Below the pieces are notes generated by a model that was not told where the DNA came from, did no database searches, and was given only the letters and a program-made list of their open reading frames with translations. A stretch of DNA of 40,552 bases from Pseudomonadota bacterium (lineage in GTDB: Bacteria; Myxococcota_A; Polyangia; Fen-1088), in NCBI GenBank assembly GCA_017881315.1, contig JADGRB010000013.1, forward strand, positions 1 to 40,552, read 5' to 3'. Position numbers and translations under genes: made by a program. This document shows positions 1 to 40,552 of this stretch, one piece after another. The number at the start of each line of letters is the position of its first letter. Position 1 is the first letter of the stretch.

Positions 1-2
1 CA

Positions 3-1091
3 GGCGCGGCGGGTGCGGCGGGCAGCGCGGGCGCGACGGGCAGCGCGGGGCGAGGAGGGACGACGGGCGGCGCAGGTGGCTCCGGTGGCGCCTCGCAGGG
101 TGGCGTGGTCGCCGCGGGCGTGCGTTGGTTCGGCCGCGTCGATATCTCCAATCCCACCCAGCCCCGCTTTTCCTGGTCGGGGACGGGCTTCGTCGCGCGG
201 CTCACCGGCACGTCCCTGTCCGCCACGCTGTCGGGCGGGGCGTTCATCTACAGGCCGGTCGTCGACGGAACGTCGCAGCCCGCGTTCACCACGACCTCCG
301 GTTCGGGGACGTTTCCGGTCGCGACCGGGCTCGGGGCGGGCGAGCACACCGTCGAGCTGTACCGGCAGACCGAGGGGCCGCAGGGGGACTCCCAGCTCAC
401 GGCGCTCAGCGTCGGGGGCGGCGGCGCGCTGCTGGCTCCGCCGTCCGGACCGTCTCGGCTCATCGAGGTGATCGGAGATTCCATCACCTGTGGCTACGGC
501 GATCTGGGGATGGTCAGCGACACCGAGTGCTACAGCACCGAGAGCCACTTCGACACGTACGAGGCGGTAGCGGCGCGCGCGCTCGGCGCGGAGGTGAGCA
601 CCATCGCCGCGTCTGGGCGGGGGGTCATCCGGAACTACGGCGGCGACACCACCGACACGATGCCGATGGTCTACGCGCGCACGCTTGCCAACGACGTCAC
701 GCCGAGCTGGGATTTCCACATCAAGCCCCAGGCCGTGGTCATCAACCTCGGTACCAACGACATCAGCAACGGCAAGGGCGATCCGGGGACGGCGTTCCGC
801 GACACCTACGTCGCGCTGCTGCAGACGATCCGCGCGAAGTACCCCGACGCGTTCATCGTCTGCATCATCGGCCCGTTGCTCTCCGGTTCGGATCTGACCA
901 CCATCGAGGGGCACATCAGCGACGCCGTCCAGATGCGCACCACGGCCGGCGACACCAAGGTGGAATTCTTCGACCAGATCGCCGCGCAGACCAGCGACAA
1001 GGCCGCCTGCCAGTACCATCCCAACGTCGCCGAGAACATGTTGATGGCCACGCAGCTCGCGGCCGAGCTCCGTGCCAAGCTCGGCTGGTAG
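3..1091 (+). CDS. SGNH/GDSL esterase lipoprotein, CE2-like (5' partial)
   Basis: The gene runs in from the left edge, so its start, and probably a lipobox, is missing. The first about 34 visible residues are a Gly/Ala/Ser/Thr linker of the kind that follows the lipobox in myxobacterial surface lipoproteins. Next comes a beta-rich region opening with VRWFGRVD, typical of the N-terminal jelly-roll of carbohydrate esterase family 2. The SGNH hydrolase domain follows, with block I GDSITCGYG (nucleophile Ser), block III GTND and a C-terminal YHPN that carries the catalytic His. CE2 enzymes deacetylate plant-type polysaccharides, so a secreted or surface-anchored deacetylase is likely. The substrate is inferred from family only. 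It ends in TAG and no partner gene follows closely. Confidence 0.85.
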   Translation, partial: GAAGAAGSAGATGSAGRGGTTGGAGGSGGASQGGVVAAGVRWFGRVDISNPTQPRFSWSGTGFVARLTGTSLSATLSGGAFIYRPVVDGTSQPAFTTTSGSGTFPVATGLGAGEHTVELYRQTEGPQGDSQLTALSVGGGGALLAPPSGPSRLIEVIGDSITCGYGDLGMVSDTECYSTESHFDTYEAVAARALGAEVSTIAASGRGVIRNYGGDTTDTMPMVYARTLANDVTPSWDFHIKPQAVVINLGTNDISNGKGDPGTAFRDTYVALLQTIRAKYPDAFIVCIIGPLLSGSDLTTIEGHISDAVQMRTTAGDTKVEFFDQIAAQTSDKAACQYHPNVAENMLMATQLAAELRAKLGW

Positions 1092-1260
1092 CCGGATCCC
1101 ACGAAGCGGCGGGCGGCCAGCCGGGTTGGACGCCTCAGCCACGTCGCAATCCTTGACGAGCGGTGCAGGGGTCTGACACCCTCGTCGTCGCTGCTTCGGT
1201 ATCGGGGGGTCTCGGGGCGCGCCAGATCCCCATGATGATGACGAGTCGTGAGAACGCGGG

Positions 1261-1848
1261 TTGTTAGGTCCGACGCATCGGATCAACCCTCGAATGGTGT
1301 GGGCGACTTGTGCCGCCCTCGCGTTGATCGCAGCATCAACGGTGACCGTCATGAACCTAGCAGGCAAGGGATCGAAGGCCTTCTACGATTCTGACACCGG
1401 CCAGGTTCCCGAGGCCGGTCAACTCGAGCTCGCTCGATCGTTCGGTTTCTTCGCGTTCTGGTTCGGGGGCGTGTTGGCCGGTAGCAGCGCGGTGGCCTTC
1501 ACCGTGATTGGTCTCGGCGGCCTTCGCACCGAGCGCCGCCGGCCGGAGCGCTACAAGCTGGCCACACGGGTCGAGGTGGAGACGGAGCGAGCTTCCTATG
1601 TCGCGAACACCGAGAACATCAGCACGGGAGGACTGTTCGTCGCCACCGATCGGGCGCACCCGATCGGCGAGCGGATGAAGCTGCGGTTTCAACTGCCCGG
1701 ACAGGACGCTCCGCTCAGCGTGGAGGCCGAAGTGCGATGGATTCGCCGGGGCCTCTCGACGGAAGGGGTGGCCGTGACGGGACTCGGCCTCCTGTTCGTC
1801 GACCCTTCGCGGTCGGCGCTGGCCGCTATTCGCCGGTTCAAGGCCTAG
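1261..1848 (+). CDS. Membrane-anchored PilZ domain protein
   Basis: The 195-residue product has two hydrophobic segments (about residues 13-33 and 60-85) and a C-terminal PilZ domain (about 95-190). The PilZ signature ENISTGGLFV fits the N-x-S-x-x-G half of the c-di-GMP site. The upstream arginine motif is not a clean RxxxR (RYKLATR), so binding of c-di-GMP is uncertain. The domain layout resembles the PilZ paralogue family expanded in Myxococcus. The start is a TTG; an in-frame ATG at 1294 is an alternative, and neither has a strong ribosome binding site. It converges on the glycosyltransferase gene with only 6 bases between stops. A role in c-di-GMP-linked motility or envelope control is inference. 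Confidence 0.75.
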   Translation: MLGPTHRINPRMVWATCAALALIAASTVTVMNLAGKGSKAFYDSDTGQVPEAGQLELARSFGFFAFWFGGVLAGSSAVAFTVIGLGGLRTERRRPERYKLATRVEVETERASYVANTENISTGGLFVATDRAHPIGERMKLRFQLPGQDAPLSVEAEVRWIRRGLSTEGVAVTGLGLLFVDPSRSALAAIRRFKA

Positions 1849-1854
1849 CGACGG

Positions 1855-3042
1855 TCAGGCCGCCGAGAGCGCATCGGGGCCCCGGCCGCTCCGCAACCGG
1901 TCATAGAGATCGATGATCCGCCCGGCGACCACGGCCCAGTCGAAGCCAGCCGCCGTCCGTCGGCCGGCTTCGGCGCAGCGGCGGCGCAAGACCGCATCCG
2001 TGAGGAGGCGATTGGTTCTTTCAGCCAGGGCCGCACAATCCGGATCGCCTGCCAGGTCGACCATGAAACCCTGAACCCCATCCTGCATGATGTTTCGAAA
2101 GCCAGAGGTGTCGGCGGCGACGATCGCGCATCCGGCCGCCATCGCCTCGAGGAGGATGATGCCGAAGGTGCCACCCAGGGCTGGGCAGAGCAGGGCGTCC
2201 GCAGAGGCGTAGTAGTCGACCCGCTCCGCGCTCGGAACGAAACCGACGAAGTGGGCGTCGGCACGGAGATCGCTCGGGACCATCGCCTCATAGGCTCCCC
2301 GCAGCGGTCCGTCGCCGACCAGGATCAATCGGGCATCGGTGCCCGCCCGCCTGACGCGGACCCAGGCACGGATCACCCGATCGACGCCGTTGCGGGGATC
2401 GAAGCGGCCGACGTGCAAGACGTTGAGCCGCCCGTCATCGAGCTCGGGCCGCCGACGGCCGGAGGAAAATAGAGACACGTCGACACCGTTCGGGATCACG
2501 CACCACGGGGCGCGAAAGTACCGCCTCACACCGGCGAGGGCGGTCTCCGACACCCCGACGGCGGCGTCCAGGCGATCGGCGTAGCGCTGGAAAAGCCGGC
2601 CGAGGCTGGCGTACAGCAGGCTCCGGTCGACGACGCTGTGGAAGGTCCCGACGTTGAGCGTGTTCGAGTTTCTGAGAAACAACAGCGGAAGCGTGGGCAT
2701 CAGGGGGGAGTGCAGATGGACGACATCGAACTGCTCGGCGCGCAGCAGCTCCATGGTGCGCGCAGAGAGACCGGAGCCGGACGATGCCCGCGCGATCGAG
2801 CTTCCAGAAAACACGGGCACCGAGACGCCGAGGCGGATGACCCCGCTCTCTCGATCTTGGGAAGCCGTGTCGACCAGCCGGCCTCGCCCAACGCCGACCG
2901 ACGCCAGATTGTCACGCACTTCTGGCGTGACGATGCGGACTTCGTGACCCAGTTGTCGCGCGGCCTTGGCGAAGTGATGCACATGCTCCTGAATGCCGCC
3001 CAGGGTCGGGTAGTAGTACTCGGTGACGATGCCAATCTTCAT
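1855..3042 (-). CDS. GT4-family glycosyltransferase, PimA-like
   Basis: This is a 395-residue GT-B glycosyltransferase. The N-terminal half has GGIQEHVHHFA (15-25), FDVVHLHSP (105-113) and TFHSVV (133-138). The linker has IPNGVD (183-188), and the donor-binding half has HVGRFDPRNG and GDGPL. The usual E-x7-E donor motif is altered: E299 is present but the first Glu is Gly291 (GGTFGIILLEA). I chose the ATG at 3042, where MKIGIVTEYY begins exactly at the first beta strand; the frame stays open upstream but that extension shows no fold. PimA-like enzymes add sugars to phosphoinositide-type lipids, and a CDP-alcohol phosphatidyltransferase lies divergently next door, so a glycolipid role is plausible. 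The acceptor and sugar are unknown. Confidence 0.88.
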   Translation of the reverse strand: MKIGIVTEYYYPTLGGIQEHVHHFAKAARQLGHEVRIVTPEVRDNLASVGVGRGRLVDTASQDRESGVIRLGVSVPVFSGSSIARASSGSGLSARTMELLRAEQFDVVHLHSPLMPTLPLLFLRNSNTLNVGTFHSVVDRSLLYASLGRLFQRYADRLDAAVGVSETALAGVRRYFRAPWCVIPNGVDVSLFSSGRRRPELDDGRLNVLHVGRFDPRNGVDRVIRAWVRVRRAGTDARLILVGDGPLRGAYEAMVPSDLRADAHFVGFVPSAERVDYYASADALLCPALGGTFGIILLEAMAAGCAIVAADTSGFRNIMQDGVQGFMVDLAGDPDCAALAERTNRLLTDAVLRRRCAEAGRRTAAGFDWAVVAGRIIDLYDRLRSGRGPDALSAA

Positions 3043-3082
3043 TCCGCCGTCTCGTTGTGGTCTCGGTTGCAGAGTCTGACTG

Positions 3083-3108
3083 TCGAAACATGAAACGCCA
3101 TGTTTCGA
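3083..3108. promoter_or_regulatory. Perfect 10-bp inverted repeat in divergent intergenic region
   Basis: TCGAAACATG (3083-3092) and CATGTTTCGA (3099-3108) are exact reverse complements separated by aaacgc. The element lies 40 bases upstream of the glycosyltransferase start on the minus strand and upstream of the CDP-alcohol phosphatidyltransferase on the plus strand. It is a candidate operator for a dimeric regulator serving both genes, or a hairpin in a 5' leader. It is AT-richer than its surroundings, which makes chance less likely. Confidence 0.45.
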
Positions 3109-3304
3109 GCAAAACAGCTCGAAGCAAGCCTCGGGCCGAACCAGGACTCGATTCAATGGTGGTCGTTCCAGCGGGACGCCGTTGAAAGTTTGACGGTCAT
3201 CTGACACTCCAACACTCATCCATGAATCCATCGCTCTTGTTCCGGCATCGGAAAGCGCGGCGCATGGATTGCAGTTCGATTCGATGTGAAGTGGGTGGCG
3301 AAGC

Positions 3305-3484
3305 ATGAAGCTCGGTCGTAGAGAGGATCGGTCCGGCAGCGTGACCAACGGTCTCGCGTTGGTGATTCGTTTCGGTCGTGTCAACGCGCGCGCCTACGCG
3401 GCCATCCTGCGGTCGATCGTCGCGGAGCGGCTCTGGCGTGTCCCCGCGCGGACCGCGACCGGCCCGGGCCGGAGGTCGGCATGA
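3305..3484 (+). CDS. Possible small protein coupled to the phosphatidyltransferase gene
   Basis: An ATG at 3305 opens a 59-codon frame whose TGA overlaps the next gene's ATG as ATGA (3481-3484), an arrangement typical of translational coupling. The product would be basic (MKLGRREDRS at the N-terminus), with a short hydrophobic stretch near NGLALVIRF and an Arg-rich C-terminus. I recognise no family. The upstream sequence ggtggcgaagc is only a weak ribosome binding site. It may be a leader peptide, a small regulatory protein or chance, since open frames are common at this GC content. Confidence 0.3.
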   Translation: MKLGRREDRSGSVTNGLALVIRFGRVNARAYAAILRSIVAERLWRVPARTATGPGRRSA

Positions 3485-4380
3485 GCCCGGCGTCGCCGAC
3501 ACCCGCGAGCGATCTGCCTTACCTGTTCGGGTTCATCGCCTTCTTCACGGTCCCGCTGGCGGTCTATCTCCTGTTGCTCTGGCGTGGCTCGGCGAAGGTG
3601 CCCCCCTCGAAACCCAAAGGGGCAGGGTATCGGCTCTTTGGCCCGCTCTTCGTGGGCTACTACTACTGGATGCTCGGGCCGCTCTTCCGGCTGGCCCTCC
3701 GCAGTCGGCTGACGCCGAACCAGGTGACCATCTTCACCCTGGTCGTCGCGATCGCGACGGCGTTGGCGATCGCGTCTGGACATTTCGCGCTCGCTTCGGC
3801 GCTGCTCATCGCGGGCGGTACTCTGGATGTCGTCGACGGTCAGCTGGCGCGCGCGAAGAAGATGGCATCGCCGCGGGGCGCGTTCCTGGACTCGACGGTC
3901 GACAGAATCTGCGACGGTCTGGTCTTCAGTGGTTGCGTCGTCTACTACGCCGGAACACCGATCATGTTCGTCTCGCTGGCGGTCCTGGTGCTGTCGTTCA
4001 CGGTCAGCTACGCGCGATCCCGCGCCGAGACCCTGGGCGTCGTGGGCAGCGAGGGGCTCATGCAGCGGGCCGATCGGCTGGCGGTCCTCGGGATCGCCCT
4101 GGCGTTCTCGTCGTTCTTCGGCCACCGGGCCGAAGGGTTCGTGCCCCATCCGGTCTACGCCGTCACGGCCGGGAGCCTGTGCATCCTGGCCGTGCTCAAT
4201 GCCGTCACGGCGTTCACGCGGATCGTGTGGACCATGAATCAGCTCGGGGCGAGGTCCCCGGTGGGCCCGGCCCAGGCTCTGAGCGACCGGCAACCGGCGA
4301 ACATGGTGCGCCTCCCGGCCAACCACAGCGACGCTCGGTTCGCCTCCAGTCCGGAGAGGGCGCTCCGGGTCGAACGATGA
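3481..4380 (+). CDS. CDP-alcohol phosphatidyltransferase family membrane protein
   Basis: The 299-residue product has the complete CDP-alcohol phosphatidyltransferase signature: D116 and D119-G120, then A123-R124, G133, D137 and D141. These residues bind the metals and the CDP-activated lipid. Several hydrophobic segments flank the motif (about 13-34, 82-115, 145-180 and 190-235). The family joins CDP-diacylglycerol to an alcohol such as glycerol-3-phosphate, serine or inositol-1-phosphate, or joins CDP-inositol to a second inositol phosphate; the motif does not say which. GGAGG at 3471-3475 lies 5 bases before the ATG and supports the start. With a PimA-like glycosyltransferase divergent beside it, a phosphoinositide-type product is my preferred but unproven reading. 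Confidence 0.88.
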   Translation: MSPASPTPASDLPYLFGFIAFFTVPLAVYLLLLWRGSAKVPPSKPKGAGYRLFGPLFVGYYYWMLGPLFRLALRSRLTPNQVTIFTLVVAIATALAIASGHFALASALLIAGGTLDVVDGQLARAKKMASPRGAFLDSTVDRICDGLVFSGCVVYYAGTPIMFVSLAVLVLSFTVSYARSRAETLGVVGSEGLMQRADRLAVLGIALAFSSFFGHRAEGFVPHPVYAVTAGSLCILAVLNAVTAFTRIVWTMNQLGARSPVGPAQALSDRQPANMVRLPANHSDARFASSPERALRVER

Positions 4381-4419
4381 CGCCCGCGTGATGGGCGCTG
4401 GCGCTGGCGCGCCGCTCGA

Positions 4420-5556
4420 TCAGCGGCCGAAGATCACGATGTCGTTGCGGCCGCTCTCGCGCGTGCGTTTGAGGACCGCCAGCTTCTTGCCGCCCGCGGC
4501 CCACGCGCAGCTCTCCGCCCCTTCGAGCGGGATCTGGCCGAGCAGGGTGGCCCGGGCCGAGCCGAGGCTCACCTCGAAGAGGTGCAGCGCGCGGGTGCCC
4601 TTCTTGTGCGCGGCCACCTGATCGGGGTTGAGGGGATCGACGGTGAGCGAAAAGAAGAACTGATCCACCGACGGCGGCTGCATCAGCGAAGCCGCCTCGT
4701 AGAGCGAGAACTTGGTGGGGAGGGCCAGCGGGCGGAGCTTCTCCCCCGGTCCGACCAGCTCGAGCCCGGCGGAGTCGTCATCCACCCGGACGAACGTCTC
4801 CAGCCCCGGCTTTTCGGCGCGCTTGTCGGCCAGGCGAAGGAACGCCGGGCTCGAAGGCAGGGTCTTCGCGGGGGCGGTCTTGCCCGACAGGATATCGAGG
4901 ACGGCGAGCTCGGTGCCTCCGCGCACGTCGGCCCTGGCGTCGTATCGTCCGGCTTTCTTGACCAGGGCCTGCAGGTACCCGCCGCTGAAGGCGACGAACT
5001 GCAACCCCTGGCTGCCGGCCAGGGTCCCATCGGCGCCGATGGCGACAAGCTTGCTGCCCATCGGCGCGCCGTTTGGTTTGTAGGCGACGATGTTGTAGGC
5101 GTGGCCGGCCGGCGTATCCCCCTTGTCGGTCACGGTGACGAAGCTCTTGCCGCGAACGCCGGAGAGGACGCAGTCGCCGAACGCACCGATCTGGTTTTCG
5201 ATTCGCCCGGTCGGCCCCACCACGGCCGCGCGCCGAGCACCCTCGTTGGAGATCACGAACCAGTGCCCGCCCAGGAACAAGATCTTCTCTGGATCGTGGG
5301 TGAACGACGTGATGTCGGTCGTCGAGCTGCGGCCGCCGGGCGGGCCCACGTGAAGGGTCGTCTTCCCCGTGGGGTCGGTCTTGACGTAGGCGAGCTTGGC
5401 CCCACCGTCGGAGAACGCGAACGCCTCGTGGAGGACGCCGTCGTCCGCGGCGATCTTGGCGATGGGCTTCATCTGGGGCGCGGCCCACGACGCCGTCGGC
5501 ACCAGCGCGAGGCCCGCGGCGACCACTCCACGAAAGACGGCGGTTCGGTGCTTCAT
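4420..5556 (-). CDS. Secreted propeller-like protein, last gene of the TonB operon
   Basis: This 378-residue protein starts with a clear signal peptide (MKHRTAVFRG, a hydrophobic core, then a site near SWA-AP at residue 25). The rest is rich in short beta strands with recurring turns such as AFSDGGAKLAYV, FSGGYLQAL and WAAGGKKLAVL. These resemble TolB or WD-type propeller blades, although no family signature is certain. The ATG at 5556 is favoured by AGGGAG about 8 bases upstream and by the signal peptide; the frame continues upstream into the TonB gene without sense. It starts 17 bases after the tonB stop. A periplasmic or surface role in recognition or assembly for the receptor system is inferred from position only. 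Confidence 0.72.
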   Translation of the reverse strand: MKHRTAVFRGVVAAGLALVPTASWAAPQMKPIAKIAADDGVLHEAFAFSDGGAKLAYVKTDPTGKTTLHVGPPGGRSSTTDITSFTHDPEKILFLGGHWFVISNEGARRAAVVGPTGRIENQIGAFGDCVLSGVRGKSFVTVTDKGDTPAGHAYNIVAYKPNGAPMGSKLVAIGADGTLAGSQGLQFVAFSGGYLQALVKKAGRYDARADVRGGTELAVLDILSGKTAPAKTLPSSPAFLRLADKRAEKPGLETFVRVDDDSAGLELVGPGEKLRPLALPTKFSLYEAASLMQPPSVDQFFFSLTVDPLNPDQVAAHKKGTRALHLFEVSLGSARATLLGQIPLEGAESCAWAAGGKKLAVLKRTRESGRNDIVIFGR

Positions 5557-5573
5557 CGTCAAGCTCCCTCTGG

Positions 5574-6323
5574 CTACTCGTCGTTCTGCAGCAGGAAACG
5601 GATCTTGAACCCTCGAACCCGCACCGCGACCGGCGCCCCGTCCTTCTCGCCTGGACTGAAACGGCACTCCTTGAGCGCGGCGATGGCCGCCTCGGTCAGC
5701 CCGTGCTCGAGCCCGCTCACCACATGGATGTCGCGAGCGCGACCGGTCTCGCTCACGATCAGATCGAGGATCACCGTTCCCTCGATGGCCGCGCGCTTCG
5801 CCTCGTCGGTGTACTTGCCGACGCAGCGACCCTGGGGAAGCGGCATGGTCGTCACCTGATAAGCGGGAACGGGCGCCATCGCCCCCTTGGCGCCGCCGTG
5901 CGCCACGGCGTCCTCGGTCGCGCCGACCGCGCCGCCGCTGTTGCCGATCGGCATCGCCGGCCCGCTGCCAGCCTGCGAGGTCGACTCCATCGTCACCCCG
6001 AAGACGGGGCCGACCGGACCGGTGTTCGCGACCTGCGGGCGGTCCGGCGGCGGCGCCTCCTGCCTGGGGAGATCGGTCGTGGGCGGCGCGGCGGTGCGCA
6101 CACGGGCCCGGACGTGCGTCACTTGCTTCGGCGCGGGCGCTCGCGGCGCCGCGGCCGGCTCCGGTGGCGGTTCGACGGTGGGCGGGGTCGACACGACCCG
6201 CAGCGAGATGATTCGTTTCGCGGTGTCCGTCCGCCTCGGCAGGCGGCCGAGGCCGTTGGCGAGCGCCAGGTGGCCCACCACCGAGAGCCCGGCGCAGATG
6301 AGCAGCCGCGAGTCTCGAATCAT
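5574..6323 (-). CDS. tonB: TonB-family energy transducer
   Basis: The 249-residue protein has an N-terminal membrane anchor (about 7-25), a Pro/Ala/Arg-rich periplasmic spacer (45-105) and a TonB C-terminal domain (170-245). Domain features include YTDEAKRAAIEGTVILDL, the turn SETGRARDIHVV and the FSPG strand near residue 222. TonB carries energy from the ExbB-ExbD motor to outer-membrane receptors. Its ATG overlaps the exbD stop as ATGA (6320-6323), so the two are probably translated together. Cys167 and Cys220 flank the domain and could form a periplasmic disulfide. The receptor gene encoded upstream in the same operon is the obvious partner. Confidence 0.88.
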   Translation of the reverse strand: MIRDSRLLICAGLSVVGHLALANGLGRLPRRTDTAKRIISLRVVSTPPTVEPPPEPAAAPRAPAPKQVTHVRARVRTAAPPTTDLPRQEAPPPDRPQVANTGPVGPVFGVTMESTSQAGSGPAMPIGNSGGAVGATEDAVAHGGAKGAMAPVPAYQVTTMPLPQGRCVGKYTDEAKRAAIEGTVILDLIVSETGRARDIHVVSGLEHGLTEAAIAALKECRFSPGEKDGAPVAVRVRGFKIRFLLQNDE

Positions 6324-6745
6324 GGGCTTCCGGGCGCGGTCATCGCCGTGGGATCGATCTGGATCGCGAACGAGGCCACGCCAAGCGATTTCACCACATC
6401 GAGCACCCAGACGACCCGACCGTGCGACACCGACTTGTCCCCCGAGATGATGGCCTGGGTCTTGGGGTCCTTGGACACGGCGGCCGATACGGCCTCTCGC
6501 AGCCCAGCGGGCGTCGTCGGGGTGCCGTTGAGGTAGAGGGTTCCGTCCCGGGTCAGGGTGATCGCCAGCGTCGTCGGGTTGAGCGAGGTGCTCTGGCTGG
6601 CGCGCGGCAGCTCCACCTCGATCGCCTGCTTGGCGATCAGGTTGGCGGTCAGCATGAAGATGATCAGCAGGACGAGCATGATGTCGACCAGCGGGGTCAC
6701 GTTGATCTCCGCGATGATGCCCCGCTTGCGGGTGGCCGAGGCCAT
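6320..6745 (-). CDS. exbD: ExbD/TolR-family motor protein
   Basis: The 141-residue protein has the family layout: a short cytoplasmic N-terminus, one membrane segment beginning VTPLVDIMLVLLIIF and a small periplasmic domain. Asp21 within the membrane segment is the conserved proton-carrying residue. The length matches ExbD (about 140). Its ATG shares one base with the exbB stop (TGATG at 6745) and its stop overlaps the tonB start, so exbB, exbD and tonB form one coupled block. TolR is the alternative name, but neighbouring TonB and receptor genes favour ExbD. Confidence 0.92.
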   Translation of the reverse strand: MASATRKRGIIAEINVTPLVDIMLVLLIIFMLTANLIAKQAIEVELPRASQSTSLNPTTLAITLTRDGTLYLNGTPTTPAGLREAVSAAVSKDPKTQAIISGDKSVSHGRVVWVLDVVKSLGVASFAIQIDPTAMTAPGSP

Positions 6746-7416
6746 CAGGCCTTCTCCGCCGCCGCGTCACCGGCCCGCGCGGGGTCGGCTTTGAGCAGGG
6801 CCAGGATCTCGTGGGCGATCACCTCGGAGGCGGAGGCGGCGCGCTCGACCTGCCGCGTGAAGATGTTGTACGCGGCCACCGCCGGTAACGCCACGAGGAG
6901 CCCGACGCCGGTGGCGACCAGCGCCTCGGCGATGCCGGCCATGACGGCCTGGGTCCCCTGCAACGAGTTCCCGGCCAGATCGTGAAACGCGCGAATGATG
7001 CCGAGCACGGTCCCGAAGAGGCCGATGAACGGCGCGTTGTTGCCCAGCGTTCCGAGGAACGCCAGCCGGCGCTCGTAGCGGGCCCGTTCCTGCTCGATCG
7101 CGCCCGCCTTCCTCTCCTCGACCGCGGCGACGCCGTCGCCGGCGTGACTCAGGCAGGCCCGCGCGACGGCCGCTTCCATCGATCGCGCGTCGGTCAGCTT
7201 CGCCAGCGCGGCGGCCGCCCCGTTCTTGCCGAGCTCGGCCACCGCGGCGGCCAGCCTTTCCCTGGGCGGACGCTCCTGTACGTAGAACCAGATTCGATCG
7301 AGCATGATCGTGACCGCCACCAGGCTCAGGCCCAGGAGGAGGTAGAGGACCCAGCTAGACCCACCCCGCAGCATGAGGTCGAGCAGGTGGCTCCCGATGT
7401 CGCTTCCGTTGTTCAT
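6745..7416 (-). CDS. exbB: ExbB/TolQ/MotA-family proton channel
   Basis: The 223-residue product has three membrane segments (about 20-42, 118-145 and 160-185) and the conserved core LGNNAPFIGLFGTVLGI with downstream GIAEALVATGVGLLVALP. These are hallmarks of ExbB/TolQ proteins, which form the proton-conducting stator around ExbD. It starts 12 bases after the stop of the receptor gene and is followed immediately by exbD, which puts the energy module inside the operon of the receptor it probably drives. The name ExbB is by context; sequence alone also fits TolQ. Confidence 0.92.
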   Translation of the reverse strand: MNNGSDIGSHLLDLMLRGGSSWVLYLLLGLSLVAVTIMLDRIWFYVQERPPRERLAAAVAELGKNGAAAALAKLTDARSMEAAVARACLSHAGDGVAAVEERKAGAIEQERARYERRLAFLGTLGNNAPFIGLFGTVLGIIRAFHDLAGNSLQGTQAVMAGIAEALVATGVGLLVALPAVAAYNIFTRQVERAASASEVIAHEILALLKADPARAGDAAAEKA

Positions 7417-7428
7417 GGCTTCTCCTGG

Positions 7429-10119
7429 TCAGAATCTCGCTCGCAAGCCCACCGTCGGTAGGACGTATCGAATCACGGTCCCTGGTTGGATCTCCTCCGG
7501 GAGGAGAGCCACGTTGGTGATGTCGACGTAGAAATCGAGCAGCCACTTCCTCCAGACCGCCCGCTTGTCGACCCGAAGGTCGATGCGCCAGTAACCGTCG
7601 TTCCGCCCGGCGTTGTATCCGGGCGTCGGGTTCGCGGGCGTCGCGGGCGTCGGATCGCTGATGGTCGTCGGACGGCCGCTCTGGAACTGACCGCGCAGAC
7701 CGAGATCCCAGTTGCGCGGCAGCCGCATGCCGAGAACCAGGTTGAGGAGCTGGACGCGGTCGAAGTCATAGGGCTTCCAGGTGCTCCCCTGCAAGCGCTC
7801 CGATCGCGACAGAGTGTACGAGATCCAGCCGAACAGGCCCGACTTCGACTGGCGGCGCAGCAGGAGCTCCAGGCCATACGAGCGCCCGATCTCCGGGTGG
7901 GTCAGCCGATCGATGAACACCTGCGCGTCCATCGCCTGCGTGATGATGGCCGTCGGGAGCACCGTCTGGTTCGGCGGGGTCCCCACCGTGCTGCTGTTCA
8001 CCGAGAGATCGAAGATGGTCGGATCCATGTAGTTGAAGTAGCCGTCCACCGAGAGCTGGAAGTGCTGCCGCAGCGGGATCTCGGCGCCCAGGCTGGTTTG
8101 ATAGGACCGAAGCAGGCCGTACTTGAGCGGCAGCATGTCGAGACCCGGGAGCGGCAGCACGAACCGGGGCGGCTGGTGATAGATCCCGGCGCTCCCCTTG
8201 AGCCACACGGCGCTGTCGTCGCTGCCCGGCGGGACGTCGGGGAGGTCGCGATCGAAGAGACGGTAGCGGACGGTGAGGCGAGGATCGACGGAAGATTTGG
8301 TGGCCGTGTCGTCCTCGTAACCGTCGACGCGCAGACCGGGGCGAATCAGGATCCGCGGCGTCGGTCGCCACAGTGCCTCCAGATAGGCAGCACCGACGTA
8401 GGACTTGGCGAGCGACGAGGTGATGGCGGCCAGGGGCCCGGCCGCGGCGTTCGCCCCCGTGCCCTGCACGATATCGCGCAGGGCGCCCCAGAGACCGGCG
8501 TCCAGCGTCAGCTTGTCGCTTACGGCCCAGCGCGCAGAGACCGACGGCTCCGCGAGCCAGATGGTGAAGTCGGTCCCCATGCTGAAGGTGTGGTCGTAGC
8601 CGAGGACCAGACGGTACGTCTCGTCCAGGCGCCCCTGCGTCTGGTGATCGCGCAGGTCGATGCGGTCGAATCCGAGCACCAGAGCAGGCGCGAGCGCCGG
8701 GGCGGGGCTGCCTGGCGTGGAGGTCACCGCCCGGGTGTCGAGCTCGTCGTTGGCGCCGTAGGCAAACACCGTCCAGCCGTTGCGCGCGTTTCCGCCGTCG
8801 AGGCGGAGCTGGTAGTCCCAGTAGGAGAGCGAGATCTGGTTGGTCGCGAGGCCGAGGAGGAACCCCGGGTAGCCGTAACGGGCCGCCGCCGTGAAGGTCA
8901 CCCCGAGCGGCGCGATCGGCTCGCGCACGAAAGCCCCCGACTGCAGAAGGTTGAGGTCGAAGTCGAGCAGGTGCTCGTCCGGGCGGGCGCGCGCCGTCCG
9001 ACCGTCGATGATGCCGCCGGTGTATTGGCCGTAGGGGGCCGGCGCGCCGCCCGGGTAAAATTGGATCTCGTCGATGAACTCCGGGTGCACGACGCTGGTC
9101 CCGACGAGCAGGTGATAGAGCAGCGGGATCGTGGTCCCGTCGAGCAGAAATCCGGTCGAGGCCGGGCTGGCGCCGCGCACCACCGGAAAGGGCAGCAGCG
9201 ACACGACCGAGGCCACACCGGGAAGGGTCTGAATGACCCGGAACGGATCGCCGAAGGTGCCCGGGATCTGCTGCAGCTCGGCTCCGCGCAAGGTGATGCG
9301 GGAGACCTCCTCGCGGTGCTGCTCGCCGATCACGACGATCTCGTAGGGGTCGTAGCGATCGCGCTCCACGAAATAGCTGACCGCGAGCTCTTGCGCCGGC
9401 CCCAGCGTCTCCTGCTGCAGGAACGGATTGTGGCTGGGCGCGTAGACCGAGATGCGGGCCGTTCCGGGCGGCAGGGGCAGACGGAACCGCCCGCGCCGGT
9501 CGGCGTCGACCGAATATCGCCGCTCACCGACCAACGCGGTGACCGTCGCATCGGTGACGGGCGCGCGCGTGCCGAGCTCGATCAGCTTGCCGCGCAGGAC
9601 CGCGGTCCGCGGCGGACCTTCGTCGACCGCGCGAACGGGCGGAGGGGGCGGCGGCGGGAGAAAGGTGTGCGTGAAGGTGATCTCGACGGGAACGGGCGAT
9701 CCGGCGTAGCGCGCCGGCGCGAACCGAAACCCGCGCGCCGCCGCGACGACCGCCTCATCGAAGATCGCCTGGGCAGGGGTGCGAACCTCGACCTTCTGAA
9801 CCGTTCCCGCCGTGTCGACCAGCAGCTTCACTGTCACGACGACGGGCGCCCTCTGCGCAGGCGCGCCCGGGGGATACGGGACGTTGGTCTCGCCGAGCGC
9901 GCGGGGCGGCTCGAAGCTGGGAGCGGCGTCGCCCGCGGCCCCCGCATCGGCGTGCGCGGAAGCATCACCGAGCGCTCCGCTGTCGACCACGTCGGCGCCT
10001 GCGTCGGTCTGCGCCGCGTCGGGTTTCGTTTGCGCGAAACTGGCACGCGACAAGGAGACCGTGGAGGCGACCACTGCGCAGGCGAAGATCGTCCGGCTCA
10101 CCGCCACGTGAACCCCCAT
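7429..10119 (-). CDS. TonB-dependent outer-membrane receptor with N-terminal TonB-like domain
   Basis: The 896-residue protein has a signal peptide ending near SFAQ (residue 30), then an Asp/Ala-rich stretch (31-66). A TonB C-terminal-type domain follows (about 75-153, with VVVTVKLLVDTAGTV and FRFAPARY), then a poly-Pro run, a carboxypeptidase-regulatory-like beta domain (about 172-250), a plug domain (about 268-390, with LPGVASV and FLLDGTTIP) and a large beta-barrel ending in Phe. No STN signalling domain is seen. An ATG at 10119 and a GTG at 10101 are both possible starts; the GTG would overlap the upstream stop as GTGA and still leave a good signal peptide. The substrate is unknown. The exbB, exbD and tonB genes follow directly. 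Confidence 0.9.
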   Translation of the reverse strand: MGVHVAVSRTIFACAVVASTVSLSRASFAQTKPDAAQTDAGADVVDSGALGDASAHADAGAAGDAAPSFEPPRALGETNVPYPPGAPAQRAPVVVTVKLLVDTAGTVQKVEVRTPAQAIFDEAVVAAARGFRFAPARYAGSPVPVEITFTHTFLPPPPPPPVRAVDEGPPRTAVLRGKLIELGTRAPVTDATVTALVGERRYSVDADRRGRFRLPLPPGTARISVYAPSHNPFLQQETLGPAQELAVSYFVERDRYDPYEIVVIGEQHREEVSRITLRGAELQQIPGTFGDPFRVIQTLPGVASVVSLLPFPVVRGASPASTGFLLDGTTIPLLYHLLVGTSVVHPEFIDEIQFYPGGAPAPYGQYTGGIIDGRTARARPDEHLLDFDLNLLQSGAFVREPIAPLGVTFTAAARYGYPGFLLGLATNQISLSYWDYQLRLDGGNARNGWTVFAYGANDELDTRAVTSTPGSPAPALAPALVLGFDRIDLRDHQTQGRLDETYRLVLGYDHTFSMGTDFTIWLAEPSVSARWAVSDKLTLDAGLWGALRDIVQGTGANAAAGPLAAITSSLAKSYVGAAYLEALWRPTPRILIRPGLRVDGYEDDTATKSSVDPRLTVRYRLFDRDLPDVPPGSDDSAVWLKGSAGIYHQPPRFVLPLPGLDMLPLKYGLLRSYQTSLGAEIPLRQHFQLSVDGYFNYMDPTIFDLSVNSSTVGTPPNQTVLPTAIITQAMDAQVFIDRLTHPEIGRSYGLELLLRRQSKSGLFGWISYTLSRSERLQGSTWKPYDFDRVQLLNLVLGMRLPRNWDLGLRGQFQSGRPTTISDPTPATPANPTPGYNAGRNDGYWRIDLRVDKRAVWRKWLLDFYVDITNVALLPEEIQPGTVIRYVLPTVGLRARF

Positions 10120-10934
10120 TGCACGGTCCCACCCGTGTGGGGCCACCACTGGCGCCGGACGATCGCCTGGCCGGTGTCGAGGTCGACACGGCCGGTGTCG
10201 TCGACGCACCCCGTCCATTGGCCGACCGCCTCGATCGCGAAGCTGGTCGCGGAGCGTGGCCCGAGGACGATCGTCCACTCCGCGCGTGCGAGCGCGGCGA
10301 TCCCGACACCACTGCAGCTCGGCAGCGGTGGGCTCGGGCCTGGGAACGTGTACGACGAGCTGAGCTCGCCTGGCAACGGACTGACGTCCGGGCGGCTGGT
10401 GCTCCCCTCGACGATGCCGCCGAACCCCAGACCGACCGCGAGCGAAAGATGAGACGTCGCGTGCCAGGTGGGATCGATGGTGCCGGCGAAGCGCAGGCCA
10501 TCGATGCCGCCTGCCGAAGACGCCCGCGCATATTGGAGCGACGCCAGCAGAGACCAGTCGGGATCGAGCCGAACTCCGAGGCGCAGCAGGAATCCCAGCA
10601 GCCTGCCGCTCGGCGCGCCCTGCAGGCCGACCAGATCGCCATACGCGACGCCCAGCCCCATTCGGAAGCCGCTCCTACGCCAGGCATCGCGATCCGCCTC
10701 CGTCGGCAGCGAGAGCTTCGGTTCCCCCTCGCTGTCGCTGGGCGCGGCGGGCGGTGCCGCGGCCGGCGGGGCGATCGCCGCTCGCACGTCCGGGGGCGCG
10801 GACGACGGCGACGTTGCGCCGGGCAGAGGCGCGGTGCCCGGCGGCGGCGCGGCGCCCGCCGGAACGGCGAGCGCGAGTGCGATCACGAATGTGGCGCGCG
10901 CCGTCGACCGTTTCAGCTTGGGCACGGCCACCAT
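10098..10934 (-). CDS. Putative outer-membrane beta-barrel protein
   Basis: The 278-residue product has a signal peptide (MVAVPKLKRS, hydrophobic core, AGA at about residue 28), a Pro/Ala-rich linker (29-70), then a region from about residue 90 of alternating hydrophobic strands and Gly turns. Examples are FRMGLGVAYGDL, GFLLRLGVRL and LSLAVGLGFGGI, as in small outer-membrane barrels. It overlaps the upstream lipoprotein gene by 22 bases and the receptor gene by 4 or 22 bases depending on the receptor start. No specific family is recognised. Its position between a lipoprotein and the TonB-dependent receptor suggests a component of the same surface assembly. Confidence 0.7.
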   Translation of the reverse strand: MVAVPKLKRSTARATFVIALALAVPAGAAPPPGTAPLPGATSPSSAPPDVRAAIAPPAAAPPAAPSDSEGEPKLSLPTEADRDAWRRSGFRMGLGVAYGDLVGLQGAPSGRLLGFLLRLGVRLDPDWSLLASLQYARASSAGGIDGLRFAGTIDPTWHATSHLSLAVGLGFGGIVEGSTSRPDVSPLPGELSSSYTFPGPSPPLPSCSGVGIAALARAEWTIVLGPRSATSFAIEAVGQWTGCVDDTGRVDLDTGQAIVRRQWWPHTGGTVQWGFTWR

Positions 10935-12025
10935 GCGGGAGGATTCGCGGTGAAGTCCCAGTCGGGGACCGGGCAGGCGACGTTCTCTCGGCAGCCGCGC
11001 AGCGCGTAGTGCGTCAGCCCTTTGCAGTGATCGGTCGACCGGCCCGAGACGACGAACTGAATGAGGTTCGGCTGATTGCCCGCGTCGAACGACGGGAGGC
11101 TCGCGCAGGCCGAAACACGGTCCCTGAGATCCGGCATGTCGGCGGGTGGCTCACGGTATCGGGTGGTGCCGTCCAGCGTGCGCTCGGTGCAAGAGACCTC
11201 GTTGACGTTCGCGGGCGCCTGCGCGCCGATGGCCACCAAGGTCGTCTCGGGCACGCCACCGGTGCAGGTATTTGGATCCTCGGGCGGCAAGGTCCCCGCG
11301 ATCGACGAGGTGAAACCTGCGGCCGCCGAGAAGCCGCCCGCGCCGAGCACAGAAAATCCGTTCGTGAACAGCGCCGGCTGATTCCCCGGATCCGGACAGC
11401 CGCTGCGCGGGTAGAAGGCGCTCGTCTCGTCAAACGTTCCGTCGAGGAATAGCACCCGCTCGTCGGGCGCCGTCATCGTGAGGAAGCTGGCGCCGTAGAT
11501 GACGTCGGCGGAGTCGACCGAGTCTTGCTGGGGCGGGCCGTCTCGCCCGAAGGCGCTCGAGTGTGGCGTCGAGAGCTCGAGCGTTCCGCTCCCGTCGCGA
11601 TCGTCGAAGAAGACCAGGCTGGCATAACCGACCCGCGCGGTGCTCGCGCCGACCAAGACATCAGTCGGCGGCTGCTCGAAGAGCGGCAGCGAGCTGGGCG
11701 CTCCGATGTTCACCGGCACGCTGGCTGCCACGAGCGCCGGGACGAATCCGAACGGATCGCGGCAGCCGGCGGCGATGACGGCGGCGGCGCTGTCGGACTC
11801 GGGCGGCAGGATGCAGAACGGCTCGATCCACCACTGCGCCCCCCACACCAGCGCGATCCGCAGCGACACATCGGAGGTGACGCCTGGCGGCCGGAGCGAT
11901 CCGAGATCACCGGTGGCCTCCACCTGGAACTGGACCAAGGGTGGCACCGCACCACCCAGTCCCTCCAGCTTGCTGCAGCCCGCGGACAGCGCACAGGAGA
12001 GAACGAGAAGGCCCACGCGCCTCAC
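10913..12025 (-). CDS. Putative lipoprotein in the TonB operon
   Basis: The 370-residue product begins MRRVGLLVLS and has a lipoprotein-like signal ending in SAGC (Cys17). The lipobox is imperfect because Leu is at -4 rather than -3. The mature protein is rich in beta-prone sequence and Cys residues, with RYASLVFFDDRDGSG-like Asp/Gly turns that could bind calcium, and no family is recognised. I prefer the GTG at 12025 because it overlaps the upstream stop as GTGA (12022-12025); a GTG at 12034 would add three residues. It is probably an outer-membrane or periplasmic lipoprotein working with the flanking barrels, by position only. Confidence 0.7.
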   Translation of the reverse strand: MRRVGLLVLSCALSAGCSKLEGLGGAVPPLVQFQVEATGDLGSLRPPGVTSDVSLRIALVWGAQWWIEPFCILPPESDSAAAVIAAGCRDPFGFVPALVAASVPVNIGAPSSLPLFEQPPTDVLVGASTARVGYASLVFFDDRDGSGTLELSTPHSSAFGRDGPPQQDSVDSADVIYGASFLTMTAPDERVLFLDGTFDETSAFYPRSGCPDPGNQPALFTNGFSVLGAGGFSAAAGFTSSIAGTLPPEDPNTCTGGVPETTLVAIGAQAPANVNEVSCTERTLDGTTRYREPPADMPDLRDRVSACASLPSFDAGNQPNLIQFVVSGRSTDHCKGLTHYALRGCRENVACPVPDWDFTANPPAWWPCPS

Positions 12026-12585
12026 GGCTGCCACCCGACGCCAATCAGACTGACCCAGCCGCCGCGCAGGTTGCCGCTGTCAACCGCCGCGCTCGGCCCG
12101 CCCGCCATGTTGAACAGCCAGGGGCCGAAGACGTGCACCGCCACGAAGGCCTCGACCTCGCCGGCGGGCAGCGTCGAAAACGCCGAGGTCTCGAGGGTGC
12201 TGCTATTTCGAAGGCGGGTCTCGTGCACGATGGTCGGACCCACGCCCAACCGGAGTCCGACCCGCGCGCGCCCGAGCGTGTGCTGGATCACGCCACCCAC
12301 CCGCAGCCTGAGATCGGATTGAGTGACCGTCCAGGCAACCGACGATTCCGTCGCGGTGGACCAGGACGCCCGCGCCTCCCACGCCAATACCCGACCGCGC
12401 GTGACGCCGATCCCAAAGCCGGTCGAAAGGCCTGGAACGAGCGCCGTGGGCAGTGCGAACACGAGACCCCCGTCGACGGTGAGGGGACCGCTCGACCGCA
12501 CGCGCAGATCGCCCCCGGATCCGTCACCACGGGATGGAGCGGGCATGAGCCCGACCAGCAAGACCGCGATGGCGAGCCGCCGCAT
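12022..12585 (-). CDS. Putative outer-membrane barrel protein
   Basis: The 187-residue protein has a signal peptide (MRRLAIAVLLVGLMPAPSRG) and a body of short amphipathic strands such as GGLVFALPTAL, GFGIGVTRGRV and VGLRLGVGPTI. This fits an eight-stranded or similar small barrel. The ATG at 12585 was chosen because the signal peptide starts there. The gap of 52 bases to the preceding Cys-repeat gene is the largest within the operon. The next gene begins with a GTGA overlap. No specific family is recognised. Confidence 0.68.
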   Translation of the reverse strand: MRRLAIAVLLVGLMPAPSRGDGSGGDLRVRSSGPLTVDGGLVFALPTALVPGLSTGFGIGVTRGRVLAWEARASWSTATESSVAWTVTQSDLRLRVGGVIQHTLGRARVGLRLGVGPTIVHETRLRNSSTLETSAFSTLPAGEVEAFVAVHVFGPWLFNMAGGPSAAVDSGNLRGGWVSLIGVGWQP

Positions 12586-12637
12586 CACCCGATTATTACC
12601 TCGTCGGCGAGGAGAGTATTCGGACCCATGGTTGAGA

Positions 12638-13276
12638 TCAGGGCGGCGCGACACACGTCCAGCTGGCGGGATCGCAGAGCTGGGGTGATCCGCAATCGCT
12701 CGATGAGGTGCATCCGACGCATTGGCCCACGGTTCGATCGCAATGGCGAGTGGGGTCGGAACAACCACCGTCGTCGATACAAGCCACGCAATGGCCGAGT
12801 GCGGGATCGCAAGTCGGACGCCCGTGGTCGGTGCAGTTCCCGGAGGTCGCGCACTCGGCGCAGGTTCCCCGCGCGGCGTCGCAAGTTTGGTCTTCCGGAC
12901 AGTCCGCCATCGACAGGCAGGTCTTGAGACAACGACGGGTGGTCGGTTCACAGACGTATCCGGAACCGCAATCTTGGGCGACGCCGCACTGGACGCAGCG
13001 ATGAAGGGCAAAATCACAGCGCGGGCGACCCGAGCTCGTGCATTGATCGTCGAAAACGCAGGCTACACACTGTCCCGAAGACTTGTCGCAGTGCAGGGCG
13101 GTCAGGTGACAGTCGGTGTCGGAGACACATCCGGCGGTCCCGGCCTCCGCGTTCTGGTCATCGAAGCGAAGCGCGACGCGACAACCGAGGGCTGGCAGGA
13201 GGGTCGCACCGAAAATCGCCAGCGTGAGGACCGCTCCGAACGATCTCGGCGGTCCTCCTCGACCTCCGCGGTTCAT
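12638..13276 (-). CDS. Cys-repeat secreted or lipoprotein with seven four-Cys repeats
   Basis: The 212-residue product has a hydrophobic signal (about 13-31) ending LPALGC, a probable but imperfect lipobox with Cys32. Residues 50-208 hold 28 Cys in seven consecutive repeats of the form C-x5-C-x5..7-C-x6-C joined by 2 or 3 residues, for example C50, C56, C63 and C70, and finally C189, C195, C201 and C208. Such regular spacing points to small disulfide-bonded modules stacked in a rod. Similar Cys-rich repeats occur in myxobacterial surface proteins. The ATG at 13276 overlaps the fecR-like stop as ATGA. Its place directly after the sigma/FecR pair suggests a surface sensor or ligand-capture part; this is inference. 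Confidence 0.8.
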   Translation of the reverse strand: MNRGGRGGPPRSFGAVLTLAIFGATLLPALGCRVALRFDDQNAEAGTAGCVSDTDCHLTALHCDKSSGQCVACVFDDQCTSSGRPRCDFALHRCVQCGVAQDCGSGYVCEPTTRRCLKTCLSMADCPEDQTCDAARGTCAECATSGNCTDHGRPTCDPALGHCVACIDDGGCSDPTRHCDRTVGQCVGCTSSSDCGSPQLCDPASWTCVAPP

Positions 13277-14322
13277 GGCGGCGAGGGAGTCGAACCGATC
13301 AGCCGCGCGCGTTCGACCGTGGCGGTCTCTCGGAGCGGGCTCGCGGGGAACCTGGCCAGCAGCAGGTCGAGGAGCTGCACGGCCGCTCGCCGGTCCCCCG
13401 CGCTCTCGGCCTTGAGGGCTCCACCGAAGAGATCGTTCTCCGTTGCGAGCGTCGAGACGGAGACACCGTCTGGCGCGGAGCTTCGCAGAGCCGCCGGGCG
13501 GGGCGACGCCTGCCGCCGCGGCTCGCCCCGAGCCGGTGGCGTCGGCGATTCCGTGGGAGCCGCAGAGCTCGCCCGCTCGGCACAGTCGGCAGGCCAACCG
13601 CGCCCCGCCTCCACCCGCGATTGCCGTCCAGAAGAGCGGACGACCACCACCCCCTCGGTCACCAATACCCGGGTGACCGTGCCCTGGCCGCAGTCGGTGA
13701 CGGCTGGAACGACCGCGACGCGAAAACGGGTTCCGCGCACCTCCACCTCCGCGTCGGGCGTCGCGATCACGAAGCGCTCGCCGGATTTCAGCTTGGCGAC
13801 ATGCACGTCGACGGCGCCGCTCCCGAGCCGCAGCCAGCGCTCGTCGTCGGCGCGCACGAGCTGTAGGTCCGAGTGGGGCTCCACCTCGACGGCGCTATCG
13901 TTTCTCATGGCCAGAGCGACCGGCCGCTCGTCCGTTCGCAGCTTCTCGCCCGATCGCCATTCCTGCCCGGCCAAAAGAGGATGCGACAAACCGCCCGGCG
14001 CCACGACGGTGGCGCCGGCAGCCCCTTCGGCCATGAAAGTCGGTTTGTCGCTCGCGGTCGCAGCGCCAGCCGAGGCCGTCGGCGCAGGTCGCGTCGAGCG
14101 GGTCAGGGTCCACCCGACCATGCCCGCCGCGGAGACGACCGCCGCCGTCGCCGCGATCGACATGCCGATCCGCCGGCGCCGCCGCCTTCCCGCCGTGCTG
14201 CGAATGACGCTCGCGAGCGTGGCGACCGCGTGGGCGGGCGGCGCCGCCGGGTGCGGTCCGATGCGTCCTCGAGCCGCGCGCAGAAGTCGCGCCCCCAGGT
14301 GGGCATAGCGATACTCCTTCAT
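13273..14322 (-). CDS. FecR-like transmembrane regulator
   Basis: The 349-residue protein has an Arg-rich cytoplasmic N-terminus (1-50), one membrane segment (52-73) and a periplasmic FecR-type beta domain (about 125-235). That domain includes GEKLRTDERPVALAM, the ALE-like strand ERWLRLGSGAVDVHV and TPDAEVEVRGTRFRV. A Pro/Ser/Arg linker follows, and then a helical TPR-like stretch (about 295-340, with AESAGDRRAAVQLLDLLLARFP). FecR proteins sit in the inner membrane and control a partner ECF sigma factor. The gene overlaps the sigma gene as ATGA (14319-14322), which supports a partnership. The TPR-like tail is an addition to the basic FecR layout and may bind another protein. Confidence 0.85.
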   Translation of the reverse strand: MKEYRYAHLGARLLRAARGRIGPHPAAPPAHAVATLASVIRSTAGRRRRRRIGMSIAATAAVVSAAGMVGWTLTRSTRPAPTASAGAATASDKPTFMAEGAAGATVVAPGGLSHPLLAGQEWRSGEKLRTDERPVALAMRNDSAVEVEPHSDLQLVRADDERWLRLGSGAVDVHVAKLKSGERFVIATPDAEVEVRGTRFRVAVVPAVTDCGQGTVTRVLVTEGVVVVRSSGRQSRVEAGRGWPADCAERASSAAPTESPTPPARGEPRRQASPRPAALRSSAPDGVSVSTLATENDLFGGALKAESAGDRRAAVQLLDLLLARFPASPLRETATVERARLIGSTPSPP

Positions 14323-14987
14323 GGATCGCCCCGATCCAGGATCTCGGTCAGCTTGGCATCGTCCGCGACTCGTTCGTGAAGCTCGCGTCTGCCCCGCACC
14401 AGACGACTCTGGGCGGCAGCGGCCGATATTTGGCAGATGTTCGACACCTCCTCCAGGGAATATCCGCAGACGTCGTGGAGGACGAATGCCCAGGCGCGAT
14501 CCGGGCTCATCGCCGCCAGGTGCTCGGAGATCCGCCTGAGGGCGTCACGAAGGTGGGCCGTCGCGGTAGGTCCGCTGGTCGGAGAATCCTCGAGGAGGTC
14601 GTCGTCGCCCGGGGTCGAGACGAAGATGTTGCGTTCCAGTCGCCGCCGCCGGATGTGCTTGTAGACGACGTTCGCCGATACGGCGGAGACCCAAGCGTCG
14701 AGCGGACACTCCCCGCGGTAGCTCGGCAGCGATTCGATGAGCTGCACCAACGCGACCTGAACGATGTCCTCGCCGTCGCTGTCGAGCCGTCCCAGCAGCC
14801 GGCGGACAGTCCGATCCACGACCGGTTTGACGCGCCAGTAGAAGTCCCCGGCGATGCCGTCGTCACCGCGGCGGAGGGCCGCGAGAATCTCGTCGTCGCT
14901 ACGGGACGCACGCCCTGGGGCGGGTTCCGGGCGCACCCCGGCGACCACGCTCAGGGAGGGACGACGGGGTGAACGAAAGGTCATCAT
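14319..14987 (-). CDS. ECF-family RNA polymerase sigma factor
   Basis: The 222-residue protein has sigma region 2 (about 45-115, with FYWRVKPVVDRTVRR, the DGEDIVQVALVQLIE core and LDAWVSAVSANVVYKHIRR) and region 4 (about 152-205, with LAAMSPDRAWAFVLHDVCGYSLEEVS and a recognition helix near SAAAAQSRLVRGR). These regions recognise the -10 and -35 promoter elements. An extra 30-residue N-terminal extension is present. There are two adjacent ATGs at 14987 and 14984; the first is used. It is the first gene of the overlapping minus-strand operon and presumably directs transcription of it under control of the FecR-like protein. Confidence 0.9.
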   Translation of the reverse strand: MMTFRSPRRPSLSVVAGVRPEPAPGRASRSDDEILAALRRGDDGIAGDFYWRVKPVVDRTVRRLLGRLDSDGEDIVQVALVQLIESLPSYRGECPLDAWVSAVSANVVYKHIRRRRLERNIFVSTPGDDDLLEDSPTSGPTATAHLRDALRRISEHLAAMSPDRAWAFVLHDVCGYSLEEVSNICQISAAAAQSRLVRGRRELHERVADDAKLTEILDRGDP

Positions 14988-15014
14988 TTATCCAGCAAGA
15001 CAAGAGTACCCCGA

Positions 15015-15020
15015 GGTTCC
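15015..15020 (-). promoter_or_regulatory. Candidate ECF -35 element upstream of the sigma gene
   Basis: On the minus strand the leader of the sigma gene reads GGGGGAACCTCGGG, with GGAACC at 15020-15015, followed about 14 bases later by GTCTTG. GGAAC is the common -35 core of ECF-type promoters, so this may be an autoregulated promoter. The spacing to a -10 element is slightly short, and single matches of this size are common, so support is weak. Confidence 0.22.
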
Positions 15021-15033
15021 CCCAAACAGGCGG

Positions 15034-16059
15034 CTAGAAGCGGGAGAGGACCCCAAGCTCGAGCATCAGGCGCTCATGGGGAATCGTGGCGATCATTCGG
15101 CCGGCGACCAGGACATCCGCGGCCGTCAGGGTCTCTTCGAGCCCCCCCCCCAGAAGAAAGACCACTCCCGGCGATAGGCCATACCCGACCTGTCCGAGGA
15201 GATCGCCTCCCAGCGACCAATATCCCTGATCAGACGGGGTCGAGGCGTTGCTGTCTCGGCTGACCTCTTCGTGCAAACCGAGGAGGTCCAGCCGTGCCCC
15301 CAGCCCCAGCTCGTGAACGCGTCCCAGACCTGGGCTGGTCCAGGCGGCACCCAGCCCGGCCGCCGCCGTGCGCGCGGTTGCCTGGGCGCCGTCGACCGTG
15401 GCGACCCGATAGCCGAGCCCCACGCGCAAGGCCAGACCGTGGGCAAGCGATCGGCGCACGGCAAAGGCTCCCCCCAGGGCATCGACGTCGAGACCCTCGG
15501 CGCTGTCGACGATGGTCGTCAGGTTGGCCTCGATCGCCCATCGGGTCGGAAGGAGGGGCGCCTCGCTGGTCGCGATCGCGCGGGCGGCCGCCGGCGGCTC
15601 CGATGCCGTATCCACTGGTCGGGTCGGCAGCGGCGTTGCCGCGACCGTCGCGGAGGCTTCCCTGTTCTTCAGCGATTCGCTTCCCTTGCTCTCGTCGAGC
15701 ATCGAAGCGATGACCAGACCGAGAGTTCGACCGCGCTCGGCGGGTAGATCGCGCGCGCTGAACACGACAGTCCGGGTGATCCAGCCGTGGCCCCGCGCTC
15801 CGGGCGGGGCGAGGGACACCTGCACGTCCGTCGTCAAGAAGGCGGCATCGTGCCAGCTCAAGACGACAACCGCGCTCGCGCCTTCGACCGACGCGTCGGC
15901 CGCCAGGTCCCGATCGTCGGGCATGGTCGCAACCATGCGGACGACGCTCTTGGCGCCCGATTGCATGGTCTCGATGCAGACGGCGGCGGCCGCTTGGGTC
16001 ATGGCGACGCCGCTCGAGTTCGCCGCCACCGCGACCAGCAGCACGACGGGAGCCGTCAT
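15034..16059 (-). CDS. Putative outer-membrane barrel protein with periplasmic N-domain
   Basis: The 341-residue protein has a signal-like N-terminus (MTAPVVLLVAVAANSSGVA). A first domain (about 20-120) alternates beta and helix and includes the segments VVVLSWHDAAFL and WITRTVVFSARDL. After a Pro/Ala linker, a strand-rich region (about 170-341) ends in SRF, a C-terminal Phe as in outer-membrane barrels. A myxobacterial two-part layout of this kind is common among proteins of unknown function. Its stop lies 46 bases before the sigma gene on the same strand, so it is either the first gene of that operon or an independent gene just upstream. Confidence 0.65.
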   Translation of the reverse strand: MTAPVVLLVAVAANSSGVAMTQAAAAVCIETMQSGAKSVVRMVATMPDDRDLAADASVEGASAVVVLSWHDAAFLTTDVQVSLAPPGARGHGWITRTVVFSARDLPAERGRTLGLVIASMLDESKGSESLKNREASATVAATPLPTRPVDTASEPPAAARAIATSEAPLLPTRWAIEANLTTIVDSAEGLDVDALGGAFAVRRSLAHGLALRVGLGYRVATVDGAQATARTAAAGLGAAWTSPGLGRVHELGLGARLDLLGLHEEVSRDSNASTPSDQGYWSLGGDLLGQVGYGLSPGVVFLLGGGLEETLTAADVLVAGRMIATIPHERLMLELGVLSRF

Positions 16060-16248
16060 CGACTCGGGCTTTCGAGAGCCTTCAAAGGGGGCATTTGGTC
16101 TGCAGGCCCGTCATACCACCTGCTGGCAGCACCACGAAGACGACGCTGGCCGCCTGATTCCTCCGGGTAGCGGGTACATGTCCGACGAACGTGGGGATCA
16201 TGCCGCTGCCTCCCGACATTCTCCATCATCGAGTATCGTTCGGGACTC

Positions 16249-17526
16249 ATGGACTTTACAGACGGCGTTGGTTCGCCTATTTTCGCGCGGTTGGACCGAC
16301 CGCCTTCGCCTGACCTAGTTTTGCGCCGCCGAGACCACCATATTTCCGTCGGACCGCGCCCGCTGCGCGTCTGCATGATCGTGGGCTATGACCTCAGCGA
16401 GCCGGGGGGCGTGAAGCACCATGCCCAGGAGCTCGCCCAGGCCCTCCGGTTGCGCGGCGACAAAGTCTGCGTGGTGGGTCCGTCGTCCGGTCCGGTGGAC
16501 GGGCACCAGGTGGTCCCTTTCAAAGGGATCTGGCGGGCCGTCTCGAACGGTTCCGACAATGCGTTTGGTCTACTGGTGGCGCCCTGGAAAGTTTGGTGGT
16601 TTTTCCAGCGTCACAGGTTCGACGTCATTCACATCCATGAGCCTTTGCTGCCGTCGCTCGCCTACTGGGCTATTTGGGCGACTCCCGGCACGCCGCACGT
16701 CGCGACGTTTCACGCCTTCGGCGAGGGCCGGTCGGGGAAGGTCCGAGCCATCGCGCGCCTGGGATCCCTGGTTCTGTTTCCCCTGATCCAGGGCGCCGTC
16801 GCGGTGTCCTCCGCCGCTGCGGCCTATGCGGCCAGCTCTTGGTCGCGGCCCATCACGGTCGTTCCGAACGGGGTCTCGACGCACCTGTTCTCTCCGACGC
16901 CGAACAACCCCTCGAAGACCTTGCGGTTGCTCTTCGTGGGCCGCCTCAGCGATGAGCGAAAGGGCATCAAGTACCTCATCGACGGCTTCCGCGCCGCCAG
17001 GGAGAGAGGGGTCTCCGTGACGCTCGACGTGGTCGGTGAAAATCGTGGGGCTGCGATTCTCCCGGTCGAAGGGGTGACCTTTCACGGACGCCTGCCGCTC
17101 GACCAGCTGATAGAGCGTTATCGCGCGTGCGACGTCTTCGTCGCGCCATCGACTGGACAGGAGTCCTTCGGGATCGTGCTCCTGGAGGCGATGGCCTGCG
17201 GGAAGGCGCTCATCTGCTCGGACATCGATGGGTATCGAACGACGGCCGCGCAGGAGGGCGCCCTGCTGGTTCCACCGGGCAGCGCCGATGCGCTCGCGTT
17301 CGCCATCGAGGCCCTGGCCTCCGATCCGATGTCTGTGCGCCGGATGGGTGAGTTCAACCGCGTTCGCGCCCTGGCCTACGACTGGAGCCGTGTTGCGGGA
17401 CAGCTGCGCGAGCAATACCTGCGCGCCATCGCTCATCCAGTCAAGGTGCCGGAACAATCCTTGCTCGAGCCCGACGTCATGGGTGGGGCTCCGGAACCGA
17501 GCCAACCCGCCGCTACGGCCCTGTGA
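16249..17526 (+). CDS. GT4-family glycosyltransferase, PimA-like
   Basis: The 425-residue enzyme shows a full GT-B layout: GGVKHHAQELA (53-63), FDVIHIHEPLLPS (124-136), TFHAFGEG (153-160), VPNGVSTHLF (205-214), LLFVGRLSDERKGI (227-240), VVGEN, and the intact E-x7-E donor motif E305 to E313 in GQESFGIVLLEAM. This pattern resembles phosphatidylinositol mannosyltransferases. About 38 residues precede the first strand (LRVCMIVGYD), so the true start could be later, but no better-placed ATG with a ribosome binding site is visible. It converges on the MMPL exporter gene with 38 bases between, consistent with a glycolipid made here and exported by the neighbour; this is inference. Confidence 0.87.
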   Translation: MDFTDGVGSPIFARLDRPPSPDLVLRRRDHHISVGPRPLRVCMIVGYDLSEPGGVKHHAQELAQALRLRGDKVCVVGPSSGPVDGHQVVPFKGIWRAVSNGSDNAFGLLVAPWKVWWFFQRHRFDVIHIHEPLLPSLAYWAIWATPGTPHVATFHAFGEGRSGKVRAIARLGSLVLFPLIQGAVAVSSAAAAYAASSWSRPITVVPNGVSTHLFSPTPNNPSKTLRLLFVGRLSDERKGIKYLIDGFRAARERGVSVTLDVVGENRGAAILPVEGVTFHGRLPLDQLIERYRACDVFVAPSTGQESFGIVLLEAMACGKALICSDIDGYRTTAAQEGALLVPPGSADALAFAIEALASDPMSVRRMGEFNRVRALAYDWSRVAGQLREQYLRAIAHPVKVPEQSLLEPDVMGGAPEPSQPAATAL

Positions 17527-17564
17527 GCCGCTGGCAGCCACCGAGGGCGATGATCCCCGGCAGC

Positions 17565-20123
17565 CTATGGTGCCGGCGGATCCAGCGCGCGCACGCGGCG
17601 AAGGGTCGGGACCAGTAGAAGCGCGGCCAGGAGACATCCGAGCTCGCCGAGGTCGGCCAGCTTGCCGAACGATCGCAGCGCGCCGTTCGACGCGACCAGG
17701 AGCGAGCTGTAGCCGATGATCGTGGTGGAGGAACAGAGGATCACGGCGCTGCCCGTCTCGGCCAGCGCCCGAGCCTGACCCTCGGGTCGCTCCTTGCTGA
17801 GCCGTGCAAAGACGTTGACGGCGTAGTCGACACCTATGCCGAGCGTGACCGGAAGGGCCACGAAGTTCAGGAAGTTCAGCTTCAATCCCAGCGCGGCGCC
17901 GGCGCCGGCCATCCACAGCACGCCGACGAACAGCGACGAGAGGACCAGGCCGACGCTCGACGGTCGGCGGAACAGGAGGACCACCATGAGCACGACGCCG
18001 ACGAAGGCGCCGCCCGTCGCGATCGGACCGTCGCGCGCGATTGAATTCAGCATCGCCGCAAACAAAGAGGAGTGTCCGGCGGCGTCGATGACCTTCCCGT
18101 TTGGCAGCGTCACGTTCTTGATCACCCCCGAGAGGCGAATCAGATTGTGTCCGTCCCAGTTCGCCCAGACCCGCACCGGAAAAATGAGGGCGATCCGGCC
18201 CACGGTGCCGTCCACTTCGCGAAATCGCCGCGCGACCGGCTCTGGAAGGTCGCCGATCGTCAGGCGTCGGAGGTCGGGCGGGGGGGCCCAGGCGTCGAGC
18301 TGCTTCCGTTCGTCTGCAGACCCTAGGGCCATCGTCGAATCCGCCAGCCGCCTCCGGATGTCGGCGATCACCGCCAGCTTCGCGTCCTGATCTTTTGGGA
18401 GGACCTCGTAGGCGGTCGCGACGGCCGACAGGAAGCCTCCGGTCGGCTCGCCCGCGGCCACGCGCCGAGCGCACTCGGTCTGCAGCGTGCCGAGATCGGA
18501 GGCGATCGGGTCTCGGGCGTGCGTGAGGGCTTCGGCACAATCCTTGATGAGGAGGGCCGTCCGATAGGCGGGGGCATCGTCCGCGCTCGGGAGCAGGGCC
18601 ACGGCGATCGGCGCCAGATCTTGCGGGAAGATGGCGCCCACCCGGACATAGAGATCACCGGCCCCGTGTTTTCGGCTGCGCTGGTTGCGCAGCTTGGAAA
18701 AGTCATACTCGAAAGGGCTTCGCAAGACGGGGGCCACCGACCAGAGGGCCAGCAAGGACATCCCGGTCGCCATCAGGATGAGAGATCTGGGCCGGCGGAG
18801 GACCCACTCGGCCGCGCGGGTGGCAGGGCCGGCGGCGAGGGCAACGCCCGACGGAGGACGGGGACGAACGCGCTGCCAGAAACAGATCAGCGCGGGACAA
18901 GTGGTGTAGGTCGCCAGCCAGCAGGTGACCATCCCGATCCCGCCCACCTCGCCGAACTGACGGAATCCACGAAAACCGGTCAAGGCCAGGCTCGCATACG
19001 CGACCGAGGCGGCCAGCGCGGCCCCCAGCGTCGGTTGGGCGGTGGTTCGGATCGCGACGATCAGGGCCTCCTCGACGGTCGCGCTGGGCCGGCCGATCCG
19101 TTCTTCCCGGAAGCGCGCCAGCAGGATGATCCCGAAGTTGATCCCGTTGCCCAGGATGATCGACCCGAGAAAGGCCGTGTTCGTGTTGAGGTAACCGATC
19201 GTGAGGCCCGCGATCCCGAACGCCATGGCCACGCCGAGGAGGGTGGGCAGGAAGATGTAGGCCAGCGAAAATACGCTTCGGTAGTAAAGGACGATCACCA
19301 AGAACACCAGGACGCTGCAGAGCAGCGAGACCCATTCGATGTCTGACTTGAGGGCGTCGTGCTCCTCGATCGCGCTGGCGACGTCGCCGGTGATCTGGAC
19401 CGTCAGATTGCCGAACCGGGCGGGCGCGGTGGCGTCGATGATCCGCTGAACGTCGTCCCGGATTGTGAATCCCGATTGATCGCCGGTTCCCGATGAATTG
19501 GTCCAGGTCACGATCGCGAGCAGAGTCCGATCCTTGCTCTCGTAGTAGCCGTTCGGGAAGCGCTCGTCGCTGGCTCTGCGGTCCAGTTTCTTCTTCAGCT
19601 GCTTGAGGTCCTGGGCCGGGTCGTCTCGTTCCTCGCCGAGATCGGGGTCCGCGAAGGGGCTGAAGGCCGGGTTCTTTCGGGAGAGGCTCAGCTTCTTCAG
19701 ATCGTCGTCCACCCGCTTCAGATCGACGAGGTCGGCGTACAGCGAGCGGTTGTGTTCGAAGAACGGTCGGGCGGCATCGGGGCGATAGTCGATCGTGCGC
19801 AGATCGGTGCCCACCAGTTGCCCGAGATTCTTGACCAGCGCTTCGGCGAACCGTTCGTTGGCCAGAGGGTCGGGACCCGAAACGGCCACGATGAGATTGG
19901 AGGGGGCTCCGACCCGGGCGCCGATCTCACGCAGCTGGGCCAGCTCCGGGTCGTCCTGGGGAAGAAGCTCGGTAAAGTCGGAACGCAGCTGCAACCGCCG
20001 CGCGGCGACGATCGACAGAACGAACAGGACCGTGGCGCCCAGCGCGATCGCCAGCGCGTGGCGTGACAGGTAAGGGACGTATCGTTCGACGAAGCCGGGG
20101 CCGTGCCCCTCGGTAACCATCAT
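17565..20123 (-). CDS. MMPL/RND-family lipid exporter
   Basis: The 852-residue membrane protein starts with a cytoplasmic stub, a first membrane helix (about 22-42), then a large periplasmic domain opening with SDFTELLPQDDPEL, a phrase shared by MMPL-type and hopanoid-associated RND proteins. A five- to six-helix bundle follows. The second half repeats this plan, with YDFSKLRNQRSRK opening its periplasmic domain and a second helix bundle near the end (FVALPVTLGIGVDYAVNVFARL). Such proteins move lipids or hopanoids from the inner membrane outward. I start at the ATG pair at 20123/20120, where the sensible N-terminus begins. An AT-rich patch (tatatatctaga) just upstream could be its promoter. 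The cargo is unknown; flanking glycosyltransferases point to a glycolipid. Confidence 0.88.
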   Translation of the reverse strand: MMVTEGHGPGFVERYVPYLSRHALAIALGATVLFVLSIVAARRLQLRSDFTELLPQDDPELAQLREIGARVGAPSNLIVAVSGPDPLANERFAEALVKNLGQLVGTDLRTIDYRPDAARPFFEHNRSLYADLVDLKRVDDDLKKLSLSRKNPAFSPFADPDLGEERDDPAQDLKQLKKKLDRRASDERFPNGYYESKDRTLLAIVTWTNSSGTGDQSGFTIRDDVQRIIDATAPARFGNLTVQITGDVASAIEEHDALKSDIEWVSLLCSVLVFLVIVLYYRSVFSLAYIFLPTLLGVAMAFGIAGLTIGYLNTNTAFLGSIILGNGINFGIILLARFREERIGRPSATVEEALIVAIRTTAQPTLGAALAASVAYASLALTGFRGFRQFGEVGGIGMVTCWLATYTTCPALICFWQRVRPRPPSGVALAAGPATRAAEWVLRRPRSLILMATGMSLLALWSVAPVLRSPFEYDFSKLRNQRSRKHGAGDLYVRVGAIFPQDLAPIAVALLPSADDAPAYRTALLIKDCAEALTHARDPIASDLGTLQTECARRVAAGEPTGGFLSAVATAYEVLPKDQDAKLAVIADIRRRLADSTMALGSADERKQLDAWAPPPDLRRLTIGDLPEPVARRFREVDGTVGRIALIFPVRVWANWDGHNLIRLSGVIKNVTLPNGKVIDAAGHSSLFAAMLNSIARDGPIATGGAFVGVVLMVVLLFRRPSSVGLVLSSLFVGVLWMAGAGAALGLKLNFLNFVALPVTLGIGVDYAVNVFARLSKERPEGQARALAETGSAVILCSSTTIIGYSSLLVASNGALRSFGKLADLGELGCLLAALLLVPTLRRVRALDPPAP

Positions 20124-20186
20124 AGGCGCTCGCTCTATATATCTAGATGTCTGGCAGCGATCCCGAAGTAACATCCCCGGGCAGCG

Positions 20187-20549
20187 ATGGGAAGCCTCGA
20201 CCCTGACTCTCCCGACGAGCCCGCGCGCTTCGGGTTCACGACCACCTCGCAGGTGTTGTTCGCGAAGACCTACAACCTCCTCTACCAGCAGCGCGTCACC
20301 GACGTAAATACGATGTTCAAGGTGTTCCGCGCCCAATGCCTGGACGGGCTCGACCTGCGGAGCAACGGGTTCGAGCTGGACATCGAGCTTGCCTGCCAGC
20401 TCGCGCGGAACGGCCATTCGCCCATGGAGATCCCGGTGAACTACGTGGCCCGCGGGTTCGACCAGGGCAAGAAGATCCGGTTCTGGCGTGATGCGCTGCC
20501 GTCGTACGCCGCGTTCTTCTGGAACCGGTTGGCTCCAGGCCGGCCGTGA
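20187..20549 (+). CDS. C-terminal fragment of a GT2 (polyprenyl-phosphate sugar synthase type) glycosyltransferase
   Basis: The 120-residue frame matches only the last third of dolichol- or polyprenyl-phosphate mannosyl- or glucosyltransferases: LLYQQRVTDVNTMFKVFR, then SNGFELDIELACQLARNG, IPVNYVARGFDQGKKIRFW and DALPSYAAFFW. The GT-A nucleotide-sugar binding half, including the DxD motif, is absent. An in-frame stop at 20169-20171 closes the frame upstream, and only 63 bases separate it from the divergent exporter gene. The residue string GSLDP at the start sits about where the family has its GSR motif, so the missing part was probably lost by deletion. Its TGA overlaps the next start as GTGA. 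It is either a decaying gene or a reduced accessory subunit. Confidence 0.65.
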   Translation: MGSLDPDSPDEPARFGFTTTSQVLFAKTYNLLYQQRVTDVNTMFKVFRAQCLDGLDLRSNGFELDIELACQLARNGHSPMEIPVNYVARGFDQGKKIRFWRDALPSYAAFFWNRLAPGRP

Positions 20550-21991
20550 CGGATAGCGACTCTCCTCGCTCGATCTGGGAATCGACCGGTCTGGCTCTCG
20601 CGATCCTGATCGCGTGCGGCGTGATGTACCTGCTGGTGGCCCGGCTCGCCCTCCACGCGTTTCCGTTCTCGGGCGACGAGTACAGCCTGACCCTGCAGGC
20701 CGAGCTGTTCGCCCGCGGAATCCTCAAGGCACCCGCGCCGGAGCACGCCGACTGGCTCCGGGTGGATCACGTGGTGATCGATCGCTGGGTACGTTCGAAG
20801 TATCCCCCCGGCGCCCCTGCGCTGCTGGCGCTCGGCGCCCGGGCCGGGGTCGCCTGGATCGTGACGCCGATCGAAGGGGTCGTCGCTCTGCTGGTGACCT
20901 GGCTCAGCACGCGGCGTCTTCTGGGGCCGCGCGAAGCGCTCATCGCCCTGGTGACGCTGGGGCTGGCGCCGCTGTTTGCCTTCCAGGCCGCCTCATTTTA
21001 CACGCAGACGGCGACCACCATGTTCCTCGCGGGTGGGTTCGCGGGGATCGGTGCCTGGTGTCGCACCCATCGCTCCGCCTGGATGGTGCTGGTGGGCGCC
21101 GCGATCGGTTGCACGTTTCTGATTCGACCCATCGACGCGCTCCTGTTCGGCGCCGCCATGCTGTCCCTGCGATCGGCGCGGGCCATCGTCATCGCGGCGC
21201 TGAGCGCGATCCCGTTCGTTGTGGTGAGCTGCCTTTATCAGAACGCACAATTCGGCGCGCCGTTCCTCGACGGGTATCACGTCTACCAGCCGACCTTCGC
21301 CGCGCTCTACGGTGCCACGGCGGCCGCCAACCCCATCTTGCTCTCGTATCTGTGGAACCCCGTACAGCTCTGGAACCACATCGACGTCTTCCGCGCCTTC
21401 GTGGTGGACTGGACCGTGCCAGGCACCGCGCTGGTCGCCCTGATGGGCGCCTTTGCGATCGGGCGCGAGCACCCCGCGCGCTCGATGCGAACGTTTTCCG
21501 TTGCTCTCGTCGCGACCTACCTGGGCGCGCTGCTGCTGACGATCGCCGACGTCGACGACGGCGCTCGAGCGCGCTACCTGTCGAGCGCGCTGATTCCGGT
21601 CGCCTTTCTCAGCGCCGCGGGGTTCGCCCCGGCCTGTGCGGCGCTGGCGAGCCGGTTCGGTCCGCGCGTCCGGACGACGTTGGTCGTCATCGCGCTCGTG
21701 TTCGCCCCCGCGCAGCTGGCGGCCTTTCTGGTGGCGCGCGTGCCGCAGGTCTGGAAGCGTGAGGGGCTATACCGCGCGGTCGAGGGGGCGGCCGTGCACG
21801 ACGCGATCGTGGTGGTGCGTGCCGCGTATCCGTCCCGCTACGCTCGCAACGGCGGTCTCTTCGACCGGCCGGTTCTGTACCTATCGGCGCCCGCGACGAC
21901 CAGCGCGGAGACGATCGCGGCGGCTTTTCCGGACCGCGCGATCTGGGAGGCCAACGAAGGCGATCCCTGGACGCTCCGTCGTACCCGGTGA
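20546..21991 (+). CDS. GT-C-type polytopic membrane glycosyltransferase
   Basis: The 481-residue protein has about ten hydrophobic helices and a C-terminal soluble tail (about 400-481). The first periplasmic loop carries SGDEYSLTLQAELF with D44-E45, the acidic pair expected of GT-C enzymes that use polyprenyl-phosphate sugars (PMT/ArnT-like). KYPPGAPALLALG follows, as in that class. The GTG start at 20546 overlaps the GT2 fragment's stop (GTGA), so the two are coupled. In intact systems the GT2 enzyme makes the polyprenyl-phosphate sugar that the GT-C enzyme transfers, so this one may now rely on a GT2 encoded elsewhere. The acceptor is unknown. Confidence 0.78.
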   Translation: MTDSDSPRSIWESTGLALAILIACGVMYLLVARLALHAFPFSGDEYSLTLQAELFARGILKAPAPEHADWLRVDHVVIDRWVRSKYPPGAPALLALGARAGVAWIVTPIEGVVALLVTWLSTRRLLGPREALIALVTLGLAPLFAFQAASFYTQTATTMFLAGGFAGIGAWCRTHRSAWMVLVGAAIGCTFLIRPIDALLFGAAMLSLRSARAIVIAALSAIPFVVVSCLYQNAQFGAPFLDGYHVYQPTFAALYGATAAANPILLSYLWNPVQLWNHIDVFRAFVVDWTVPGTALVALMGAFAIGREHPARSMRTFSVALVATYLGALLLTIADVDDGARARYLSSALIPVAFLSAAGFAPACAALASRFGPRVRTTLVVIALVFAPAQLAAFLVARVPQVWKREGLYRAVEGAAVHDAIVVVRAAYPSRYARNGGLFDRPVLYLSAPATTSAETIAAAFPDRAIWEANEGDPWTLRRTR

Positions 21992-22022
21992 GGCGCCGTC
22001 CTCGCGCAGGTGAGCCAACGCT

Positions 22023-23612
22023 TCATCTGGCGCGCAACTCGAGCACCTGCGCTCCGGCGATCTGACCGATGGAGACATAGTCGCGCTCGAGGATGGCCTC
22101 GAGGCGTGGGTACTTCGCGGGTGGAAACTTGCCGTAGGAGGCGATGTTCCCCGGCGAGGTGTCAACGAACAACCGCGGGCGACGGTCTTCGAGGTCGCGC
22201 TCGAGCATGTCCCAGCTTTCACCGACGACATTGGCGGAAGAATCGGCCCTGGGGTCGGACTGCGTCCGCGTCGCTGGAGACAGCCCGGTGAGATAGTTGG
22301 AGAACACGAATCGACTCCCCAGCGGGCGATCGGCCTCGAAATAGAGCACCGGGGCGTTGCCCCAGATCACCAGACGGTCCCCCGGGCCGGAGTGTGCGTC
22401 GACGAAGGCGGCCATCGCCGCGTAGTCTGGATCCGGTTGGCCACCCGCGGCCATGACGGGTCCATGGAACACGCCGGCGAGGAGGAACGCCCCGGCCGGA
22501 ACCGCCGTGGCGCCGAGGAGCAGCGCGCGCCGCGATACCCATAGGCGCCGCGCGCCCGGTGCAGCGACGACCGCGAGCGGCGCGACGACCTGATAGAAAT
22601 AGTGACCAAAAAAGCGTCCACCCACCGTGGTGGCCAGGGCGCTCACCAGGATCCAGCCCGCCGAGAAGTGGTCGAGTCTTCCCGGGCTCGCCAGTTCGGT
22701 GCGGCCAAACAGCGTTCGGGCCACGGCACGTGCGCCGAGCCACCAGAGCAGCAGCGCGGGGATGATCGCGTACGAGAGTCGGCCCACCGCTCGACCGGCA
22801 ACCTCGGAGAGCTGGAGACCCTCTCGAATGTAGGCGAAGTTGAACCGGAACCAGAACCAGGCGTCCTGCAGATCGCCCGCGAGGTGCATCACGCCGAGAC
22901 AAGCGCCGATCACCAGGAGCGTGCCGCCACCGAGGAGCAGCCACCCCTGCAGGACCCGCCCCGGGCGGCGACGGTGGATCCAGGCGAGATGAAGGAAGAA
23001 GAGCGGCAGCTGAACGCCGGCTTGATACTTGTACAGCATGGCCAGCCCGACCAGCGCGCCGGCGGCGACCAGGCCCGCCCGGGCCATCTCGGGCAGCGCG
23101 GAGCGAAGATAGACCAGGACCGATCCGGTCAGCGGGAGCATCATGAAGAGCTCGCAGTTGGCGGCGAGTGAATCGAAATCGAACAAGGTCGTCGTAAAGA
23201 CGACATACAAGAACGCCGCCGCGAGCGCCTCGGGGTTGCCCGAGCCGGCCTCGCCTCGATCGACTTCGCCTCGATCGACGGCCAACCGGCGCGCCACGCG
23301 ACCCAGAAGAAGGGCCGTCGCGAAGACGACCAGGATGCTCACCAGGTGAAGGAGGCGCATGCCACCCACCGGTCCGCCCAGCGCCTGGGTGGCCGCATAG
23401 GTCAGGTAGATGAGGGGCGGTTTGTGATCGACCACATCTCGATAGAGAACACGTCCGCCCAGCATCTCCCGCCCGACGACGCAGTAGGTGGCCTCGTCGT
23501 CCGAAAGGCAGGGCCGGACCAGCGCCACGGCCCGCAAGACCAGACAGGCGGTCAGCAACAGCAGAATGCCGCGATACTTGGCCAATCGACGTACGCGGCG
23601 CCTACGCGCCAA
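22023..23612 (-). CDS. GT39/PMT-like membrane glycosyltransferase
   Basis: The 529-residue product begins with an Arg-rich cytoplasmic stub and about eleven hydrophobic segments. The first loop has LSDDEATYCVVGREM (D38, D39, E40), and then LYRDVVDHKPPLIYL, a characteristic pair in PMT_2/GT39 proteins that transfer sugars from polyprenyl phosphate. I place the start at a TTG (23612), giving MARRRRVRRL and overlapping the Omp85 stop by 11 bases; a TTG at 23585 is a shorter alternative. The gene is downstream of the Omp85-like gene on the same strand and converges on the GT-C gene. Acceptor and sugar are unknown. Confidence 0.8.
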   Translation of the reverse strand: MARRRRVRRLAKYRGILLLLTACLVLRAVALVRPCLSDDEATYCVVGREMLGGRVLYRDVVDHKPPLIYLTYAATQALGGPVGGMRLLHLVSILVVFATALLLGRVARRLAVDRGEVDRGEAGSGNPEALAAAFLYVVFTTTLFDFDSLAANCELFMMLPLTGSVLVYLRSALPEMARAGLVAAGALVGLAMLYKYQAGVQLPLFFLHLAWIHRRRPGRVLQGWLLLGGGTLLVIGACLGVMHLAGDLQDAWFWFRFNFAYIREGLQLSEVAGRAVGRLSYAIIPALLLWWLGARAVARTLFGRTELASPGRLDHFSAGWILVSALATTVGGRFFGHYFYQVVAPLAVVAAPGARRLWVSRRALLLGATAVPAGAFLLAGVFHGPVMAAGGQPDPDYAAMAAFVDAHSGPGDRLVIWGNAPVLYFEADRPLGSRFVFSNYLTGLSPATRTQSDPRADSSANVVGESWDMLERDLEDRRPRLFVDTSPGNIASYGKFPPAKYPRLEAILERDYVSIGQIAGAQVLELRAR

Positions 23613-25032
23613 CCACCAGGATGAACTGCCAATTCCTGGCTTCGATCCCGTAGCCCGCGTCGAATCCGACCAGCGGAACCGCGACCGAACGGAGGAAGAA
23701 TCGGAGGCCGAGCCCCACGTCGTCATGAATGCTCTGGCCGAACGAGAACCCCTGTTGCAGCGTGGTCGGAAACGTCCGCTGGTCGGACGTGTCGCGCTGG
23801 TTGTACGAATAGCCGCTCGGATCCATCAGGGGCGCGGCGCTGGTGGGCAAGGTTCGGAACCAGATGGCTTGCATGTCGTAGAACGCGAGCGCACGGAAAT
23901 CGAGTGAGCCGATCGAGAACAACGGAAAATGGTACTCGGCCTTGCCCCAGACCTGGGTGTCGCCTCGAAATTGTTGAGCCAGATATCCGCGCAGGTTCGT
24001 CCCGCCGGCGTAATTTTCGGCCCAGAACGGCAGGTTGTACCCGACCGTCGTGCCGGCACCGTAGATGAAATTGTGGGATTTAAAGAACTTGATTCCCTGC
24101 TCCCAGCCCACGCCGGCGCGCCAGTAGGTGAAGTCACTGCCGAACCCTCGGCCCGCATAGTCGAGCGATGCCCCCAGCGCGCCGCCCGTCATCACCGCGA
24201 ACTCGCGCGCGCGAAAGTCGAACGTCAGCGATGCGCGGCCGACGCCGATGGTTCCGGGCGCGGTCGCCTGGGTCAGCTGAACATTCGGGGGGTTCGTGTT
24301 GGGATCATCGGAACCTTGGTCGAAGTACCCGAATTTTTCCAGGTGCCACGCGATCTGGGTCTTGACCCGGCGAAACCAGGCGATGCCGAGCGCCGGCTCG
24401 ACGCCGTACGAAAGGAGCCGGGTCTCGCGGAACTCGAAGGGCTGGGCCAGCGTGACGGCGTCGCCATTCGGCGCCATTCCATAGCTCTGATACTCCGGAA
24501 TCACCTGTCGCTGCACGAGGCCCTGCAGCTGCCAGTAGAGCCAGGTCCCGAACAACGACGGGTCGCGGTACGCAACCACCACACCGGAATCGATGGTGGC
24601 CAGGCGGGCGCCGAGCAGCAGCTGCTTGCCGCGGCCGAAGAGGTTCCCGTGGACGAAGATCAGGCCGATCGCCTTGTTGTTCGCGGACCACGAGCCCGTG
24701 GGGACGGGGGCCCAGGGGAACTTGTCGGTGACCGAGATGTTGATCCGAACGCCCGAGCCGTACGGCTCCCACCAGACGTTGACGTCCGCGAAGAGGCCAG
24801 CGGTGTTGAGCCTCTCTCGCACCACGTCCAGCGTGTCCTCGGACAGGGTCTCGCCGATCGAAACGCCGGCGATCGACCGTACGGTCGATTCTTCCGTGCG
24901 CTGGTTGTCGAGCACCCGGACGTCGGTGATCTTCTCTCCCACCGCGAAGGCCGGTCGGGGCGTCAGCGCCAACGTCAACGCCACCAGAACCGCGAGGGGG
25001 GCGCACCGCCCAGCCAAGCGTCGAGTCGACAT
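23602..25032 (-). CDS. Omp85/BamA-type outer-membrane protein with a single POTRA
   Basis: The 476-residue protein has a signal peptide (cut near AFA-V, residue 30), one POTRA-like domain (about 33-103, with ITDVRVLDNQRTEEST and LDVVRERLNTAGLFADVNV) and a barrel of the surface-antigen type. The loop-6 signature appears as GTNLRGYLAQQFRG, with the RGY triad close to the VRGF of BamA. BamA has five POTRA domains and TamA three, so this is a reduced member. It is followed, with a small overlap, by the GT39-like gene. The barrel does not end in Phe. It may assemble or export a specific envelope component rather than serve as the general BamA. Confidence 0.82.
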   Translation of the reverse strand: MSTRRLAGRCAPLAVLVALTLALTPRPAFAVGEKITDVRVLDNQRTEESTVRSIAGVSIGETLSEDTLDVVRERLNTAGLFADVNVWWEPYGSGVRINISVTDKFPWAPVPTGSWSANNKAIGLIFVHGNLFGRGKQLLLGARLATIDSGVVVAYRDPSLFGTWLYWQLQGLVQRQVIPEYQSYGMAPNGDAVTLAQPFEFRETRLLSYGVEPALGIAWFRRVKTQIAWHLEKFGYFDQGSDDPNTNPPNVQLTQATAPGTIGVGRASLTFDFRAREFAVMTGGALGASLDYAGRGFGSDFTYWRAGVGWEQGIKFFKSHNFIYGAGTTVGYNLPFWAENYAGGTNLRGYLAQQFRGDTQVWGKAEYHFPLFSIGSLDFRALAFYDMQAIWFRTLPTSAAPLMDPSGYSYNQRDTSDQRTFPTTLQQGFSFGQSIHDDVGLGLRFFLRSVAVPLVGFDAGYGIEARNWQFILVVGA

Positions 25033-25081
25033 CCTGCAAGGATATCGATTCGCGTGTGGAGCGTAAACAGAGAACGCCGCC

Positions 25082-25115
25082 GCCGGCGCCGGAAGCCGGC
25101 CGGCGCCGGAAGCCG
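25082..25115. repeat. Perfect tandem repeat, 2 x 17 bp
   Basis: GCCGGCGCCGGAAGCCG occurs twice in direct succession (25082-25098 and 25099-25115) in the divergent intergenic region between the Omp85-like gene and the flippase-like gene. It contains the self-complementary GCCGGCGCCGG-type core, so it can also fold back. It may be a slipped-strand duplication or a pair of protein sites. Confidence 0.6.
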
Positions 25116-25299
25116 CCGGCCAGGGGGGACCGACTCGTCGCGATCTCGTTCCGCGAGATCAGCCTGATTCGGTGGGCCATGCGGTACTCTGGGCGCACAT
25201 GTGTGCGCGCTGGTGCCGGGGGCGGTCGCGCCGGGTCGCAGGGACGAGCGCCCCGCGCGATCGAAACGGCCGGCGGCGGCAAGCCCTCGGGTGGAAGAG

Positions 25300-26274
25300 A
25301 TGACGTCCACCTTTCGCCGCGCCGCTCGGTTCGCGCTGCGGGTGGTGGTCATCGGTGCGGCGTTTTTCTTCTTGTTGCGGGGGGTGGACTGGACGGAGGT
25401 GAGAGGGACACTCCGTTCGACGAACCTGCTCCTCCTCGCCTCCGTCGTCGCGGTCAACGGCGGCATGATGGCTCTCAAGGCCAGCCGCCTCCGACTCCTT
25501 TTGGAGCGGGTGCCGTCGTTCAAGACCTGCTTTCTCGCGAAGCTGGCCGCCTCCGCCATCAACAACGTCGTCCCGCTGCGGGGTGGCGACATGGCTCGAG
25601 TCTGGATGCTCGAACGCCACGCCAGGACGACGAAAACGGCGGCGGCGGCCGTCGGCGTCGTCGAGGCGCTCTTCGACCTGATCTCCTTGGCGGTCGTGGC
25701 CCTCCTGGGTGCGCTGGCGCTTCACGAGCAACGGTGGGCCGTCGGAACGACCACGATCATCTTGGGCGCGGCGGTGGTGTTGCTGTGGATCTGGAAACGA
25801 ATGAACGGGAATCGCGCTCTCGAATCCGTCGAAGCCGCCGTGGCGGATGGTCTGCTCGGACGAATTCGCCGACTGGTCGGGCGGGTGGAACCCGGGATCC
25901 GAGCGCTGCGAAAGCCCGAAACGATCGCGGTCGCGATGGCGCTGTCGCTCGTCATCTGGGTGTTCGAGATGGGCATGGTGATGCTCTGCGCTCGGGCCGT
26001 CCACCTGTCGATTGGTCCCGCGCTCGCGATGGTCACTCTCCTGGGGATCAACCTCGCGATGGCCCTTCCATCCATGCCGGCCAGCGCAGGCGCGTTCGAG
26101 GGCGGCGCCACCCTGGTGCTGGTGCTGTCCGGAATCCCCAAGGGCCCGGCCATCGCCTTCGCGTTGCTCTATCACGTCATCCAGGTCGTTCCGGTGACCC
26201 TGGCGGGGTTGGTCGTGGTGTGGAGGGCCGGCCTCACGCTCGATCGGCTCGCCGCGCCCGAATCGGCGGAATGA
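25300..26274 (+). CDS. Flippase-like membrane protein of the lysylphosphatidylglycerol synthase TM family
   Basis: The 324-residue protein has about eight membrane helices and the family signatures INNVVPLRGGDMARVWML (after the third helix) and ALPSMPASAGAFEGG (near the sixth). These belong to the UPF0104/LPG synthase membrane domain, found in MprF-type flippases and in sugar-lipid pathways. No aminoacyl-transfer domain is attached. I start at the ATG at 25300 (MTSTFRRAAR); the frame is open to a GTG at 25201 but that stretch is Arg/Pro-rich and lacks a fold. Divergent from the Omp85-like gene and close to glycosyltransferases, it could move a lipid-linked precursor. This is inference. Confidence 0.8.
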   Translation: MTSTFRRAARFALRVVVIGAAFFFLLRGVDWTEVRGTLRSTNLLLLASVVAVNGGMMALKASRLRLLLERVPSFKTCFLAKLAASAINNVVPLRGGDMARVWMLERHARTTKTAAAAVGVVEALFDLISLAVVALLGALALHEQRWAVGTTTIILGAAVVLLWIWKRMNGNRALESVEAAVADGLLGRIRRLVGRVEPGIRALRKPETIAVAMALSLVIWVFEMGMVMLCARAVHLSIGPALAMVTLLGINLAMALPSMPASAGAFEGGATLVLVLSGIPKGPAIAFALLYHVIQVVPVTLAGLVVVWRAGLTLDRLAAPESAE

Positions 26275-26286
26275 CCCTGCCCGAGC

Positions 26287-26305
26287 GACCGGGAACACCC
26301 CGGTC
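26287..26305. terminator. Hairpin between convergent genes
   Basis: GACCGGG (26287-26293) and CCCGGTC (26299-26305) form a perfect 7-bp stem with loop aacac, placed between the convergent flippase-like and MacB-like stops. There is no T-run after it on either strand, so it is a candidate bidirectional terminator without a classic U-tract. Confidence 0.45.
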
Positions 26306-26317
26306 AAGCGCCCGAGC

Positions 26318-27559
26318 TCACTCGTGGCGCAGGGCTTCGATCGGATCGAGCCGAGCCGCCTTCCGGGCCGGATAAAAGCCCGAACAGAGCCCCACGGTGA
26401 GCGAGGAAATGACCGCCACCGCCACGGCGCGCGGCGAGATCGAGATCGGCCACTCGAGCGCCCGAGCGGCAGCCGAAGCGCCGATCAAACTGACGAGGAT
26501 CCCGCTCAGGCCACCGACCAGACCGAGCATGACCGCTTCGCCGAGGAACTGGATCTCGACCGAGAAGCTGGTGGCCCCAACGGCGAGGCGAATCCCGATC
26601 TCCCGGGTCCGTTGCGTGACGGACGCGAGCATGACGTTCATGATGCCGATGCCTCCCACGAGCAGCGAGATCAGCGCCACGCAGAGCAAGAGGGCGGCGA
26701 GGGTATCGCTCGCTTCCATCTGAGCCTTGATCACCTCGTCCGGGCGTCGGATGTTGAAGTCGTCCTCCTGACCGGGGTCGATATGATGCCGCTGGCGGAG
26801 GAGGGCGATGATCTGGTCGATGGCGGGGTTCACGGCGGCGGGCGAGATCGCGGAGCAGAGGATGTCGTCCAGCCACATCGGACCCTTGCCCCGCAGCTTG
26901 TGGTGGGCGGTGGTGGTGGGGATGAGAATCCAGTCGTCCTGATCCCGACCGTCCTGGGACTGGCCTTTGGGGGCGAGGAGACCGACCACCTCGAACAGCT
27001 GGCCCGAAGCGCGGAAGATTCCCCCGATCGGATCCTCGGCACCGAACAGCTGCCGGCGCACGGTCTCCCCGATGAGCGCCTTGCTCGCGGAGTGCTCGAC
27101 GTCCTCATCTGTGAAGGAGGCGCCGCTCGCGACCCCCCATTTCTTTATGGCGAGGTAGTCGGGCGACTCGCCTCTGAATCGCGTGGTCCAGTTCCGGTTG
27201 CCGCGAATCACCTGGATGGTGCCGTCGATCTGGGGCGCCAGACGTTTTATGAGAGGCACCTCGCGCCGGATCGCTTCGGCGTCCTCCATCGTGAGCGAGG
27301 TCGTGCCGTGACTGCCGGTCCGGACGCCGGCCAGGTTTCGGGAGCCCGCCTCGACCCACACCAGATTGTCGCCCAGGGTCTGCAGCGCATCCTCCGCGCG
27401 TTTGCTACCGGTTTGCCCGATCGCGACCACCAGGACGACGGCTGCGATGCCGATCGTGATGCCGAGGGTGGTCAGCCCGCTGCGGAGCTTGTGCCGGAGG
27501 AGGCTGCGGAGAGCCTCCCGACCGAATATGTGTACCCACAATCGGAGGTGGCCTGTCAT
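26318..27559 (-). CDS. MacB-like ABC transporter permease
   Basis: The 413-residue protein has an N-terminal helix (about 24-46, SGLTTLGITIGIAAVVLVVAI), a periplasmic MacB_PCD domain (about 47-275) and a three-helix FtsX domain (about 290-405) with LLVGGIGIMNVMLASVTQRTREIGIR. MacB-type permeases work in the inner membrane with an ATPase and a periplasmic adaptor, using force transfer rather than a classic channel. Neither partner gene is in the window; the neighbours are a small lipoprotein 46 bases upstream and a convergent membrane protein. It must use an ATPase encoded elsewhere, or is an orphan. Its C-terminus PIEALRHE is the normal family ending. Confidence 0.88.
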   Translation of the reverse strand: MTGHLRLWVHIFGREALRSLLRHKLRSGLTTLGITIGIAAVVLVVAIGQTGSKRAEDALQTLGDNLVWVEAGSRNLAGVRTGSHGTTSLTMEDAEAIRREVPLIKRLAPQIDGTIQVIRGNRNWTTRFRGESPDYLAIKKWGVASGASFTDEDVEHSASKALIGETVRRQLFGAEDPIGGIFRASGQLFEVVGLLAPKGQSQDGRDQDDWILIPTTTAHHKLRGKGPMWLDDILCSAISPAAVNPAIDQIIALLRQRHHIDPGQEDDFNIRRPDEVIKAQMEASDTLAALLLCVALISLLVGGIGIMNVMLASVTQRTREIGIRLAVGATSFSVEIQFLGEAVMLGLVGGLSGILVSLIGASAAARALEWPISISPRAVAVAVISSLTVGLCSGFYPARKAARLDPIEALRHE

Positions 27560-27605
27560 GCCCTCGAGCCCGAGCGATCTGGAAAAGCGCGGGGCGGTCA
27601 GCCGC

Positions 27606-27836
27606 TCACGGCGCCCCGGAGGCGCAAATGTGACACGGATTGCGCGAGCTCGAGACCGGCTCCGAGCGCATCGTTCGCCCGTCGGCGTCCGCGCAGATGA
27701 GGTCGTCGGCGCAGGCGTAGGCGGCCAGCTCGCCGCAGGCCGCGAGCTTCAAGCAGCCGTTGAGTCTCATGAACGCGCATCCGGAAATGCCGATCGCCAG
27801 GGTAAAGAGCAGGACTGTCCGTCGGATGGTTCTCAT
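27606..27836 (-). CDS. Small Cys-rich lipoprotein
   Basis: The 76-residue product has a short basic N-terminus (MRTIRRTV), a hydrophobic core and the lipobox-like end GISGC (Cys20). The mature part has seven further Cys in 56 residues (NGCLKLAACGELAAYACADD and others), which suggests disulfides after export. No family is recognised. It sits 22 bases after the stop of the vWA lipoprotein gene on the same strand and 46 bases before the MacB-like permease gene, so the three may form an operon. Its small size means annotation pipelines may miss it. Confidence 0.6.
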   Translation of the reverse strand: MRTIRRTVLLFTLAIGISGCAFMRLNGCLKLAACGELAAYACADDLICADADGRTMRSEPVSSSRNPCHICASGAP

Positions 27837-27858
27837 GTGGGCTGAGACGGCGCGGCGG

Positions 27859-29058
27859 TCAGTTGGTGGTGGGGCAGGGCTGGTCGATGCAGATCACGAC
27901 GCCGGCGCAAGCGTAGTTGAAATTGAAGGCGGTGTAGGTGAGGTTCTGGAGGTTCGCGCAGGAGGTTCCGTTGAGAATGACGTTCGCCATCGTGGCGTCG
28001 TATGACCAGCCGTTGACGGGGTCCTGAGGAATCGCGACCGGCTTGCCGGTGGTGGCATCGGTGGCCGAGATGACGATGTTGTTGAAGCCCTTGGGGGCGT
28101 CCTTGAGGGAGATCGTGCACGAGGCGACGAGGCCGATGATGTTGTTGAGCGCGGTCTCGAGGCTGGCCGTGTCGGTCACCGAGTAGTACTGGGTGCATCC
28201 GGCCGTGCCCGGCGGGCAGGAAGGCTGCGGCTCGGCGCCATTGATGGCCATCGTATTGAGCGTCGTGGTCGCCATCTGATCGGAGGCGGTGGCGATGCCG
28301 ACCACGAACGTCTTGAAGCCCGCCGCGACGGCATTGGTGACGGCGGTCTCCGCGCCCGTCGAGTCGTCGGCCGTGGTGTTTCCGCCGGGCGGACAGTTCG
28401 GCAAGCCGTCCGTCGCGAGCAGGATGAATTTGGGGTTCTGATCGGTGAGGGTCTGCATGTATGTGACGGCGCTGTTCATGGCGGCCTCCGTCGGCGTGTA
28501 GCTTTGCGGCTGGGTGTTCATGAACGCCGCCTGGATCGCCGGCGCGCTGGTGGCGGCGGGCGCGACGTCCACGATCGCCGTGCCGTTGGGCGCGACCCCG
28601 CAGGCGCTGTCGGCGCCAAAGAACACCAACCCCCAGTTCACGTTCGCGCCGGTCGCCGAGCTCACGACGGTCTCGATCGCGGTCGAAACCTGAGACCACT
28701 TCGAGCAGCCGGTGGCGGTGCAGGCCTTGCCGTTCGAGTCCTGGGCCATCGAGAGCGACCGGTCCTGGACGATCAGCACGTCCGGCGGCAGTGGCATGAT
28801 CGGAACGGTCGCCTGGCCGCAGCTCATGCCGGCGGCGCCGCCGGCTCCGGTGAGGACGACGTCCCCGCTCGCCGCCGCCTGGCCCCCTCCGCCGGACACC
28901 TTGCCACCGGCACCACCAGCGCCGGCCGCGCCCGTCGTGCCGGCCGCGCCGGTCCCGCTGCCGGCCATGCCTGTGGTGCCCGCCCGCGAAACGGGCGCGA
29001 AACCGCAGCCGACCAGGGAGAGCAGCAGCAGGACTCGAACGAATGCTGCACGATGCAT
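27859..29058 (-). CDS. vWA-domain lipoprotein with Gly-rich linker
   Basis: The 399-residue protein has a lipobox ending LVGC (Cys18), then a Gly/Ala/Thr-rich linker (about 28-80) like the one on the esterase at the left edge. The von Willebrand A domain (about 92-300) shows the MIDAS residues D99-x-S101-x-S103 (QDRSLSM), a Thr in SYTPTEAA and Asp217 in LLATDGLPN. vWA domains bind proteins through a metal ion. The ATG at 29058 is backed by GGAGGT about 5 bases upstream. A paired set of Cys in the C-terminal part (CTISLKDAP, SCANLQN, CAGVVICIDQPC) suggests disulfides. It is probably a surface adhesin or scaffolding lipoprotein. Confidence 0.85.
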   Translation of the reverse strand: MHRAAFVRVLLLLSLVGCGFAPVSRAGTTGMAGSGTGAAGTTGAAGAGGAGGKVSGGGGQAAASGDVVLTGAGGAAGMSCGQATVPIMPLPPDVLIVQDRSLSMAQDSNGKACTATGCSKWSQVSTAIETVVSSATGANVNWGLVFFGADSACGVAPNGTAIVDVAPAATSAPAIQAAFMNTQPQSYTPTEAAMNSAVTYMQTLTDQNPKFILLATDGLPNCPPGGNTTADDSTGAETAVTNAVAAGFKTFVVGIATASDQMATTTLNTMAINGAEPQPSCPPGTAGCTQYYSVTDTASLETALNNIIGLVASCTISLKDAPKGFNNIVISATDATTGKPVAIPQDPVNGWSYDATMANVILNGTSCANLQNLTYTAFNFNYACAGVVICIDQPCPTTN

Positions 29059-29261
29059 GGGGACCTCCGCACGGGGATAGTCGAGCAATTCCGACTCACG
29101 AGGGATCGAGACCAAGACCCTCTTCCAGCGAAGGGTTCCTTTGGCCGGCGGGAATCAGGCGGACAATAGCTCCCCATATCTTCCGACGCACCGATTTTCG
29201 CTATCCCGTCGCGGCGGGTCGGGAGGTTTCGGGTCACTTCAGCTCGTGGTATGCGGCAGGA

Positions 29262-30179
29262 ATGAAAGGTTCCCGCTGGTCGATCCTGTTCGCCGCCACC
29301 TCCATTTGCGGCGCGCTGGTGAGCGCCACCGTGTCGGCCGAGACGCGGCCGTCCGGGGCGCCGCCCGTTGATCCGACGCCGGCCCCGATCGAGCCATTGC
29401 CACCGGCGGCCCCCCCGCCGGCTCCCCCCGCTCCCGCGGATGTCGGGGGGGCGCCCGCCGACGCGAAGAAGACCGGCAGCGGGCTCGCCTCGAAGGTCGT
29501 GTTCAAGGGGAAGGGTAGCGCTCATCCCGGCGCGCACGATCGGGTGACGGTTCACTACACCGGCTGGACCCCCGACGGAAAGATGTTCGACAGCTCGGTC
29601 ACGCGCGGCGAGCCGATGACGTTCCCGCTCGACAGCGTGATCAAAGGTTGGACCGAAGGGCTGCGGCTCATGGTCAAAGGCGAGAAGCGGCGCCTCTGGA
29701 TCCCGAGCGACCTCGCCTACGGCGACACGCCGACGCGTCCGGGCGCGCCGGCCGGCGCGCTGGTCTTCGACGTGGAGCTGCTCGATTTCGTGTACGTCCC
29801 CGAGCCGCCCGAGACGCCGGCCGACGTCGATGGCGCCCCCAAGGACGCCAAGAAGACCGCCTCCGGTCTGTCTTACCGGATCCTCAGGCACGGCAAGGGG
29901 AAGGAGCATCCCACGGCGGACAGCCGCGTCGAGGTTCATTACAGCGGCTGGACGACCGACGGAAAGTTGTTCGACAGCTCGGTGACGCGCGGCGCTCCGG
30001 CAATCTTTCCGCTCGACGGAGTCATCAAGGGCTGGACCGAGGGCATCCAGCTGATGGTGGTCGGCGACAAGGCCCGCTTCTGGATCCCCGGCGGTCTGGC
30101 CTACGGCGACAAGGCGTCACGTCCCGGCTCGCCCGCGGGCACGTTGGTGTTCGACGTCGAGCTGCTCTCGATCAAGTAG
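29262..30179 (+). CDS. Secreted tandem FKBP-type peptidyl-prolyl isomerase
   Basis: The 305-residue product has a signal peptide (cut near VSA-ET, residue 26), a Pro-rich linker (30-58) and two FKBP domains (about 90-178 and 216-305). Both have the active-site pattern VHYTGW or VHYSGW, FDSS, VIKGWTEG and LAYGD. Each domain is preceded by a near-identical lead: PADVGGAPADAKKTGSGL (59-76) and PADVDGAPKDAKKTASGL (187-204). The protein therefore arose by internal duplication. It should speed proline isomerisation of periplasmic or outer-membrane proteins. I chose the ATG at 29262, where the signal peptide starts. Confidence 0.9.
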   Translation: MKGSRWSILFAATSICGALVSATVSAETRPSGAPPVDPTPAPIEPLPPAAPPPAPPAPADVGGAPADAKKTGSGLASKVVFKGKGSAHPGAHDRVTVHYTGWTPDGKMFDSSVTRGEPMTFPLDSVIKGWTEGLRLMVKGEKRRLWIPSDLAYGDTPTRPGAPAGALVFDVELLDFVYVPEPPETPADVDGAPKDAKKTASGLSYRILRHGKGKEHPTADSRVEVHYSGWTTDGKLFDSSVTRGAPAIFPLDGVIKGWTEGIQLMVVGDKARFWIPGGLAYGDKASRPGSPAGTLVFDVELLSIK

Positions 30180-30265
30180 GCCCGCTTTTTGGCTATCCTG
30201 CCGTCACGCGCGTCGACCAGCGAGATACTGGCGTTTCCTCGTGAGAGGATACCTTTGGGAGCACG

Positions 30266-30457
30266 ATGAGCGACAGCGATGAGCGGCCCGATGACGCCCA
30301 GACCGACCCGGTCGTGGACGTCGGTCTCATCGACGAGATGCTCCGGATGCCGCCGCTAGAACGACTGCGGCAGAATGATCGGATGGCGGCACTGGCCGCC
30401 AAGCTGAGGGAAGCCTTCCTGGCGAGGGAGAGGGAATGGAAGGCCCGCGCCATCTGA
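30266..30457 (+). CDS. Small acidic protein upstream of a nucleotidyltransferase
   Basis: The 63-residue frame encodes an acidic N-terminus (MSDSDERPDDAQTDP) and a helical, charged C-terminus (LRQNDRMAALAAKLREAFLARE). GGGAG lies about 6 bases before the ATG. It overlaps the nucleotidyltransferase gene by 22 bases, which suggests joint translation. No family is known to me. The two genes could form an antitoxin/toxin-like pair, or this may be a housekeeping accessory; the sequence does not decide. Confidence 0.55.
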   Translation: MSDSDERPDDAQTDPVVDVGLIDEMLRMPPLERLRQNDRMAALAAKLREAFLAREREWKARAI

Positions 30458-30924
30458 CCTCCATCCTCGGCGTGCTTCTGGGCGAGGGTGTGGAGTTCGT
30501 GCTGGTCGGGGCGCTCGCGGCGGTGGCGCAGGGTGCGCCCTTGACCACGCACGACGTGGACATCGTGCACGCGCGAACGCCGGAGAATCTGGATCGACTG
30601 ATGGCAGCGCTCGGCAAAGTCAACGCACGCTACCGCGGGCGAGCGCCCGAAAGTCCGCTTTCGCCGGATCGGGCCGCGCTGGCCACGGCGGGGCACTCGT
30701 TGATGACGACCGACTTCGGGCCGCTCGATTGTCTCGGCGCCATCGAAGAGGACCGGGACTTCGACGCCCTCGTTCCGCTCTCGCTGGTCGTCGACTTCGA
30801 CGGATACCCGCTGCGGGTACTCGGGCTCGAGACGATCGTGGAGCTCAAGCGGAAATCGAGATCACCAAAGGATCGGCTGGCTCTCCCGGTTCTCGAGGCG
30901 ACGTTGAAACGCGGTCGGGAATAG
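30436..30924 (+). CDS. Nucleotidyltransferase-fold protein (AbiEii/MNT-like)
   Basis: The 162-residue product has the pattern EFVLVGALAAVAQGAPLTTHDVDIV. This fits the start of small nucleotidyltransferases: a strand, a Gly-turn, a helix, then the acidic pair D40 and D42 that binds metal and nucleotide. The canonical GG or GS turn is G25-A26 here. A later LGLETIVELKRKSRSPKDRLALP matches the C-terminal part of AbiEii/DUF6036-type proteins. Such proteins act as toxins that modify tRNA or proteins, or as transferases of unknown target. It follows a small acidic gene with a 22-base overlap. Toxin activity is not shown by the sequence. Confidence 0.7.
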   Translation: MEGPRHLTSILGVLLGEGVEFVLVGALAAVAQGAPLTTHDVDIVHARTPENLDRLMAALGKVNARYRGRAPESPLSPDRAALATAGHSLMTTDFGPLDCLGAIEEDRDFDALVPLSLVVDFDGYPLRVLGLETIVELKRKSRSPKDRLALPVLEATLKRGRE

Positions 30925-30926
30925 GC

Positions 30927-30947
30927 CCGGAGCGCGGCGCGCCCCGG
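30927..30947. terminator. GC-rich hairpin between convergent genes
   Basis: CCGGAGCGC (30927-30935) pairs with GCGCCCCGG (30939-30947), with one A-C mismatch and loop ggc, just after the nucleotidyltransferase stop and before the convergent lipoprotein stop. It has no T-run, so its terminator role is only suggested by placement. Confidence 0.4.
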
Positions 30948-30959
30948 ACCGCGTCGGTC

Positions 30960-31871
30960 TCAGGGCTGGCCAGCCGGCGAATCGTTCGTCCCCTGGTTGG
31001 CGTGCGGGGGCGACGCGACGTAGAGCCCGATGTCGTCCTCCACCACGAAGGTGAGCGGCGAATAGGTGAAGGGTGCCTTGCTGGCGGTGACCGTATAGCT
31101 GCCGCTGGCGAGGTTGCCGAACAGAACGCCGCCGTCGACCGACGTGCTGGTCAAGGTCGGATCGGGCGCCACCGATGCGTTGAAATAGACGGGGCCGAGC
31201 GACGCCGGGAACGGGGCGGCCGGGTTGATCGAGACGGCCGCGCCGGGATCGCCGTGCGGGAGCTGCGGCGAATACATCGACGCCCACGACTTGCCGACGG
31301 TCGTCACCAGGACGTTGGCGAGCGTGTACGGGGCGCCGATCAGGGCGCCGATCTGCTGTTCGATCTGTCCCTTGGCCGCCGAGAAATAGATCTCCGTCGG
31401 AAACTGGACCGCCACATCGGTGATGCCGGAATCGCCCACCTGGAACACCTGCGACTTGGTGGTCTCGTATCCAGCGAGCTCGTAGACGAACGAAAGGGCC
31501 AGGGGCCTTCCCTGGATCTTGACGGCCTTGAAGCTCCACTTGCCGCTCTCGTCCGAGCGGATGTTCAAGAGCCGCGTGATGGGCGCTTCGGCGATCGAGA
31601 TATGCGCCCCCGCGACGGTGGACTGGAACGGAAAGGAGACCGGTGGGCTCTGGGACAGATCGAGACCGAAGTGAAATACGGTGCCGCCGATGGGAACCAG
31701 CTCGAGGCGGCAGCGGCAATGGTCCTGCGCCTGCGGGACGGTCATCTTCCCTTCGTAGACCGCCTCCACCGCCTCATCCGTCGCGTTGGTGGTGGGCGCC
31801 GGGTCGGCGCAGCCGGCCTGGAGCAGGGCAAAGGTAGTGAGCGCGAACGCGAGTGAGAGGTGCTTCGACAT
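30960..31871 (-). CDS. Putative lipoprotein with carboxypeptidase-regulatory-like beta domains
   Basis: The 303-residue product has a signal ending LLQAGC (Cys21; the lipobox has Leu at -4, so it is imperfect). The body is strand-rich with Ig-like or carboxypeptidase-regulatory-like segments, such as AEAPITRLLNIRSDESGKWSF, GVLFGNLASGSYTVTASKAPF and YSPLTFVVEDDIGLYV. CRCR near the start of the mature part holds two Cys. The ATG at 31871 gives the signal peptide directly. I recognise no function; an exported structural or binding lipoprotein is likely. Confidence 0.72.
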   Translation of the reverse strand: MSKHLSLAFALTTFALLQAGCADPAPTTNATDEAVEAVYEGKMTVPQAQDHCRCRLELVPIGGTVFHFGLDLSQSPPVSFPFQSTVAGAHISIAEAPITRLLNIRSDESGKWSFKAVKIQGRPLALSFVYELAGYETTKSQVFQVGDSGITDVAVQFPTEIYFSAAKGQIEQQIGALIGAPYTLANVLVTTVGKSWASMYSPQLPHGDPGAAVSINPAAPFPASLGPVYFNASVAPDPTLTSTSVDGGVLFGNLASGSYTVTASKAPFTYSPLTFVVEDDIGLYVASPPHANQGTNDSPAGQP

Positions 31872-32139
31872 GGCCGGATCTCCCTGCATTTGATGGATGG
31901 TCGTTCTGGCTCGACCACAGTCCGCCGAGCACGATCCGCGCCAACCGAGGAGCCCAGGCCCGGCGAGTCGATTCGACCTGCCACCTGTGCAAGCCGGTTC
32001 ACACCATGAGCAAAGCAGATCGCACGGCGCGACCCCCGTCTGTCGTCGTCTGCGACGCTCCCGCCCTTGACTGTCGTTGGGGCACCTCCCACGATTCTAG
32101 ATGGGCAACTCCTTACCGGGCTCGGATGAGGAGTCTCAA

Positions 32140-32541
32140 ATGACCGCCTCGAAGTCTGAGCGTCCAGTGGTCCTCGTGGTCGACGACGACGAGGGTATCC
32201 GGCAGGCCGCGGTGACGTTTCTGGAGGAGGAGGGGTTTGCGACCCTCTCCGCTTCGGATGGGGTCCAGGCGTTCGAGCTACTCGCCGACCTCGAGGCGCC
32301 GCCGGCGCTCATTCTCCTCGATCTGATGATGCCTGGAATGGACGGATGGATGTTCTGCAAACTGCGACAGGGCATCCGGATGCTGAAGGAGACTCCCGTC
32401 GTCGGCATGAGCAGCGCCAGCATGCTGGACCTGCAAGAGCCGATGGGCATCGATGCGCTTCTTCCCAAGCCCTTCTATCCGAAGGAGCTGATCTACCTCG
32501 CGACGCGCTTGGCGGCTCGACCGCGCCGATCGTTGTCCTGA
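32140..32541 (+). CDS. Single-domain response regulator receiver protein
   Basis: The 133-residue protein is one receiver domain: acidic pocket D15-D16-D17, phospho-acceptor D61 in ALILLDLMMPGMDG, a Ser in GMSSAS and K110 in LLPKPF. There is no output domain, so it acts by binding a partner, in the manner of CheY-type proteins. The ATG at 32140 has GAGGAG about 7 bases upstream and is preferred over the ATG at 32101. No kinase lies in the window. A secretin-like small gene follows 142 bases later on the same strand. Confidence 0.9.
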   Translation: MTASKSERPVVLVVDDDEGIRQAAVTFLEEEGFATLSASDGVQAFELLADLEAPPALILLDLMMPGMDGWMFCKLRQGIRMLKETPVVGMSSASMLDLQEPMGIDALLPKPFYPKELIYLATRLAARPRRSLS

Positions 32542-32683
32542 GGTGCCGTTTCGACGAATTGGCGCGCTCGATCGCGCCAAACTGGCGACCTGGAGCCGCC
32601 TCCGTCGCGGCCCCCGCGAGATCATTGGGAGTCTCGCGCGCGTTCTGACGGCATCGAAGTTGCTGCTTCTCTGGGGTGGCGCC

Positions 32684-33127
32684 ATGCGAATTTCCAAGAC
32701 AGCGACAGCGATGTTCCTGGCCTGCGCGCTGACGGTCGCGATGCCGGCTCTCGCGCTGGGCGCGGGAAAGCTGGAGCCAGCCGCTCCGGCGGCCGCCAAC
32801 TCTTGTCGCAAGCTCCCGCCCGGCAAGCGGATCGTGAAGCTCAACCTGAAGCCCGAGACCAGCCTGCCCGACCTGGTCGCCTGGATCTCCGCGATCACCT
32901 GCAAGGGGTTCCTGTTGCCAGCCGGCTCCGCGATCGAGAGCAGCAAAGTCACGATCGTCGCGCCCGAGCTGCTCTCGCCCGAAGAAGCGTATCGGCTCTT
33001 CCTCGATGCGCTCGATTCGGTCGGCCTGACCGTCTATCCGGTAGGTCGGTTCATGCGGATCATCGAGATCGCCAAGGCCAAGACCTCGCCGATATCGGTC
33101 TACGTCTCGAGCGACGCCGCCGACTGA
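32684..33127 (+). CDS. Secreted orphan secretin N0-like domain protein
   Basis: The 147-residue product has a signal peptide (cut near LALG, residue 26) and one domain (about 48-132) that matches the secretin/GspD N0 fold in order: VKLNLKPETSLPDLVAWIS, ITCKGFLLP, SSKVTIVAP, LLSPEEAYRLFLDAL and VGRFMRIIEI. In type II secretion the N0 domain contacts inner-membrane partners. Here no further N domains and no secretin core follow, so it is a stand-alone module. Cys41 and Cys73 may pair. It precedes an aldo/keto reductase gene by 11 bases. An accessory or competitor for a secretin complex is inference. Confidence 0.72.
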   Translation: MRISKTATAMFLACALTVAMPALALGAGKLEPAAPAAANSCRKLPPGKRIVKLNLKPETSLPDLVAWISAITCKGFLLPAGSAIESSKVTIVAPELLSPEEAYRLFLDALDSVGLTVYPVGRFMRIIEIAKAKTSPISVYVSSDAAD

Positions 33128-33138
33128 GCGGTCGGACC

Positions 33139-33999
33139 ATGACGACGGCGTCTCAACTCGCGGATGGCGTGCTCGACCAGCGGACGCTCGGTCGGACCGG
33201 CGCGCGCGTGTTGCCGGTGTCGCTGGGGGGCGAGGGGATTCTGCGCACCACCGGGCGAGCGAAGGAGGCGGTTCCCGTCATTCTGGAAGCGCTTGCCCTG
33301 GGCGTCCGCTACTGCGACACGGCGCCCGCCTACCAGCAGAGTCAGGACTACTACGGGCAGGCCTTCCGCAGCGCCGGGCCCGGCGCGCGCGACGGCGTGT
33401 TCCTGGCGTCGAAGACCCACGAGCGCAGGCGCGACCGGGCGCTGCGCCTGCTCGACGACTCGCTCCGGCGGCTCGGCACCGACCGGCTGGATCTCTGGCA
33501 GATGCACGACCTTCGTCAGCTCGACGAGCTGGACGTCCTCTTCGGTCCGAACGGCGCCATCGAGGCCGCGCGCCAGGCGCAAGCCGACGGCCGCATCCGA
33601 TTCATCGGGCTCACCGGGCACCACGATCCCGCCGTGCTGGTCGAGGCGATGCGCCGATTTCCGTTCGACAGCGTGCTGGTGGCCTTGAACCCCGCCGACC
33701 CGCGCTACCGCCCGTTCGCGCCAACCGTAATCGCCGAGGCACGGCGGCAAGGAATGGGCGTCGTCGGGATGAAGGTCATGGCGGCCGGTCCCCTGCTGCG
33801 CGAGGCGGGGGCGCCCGAGCTGATCCGTTACGCGGCCTCGATCGCGGACACGGTCATCGTCGGCTGCTCGACGATCGCGGAGGTGCGGGAGAACCTGGGG
33901 GTCGCGCGCGGGTTCGTGCCGATGGCGGAGGCGGACCGGCGGGCGCTGGAAGCGCGGATCGCGCCGCGGGCGAGCGCGTACGACACGTTCAAGGGGTAG
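33139..33999 (+). CDS. Aldo/keto reductase family oxidoreductase
   Basis: The 286-residue enzyme has the AKR barrel with the tetrad D60, Y65, K92 and H123 (RYCDTAPAY, ASKTHE and WQMHDL). These AKRs reduce carbonyls with NADPH. The C-terminal part includes GMGVVGMKVMAAGPL and DTVIVGCSTIAEVRENLG, as in family members related to Tas and YdhF. It starts 11 bases after the N0-like gene and its end overlaps the convergent quinone oxidoreductase gene by 11 bases. The substrate is unknown. Confidence 0.88.
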   Translation: MTTASQLADGVLDQRTLGRTGARVLPVSLGGEGILRTTGRAKEAVPVILEALALGVRYCDTAPAYQQSQDYYGQAFRSAGPGARDGVFLASKTHERRRDRALRLLDDSLRRLGTDRLDLWQMHDLRQLDELDVLFGPNGAIEAARQAQADGRIRFIGLTGHHDPAVLVEAMRRFPFDSVLVALNPADPRYRPFAPTVIAEARRQGMGVVGMKVMAAGPLLREAGAPELIRYAASIADTVIVGCSTIAEVRENLGVARGFVPMAEADRRALEARIAPRASAYDTFKG

Positions 34000-34996
34000 G
34001 CGCGCCGGGCTCGCCCACGATGCGGATGACGGTCTGTCCCTGGGCGCGCCCCTCGCCGACGTGTCTCAGCGCCTCGCCGACCTCGCGGAGCGCGTAGCGG
34101 CGCTCGATGACGGGCCTGGCCTTGCCGGCTTCGACGAGCTCCTTCAGGGACAAGAGGTCGTTCCGGTTGGGAGTCATGATGAACGTCTTGAACCGACGGC
34201 TGGTGAACAGAGACGAGAGTAGACCTCCCACGATGCGAACGAACGGCCCGATCCAATCTCCACCGCCGCCCGAGCATGGGACGTACACGCCCCTCGGCGT
34301 GAGCACGCTGCGGCAGTCGGCCAGCGAGCGGTTGCCCACCAGGTCCAGCATCACGTCGAAGCGGGACCCGCCCGCGACGAAGTCCTGCGCGGTGTAGTCG
34401 ATCACGTCGTCCGCGCCCAGGGCACGCACCCGTTCGACGTTGCGCGAGCTGCAGACCGCAGTCACTTCGGCTCCGAGTGCCTTCGCGATCTGCACCGCCC
34501 AGGTGCCCACCCCGCCGGACGCCCCGTTGATGAGCACCTTCTGGCCCGCCTTCAGCCCGCCGGCGTCACGCAGCCCCTGCAGCGCGGTCGCCGCCCAGGG
34601 CACCGCCGCGGCCTCCTCGAACGACAGATTGCTCGGCTTCGGCGCGAGCAGCTTCGCGGGCATGACCAGGTACTCGGCGAACGCGCCGCTCATCGCCTGG
34701 CCAAAGACCTCGTCGCCCACCCGAAGCGCCGTGACCTTCGCGCCCACCGCCTCGACCCGACCGGCCATGGCCGCGCCCGGCACGCGGTTCCTGGGGCGGG
34801 GCAGCCCGCCGAACGGGCTGAGCCGGATCAGATAGGGCTTGCCGGTGACGACGTGGTGGTCGCCCACGCTCGCGCCCGCTGCGTGTACCCGCACCAGGAC
34901 CTCGTCGTCGCCGGGAACCGGGCGCTCGATCGTCTCGAACGCCAGGACCTCCGGGTCCTCGGGCGCGCCGTACTGTCGATGGACGATGGCATTCAT
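33989..34996 (-). CDS. Quinone oxidoreductase/zinc-independent MDR family enzyme
   Basis: The 335-residue MDR-family reductase starts MNAIVHRQYG and has the GroES-like N-domain (about 28-125) and a Rossmann fold with NGASGGVG (157-164) and ADDVIDYTAQDF. Cys/His zinc ligands of alcohol dehydrogenases are absent, as in quinone oxidoreductases. It probably reduces quinones or enones with NADPH. It starts 11 bases after the SDR stop on the same strand, so the two genes are likely co-transcribed, and the divergent TetR regulator presumably controls both. Confidence 0.9.
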   Translation of the reverse strand: MNAIVHRQYGAPEDPEVLAFETIERPVPGDDEVLVRVHAAGASVGDHHVVTGKPYLIRLSPFGGLPRPRNRVPGAAMAGRVEAVGAKVTALRVGDEVFGQAMSGAFAEYLVMPAKLLAPKPSNLSFEEAAAVPWAATALQGLRDAGGLKAGQKVLINGASGGVGTWAVQIAKALGAEVTAVCSSRNVERVRALGADDVIDYTAQDFVAGGSRFDVMLDLVGNRSLADCRSVLTPRGVYVPCSGGGGDWIGPFVRIVGGLLSSLFTSRRFKTFIMTPNRNDLLSLKELVEAGKARPVIERRYALREVGEALRHVGEGRAQGQTVIRIVGEPGAPTP

Positions 34997-35007
34997 GGTG
35001 AGGCCGG

Positions 35008-35946
35008 TCAGGCGGCGGCCACGATCTGCGCGCTCACGTCCCACAGCCGCTCGGCCAGCTCCGCGTCTCGTCCCTCGGGCGAAGAGCTCGCGACCGCACA
35101 GTTGGCCAGGTAGCTGCCCGACTGCCCGGCAAGCTCCGGGGCGGTGGCGGCGAACACGCTGGTCGCGGCGCCCTGCGCCGGGCTCTTCGAGAACAGCTTG
35201 AGGAAGAACACGAACACCTTGCCCATCATACCCATGCTTCTTGCGAGGTTGGTGCCGATGACGCCCGGGTGGATCGAATGGGCCGACTGCCCGGGGGCGA
35301 GTCGCCTGGCCAGGCCGAGGGTGAAGAGCACGTTGGCGAGCTTGGAGTCGTCGTAGGAGCCGTAACGCGAGTAGCGGTGGGTGGTGACGGCGCGATCCGC
35401 GGTCAGCGTTTCGAGAACATTCTTGGCTTTGCCTCGAGTGTGAACCGAGCTGGCGACCGTGACCACGCGGCCTTTCGGGCTGAGGGCCGGCAGCAGCCCC
35501 GCCGTGAGGGCGAAGTGGCCCAGGTGGTTGATGCCGAGCTGCGACTCGATCCCCTGCGCGGTGAGCGTGAACGGGCGGGCCATCACGCCCGCGTTGTTGA
35601 TGAGCAGGTCGAGCCTGCGCCCCGAGGCGAGGAAGCGCTGGATGAACGCGCGCACCGAATCGAGGTCGGCGAGATCGAGCGCCGCCACCTCGAGCCGGCC
35701 GGCGTCCTCCGGCAGCTCGGCGCGAAGCGTCGCCGCCACCTGCTCGCCCGAGGCCACCGAACGGCAGGCCAGCACCACGTTGGCGCCCGCGAACGCCAGC
35801 GCGCGGGCGGTCTCGACGCCCAGCCCCGAATTCGCCCCGGTGACGATGGCGGTGAGCCCGTCGAGCCGCTGTCCGCGCAGGGCTTCGAGGGCGGTGCTGT
35901 GCTTTCCGAGCGGGGTGGGGATCTTCATCTGTCGGGTGGCGAGCAT
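35008..35946 (-). CDS. Short-chain dehydrogenase/reductase, retinol dehydrogenase-like
   Basis: The 312-residue SDR has TGANSGLG (36-43) for cofactor binding, NNAG (117-120), Ser near SS166-167, and the catalytic Y198-x3-K202 (SYDDSK). The MLATRQMK start at 35946 is supported by GGAG about 8 bases upstream. The substrate is not evident; similar enzymes act on hydrophobic alcohols and aldehydes. A palindromic TetR-type operator lies 24 bases upstream of its start. Confidence 0.92.
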   Translation of the reverse strand: MLATRQMKIPTPLGKHSTALEALRGQRLDGLTAIVTGANSGLGVETARALAFAGANVVLACRSVASGEQVAATLRAELPEDAGRLEVAALDLADLDSVRAFIQRFLASGRRLDLLINNAGVMARPFTLTAQGIESQLGINHLGHFALTAGLLPALSPKGRVVTVASSVHTRGKAKNVLETLTADRAVTTHRYSRYGSYDDSKLANVLFTLGLARRLAPGQSAHSIHPGVIGTNLARSMGMMGKVFVFFLKLFSKSPAQGAATSVFAATAPELAGQSGSYLANCAVASSSPEGRDAELAERLWDVSAQIVAAA

Positions 35947-35969
35947 GGCGTTCTCCTTCGGGACTGGTT

Positions 35970-35984
35970 ACTTACGCTGTAAGT
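35970..35984. promoter_or_regulatory. TetR-type operator 1
   Basis: ACTTAC-gct-GTAAGT is a perfect 6-bp inverted repeat with a 3-base spacer. It lies 24 bases upstream of the SDR start. A near-identical copy sits 45 bases away upstream of the tetR-like gene, so it is very likely the regulator's own binding site. Confidence 0.75.
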
Positions 35985-36014
35985 TATGTGCCACCCGGGG
36001 ACTTGTCAAGGTTT

Positions 36015-36029
36015 ACTTACGGTGTAAGC
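36015..36029. promoter_or_regulatory. TetR-type operator 2
   Basis: ACTTAC-ggt-GTAAGC repeats operator 1 with one arm mismatch. It lies 27 bases upstream of the tetR-like start, a position fit for autorepression. The centre-to-centre distance to operator 1 is 45 bases. Confidence 0.75.
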
Positions 36030-36055
36030 TCGCCAGCGAGGCTGCGACCAGTCGA

Positions 36056-36739
36056 ATGCCCAAGAAGAGCAGGGGGAAAGGGACCCGCCCGCCGCTGACG
36101 CGCGCGAAGGTGCTGGCCGCGGCGCTGCGGATGGCCGACAAGGGCGGCATCGAGTCGCTCTCGATGCGAAATCTCGCGCAGGCGCTGAAGGTCGAGGCGA
36201 TGTCGCTCTACAACCACGTGGAGGGCAAGGAGGACATCCTGGACGGTCTGGTGGACCTGGTGGCGGGTGAGATCGACCTGCCCAGGATCGGCGGTGACTG
36301 GAGAGAGGCCATGCGCCAGCGCGCCCACTCGGCGCACGCGGTGCTGAACCGACACCCCTGGGCGACCATGCTGTTCGTCTCCCGGGTCAACGTCGGCCCG
36401 AACATGCTGCGCTACGTGGACGCGACGATCGGGTGCCTGCGGCAGGCGGGCTTTCCGTACCCGATGGCGGACCACGCGTGGAACGCGCTCGACGCGTACA
36501 TCTATGGCTTCACGCTGCAGAAGCGGAACTTCCCGCTTCACCCGTCGGAGTATGCGGCGGCGGCCAAGGCGTTCCTGCATCTCATTCCGGTCGAGCAGTT
36601 TCCCTACCTCAACGGAATGTCCCAGGAGGTCATCGCGGGGAGGCACGACGGCTTGCACCAGCTCGAGCTCGGCCTCGAGCTGCTCCTCGACGGCCTGGAG
36701 CGAATGCGGCGGGCGAGCCGGGACCTGCGGTTAGGCTAG
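36056..36739 (+). CDS. TetR/AcrR-family transcriptional repressor
   Basis: The 227-residue protein has an N-terminal helix-turn-helix (about 15-60, with ADKGGIESLSMRNLAQALKV and SLYNHVEGKEDIL) and a C-terminal ligand domain (about 80-215) of the tetracycline-repressor-like type (DWREAMRQRAHSAHAVL). It faces the SDR and quinone oxidoreductase genes across a 109-base gap that holds two matching palindromes, so it likely represses both directions until a small ligand binds. The ATG at 36056 begins the basic leader MPKKSRGKGT. Its TAG stop shares CTAG (36736-36739) with the convergent gene's stop. Confidence 0.92.
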   Translation: MPKKSRGKGTRPPLTRAKVLAAALRMADKGGIESLSMRNLAQALKVEAMSLYNHVEGKEDILDGLVDLVAGEIDLPRIGGDWREAMRQRAHSAHAVLNRHPWATMLFVSRVNVGPNMLRYVDATIGCLRQAGFPYPMADHAWNALDAYIYGFTLQKRNFPLHPSEYAAAAKAFLHLIPVEQFPYLNGMSQEVIAGRHDGLHQLELGLELLLDGLERMRRASRDLRLG

Positions 36740-37248
36740 CGCGACCCGGCGCGCGGAGATCGGCGGCGGCGCCGGATGCAGAGCCCGACGACGCCCGTCG
36801 CGATCGCCGACAGGACCAACGCGGCGGTCCCGGCATTCGGTCGTTCGGGCGCCACCGCGCAGCCGTACGAAGGATCGCCAGAGGACAGCGACACGTCGGC
36901 CGGCGTATTGGGATCGGTGTCCGCGACCAGCTCGTCGATATCCGGGACGCCGTCGCCGTCGCTGTCGACGTTGCCCGCGCGGAGCGCGTCGAGCGCCGGG
37001 GTGAGCGTGCTCCGATCGCTCGTGAGCCCGTGCGCCAGCATCGACCAACCGAAGGGCGTCTGCACGGTGCCGGAGCCGGTCGTGCCCTGGATGTGGCACA
37101 CACGACAGGGCGGCGTGTAGCCGAGATTCAGGTCGCTCTTGATGTTGCCGGCAAAGCGAGAGACGGCCAGCGCCGGGCCGGGCCAACCCGTGACGAGCAG
37201 CAAGGACGCGCCTCCCAGGAGCAACGCCGAGAACAATCGTGTGCGCAT
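36736..37248 (-). CDS. MYXO-CTERM-like monoheme c-type protein with a calcium-type repeat
   Basis: The 170-residue protein has a signal peptide (cut near ALA-VS, residue 28), one heme site CRVCH (48-52), a thrombospondin type 3-like Asp loop NVDSDGDGVPDIDEL (93-107) and a MYXO-CTERM-like tail: Cys130, a hydrophobic helix (about 141-158) and RRRRR (159-163). The tail is the myxobacterial sorting and surface-anchoring signal. GAGG 7 bases before the ATG at 37248 decides the start; an ATG at 37260 would overlap the upstream stop as ATGA. It directly follows the porin-cytochrome gene, so a surface electron carrier docked to that porin is likely. Confidence 0.82.
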   Translation of the reverse strand: MRTRLFSALLLGGASLLLVTGWPGPALAVSRFAGNIKSDLNLGYTPPCRVCHIQGTTGSGTVQTPFGWSMLAHGLTSDRSTLTPALDALRAGNVDSDGDGVPDIDELVADTDPNTPADVSLSSGDPSYGCAVAPERPNAGTAALVLSAIATGVVGLCIRRRRRSPRAGSR

Positions 37249-37256
37249 GTGGGGCC

Positions 37257-38468
37257 TCATAAGAAAAGATGAAGCTGAAACATGTACGCGTCCACTGGAA
37301 CGCGCCCCACCGGCGCGGGCGTCGAGAAGCTCTGGTGCACGTAATCGAACCGGGCATCGAGGTGCGACAGGAAGAACCACGCCACGCCGCCCCACAGGCT
37401 CCACGAGGTGCCGATGCCGGGCAGCCCGGGCGTGGTGGTCCCGGTCTCCCCAGTGGCCACGAAGTGGAGCCCCTGCCACGGCTCGAGGTCCGCCTGGAGC
37501 ATGGTTGCCAGACCGTTCCAGCGCGGGCGCCCCGACAGGCCCTCGGCGATGTAGTCGGCCTCGCCCAGCAAGACCAGCCATTCCGCGGGCGCCGCCCGCA
37601 GGCTGATACCGTGCGCCTGTCGGAGATTCGCCACCCCGAGGTGAACGTCCCTCGCATCATGGGTGACCAGGCTGTTGACGCCCAAGGCGTAGTGACTGGC
37701 CGGGCTCCACTCCAGGTACCCGGCGTAACCCCGCTGGCGAAAGGCATCGGGCGACACCTGATAATTCCCGGCGATGGCCATCAGCTCGCCACGGAAACCG
37801 GCCCCCCGGGCAGCCAGGGCGACGCCGTGCTCCTGCGTGTCGTTGATGTCGGCCTGCGTCTCCAGCCGTACGAACTGCGTGTGCTCGATCGATCGGATCC
37901 CGAACGGCACATTGATTCGGCCCGCGCGCACGAGCACCGTGTCGTTCACGAACGTGTACCCGAGCCAGTATTCGCGCGCGACCAAGTTTCCGACCAGGGC
38001 TGCCGGCGAATTGCCGTTCGTCAACAACCCCAGGCTGGCCGCCGAGCGCCAGCGTCCCGTCTCGACGCCCAGACGGAGGTCGGCTTGCATCAAGATGTTT
38101 TGTTGCGTGAGCGGTGCGCCGTCGACCTTGGTGAAGAGGAGCATGTCGCGGAAGCTTCCGCCGGTGAGCAACCAATCGGGGTTCTTCCAGATGCCGAAGA
38201 ATGGTTCCACCGGCGGCGGATCGCTTCCGTAGTGCGAGCGCAGCGTGTCGGCGGCTTCGCCGCGCCCGAACTCGTTGAGCAGTCCCGCCCCGGAGGGATC
38301 GACGTGGCAAGTCGCACAGCCGGTATAGCCGTGGCGGATCATCCAGGTGTATGCGCTCGCCGGACGGGGCGTCAGCGCGACCACCAAAAACAGGCCCACG
38401 GATACCCAGAGCAGCAAGCGACGCTGGCAGCGACCGACGAGCGTCTTTTCAATCCGGGGTAGACTCAA
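37257..38468 (-). CDS. Outer-membrane porin with N-terminal c-type heme site
   Basis: The 403-residue protein has a signal peptide (cut near ASA, residue 39), then CATCH (51-55) followed by DPSGAGLLNEFGRG, and a long strand-rich region (about 95-403) resembling a porin barrel: LLTGGSFRDMLLF, VRAGRINVPFG, YLEWSPASHYALGV and a final YMFQLHLFL. One heme in the mouth of a barrel recalls porin-cytochrome conduits, in which separate proteins do this job. The start is a TTG at 38468 with only weak ribosome binding site support, so a later start is possible. Its stop lies 9 bases from the next gene's ATG at 37248. Confidence 0.78.
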   Translation of the reverse strand: MSLPRIEKTLVGRCQRRLLLWVSVGLFLVVALTPRPASAYTWMIRHGYTGCATCHVDPSGAGLLNEFGRGEAADTLRSHYGSDPPPVEPFFGIWKNPDWLLTGGSFRDMLLFTKVDGAPLTQQNILMQADLRLGVETGRWRSAASLGLLTNGNSPAALVGNLVAREYWLGYTFVNDTVLVRAGRINVPFGIRSIEHTQFVRLETQADINDTQEHGVALAARGAGFRGELMAIAGNYQVSPDAFRQRGYAGYLEWSPASHYALGVNSLVTHDARDVHLGVANLRQAHGISLRAAPAEWLVLLGEADYIAEGLSGRPRWNGLATMLQADLEPWQGLHFVATGETGTTTPGLPGIGTSWSLWGGVAWFFLSHLDARFDYVHQSFSTPAPVGRVPVDAYMFQLHLFL

Positions 38469-38523
38469 CGGGTTTCAAGTACCTCGAACGCTCTCATAAC
38501 AGGCAGCGTCGGAAAAATCTGTA

Positions 38524-38535
38524 ACCCGATCGGGT
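38524..38535. promoter_or_regulatory. Perfect 12-bp palindrome in the divergent cytochrome promoter region
   Basis: ACCCGATCGGGT reads the same on both strands and lies between the divergent porin-cytochrome and diheme genes. It is placed to bind a dimeric regulator of both. Chance is possible in GC-rich DNA. Confidence 0.38.
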
Positions 38536-38551
38536 CCGGGTCATCTTTTTA

Positions 38552-38564
38552 CGCGTACAACGCG
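38552..38564. promoter_or_regulatory. Second inverted repeat in the cytochrome intergenic region
   Basis: CGCGT-aca-ACGCG is a perfect 5-bp inverted repeat, 12 bases upstream of the diheme ATG, just after a T-run (38546-38550). It could be a second operator near the start of transcription. Confidence 0.3.
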
Positions 38565-38576
38565 AAAGGACCGTCC

Positions 38577-39125
38577 ATGAAAACGACCCTCCCTCTGGCT
38601 CTCGGCATTTTCTGTGTCGCCGGCGTCGCGCTGGCGGCGGACCGGGTCGCGCCCGCTGGCAAACCGGCGGCCGACGCCGCTGCGGCTCCGAAGCTCCCGG
38701 CGCGGTCCACGATCGACTGGGAGAAGATGACGGTCGCCCAGCGCAAGAAGTACATGAAGGCCACCGTGCTGCCGGAGATGAAGAAGCTCTACGTGGGCTT
38801 CGACAAGAAGTACAAGAACATGACCTGCATGACCTGCCATGGCAGCAAGGCCGTCGAGAACAAGTACCAGATGCCCAACCCGGAGCTGCCCAAGCTGCCG
38901 GGGGCCACCGATCGCCAGGGCTTCATGGCGCTCGCGCAGAAGAAGCCCGACGCGGTGAAGTTCATGGGCACCCAGGTCAAGCCGGCGATAGTCGCGCTGC
39001 TGAACCTCCAAGAATGGAGCCCCGCCACCCCGAAGGGTTTCGCTTGCTACGGCTGCCACACCACGGCGGAAGGCGCGCCGGCTGCCGCGCCTGCGGCCCC
39101 CAAGGCCGCCGGCGGCGGCTGGTAG
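38577..39125 (+). CDS. Diheme c-type cytochrome, secreted
   Basis: The 182-residue product has a signal peptide (cut near ALA-AD, residue 20) and two heme motifs, CMTCH (84-88) and CYGCH (157-161), which bind heme c covalently after export. The N-terminal helix region is Lys-rich (MTVAQRKKYMKATVLPEMKKL) and the last 20 residues are Ala/Pro-rich, as in flexible tails. AAAGGA about 8 bases before the ATG is an acceptable ribosome binding site. It is divergent from the heme porin and is probably a periplasmic electron carrier that feeds it; partners are inferred from position. Confidence 0.88.
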   Translation: MKTTLPLALGIFCVAGVALAADRVAPAGKPAADAAAAPKLPARSTIDWEKMTVAQRKKYMKATVLPEMKKLYVGFDKKYKNMTCMTCHGSKAVENKYQMPNPELPKLPGATDRQGFMALAQKKPDAVKFMGTQVKPAIVALLNLQEWSPATPKGFACYGCHTTAEGAPAAAPAAPKAAGGGW

Positions 39126-39205
39126 ACCCGCCGCGGGCGAGGCCGCGAGTCCCGACGGGCTGCACAGGCTGCTCGACGGTCAGGTGACGGCGCCACGGAG
39201 GTATA

Positions 39206-39961
39206 GTGGCGGGCATGGTGACGCAGGGGGCGACCTACGAGCTCTTCTATTGGCCTTCGATCCAGGGGCGCGGCGAGTTCGTGCGGCTGGCGCTGGAGGC
39301 GGCGGCCGCGCCGTACGTGGACGTCGCGCGACTGCCGGCCGAGCAGGGCGGTGGCGCGAAGGTGCTCACCGCGTTGCTCGCGGCGACCGACGGCGGCGGG
39401 CCGTTCTTCGCGCCGCCGGTCCTGCGCCACGGCGCCGTGACGCTGTCGCAGACCGCCGCCATCCTGCAATACCTGGGGCCGCGCCTGCACCTGGTCCCCG
39501 ACGACGAGGCGAGCCGCCTCAAGGCCAACCACCTCCAGCTCACCATCGCCGACTTCGTGCTCGAGACGCACGACACACATCACCCGATCGCCTCCAGCCT
39601 CTACTATCAGGACCAGCAGGCCGAGGCGTTGCGCCGGGCGGTGCTGTTCATCAGGAACCGCATCCCGAAATATCTGGGCTACTTCGAGCGCGTGCTGGAG
39701 ACCAACGTCGCCGGCGGCGGCCAGCGCACGGTGGGCGCGGCGCTGTCGTACGTCGATCTCTCGCTGTTTCAGATCATGGTCGGCCTCGGTTACGCCTTCC
39801 CCCGCGCCCTGGCGAGGATGGCGGCCGGCCTTCCGCGCCTGGTGGCGCTCTGCGATCGCGTCGCCGCCGAGCCCGCGGTCGCCGCGTACCTCGCCTCCCC
39901 GCGCCGGATCCCGTTCAATGAGCACGGCATCTTCCGGTACTACCCGGAGCTCGACCCGTAG
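39206..39961 (+). CDS. Glutathione S-transferase family protein
   Basis: The 251-residue protein has a thioredoxin-like N-domain beginning YELFYWPSIQGRGEFVRLAL, with the Tyr of GST active sites at about residue 11, and the cis-Pro turn near APPVLRHGAVTLSQTAAIL. A helical C-domain (about 98-251) follows. The pattern is of the sigma- or prostaglandin-synthase-like GST group. A GTG start at 39206 has GGAGG 4 bases away (39197-39201), and an ATG at 39215 is the alternative, so the start is uncertain by three codons. It may conjugate or reduce electrophiles; no link to the cytochromes is shown. Confidence 0.88.
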   Translation: MAGMVTQGATYELFYWPSIQGRGEFVRLALEAAAAPYVDVARLPAEQGGGAKVLTALLAATDGGGPFFAPPVLRHGAVTLSQTAAILQYLGPRLHLVPDDEASRLKANHLQLTIADFVLETHDTHHPIASSLYYQDQQAEALRRAVLFIRNRIPKYLGYFERVLETNVAGGGQRTVGAALSYVDLSLFQIMVGLGYAFPRALARMAAGLPRLVALCDRVAAEPAVAAYLASPRRIPFNEHGIFRYYPELDP

Positions 39962-39999
39962 GCTCTGGTTCGCGGCGCGGGGTGGCGGCTCTCCGCGTC

Positions 40000-40338
40000 T
40001 CAGGCGGTCGGCATCGGCGTCATCTCGACCATCTCGATGAAGCGCTCGTCCGATCTCATCAGGTGGGGGTGATCCTTGAGGATCGCGGCGAGCGCTTCCT
40101 GCGACTCGGCCTGGAAGATGGTGAATGAGCCGAGGTCGTTGGCCATCGGTGAAGCATCGGTGGTCGTTACCCGGAGGCTCTTTCCAAGCGGCGCTCCCTG
40201 GTTGACGATCGACGCGGAATTCTTGCCCTCCCACGCCTTCCAACCATCGATCATGGCCTGCCGCTCCTCTTTCGAGGCATTCCTCAACGCCTGGAAAGAG
40301 GCCAACGGCGCCCTGCACAGAACCAGAAACTTCTTCAT
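40000..40338 (-). CDS. YCII/DGPF-domain protein
   Basis: The 112-residue protein begins MKKFLVLCRAP and has the YCII-like ferredoxin-fold pattern, with GSFTIFQAESQEALAAILKDHPHLM; the His of DHPHL is the conserved active-site candidate. Small proteins of this class occur in sigma-factor regulation and in ring-modifying reactions, but their roles vary. The ATG at 40338 has AAGGA about 9 bases upstream. The remaining sequence to the window end (40339-40552) shows no clear gene. Confidence 0.82.
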   Translation of the reverse strand: MKKFLVLCRAPLASFQALRNASKEERQAMIDGWKAWEGKNSASIVNQGAPLGKSLRVTTTDASPMANDLGSFTIFQAESQEALAAILKDHPHLMRSDERFIEMVEMTPMPTA

Positions 40339-40552
40339 GGGGAAATCCTTTCCTGAGAACCTTTGCGAAGAGCGACCTTGGGTCGTCGCCACTGGACCGC
40401 TGGCTTACGCTCTTCCGACGGCCACCGCAAGAGAGCGCGGCGATGTGGTCGAAGCGATGGGCTCAGTATCGCGACCAGCGGTAGAGCAGGCTCGTTCCGA
40501 TGCCACAAGGAGTTGCATCTTGGCGTCACGGAGGAATGCAACAATTGCGCCC

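Follow-up and report, generated by a model that had tools for sequence, protein, structure and literature searches.

A probable composite locus in Myxococcota joining a sigma/FecR signalling cassette to a conserved TonB-linked transport module

The locus described here comes from an uncultured myxobacterium and lies within a window of 40,552 nucleotides (the whole stretch of DNA that was analysed), in which twelve consecutive open reading frames occupy the minus strand between positions 4420 and 16059 (Table 1). A preliminary description had listed eleven of these as a single run linked by start/stop overlaps, and all eleven, with coding-type GC3, are present along with the overlaps: ATGA between sigma and FecR (14319-14322), between FecR and Cys (13273-13276), and between ExbD and TonB (6320-6323); GTGA between bar1 and the lipoprotein (12022-12025) and, as had been thought possible, between bar2 and the receptor (10098-10101, with an ATG at 10119 as an alternative receptor start); and a single shared base between ExbB and ExbD (TGATG at 6745). 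The lipoprotein gene overlaps bar2 by 22 bases, and short gaps separate Up from sigma (46 bp), Cys from bar1 (52 bp), the receptor from ExbB (12 bp), and TonB from the 4420-5556 gene (17 bp). A terminator scan of the gene junctions in the run found no terminator-like site, and a promoter scan of the locus gave no useful signal. Co-transcription of the run is plausible, as it would fit this spacing. A tRNA-Ala call on the plus strand (12652-12753) falls within the Cys gene and is probably spurious.

Table 1. Blocks and genes of the minus-strand run, with the evidence for each (G001 is a genome of the same genus).
Feature	Coordinates	Strand	Evidence
Block A: Up-sigma-FecR-Cys lipoprotein	12638-16059	-	
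Up, envelope protein of 341 residues, C-terminal half barrel-like, first cassette gene	15034-16059	-	72% identical and in same position in G001
ECF sigma factor	14319-14987	-	Sigma70_r2 and r4_2; 83% identical in G001
FecR-domain membrane protein	13273-14322	-	FecR, 43 bits; 69% identical in G001
Cys-repeat lipoprotein, 29 Cys (refined ORF)	12638-13276	-	ALGC lipobox, regular Cys pairs; 75% identical in G001
A/B junction, 36 bp, between cys stop and bar1	12602-12637	.	Matches neither G001 contig; single copy in genome
Block B: bar1-lipoprotein-bar2-receptor-ExbB-ExbD-TonB	5574-12585	-	
bar1, putative small barrel of the outer membrane, 187 residues (refined start)	12022-12585	-	Adjoins lipoprotein in 32/33 loci; family alignment A6
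Lipoprotein of 370 residues with SAGC lipobox and a conserved C-terminus rich in Cys and Trp	10913-12025	-	Alignment A1
bar2, predicted 8-stranded outer-membrane barrel, signal peptide, Pro-rich N-terminus	10098-10934	-	AlphaFold model
TonB-dependent receptor: N-terminal TonB_C, putative CarboxypepD_reg, TonB box YDPYEIVVIGE, plug, barrel	7429-10101	-	Pfam; conservation in 20 receptors
ExbB	6745-7416	-	MotA_ExbB, 106 bits
ExbD	6320-6745	-	ExbD, 109 bits; conserved membrane Asp kept (TPLVDIML)
TonB, N-terminal membrane helix and TonB_C domain	5574-6323	-	TonB_C, 54.5 bits
Block C: predicted secreted protein, putatively propeller-like	4420-5556	-	Relatives 38-42% at other loci

Domain searches bear out the identification of the sigma factor, FecR protein, receptor, ExbB, ExbD, and TonB. 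Within block A, the FecR protein has a single predicted membrane helix near residue 52 (by hydropathy), and the Cys-repeat protein of the preliminary description proves through its lipobox to be itself a lipoprotein. Up, previously suggested as a possible twelfth member of the run, has no Pfam match, but it belongs with the sigma, FecR, and Cys genes, since it stands ahead of them in the G001 copy as well; in that genome, the whole of block A lies at a separate locus. Other genes that stand before a sigma gene, in Kofleriaceae-type loci (A3) and in G005 and G010 (A4), were considered as homologues of Up and rejected; profile comparison gave probabilities of 1.6% and 4.8%, respectively, and therefore the equivalence is one of position only.

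The pairing of an ECF sigma factor with a membrane FecR protein, the ATGA overlap of their genes, and the presence of a receptor gene in the same run all resemble FecI/FecR/FecA, and would suit classical signalling in which the receptor senses a ligand and signals via FecR to a sigma factor controlling its own operon. However, the receptor here has no STN match (PF07660, at E 0.01), carrying TonB_C and a putative CarboxypepD_reg domain instead, and thus receptor-to-FecR signalling of the FecA type is not indicated. The sigma/FecR cassette is also separable and includes Up and Cys lipoprotein genes of its own, and in G001, G004, and G009 it stands with no adjoining receptor. We consider classical Fec-type signalling improbable.

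In block B, the barrel domain of the receptor scores 49 bits (cut-off 27), whereas the plug (23.6 against 23.9 bits) and the CarboxypepD_reg N-terminal extension (31.4 against 32.3 bits) fall slightly below theirs. A YDPYEIVV-like TonB box precedes the plug in nearly all of 20 receptors, and the TonB_C domain is likewise conserved across this family. The features of TonB-dependent transport are thus in place: a plug/barrel receptor, a TonB box, and ExbB, ExbD, and TonB, with the membrane Asp of ExbD. The possession of a dedicated energy module is ordinary, since further receptor clusters in this genome carry their own ExbBD/TonB, and such clusters are present in Myxococcus xanthus too (PMC6434023). 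The most likely reading of block B is as an uptake system of the outer membrane driven by TonB. TonB-dependent receptors of this kind are mostly importers.

A known exporter provides a comparison. Ton-Oar of M. xanthus is also myxobacterial and, like block B, combines a receptor bearing a TonB box and a CarboxypepD_reg extension (putative in block B) with linked ExbB/ExbD/TonB, and Oar shows that such receptors can export protein, its export of PopC being proven (PMC6434023). Unlike the block B receptor, Oar has an extension described as PF13620 only, without TonB_C, and its description includes neither a conserved lipoprotein nor small barrels (PMC6434023). The function of block B is a prediction from its genes. 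By analogy, block B might export or display a protein instead of importing a ligand. We regard this as unlikely, though the likeness gives it some weight, in view of the predominance of import among such receptors and of the neighbourhoods of block B, which include no conserved cargo gene across loci. These neighbourhoods also give no substrate clue, a point that weighs against the uptake reading. The myxochelin receptor MxcH (NCBIfam NF038079) aligns with the N-terminal TonB_C region of the block B receptor (residues 65-158, 66 bits), but the rest of the model is unmatched and the score is far below the 925-bit cut-off, so that we reject assignment as an MxcH equivalog. As a long shot, block B might constitute a distinct class, in which the TonB_C of the receptor would work with (for example, pair with) the dedicated TonB, the lipoprotein and small barrels would form a stable complex, protein would be exported or displayed, and regulators would be swapped between lineages.

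Three genes of block B precede the receptor gene. The lipoprotein of the preliminary description is borne out by its lipobox, and its family appears from sequence searches to be undescribed and unclassified: 20 members gave no Pfam match, SusD included, the protein has no PDB sequence match, and its structure model (pLDDT 81, beta-rich) matches no fold in the PDB (lowest E 0.32). A receptor with a putative CarboxypepD_reg domain encoded beside a lipoprotein recalls the SusC/SusD glycan uptake systems of Bacteroidota, but the block B lipoprotein is beta-rich in its model, block B includes its own ExbBD/TonB, and the searches above lead us to reject SusD as its identity. For bar2, also previously taken for a barrel, the AlphaFold model agrees, with Foldseek matches to Ail/OmpX/NspA/OmpA, and it is most likely an OmpX-like barrel. 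Pfam gave no match for bar1, and comparison of bar1 with bar2 gave no support for their being duplicates of each other.

The preliminary description had proposed looking for the same gene order in relatives. In a comparison set of about 30 related loci and genomes (33 loci for the count of bar1-lipoprotein adjacency), the order of block B recurs and is kept in six or more families of uncultured Myxococcota, but Up-sigma-FecR-Cys and the propeller-like gene are not part of it. The contig extends beyond the receptor in 22 loci: ExbB-ExbD-TonB comes next in 19 of these, lies divergently in L089, and is missing from L088 and L125. Up, Cys, and the propeller-like gene stand beside block B in none of the other loci of the 33-locus comparison; the last has no Pfam match, and its relatives sit elsewhere. 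The regulator of block B appears to be exchangeable, because other loci pair the block with a different, divergent sigma/FecR set (L069, L071, L073, and L077) or carry a histidine kinase and an NtrC-type regulator after it (L078, L079, L081, and L085); in L074 it lies beside another sigma factor with a VIT/vWA/FecR protein. The Kofleriaceae-type genomes concerned hold just 4-9 FecR genes in 8-12 Mb.

The boundary between blocks A and B is sharply drawn in G001, where the two lie on different contigs with unrelated neighbours. Window positions 16060-12638 match one G001 contig (C326) at 75.8% DNA identity and positions 12601-10564 match another (C389) at 83.7%, block B being visible there in part, as the contig ends inside bar2. 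We weighed the possibility of an assembly chimera, which would mean that in the living genome block A does not adjoin block B, or that block B does not adjoin the propeller-like gene. Just one contig, from a single metagenome assembly of 541 contigs, shows the A-B junction, every similarity block stops exactly at a gene boundary, and the blocks are apart in G001. However, the junction DNA occurs once in the genome and contains no repeat of assembly-word length, the ribosome-binding region ahead of bar1 is continuous with G001 sequence, and GC is equal on both sides, all of which make a chimera rather improbable.

The locus is thus probably composite, its three blocks having been inherited separately: TonB-powered transport (B), envelope signalling (A), and the 4420-5556 gene (C). 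Judged from gene order, this genome does contain the eleven-gene unit, but as a local composite and not one ancient machine. One integrated machine of eleven or twelve genes, an obligate unit in both evolution and function that takes in sensor, switch, outer-membrane parts, and motor, would account for the overlaps and tight spacing throughout, and another family also has a sigma/FecR set beside block B, though that set is divergent and its sigma differs. The separation of the two halves in G001, the absence of Up, Cys, and the propeller-like gene from beside block B at every other locus compared, and the use of a kinase with an NtrC-type regulator in other lineages make such a machine very improbable. 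The earlier suggestion of a complete surface machine therefore holds for its outer-membrane parts and power supply, since bar1 to TonB are conserved in about 30 genomes, but not for its sensing and switch half, which is an independent cassette elsewhere in the same genus, nor for the propeller-like gene.

For the composite locus we propose the following arrangement. Block A would be self-contained, with a signal received by Up, by the Cys lipoprotein, or by both passing to the inner-membrane FecR protein, which would control the ECF sigma factor. As block A is immediately upstream of block B across the 36-bp junction, transcripts begun in A would extend into B and place transport under block A control. 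In block B, the lipoprotein and small barrels may serve as outer-membrane helpers of the receptor, the TonB box would couple the receptor plug to the dedicated TonB, and ExbB and ExbD would supply the proton-motive force, most likely to import a ligand that is scarce or bulky; the 4420-5556 gene comes after TonB.

These comparisons define a transport module of seven genes that recurs in lineages known here from metagenomes only and includes a lipoprotein family lacking Pfam or PDB relatives. Its receptors are fused to a TonB C-terminal-like domain of their own, a layout common in this class, of which our literature searches found no description. Set beside G001, the window would offer a same-genus view of a signalling cassette becoming joined to a transport operon.

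We find that the preliminary description of this region as a consecutive minus-strand run is borne out: 12 ORFs, each overlapping the next or separated from it by a short gap, descend from 16059 to 4420, on a window that constitutes the entire contig C367 of a metagenome-assembled genome (5.47 Mb, 541 contigs). The accompanying expectation of a single conserved gene order survives only in part, as the order of block B (bar1, lipoprotein, bar2, TonB-dependent receptor, ExbB, ExbD, and TonB) is kept across loci, but block A (Up, sigma, FecR, and a Cys lipoprotein) lies at a separate place in the same-genus relative G001. Gene identities, gene order, and block boundaries are direct observations. 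Pfam matches in the run comprise sigma-70 regions 2 and 4, FecR, MotA_ExbB, ExbD, TonB_C, and TonB-dependent receptor; the same search returned no family for the lipoprotein, bar1, bar2, the Cys protein, Up, or the putative 'propeller'. The bar2 model is an 8-stranded barrel with confidently predicted strands, resembling Ail, OmpX, NspA, and OmpA, and that of the lipoprotein, of fair quality with a mean pLDDT of 81, matched nothing in the PDB at E < 0.3.

Features of the gene run and domain layout of its receptor
Feature	Location	Basis
Block A	12638-16059, minus strand	
Block B	5574-12585, minus strand	
'Propeller' gene	4420-5556, minus strand	
TonB_C	receptor residues 73-147	Pfam
CarboxypepD_reg	receptor residues 169-238	Pfam, slightly below cut-off
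Plug, then barrel	receptor, after CarboxypepD_reg	Pfam; plug slightly below cut-off

Of 318 genomes in the class, 24 carry the block B lipoprotein, and the named relatives of its gene all come from metagenome assemblies, for the most part assigned to Myxococcales, Kofleriaceae, or Deltaproteobacteria. Across 33 loci (window counted), the order bar1-lipoprotein-bar2-receptor is constant except at L124, which has the lipoprotein without the rest of block B; loci L067 and L074 end ahead of the receptor. ExbB-ExbD-TonB lies downstream of the receptor in 19 of the 22 loci with a continuing contig, and is absent from L088 and L125 (the L125 contig has 50% GC, vs ~69% in the window). At L089 (6032-12963), these three genes are instead divergent from bar1. 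Block-B receptors share 54-72% identity with that of the window (47% in G008), and full-length receptor paralogues at most 39%. G002, from the same genus, has a receptor fragment (74% identity) at the end of a contig, and the gene after it is a convergent one, not ExbB.

A Pfam search of the receptor found no STN domain. Its TonB_C domain is kept in block-B receptors (20 compared, 19 covering the domain), as is a YDPYEIVV-like TonB box (20 receptors, with departures in three). The myxochelin receptor MxcH (NCBIfam) has the N-terminal TonB_C region in common with the block B receptor, whose total score nevertheless falls far under the MxcH model's cut-off. Paralogues aligning from within or before TonB_C occur, among the matches listed, in more than 30 of 58 relatives searched, which argues that this layout is widespread in the class; a published receptor survey describes five N-terminal layouts made of other domains, with TonB_C unmentioned (PMC6434023). 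Further long frames with TonB_C, most of them receptors, lie on contigs C93, C282, C359, and C196 of the window's own genome.

In the window FecR, ~50 residues precede a single predicted membrane helix and the FecR domain lies after it, which is how a membrane-bound regulator of sigma is laid out. Its search yielded a 70% match on G001 contig C326, where Up, sigma, FecR, and Cys stand in the window's order and unrelated genes then follow; the G001 lipoprotein is instead on contig C389. Related block A cassettes also occur in G004 and G009. Since block B lacks block A in most relatives, the window arrangement is probably derived. In G001 (L156:5574-8549), the next large gene behind Up-sigma-FecR-Cys encodes a 991-residue Beta_propel (PF09826) protein, and contig C345 of the window's own genome (L159) carries a second copy of these block A genes in which sigma is encoded on the other strand from the rest.

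DNA comparison locates the block boundary: similarity to C326 spans window 16060-12638, similarity to C389 spans 12601-10564, and the two stretches are 36 bp apart. Both the A-B and the B-'propeller' joins rest on one assembly; the junction DNA is single-copy in its own genome, so a repeat-driven mis-join is unlikely, although this is no substitute for reads. The cys-bar1 junction (12594-12638) holds a 14-codon ORF (ATG GGT CCG ... GGG TGA), possibly there by chance, whose stop overlaps the bar1 ATG. ARAGORN also calls a probably spurious tRNA-Ala (cgc) on the plus strand (12652-12753), antisense within the cys gene.

Relatives of the 'propeller' gene (38-42% identity, same family) lie in other places, adjoining an amine-oxidase-like gene. 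Those in G005 and G010 point away from a neighboring sigma/FecR set, and no relationship to Up could be demonstrated for the first gene of that set.

Four Kofleriaceae-type loci have a sigma/FecR set divergent from bar1, at a distance of 39-201 bp in the three where it can be measured; the sigma of this set shares only 27-30% identity with the window sigma where blastp-type matches were found. Such genomes carry 4-9 FecR genes each, making chance adjacency to block B improbable, though their common ancestry means that they do not count as independent cases. The set near block B in L074 (561-6532) differs from the other Kofleriaceae-type ones, consisting of another sigma and a VIT/vWA/FecR protein of 1780 residues. 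At four loci from one genus of the window's family, a histidine kinase and an NtrC-type regulator stand behind TonB (Pfam on L078).

The window's genome has 12 MotA/ExbB, 19 TonB_C, and 13 FecR matches, and its contigs C93 and C359 carry further clusters that combine a receptor with ExbBD and TonB. Of the seven ExbBD clusters in M. xanthus, three include both a receptor and TonB, and one of these three, Oar, is an exporter of PopC (PMC6434023). Given these clusters in both genomes, the energy module as such is ordinary.

For block B, function, ligand, and transport direction are all matters that we infer. At the outer membrane, the lipoprotein and receptor would capture a ligand, TonB would open the receptor plug via the TonB box, and ExbB/ExbD would provide proton-motive force. 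Because block A occurs elsewhere without an adjoining receptor, Up or the Cys lipoprotein is a likelier sensor for it than the receptor is. An envelope signal would pass through Up or the Cys lipoprotein to FecR, giving the block A response, and read-through from block A may carry transcription into block B.
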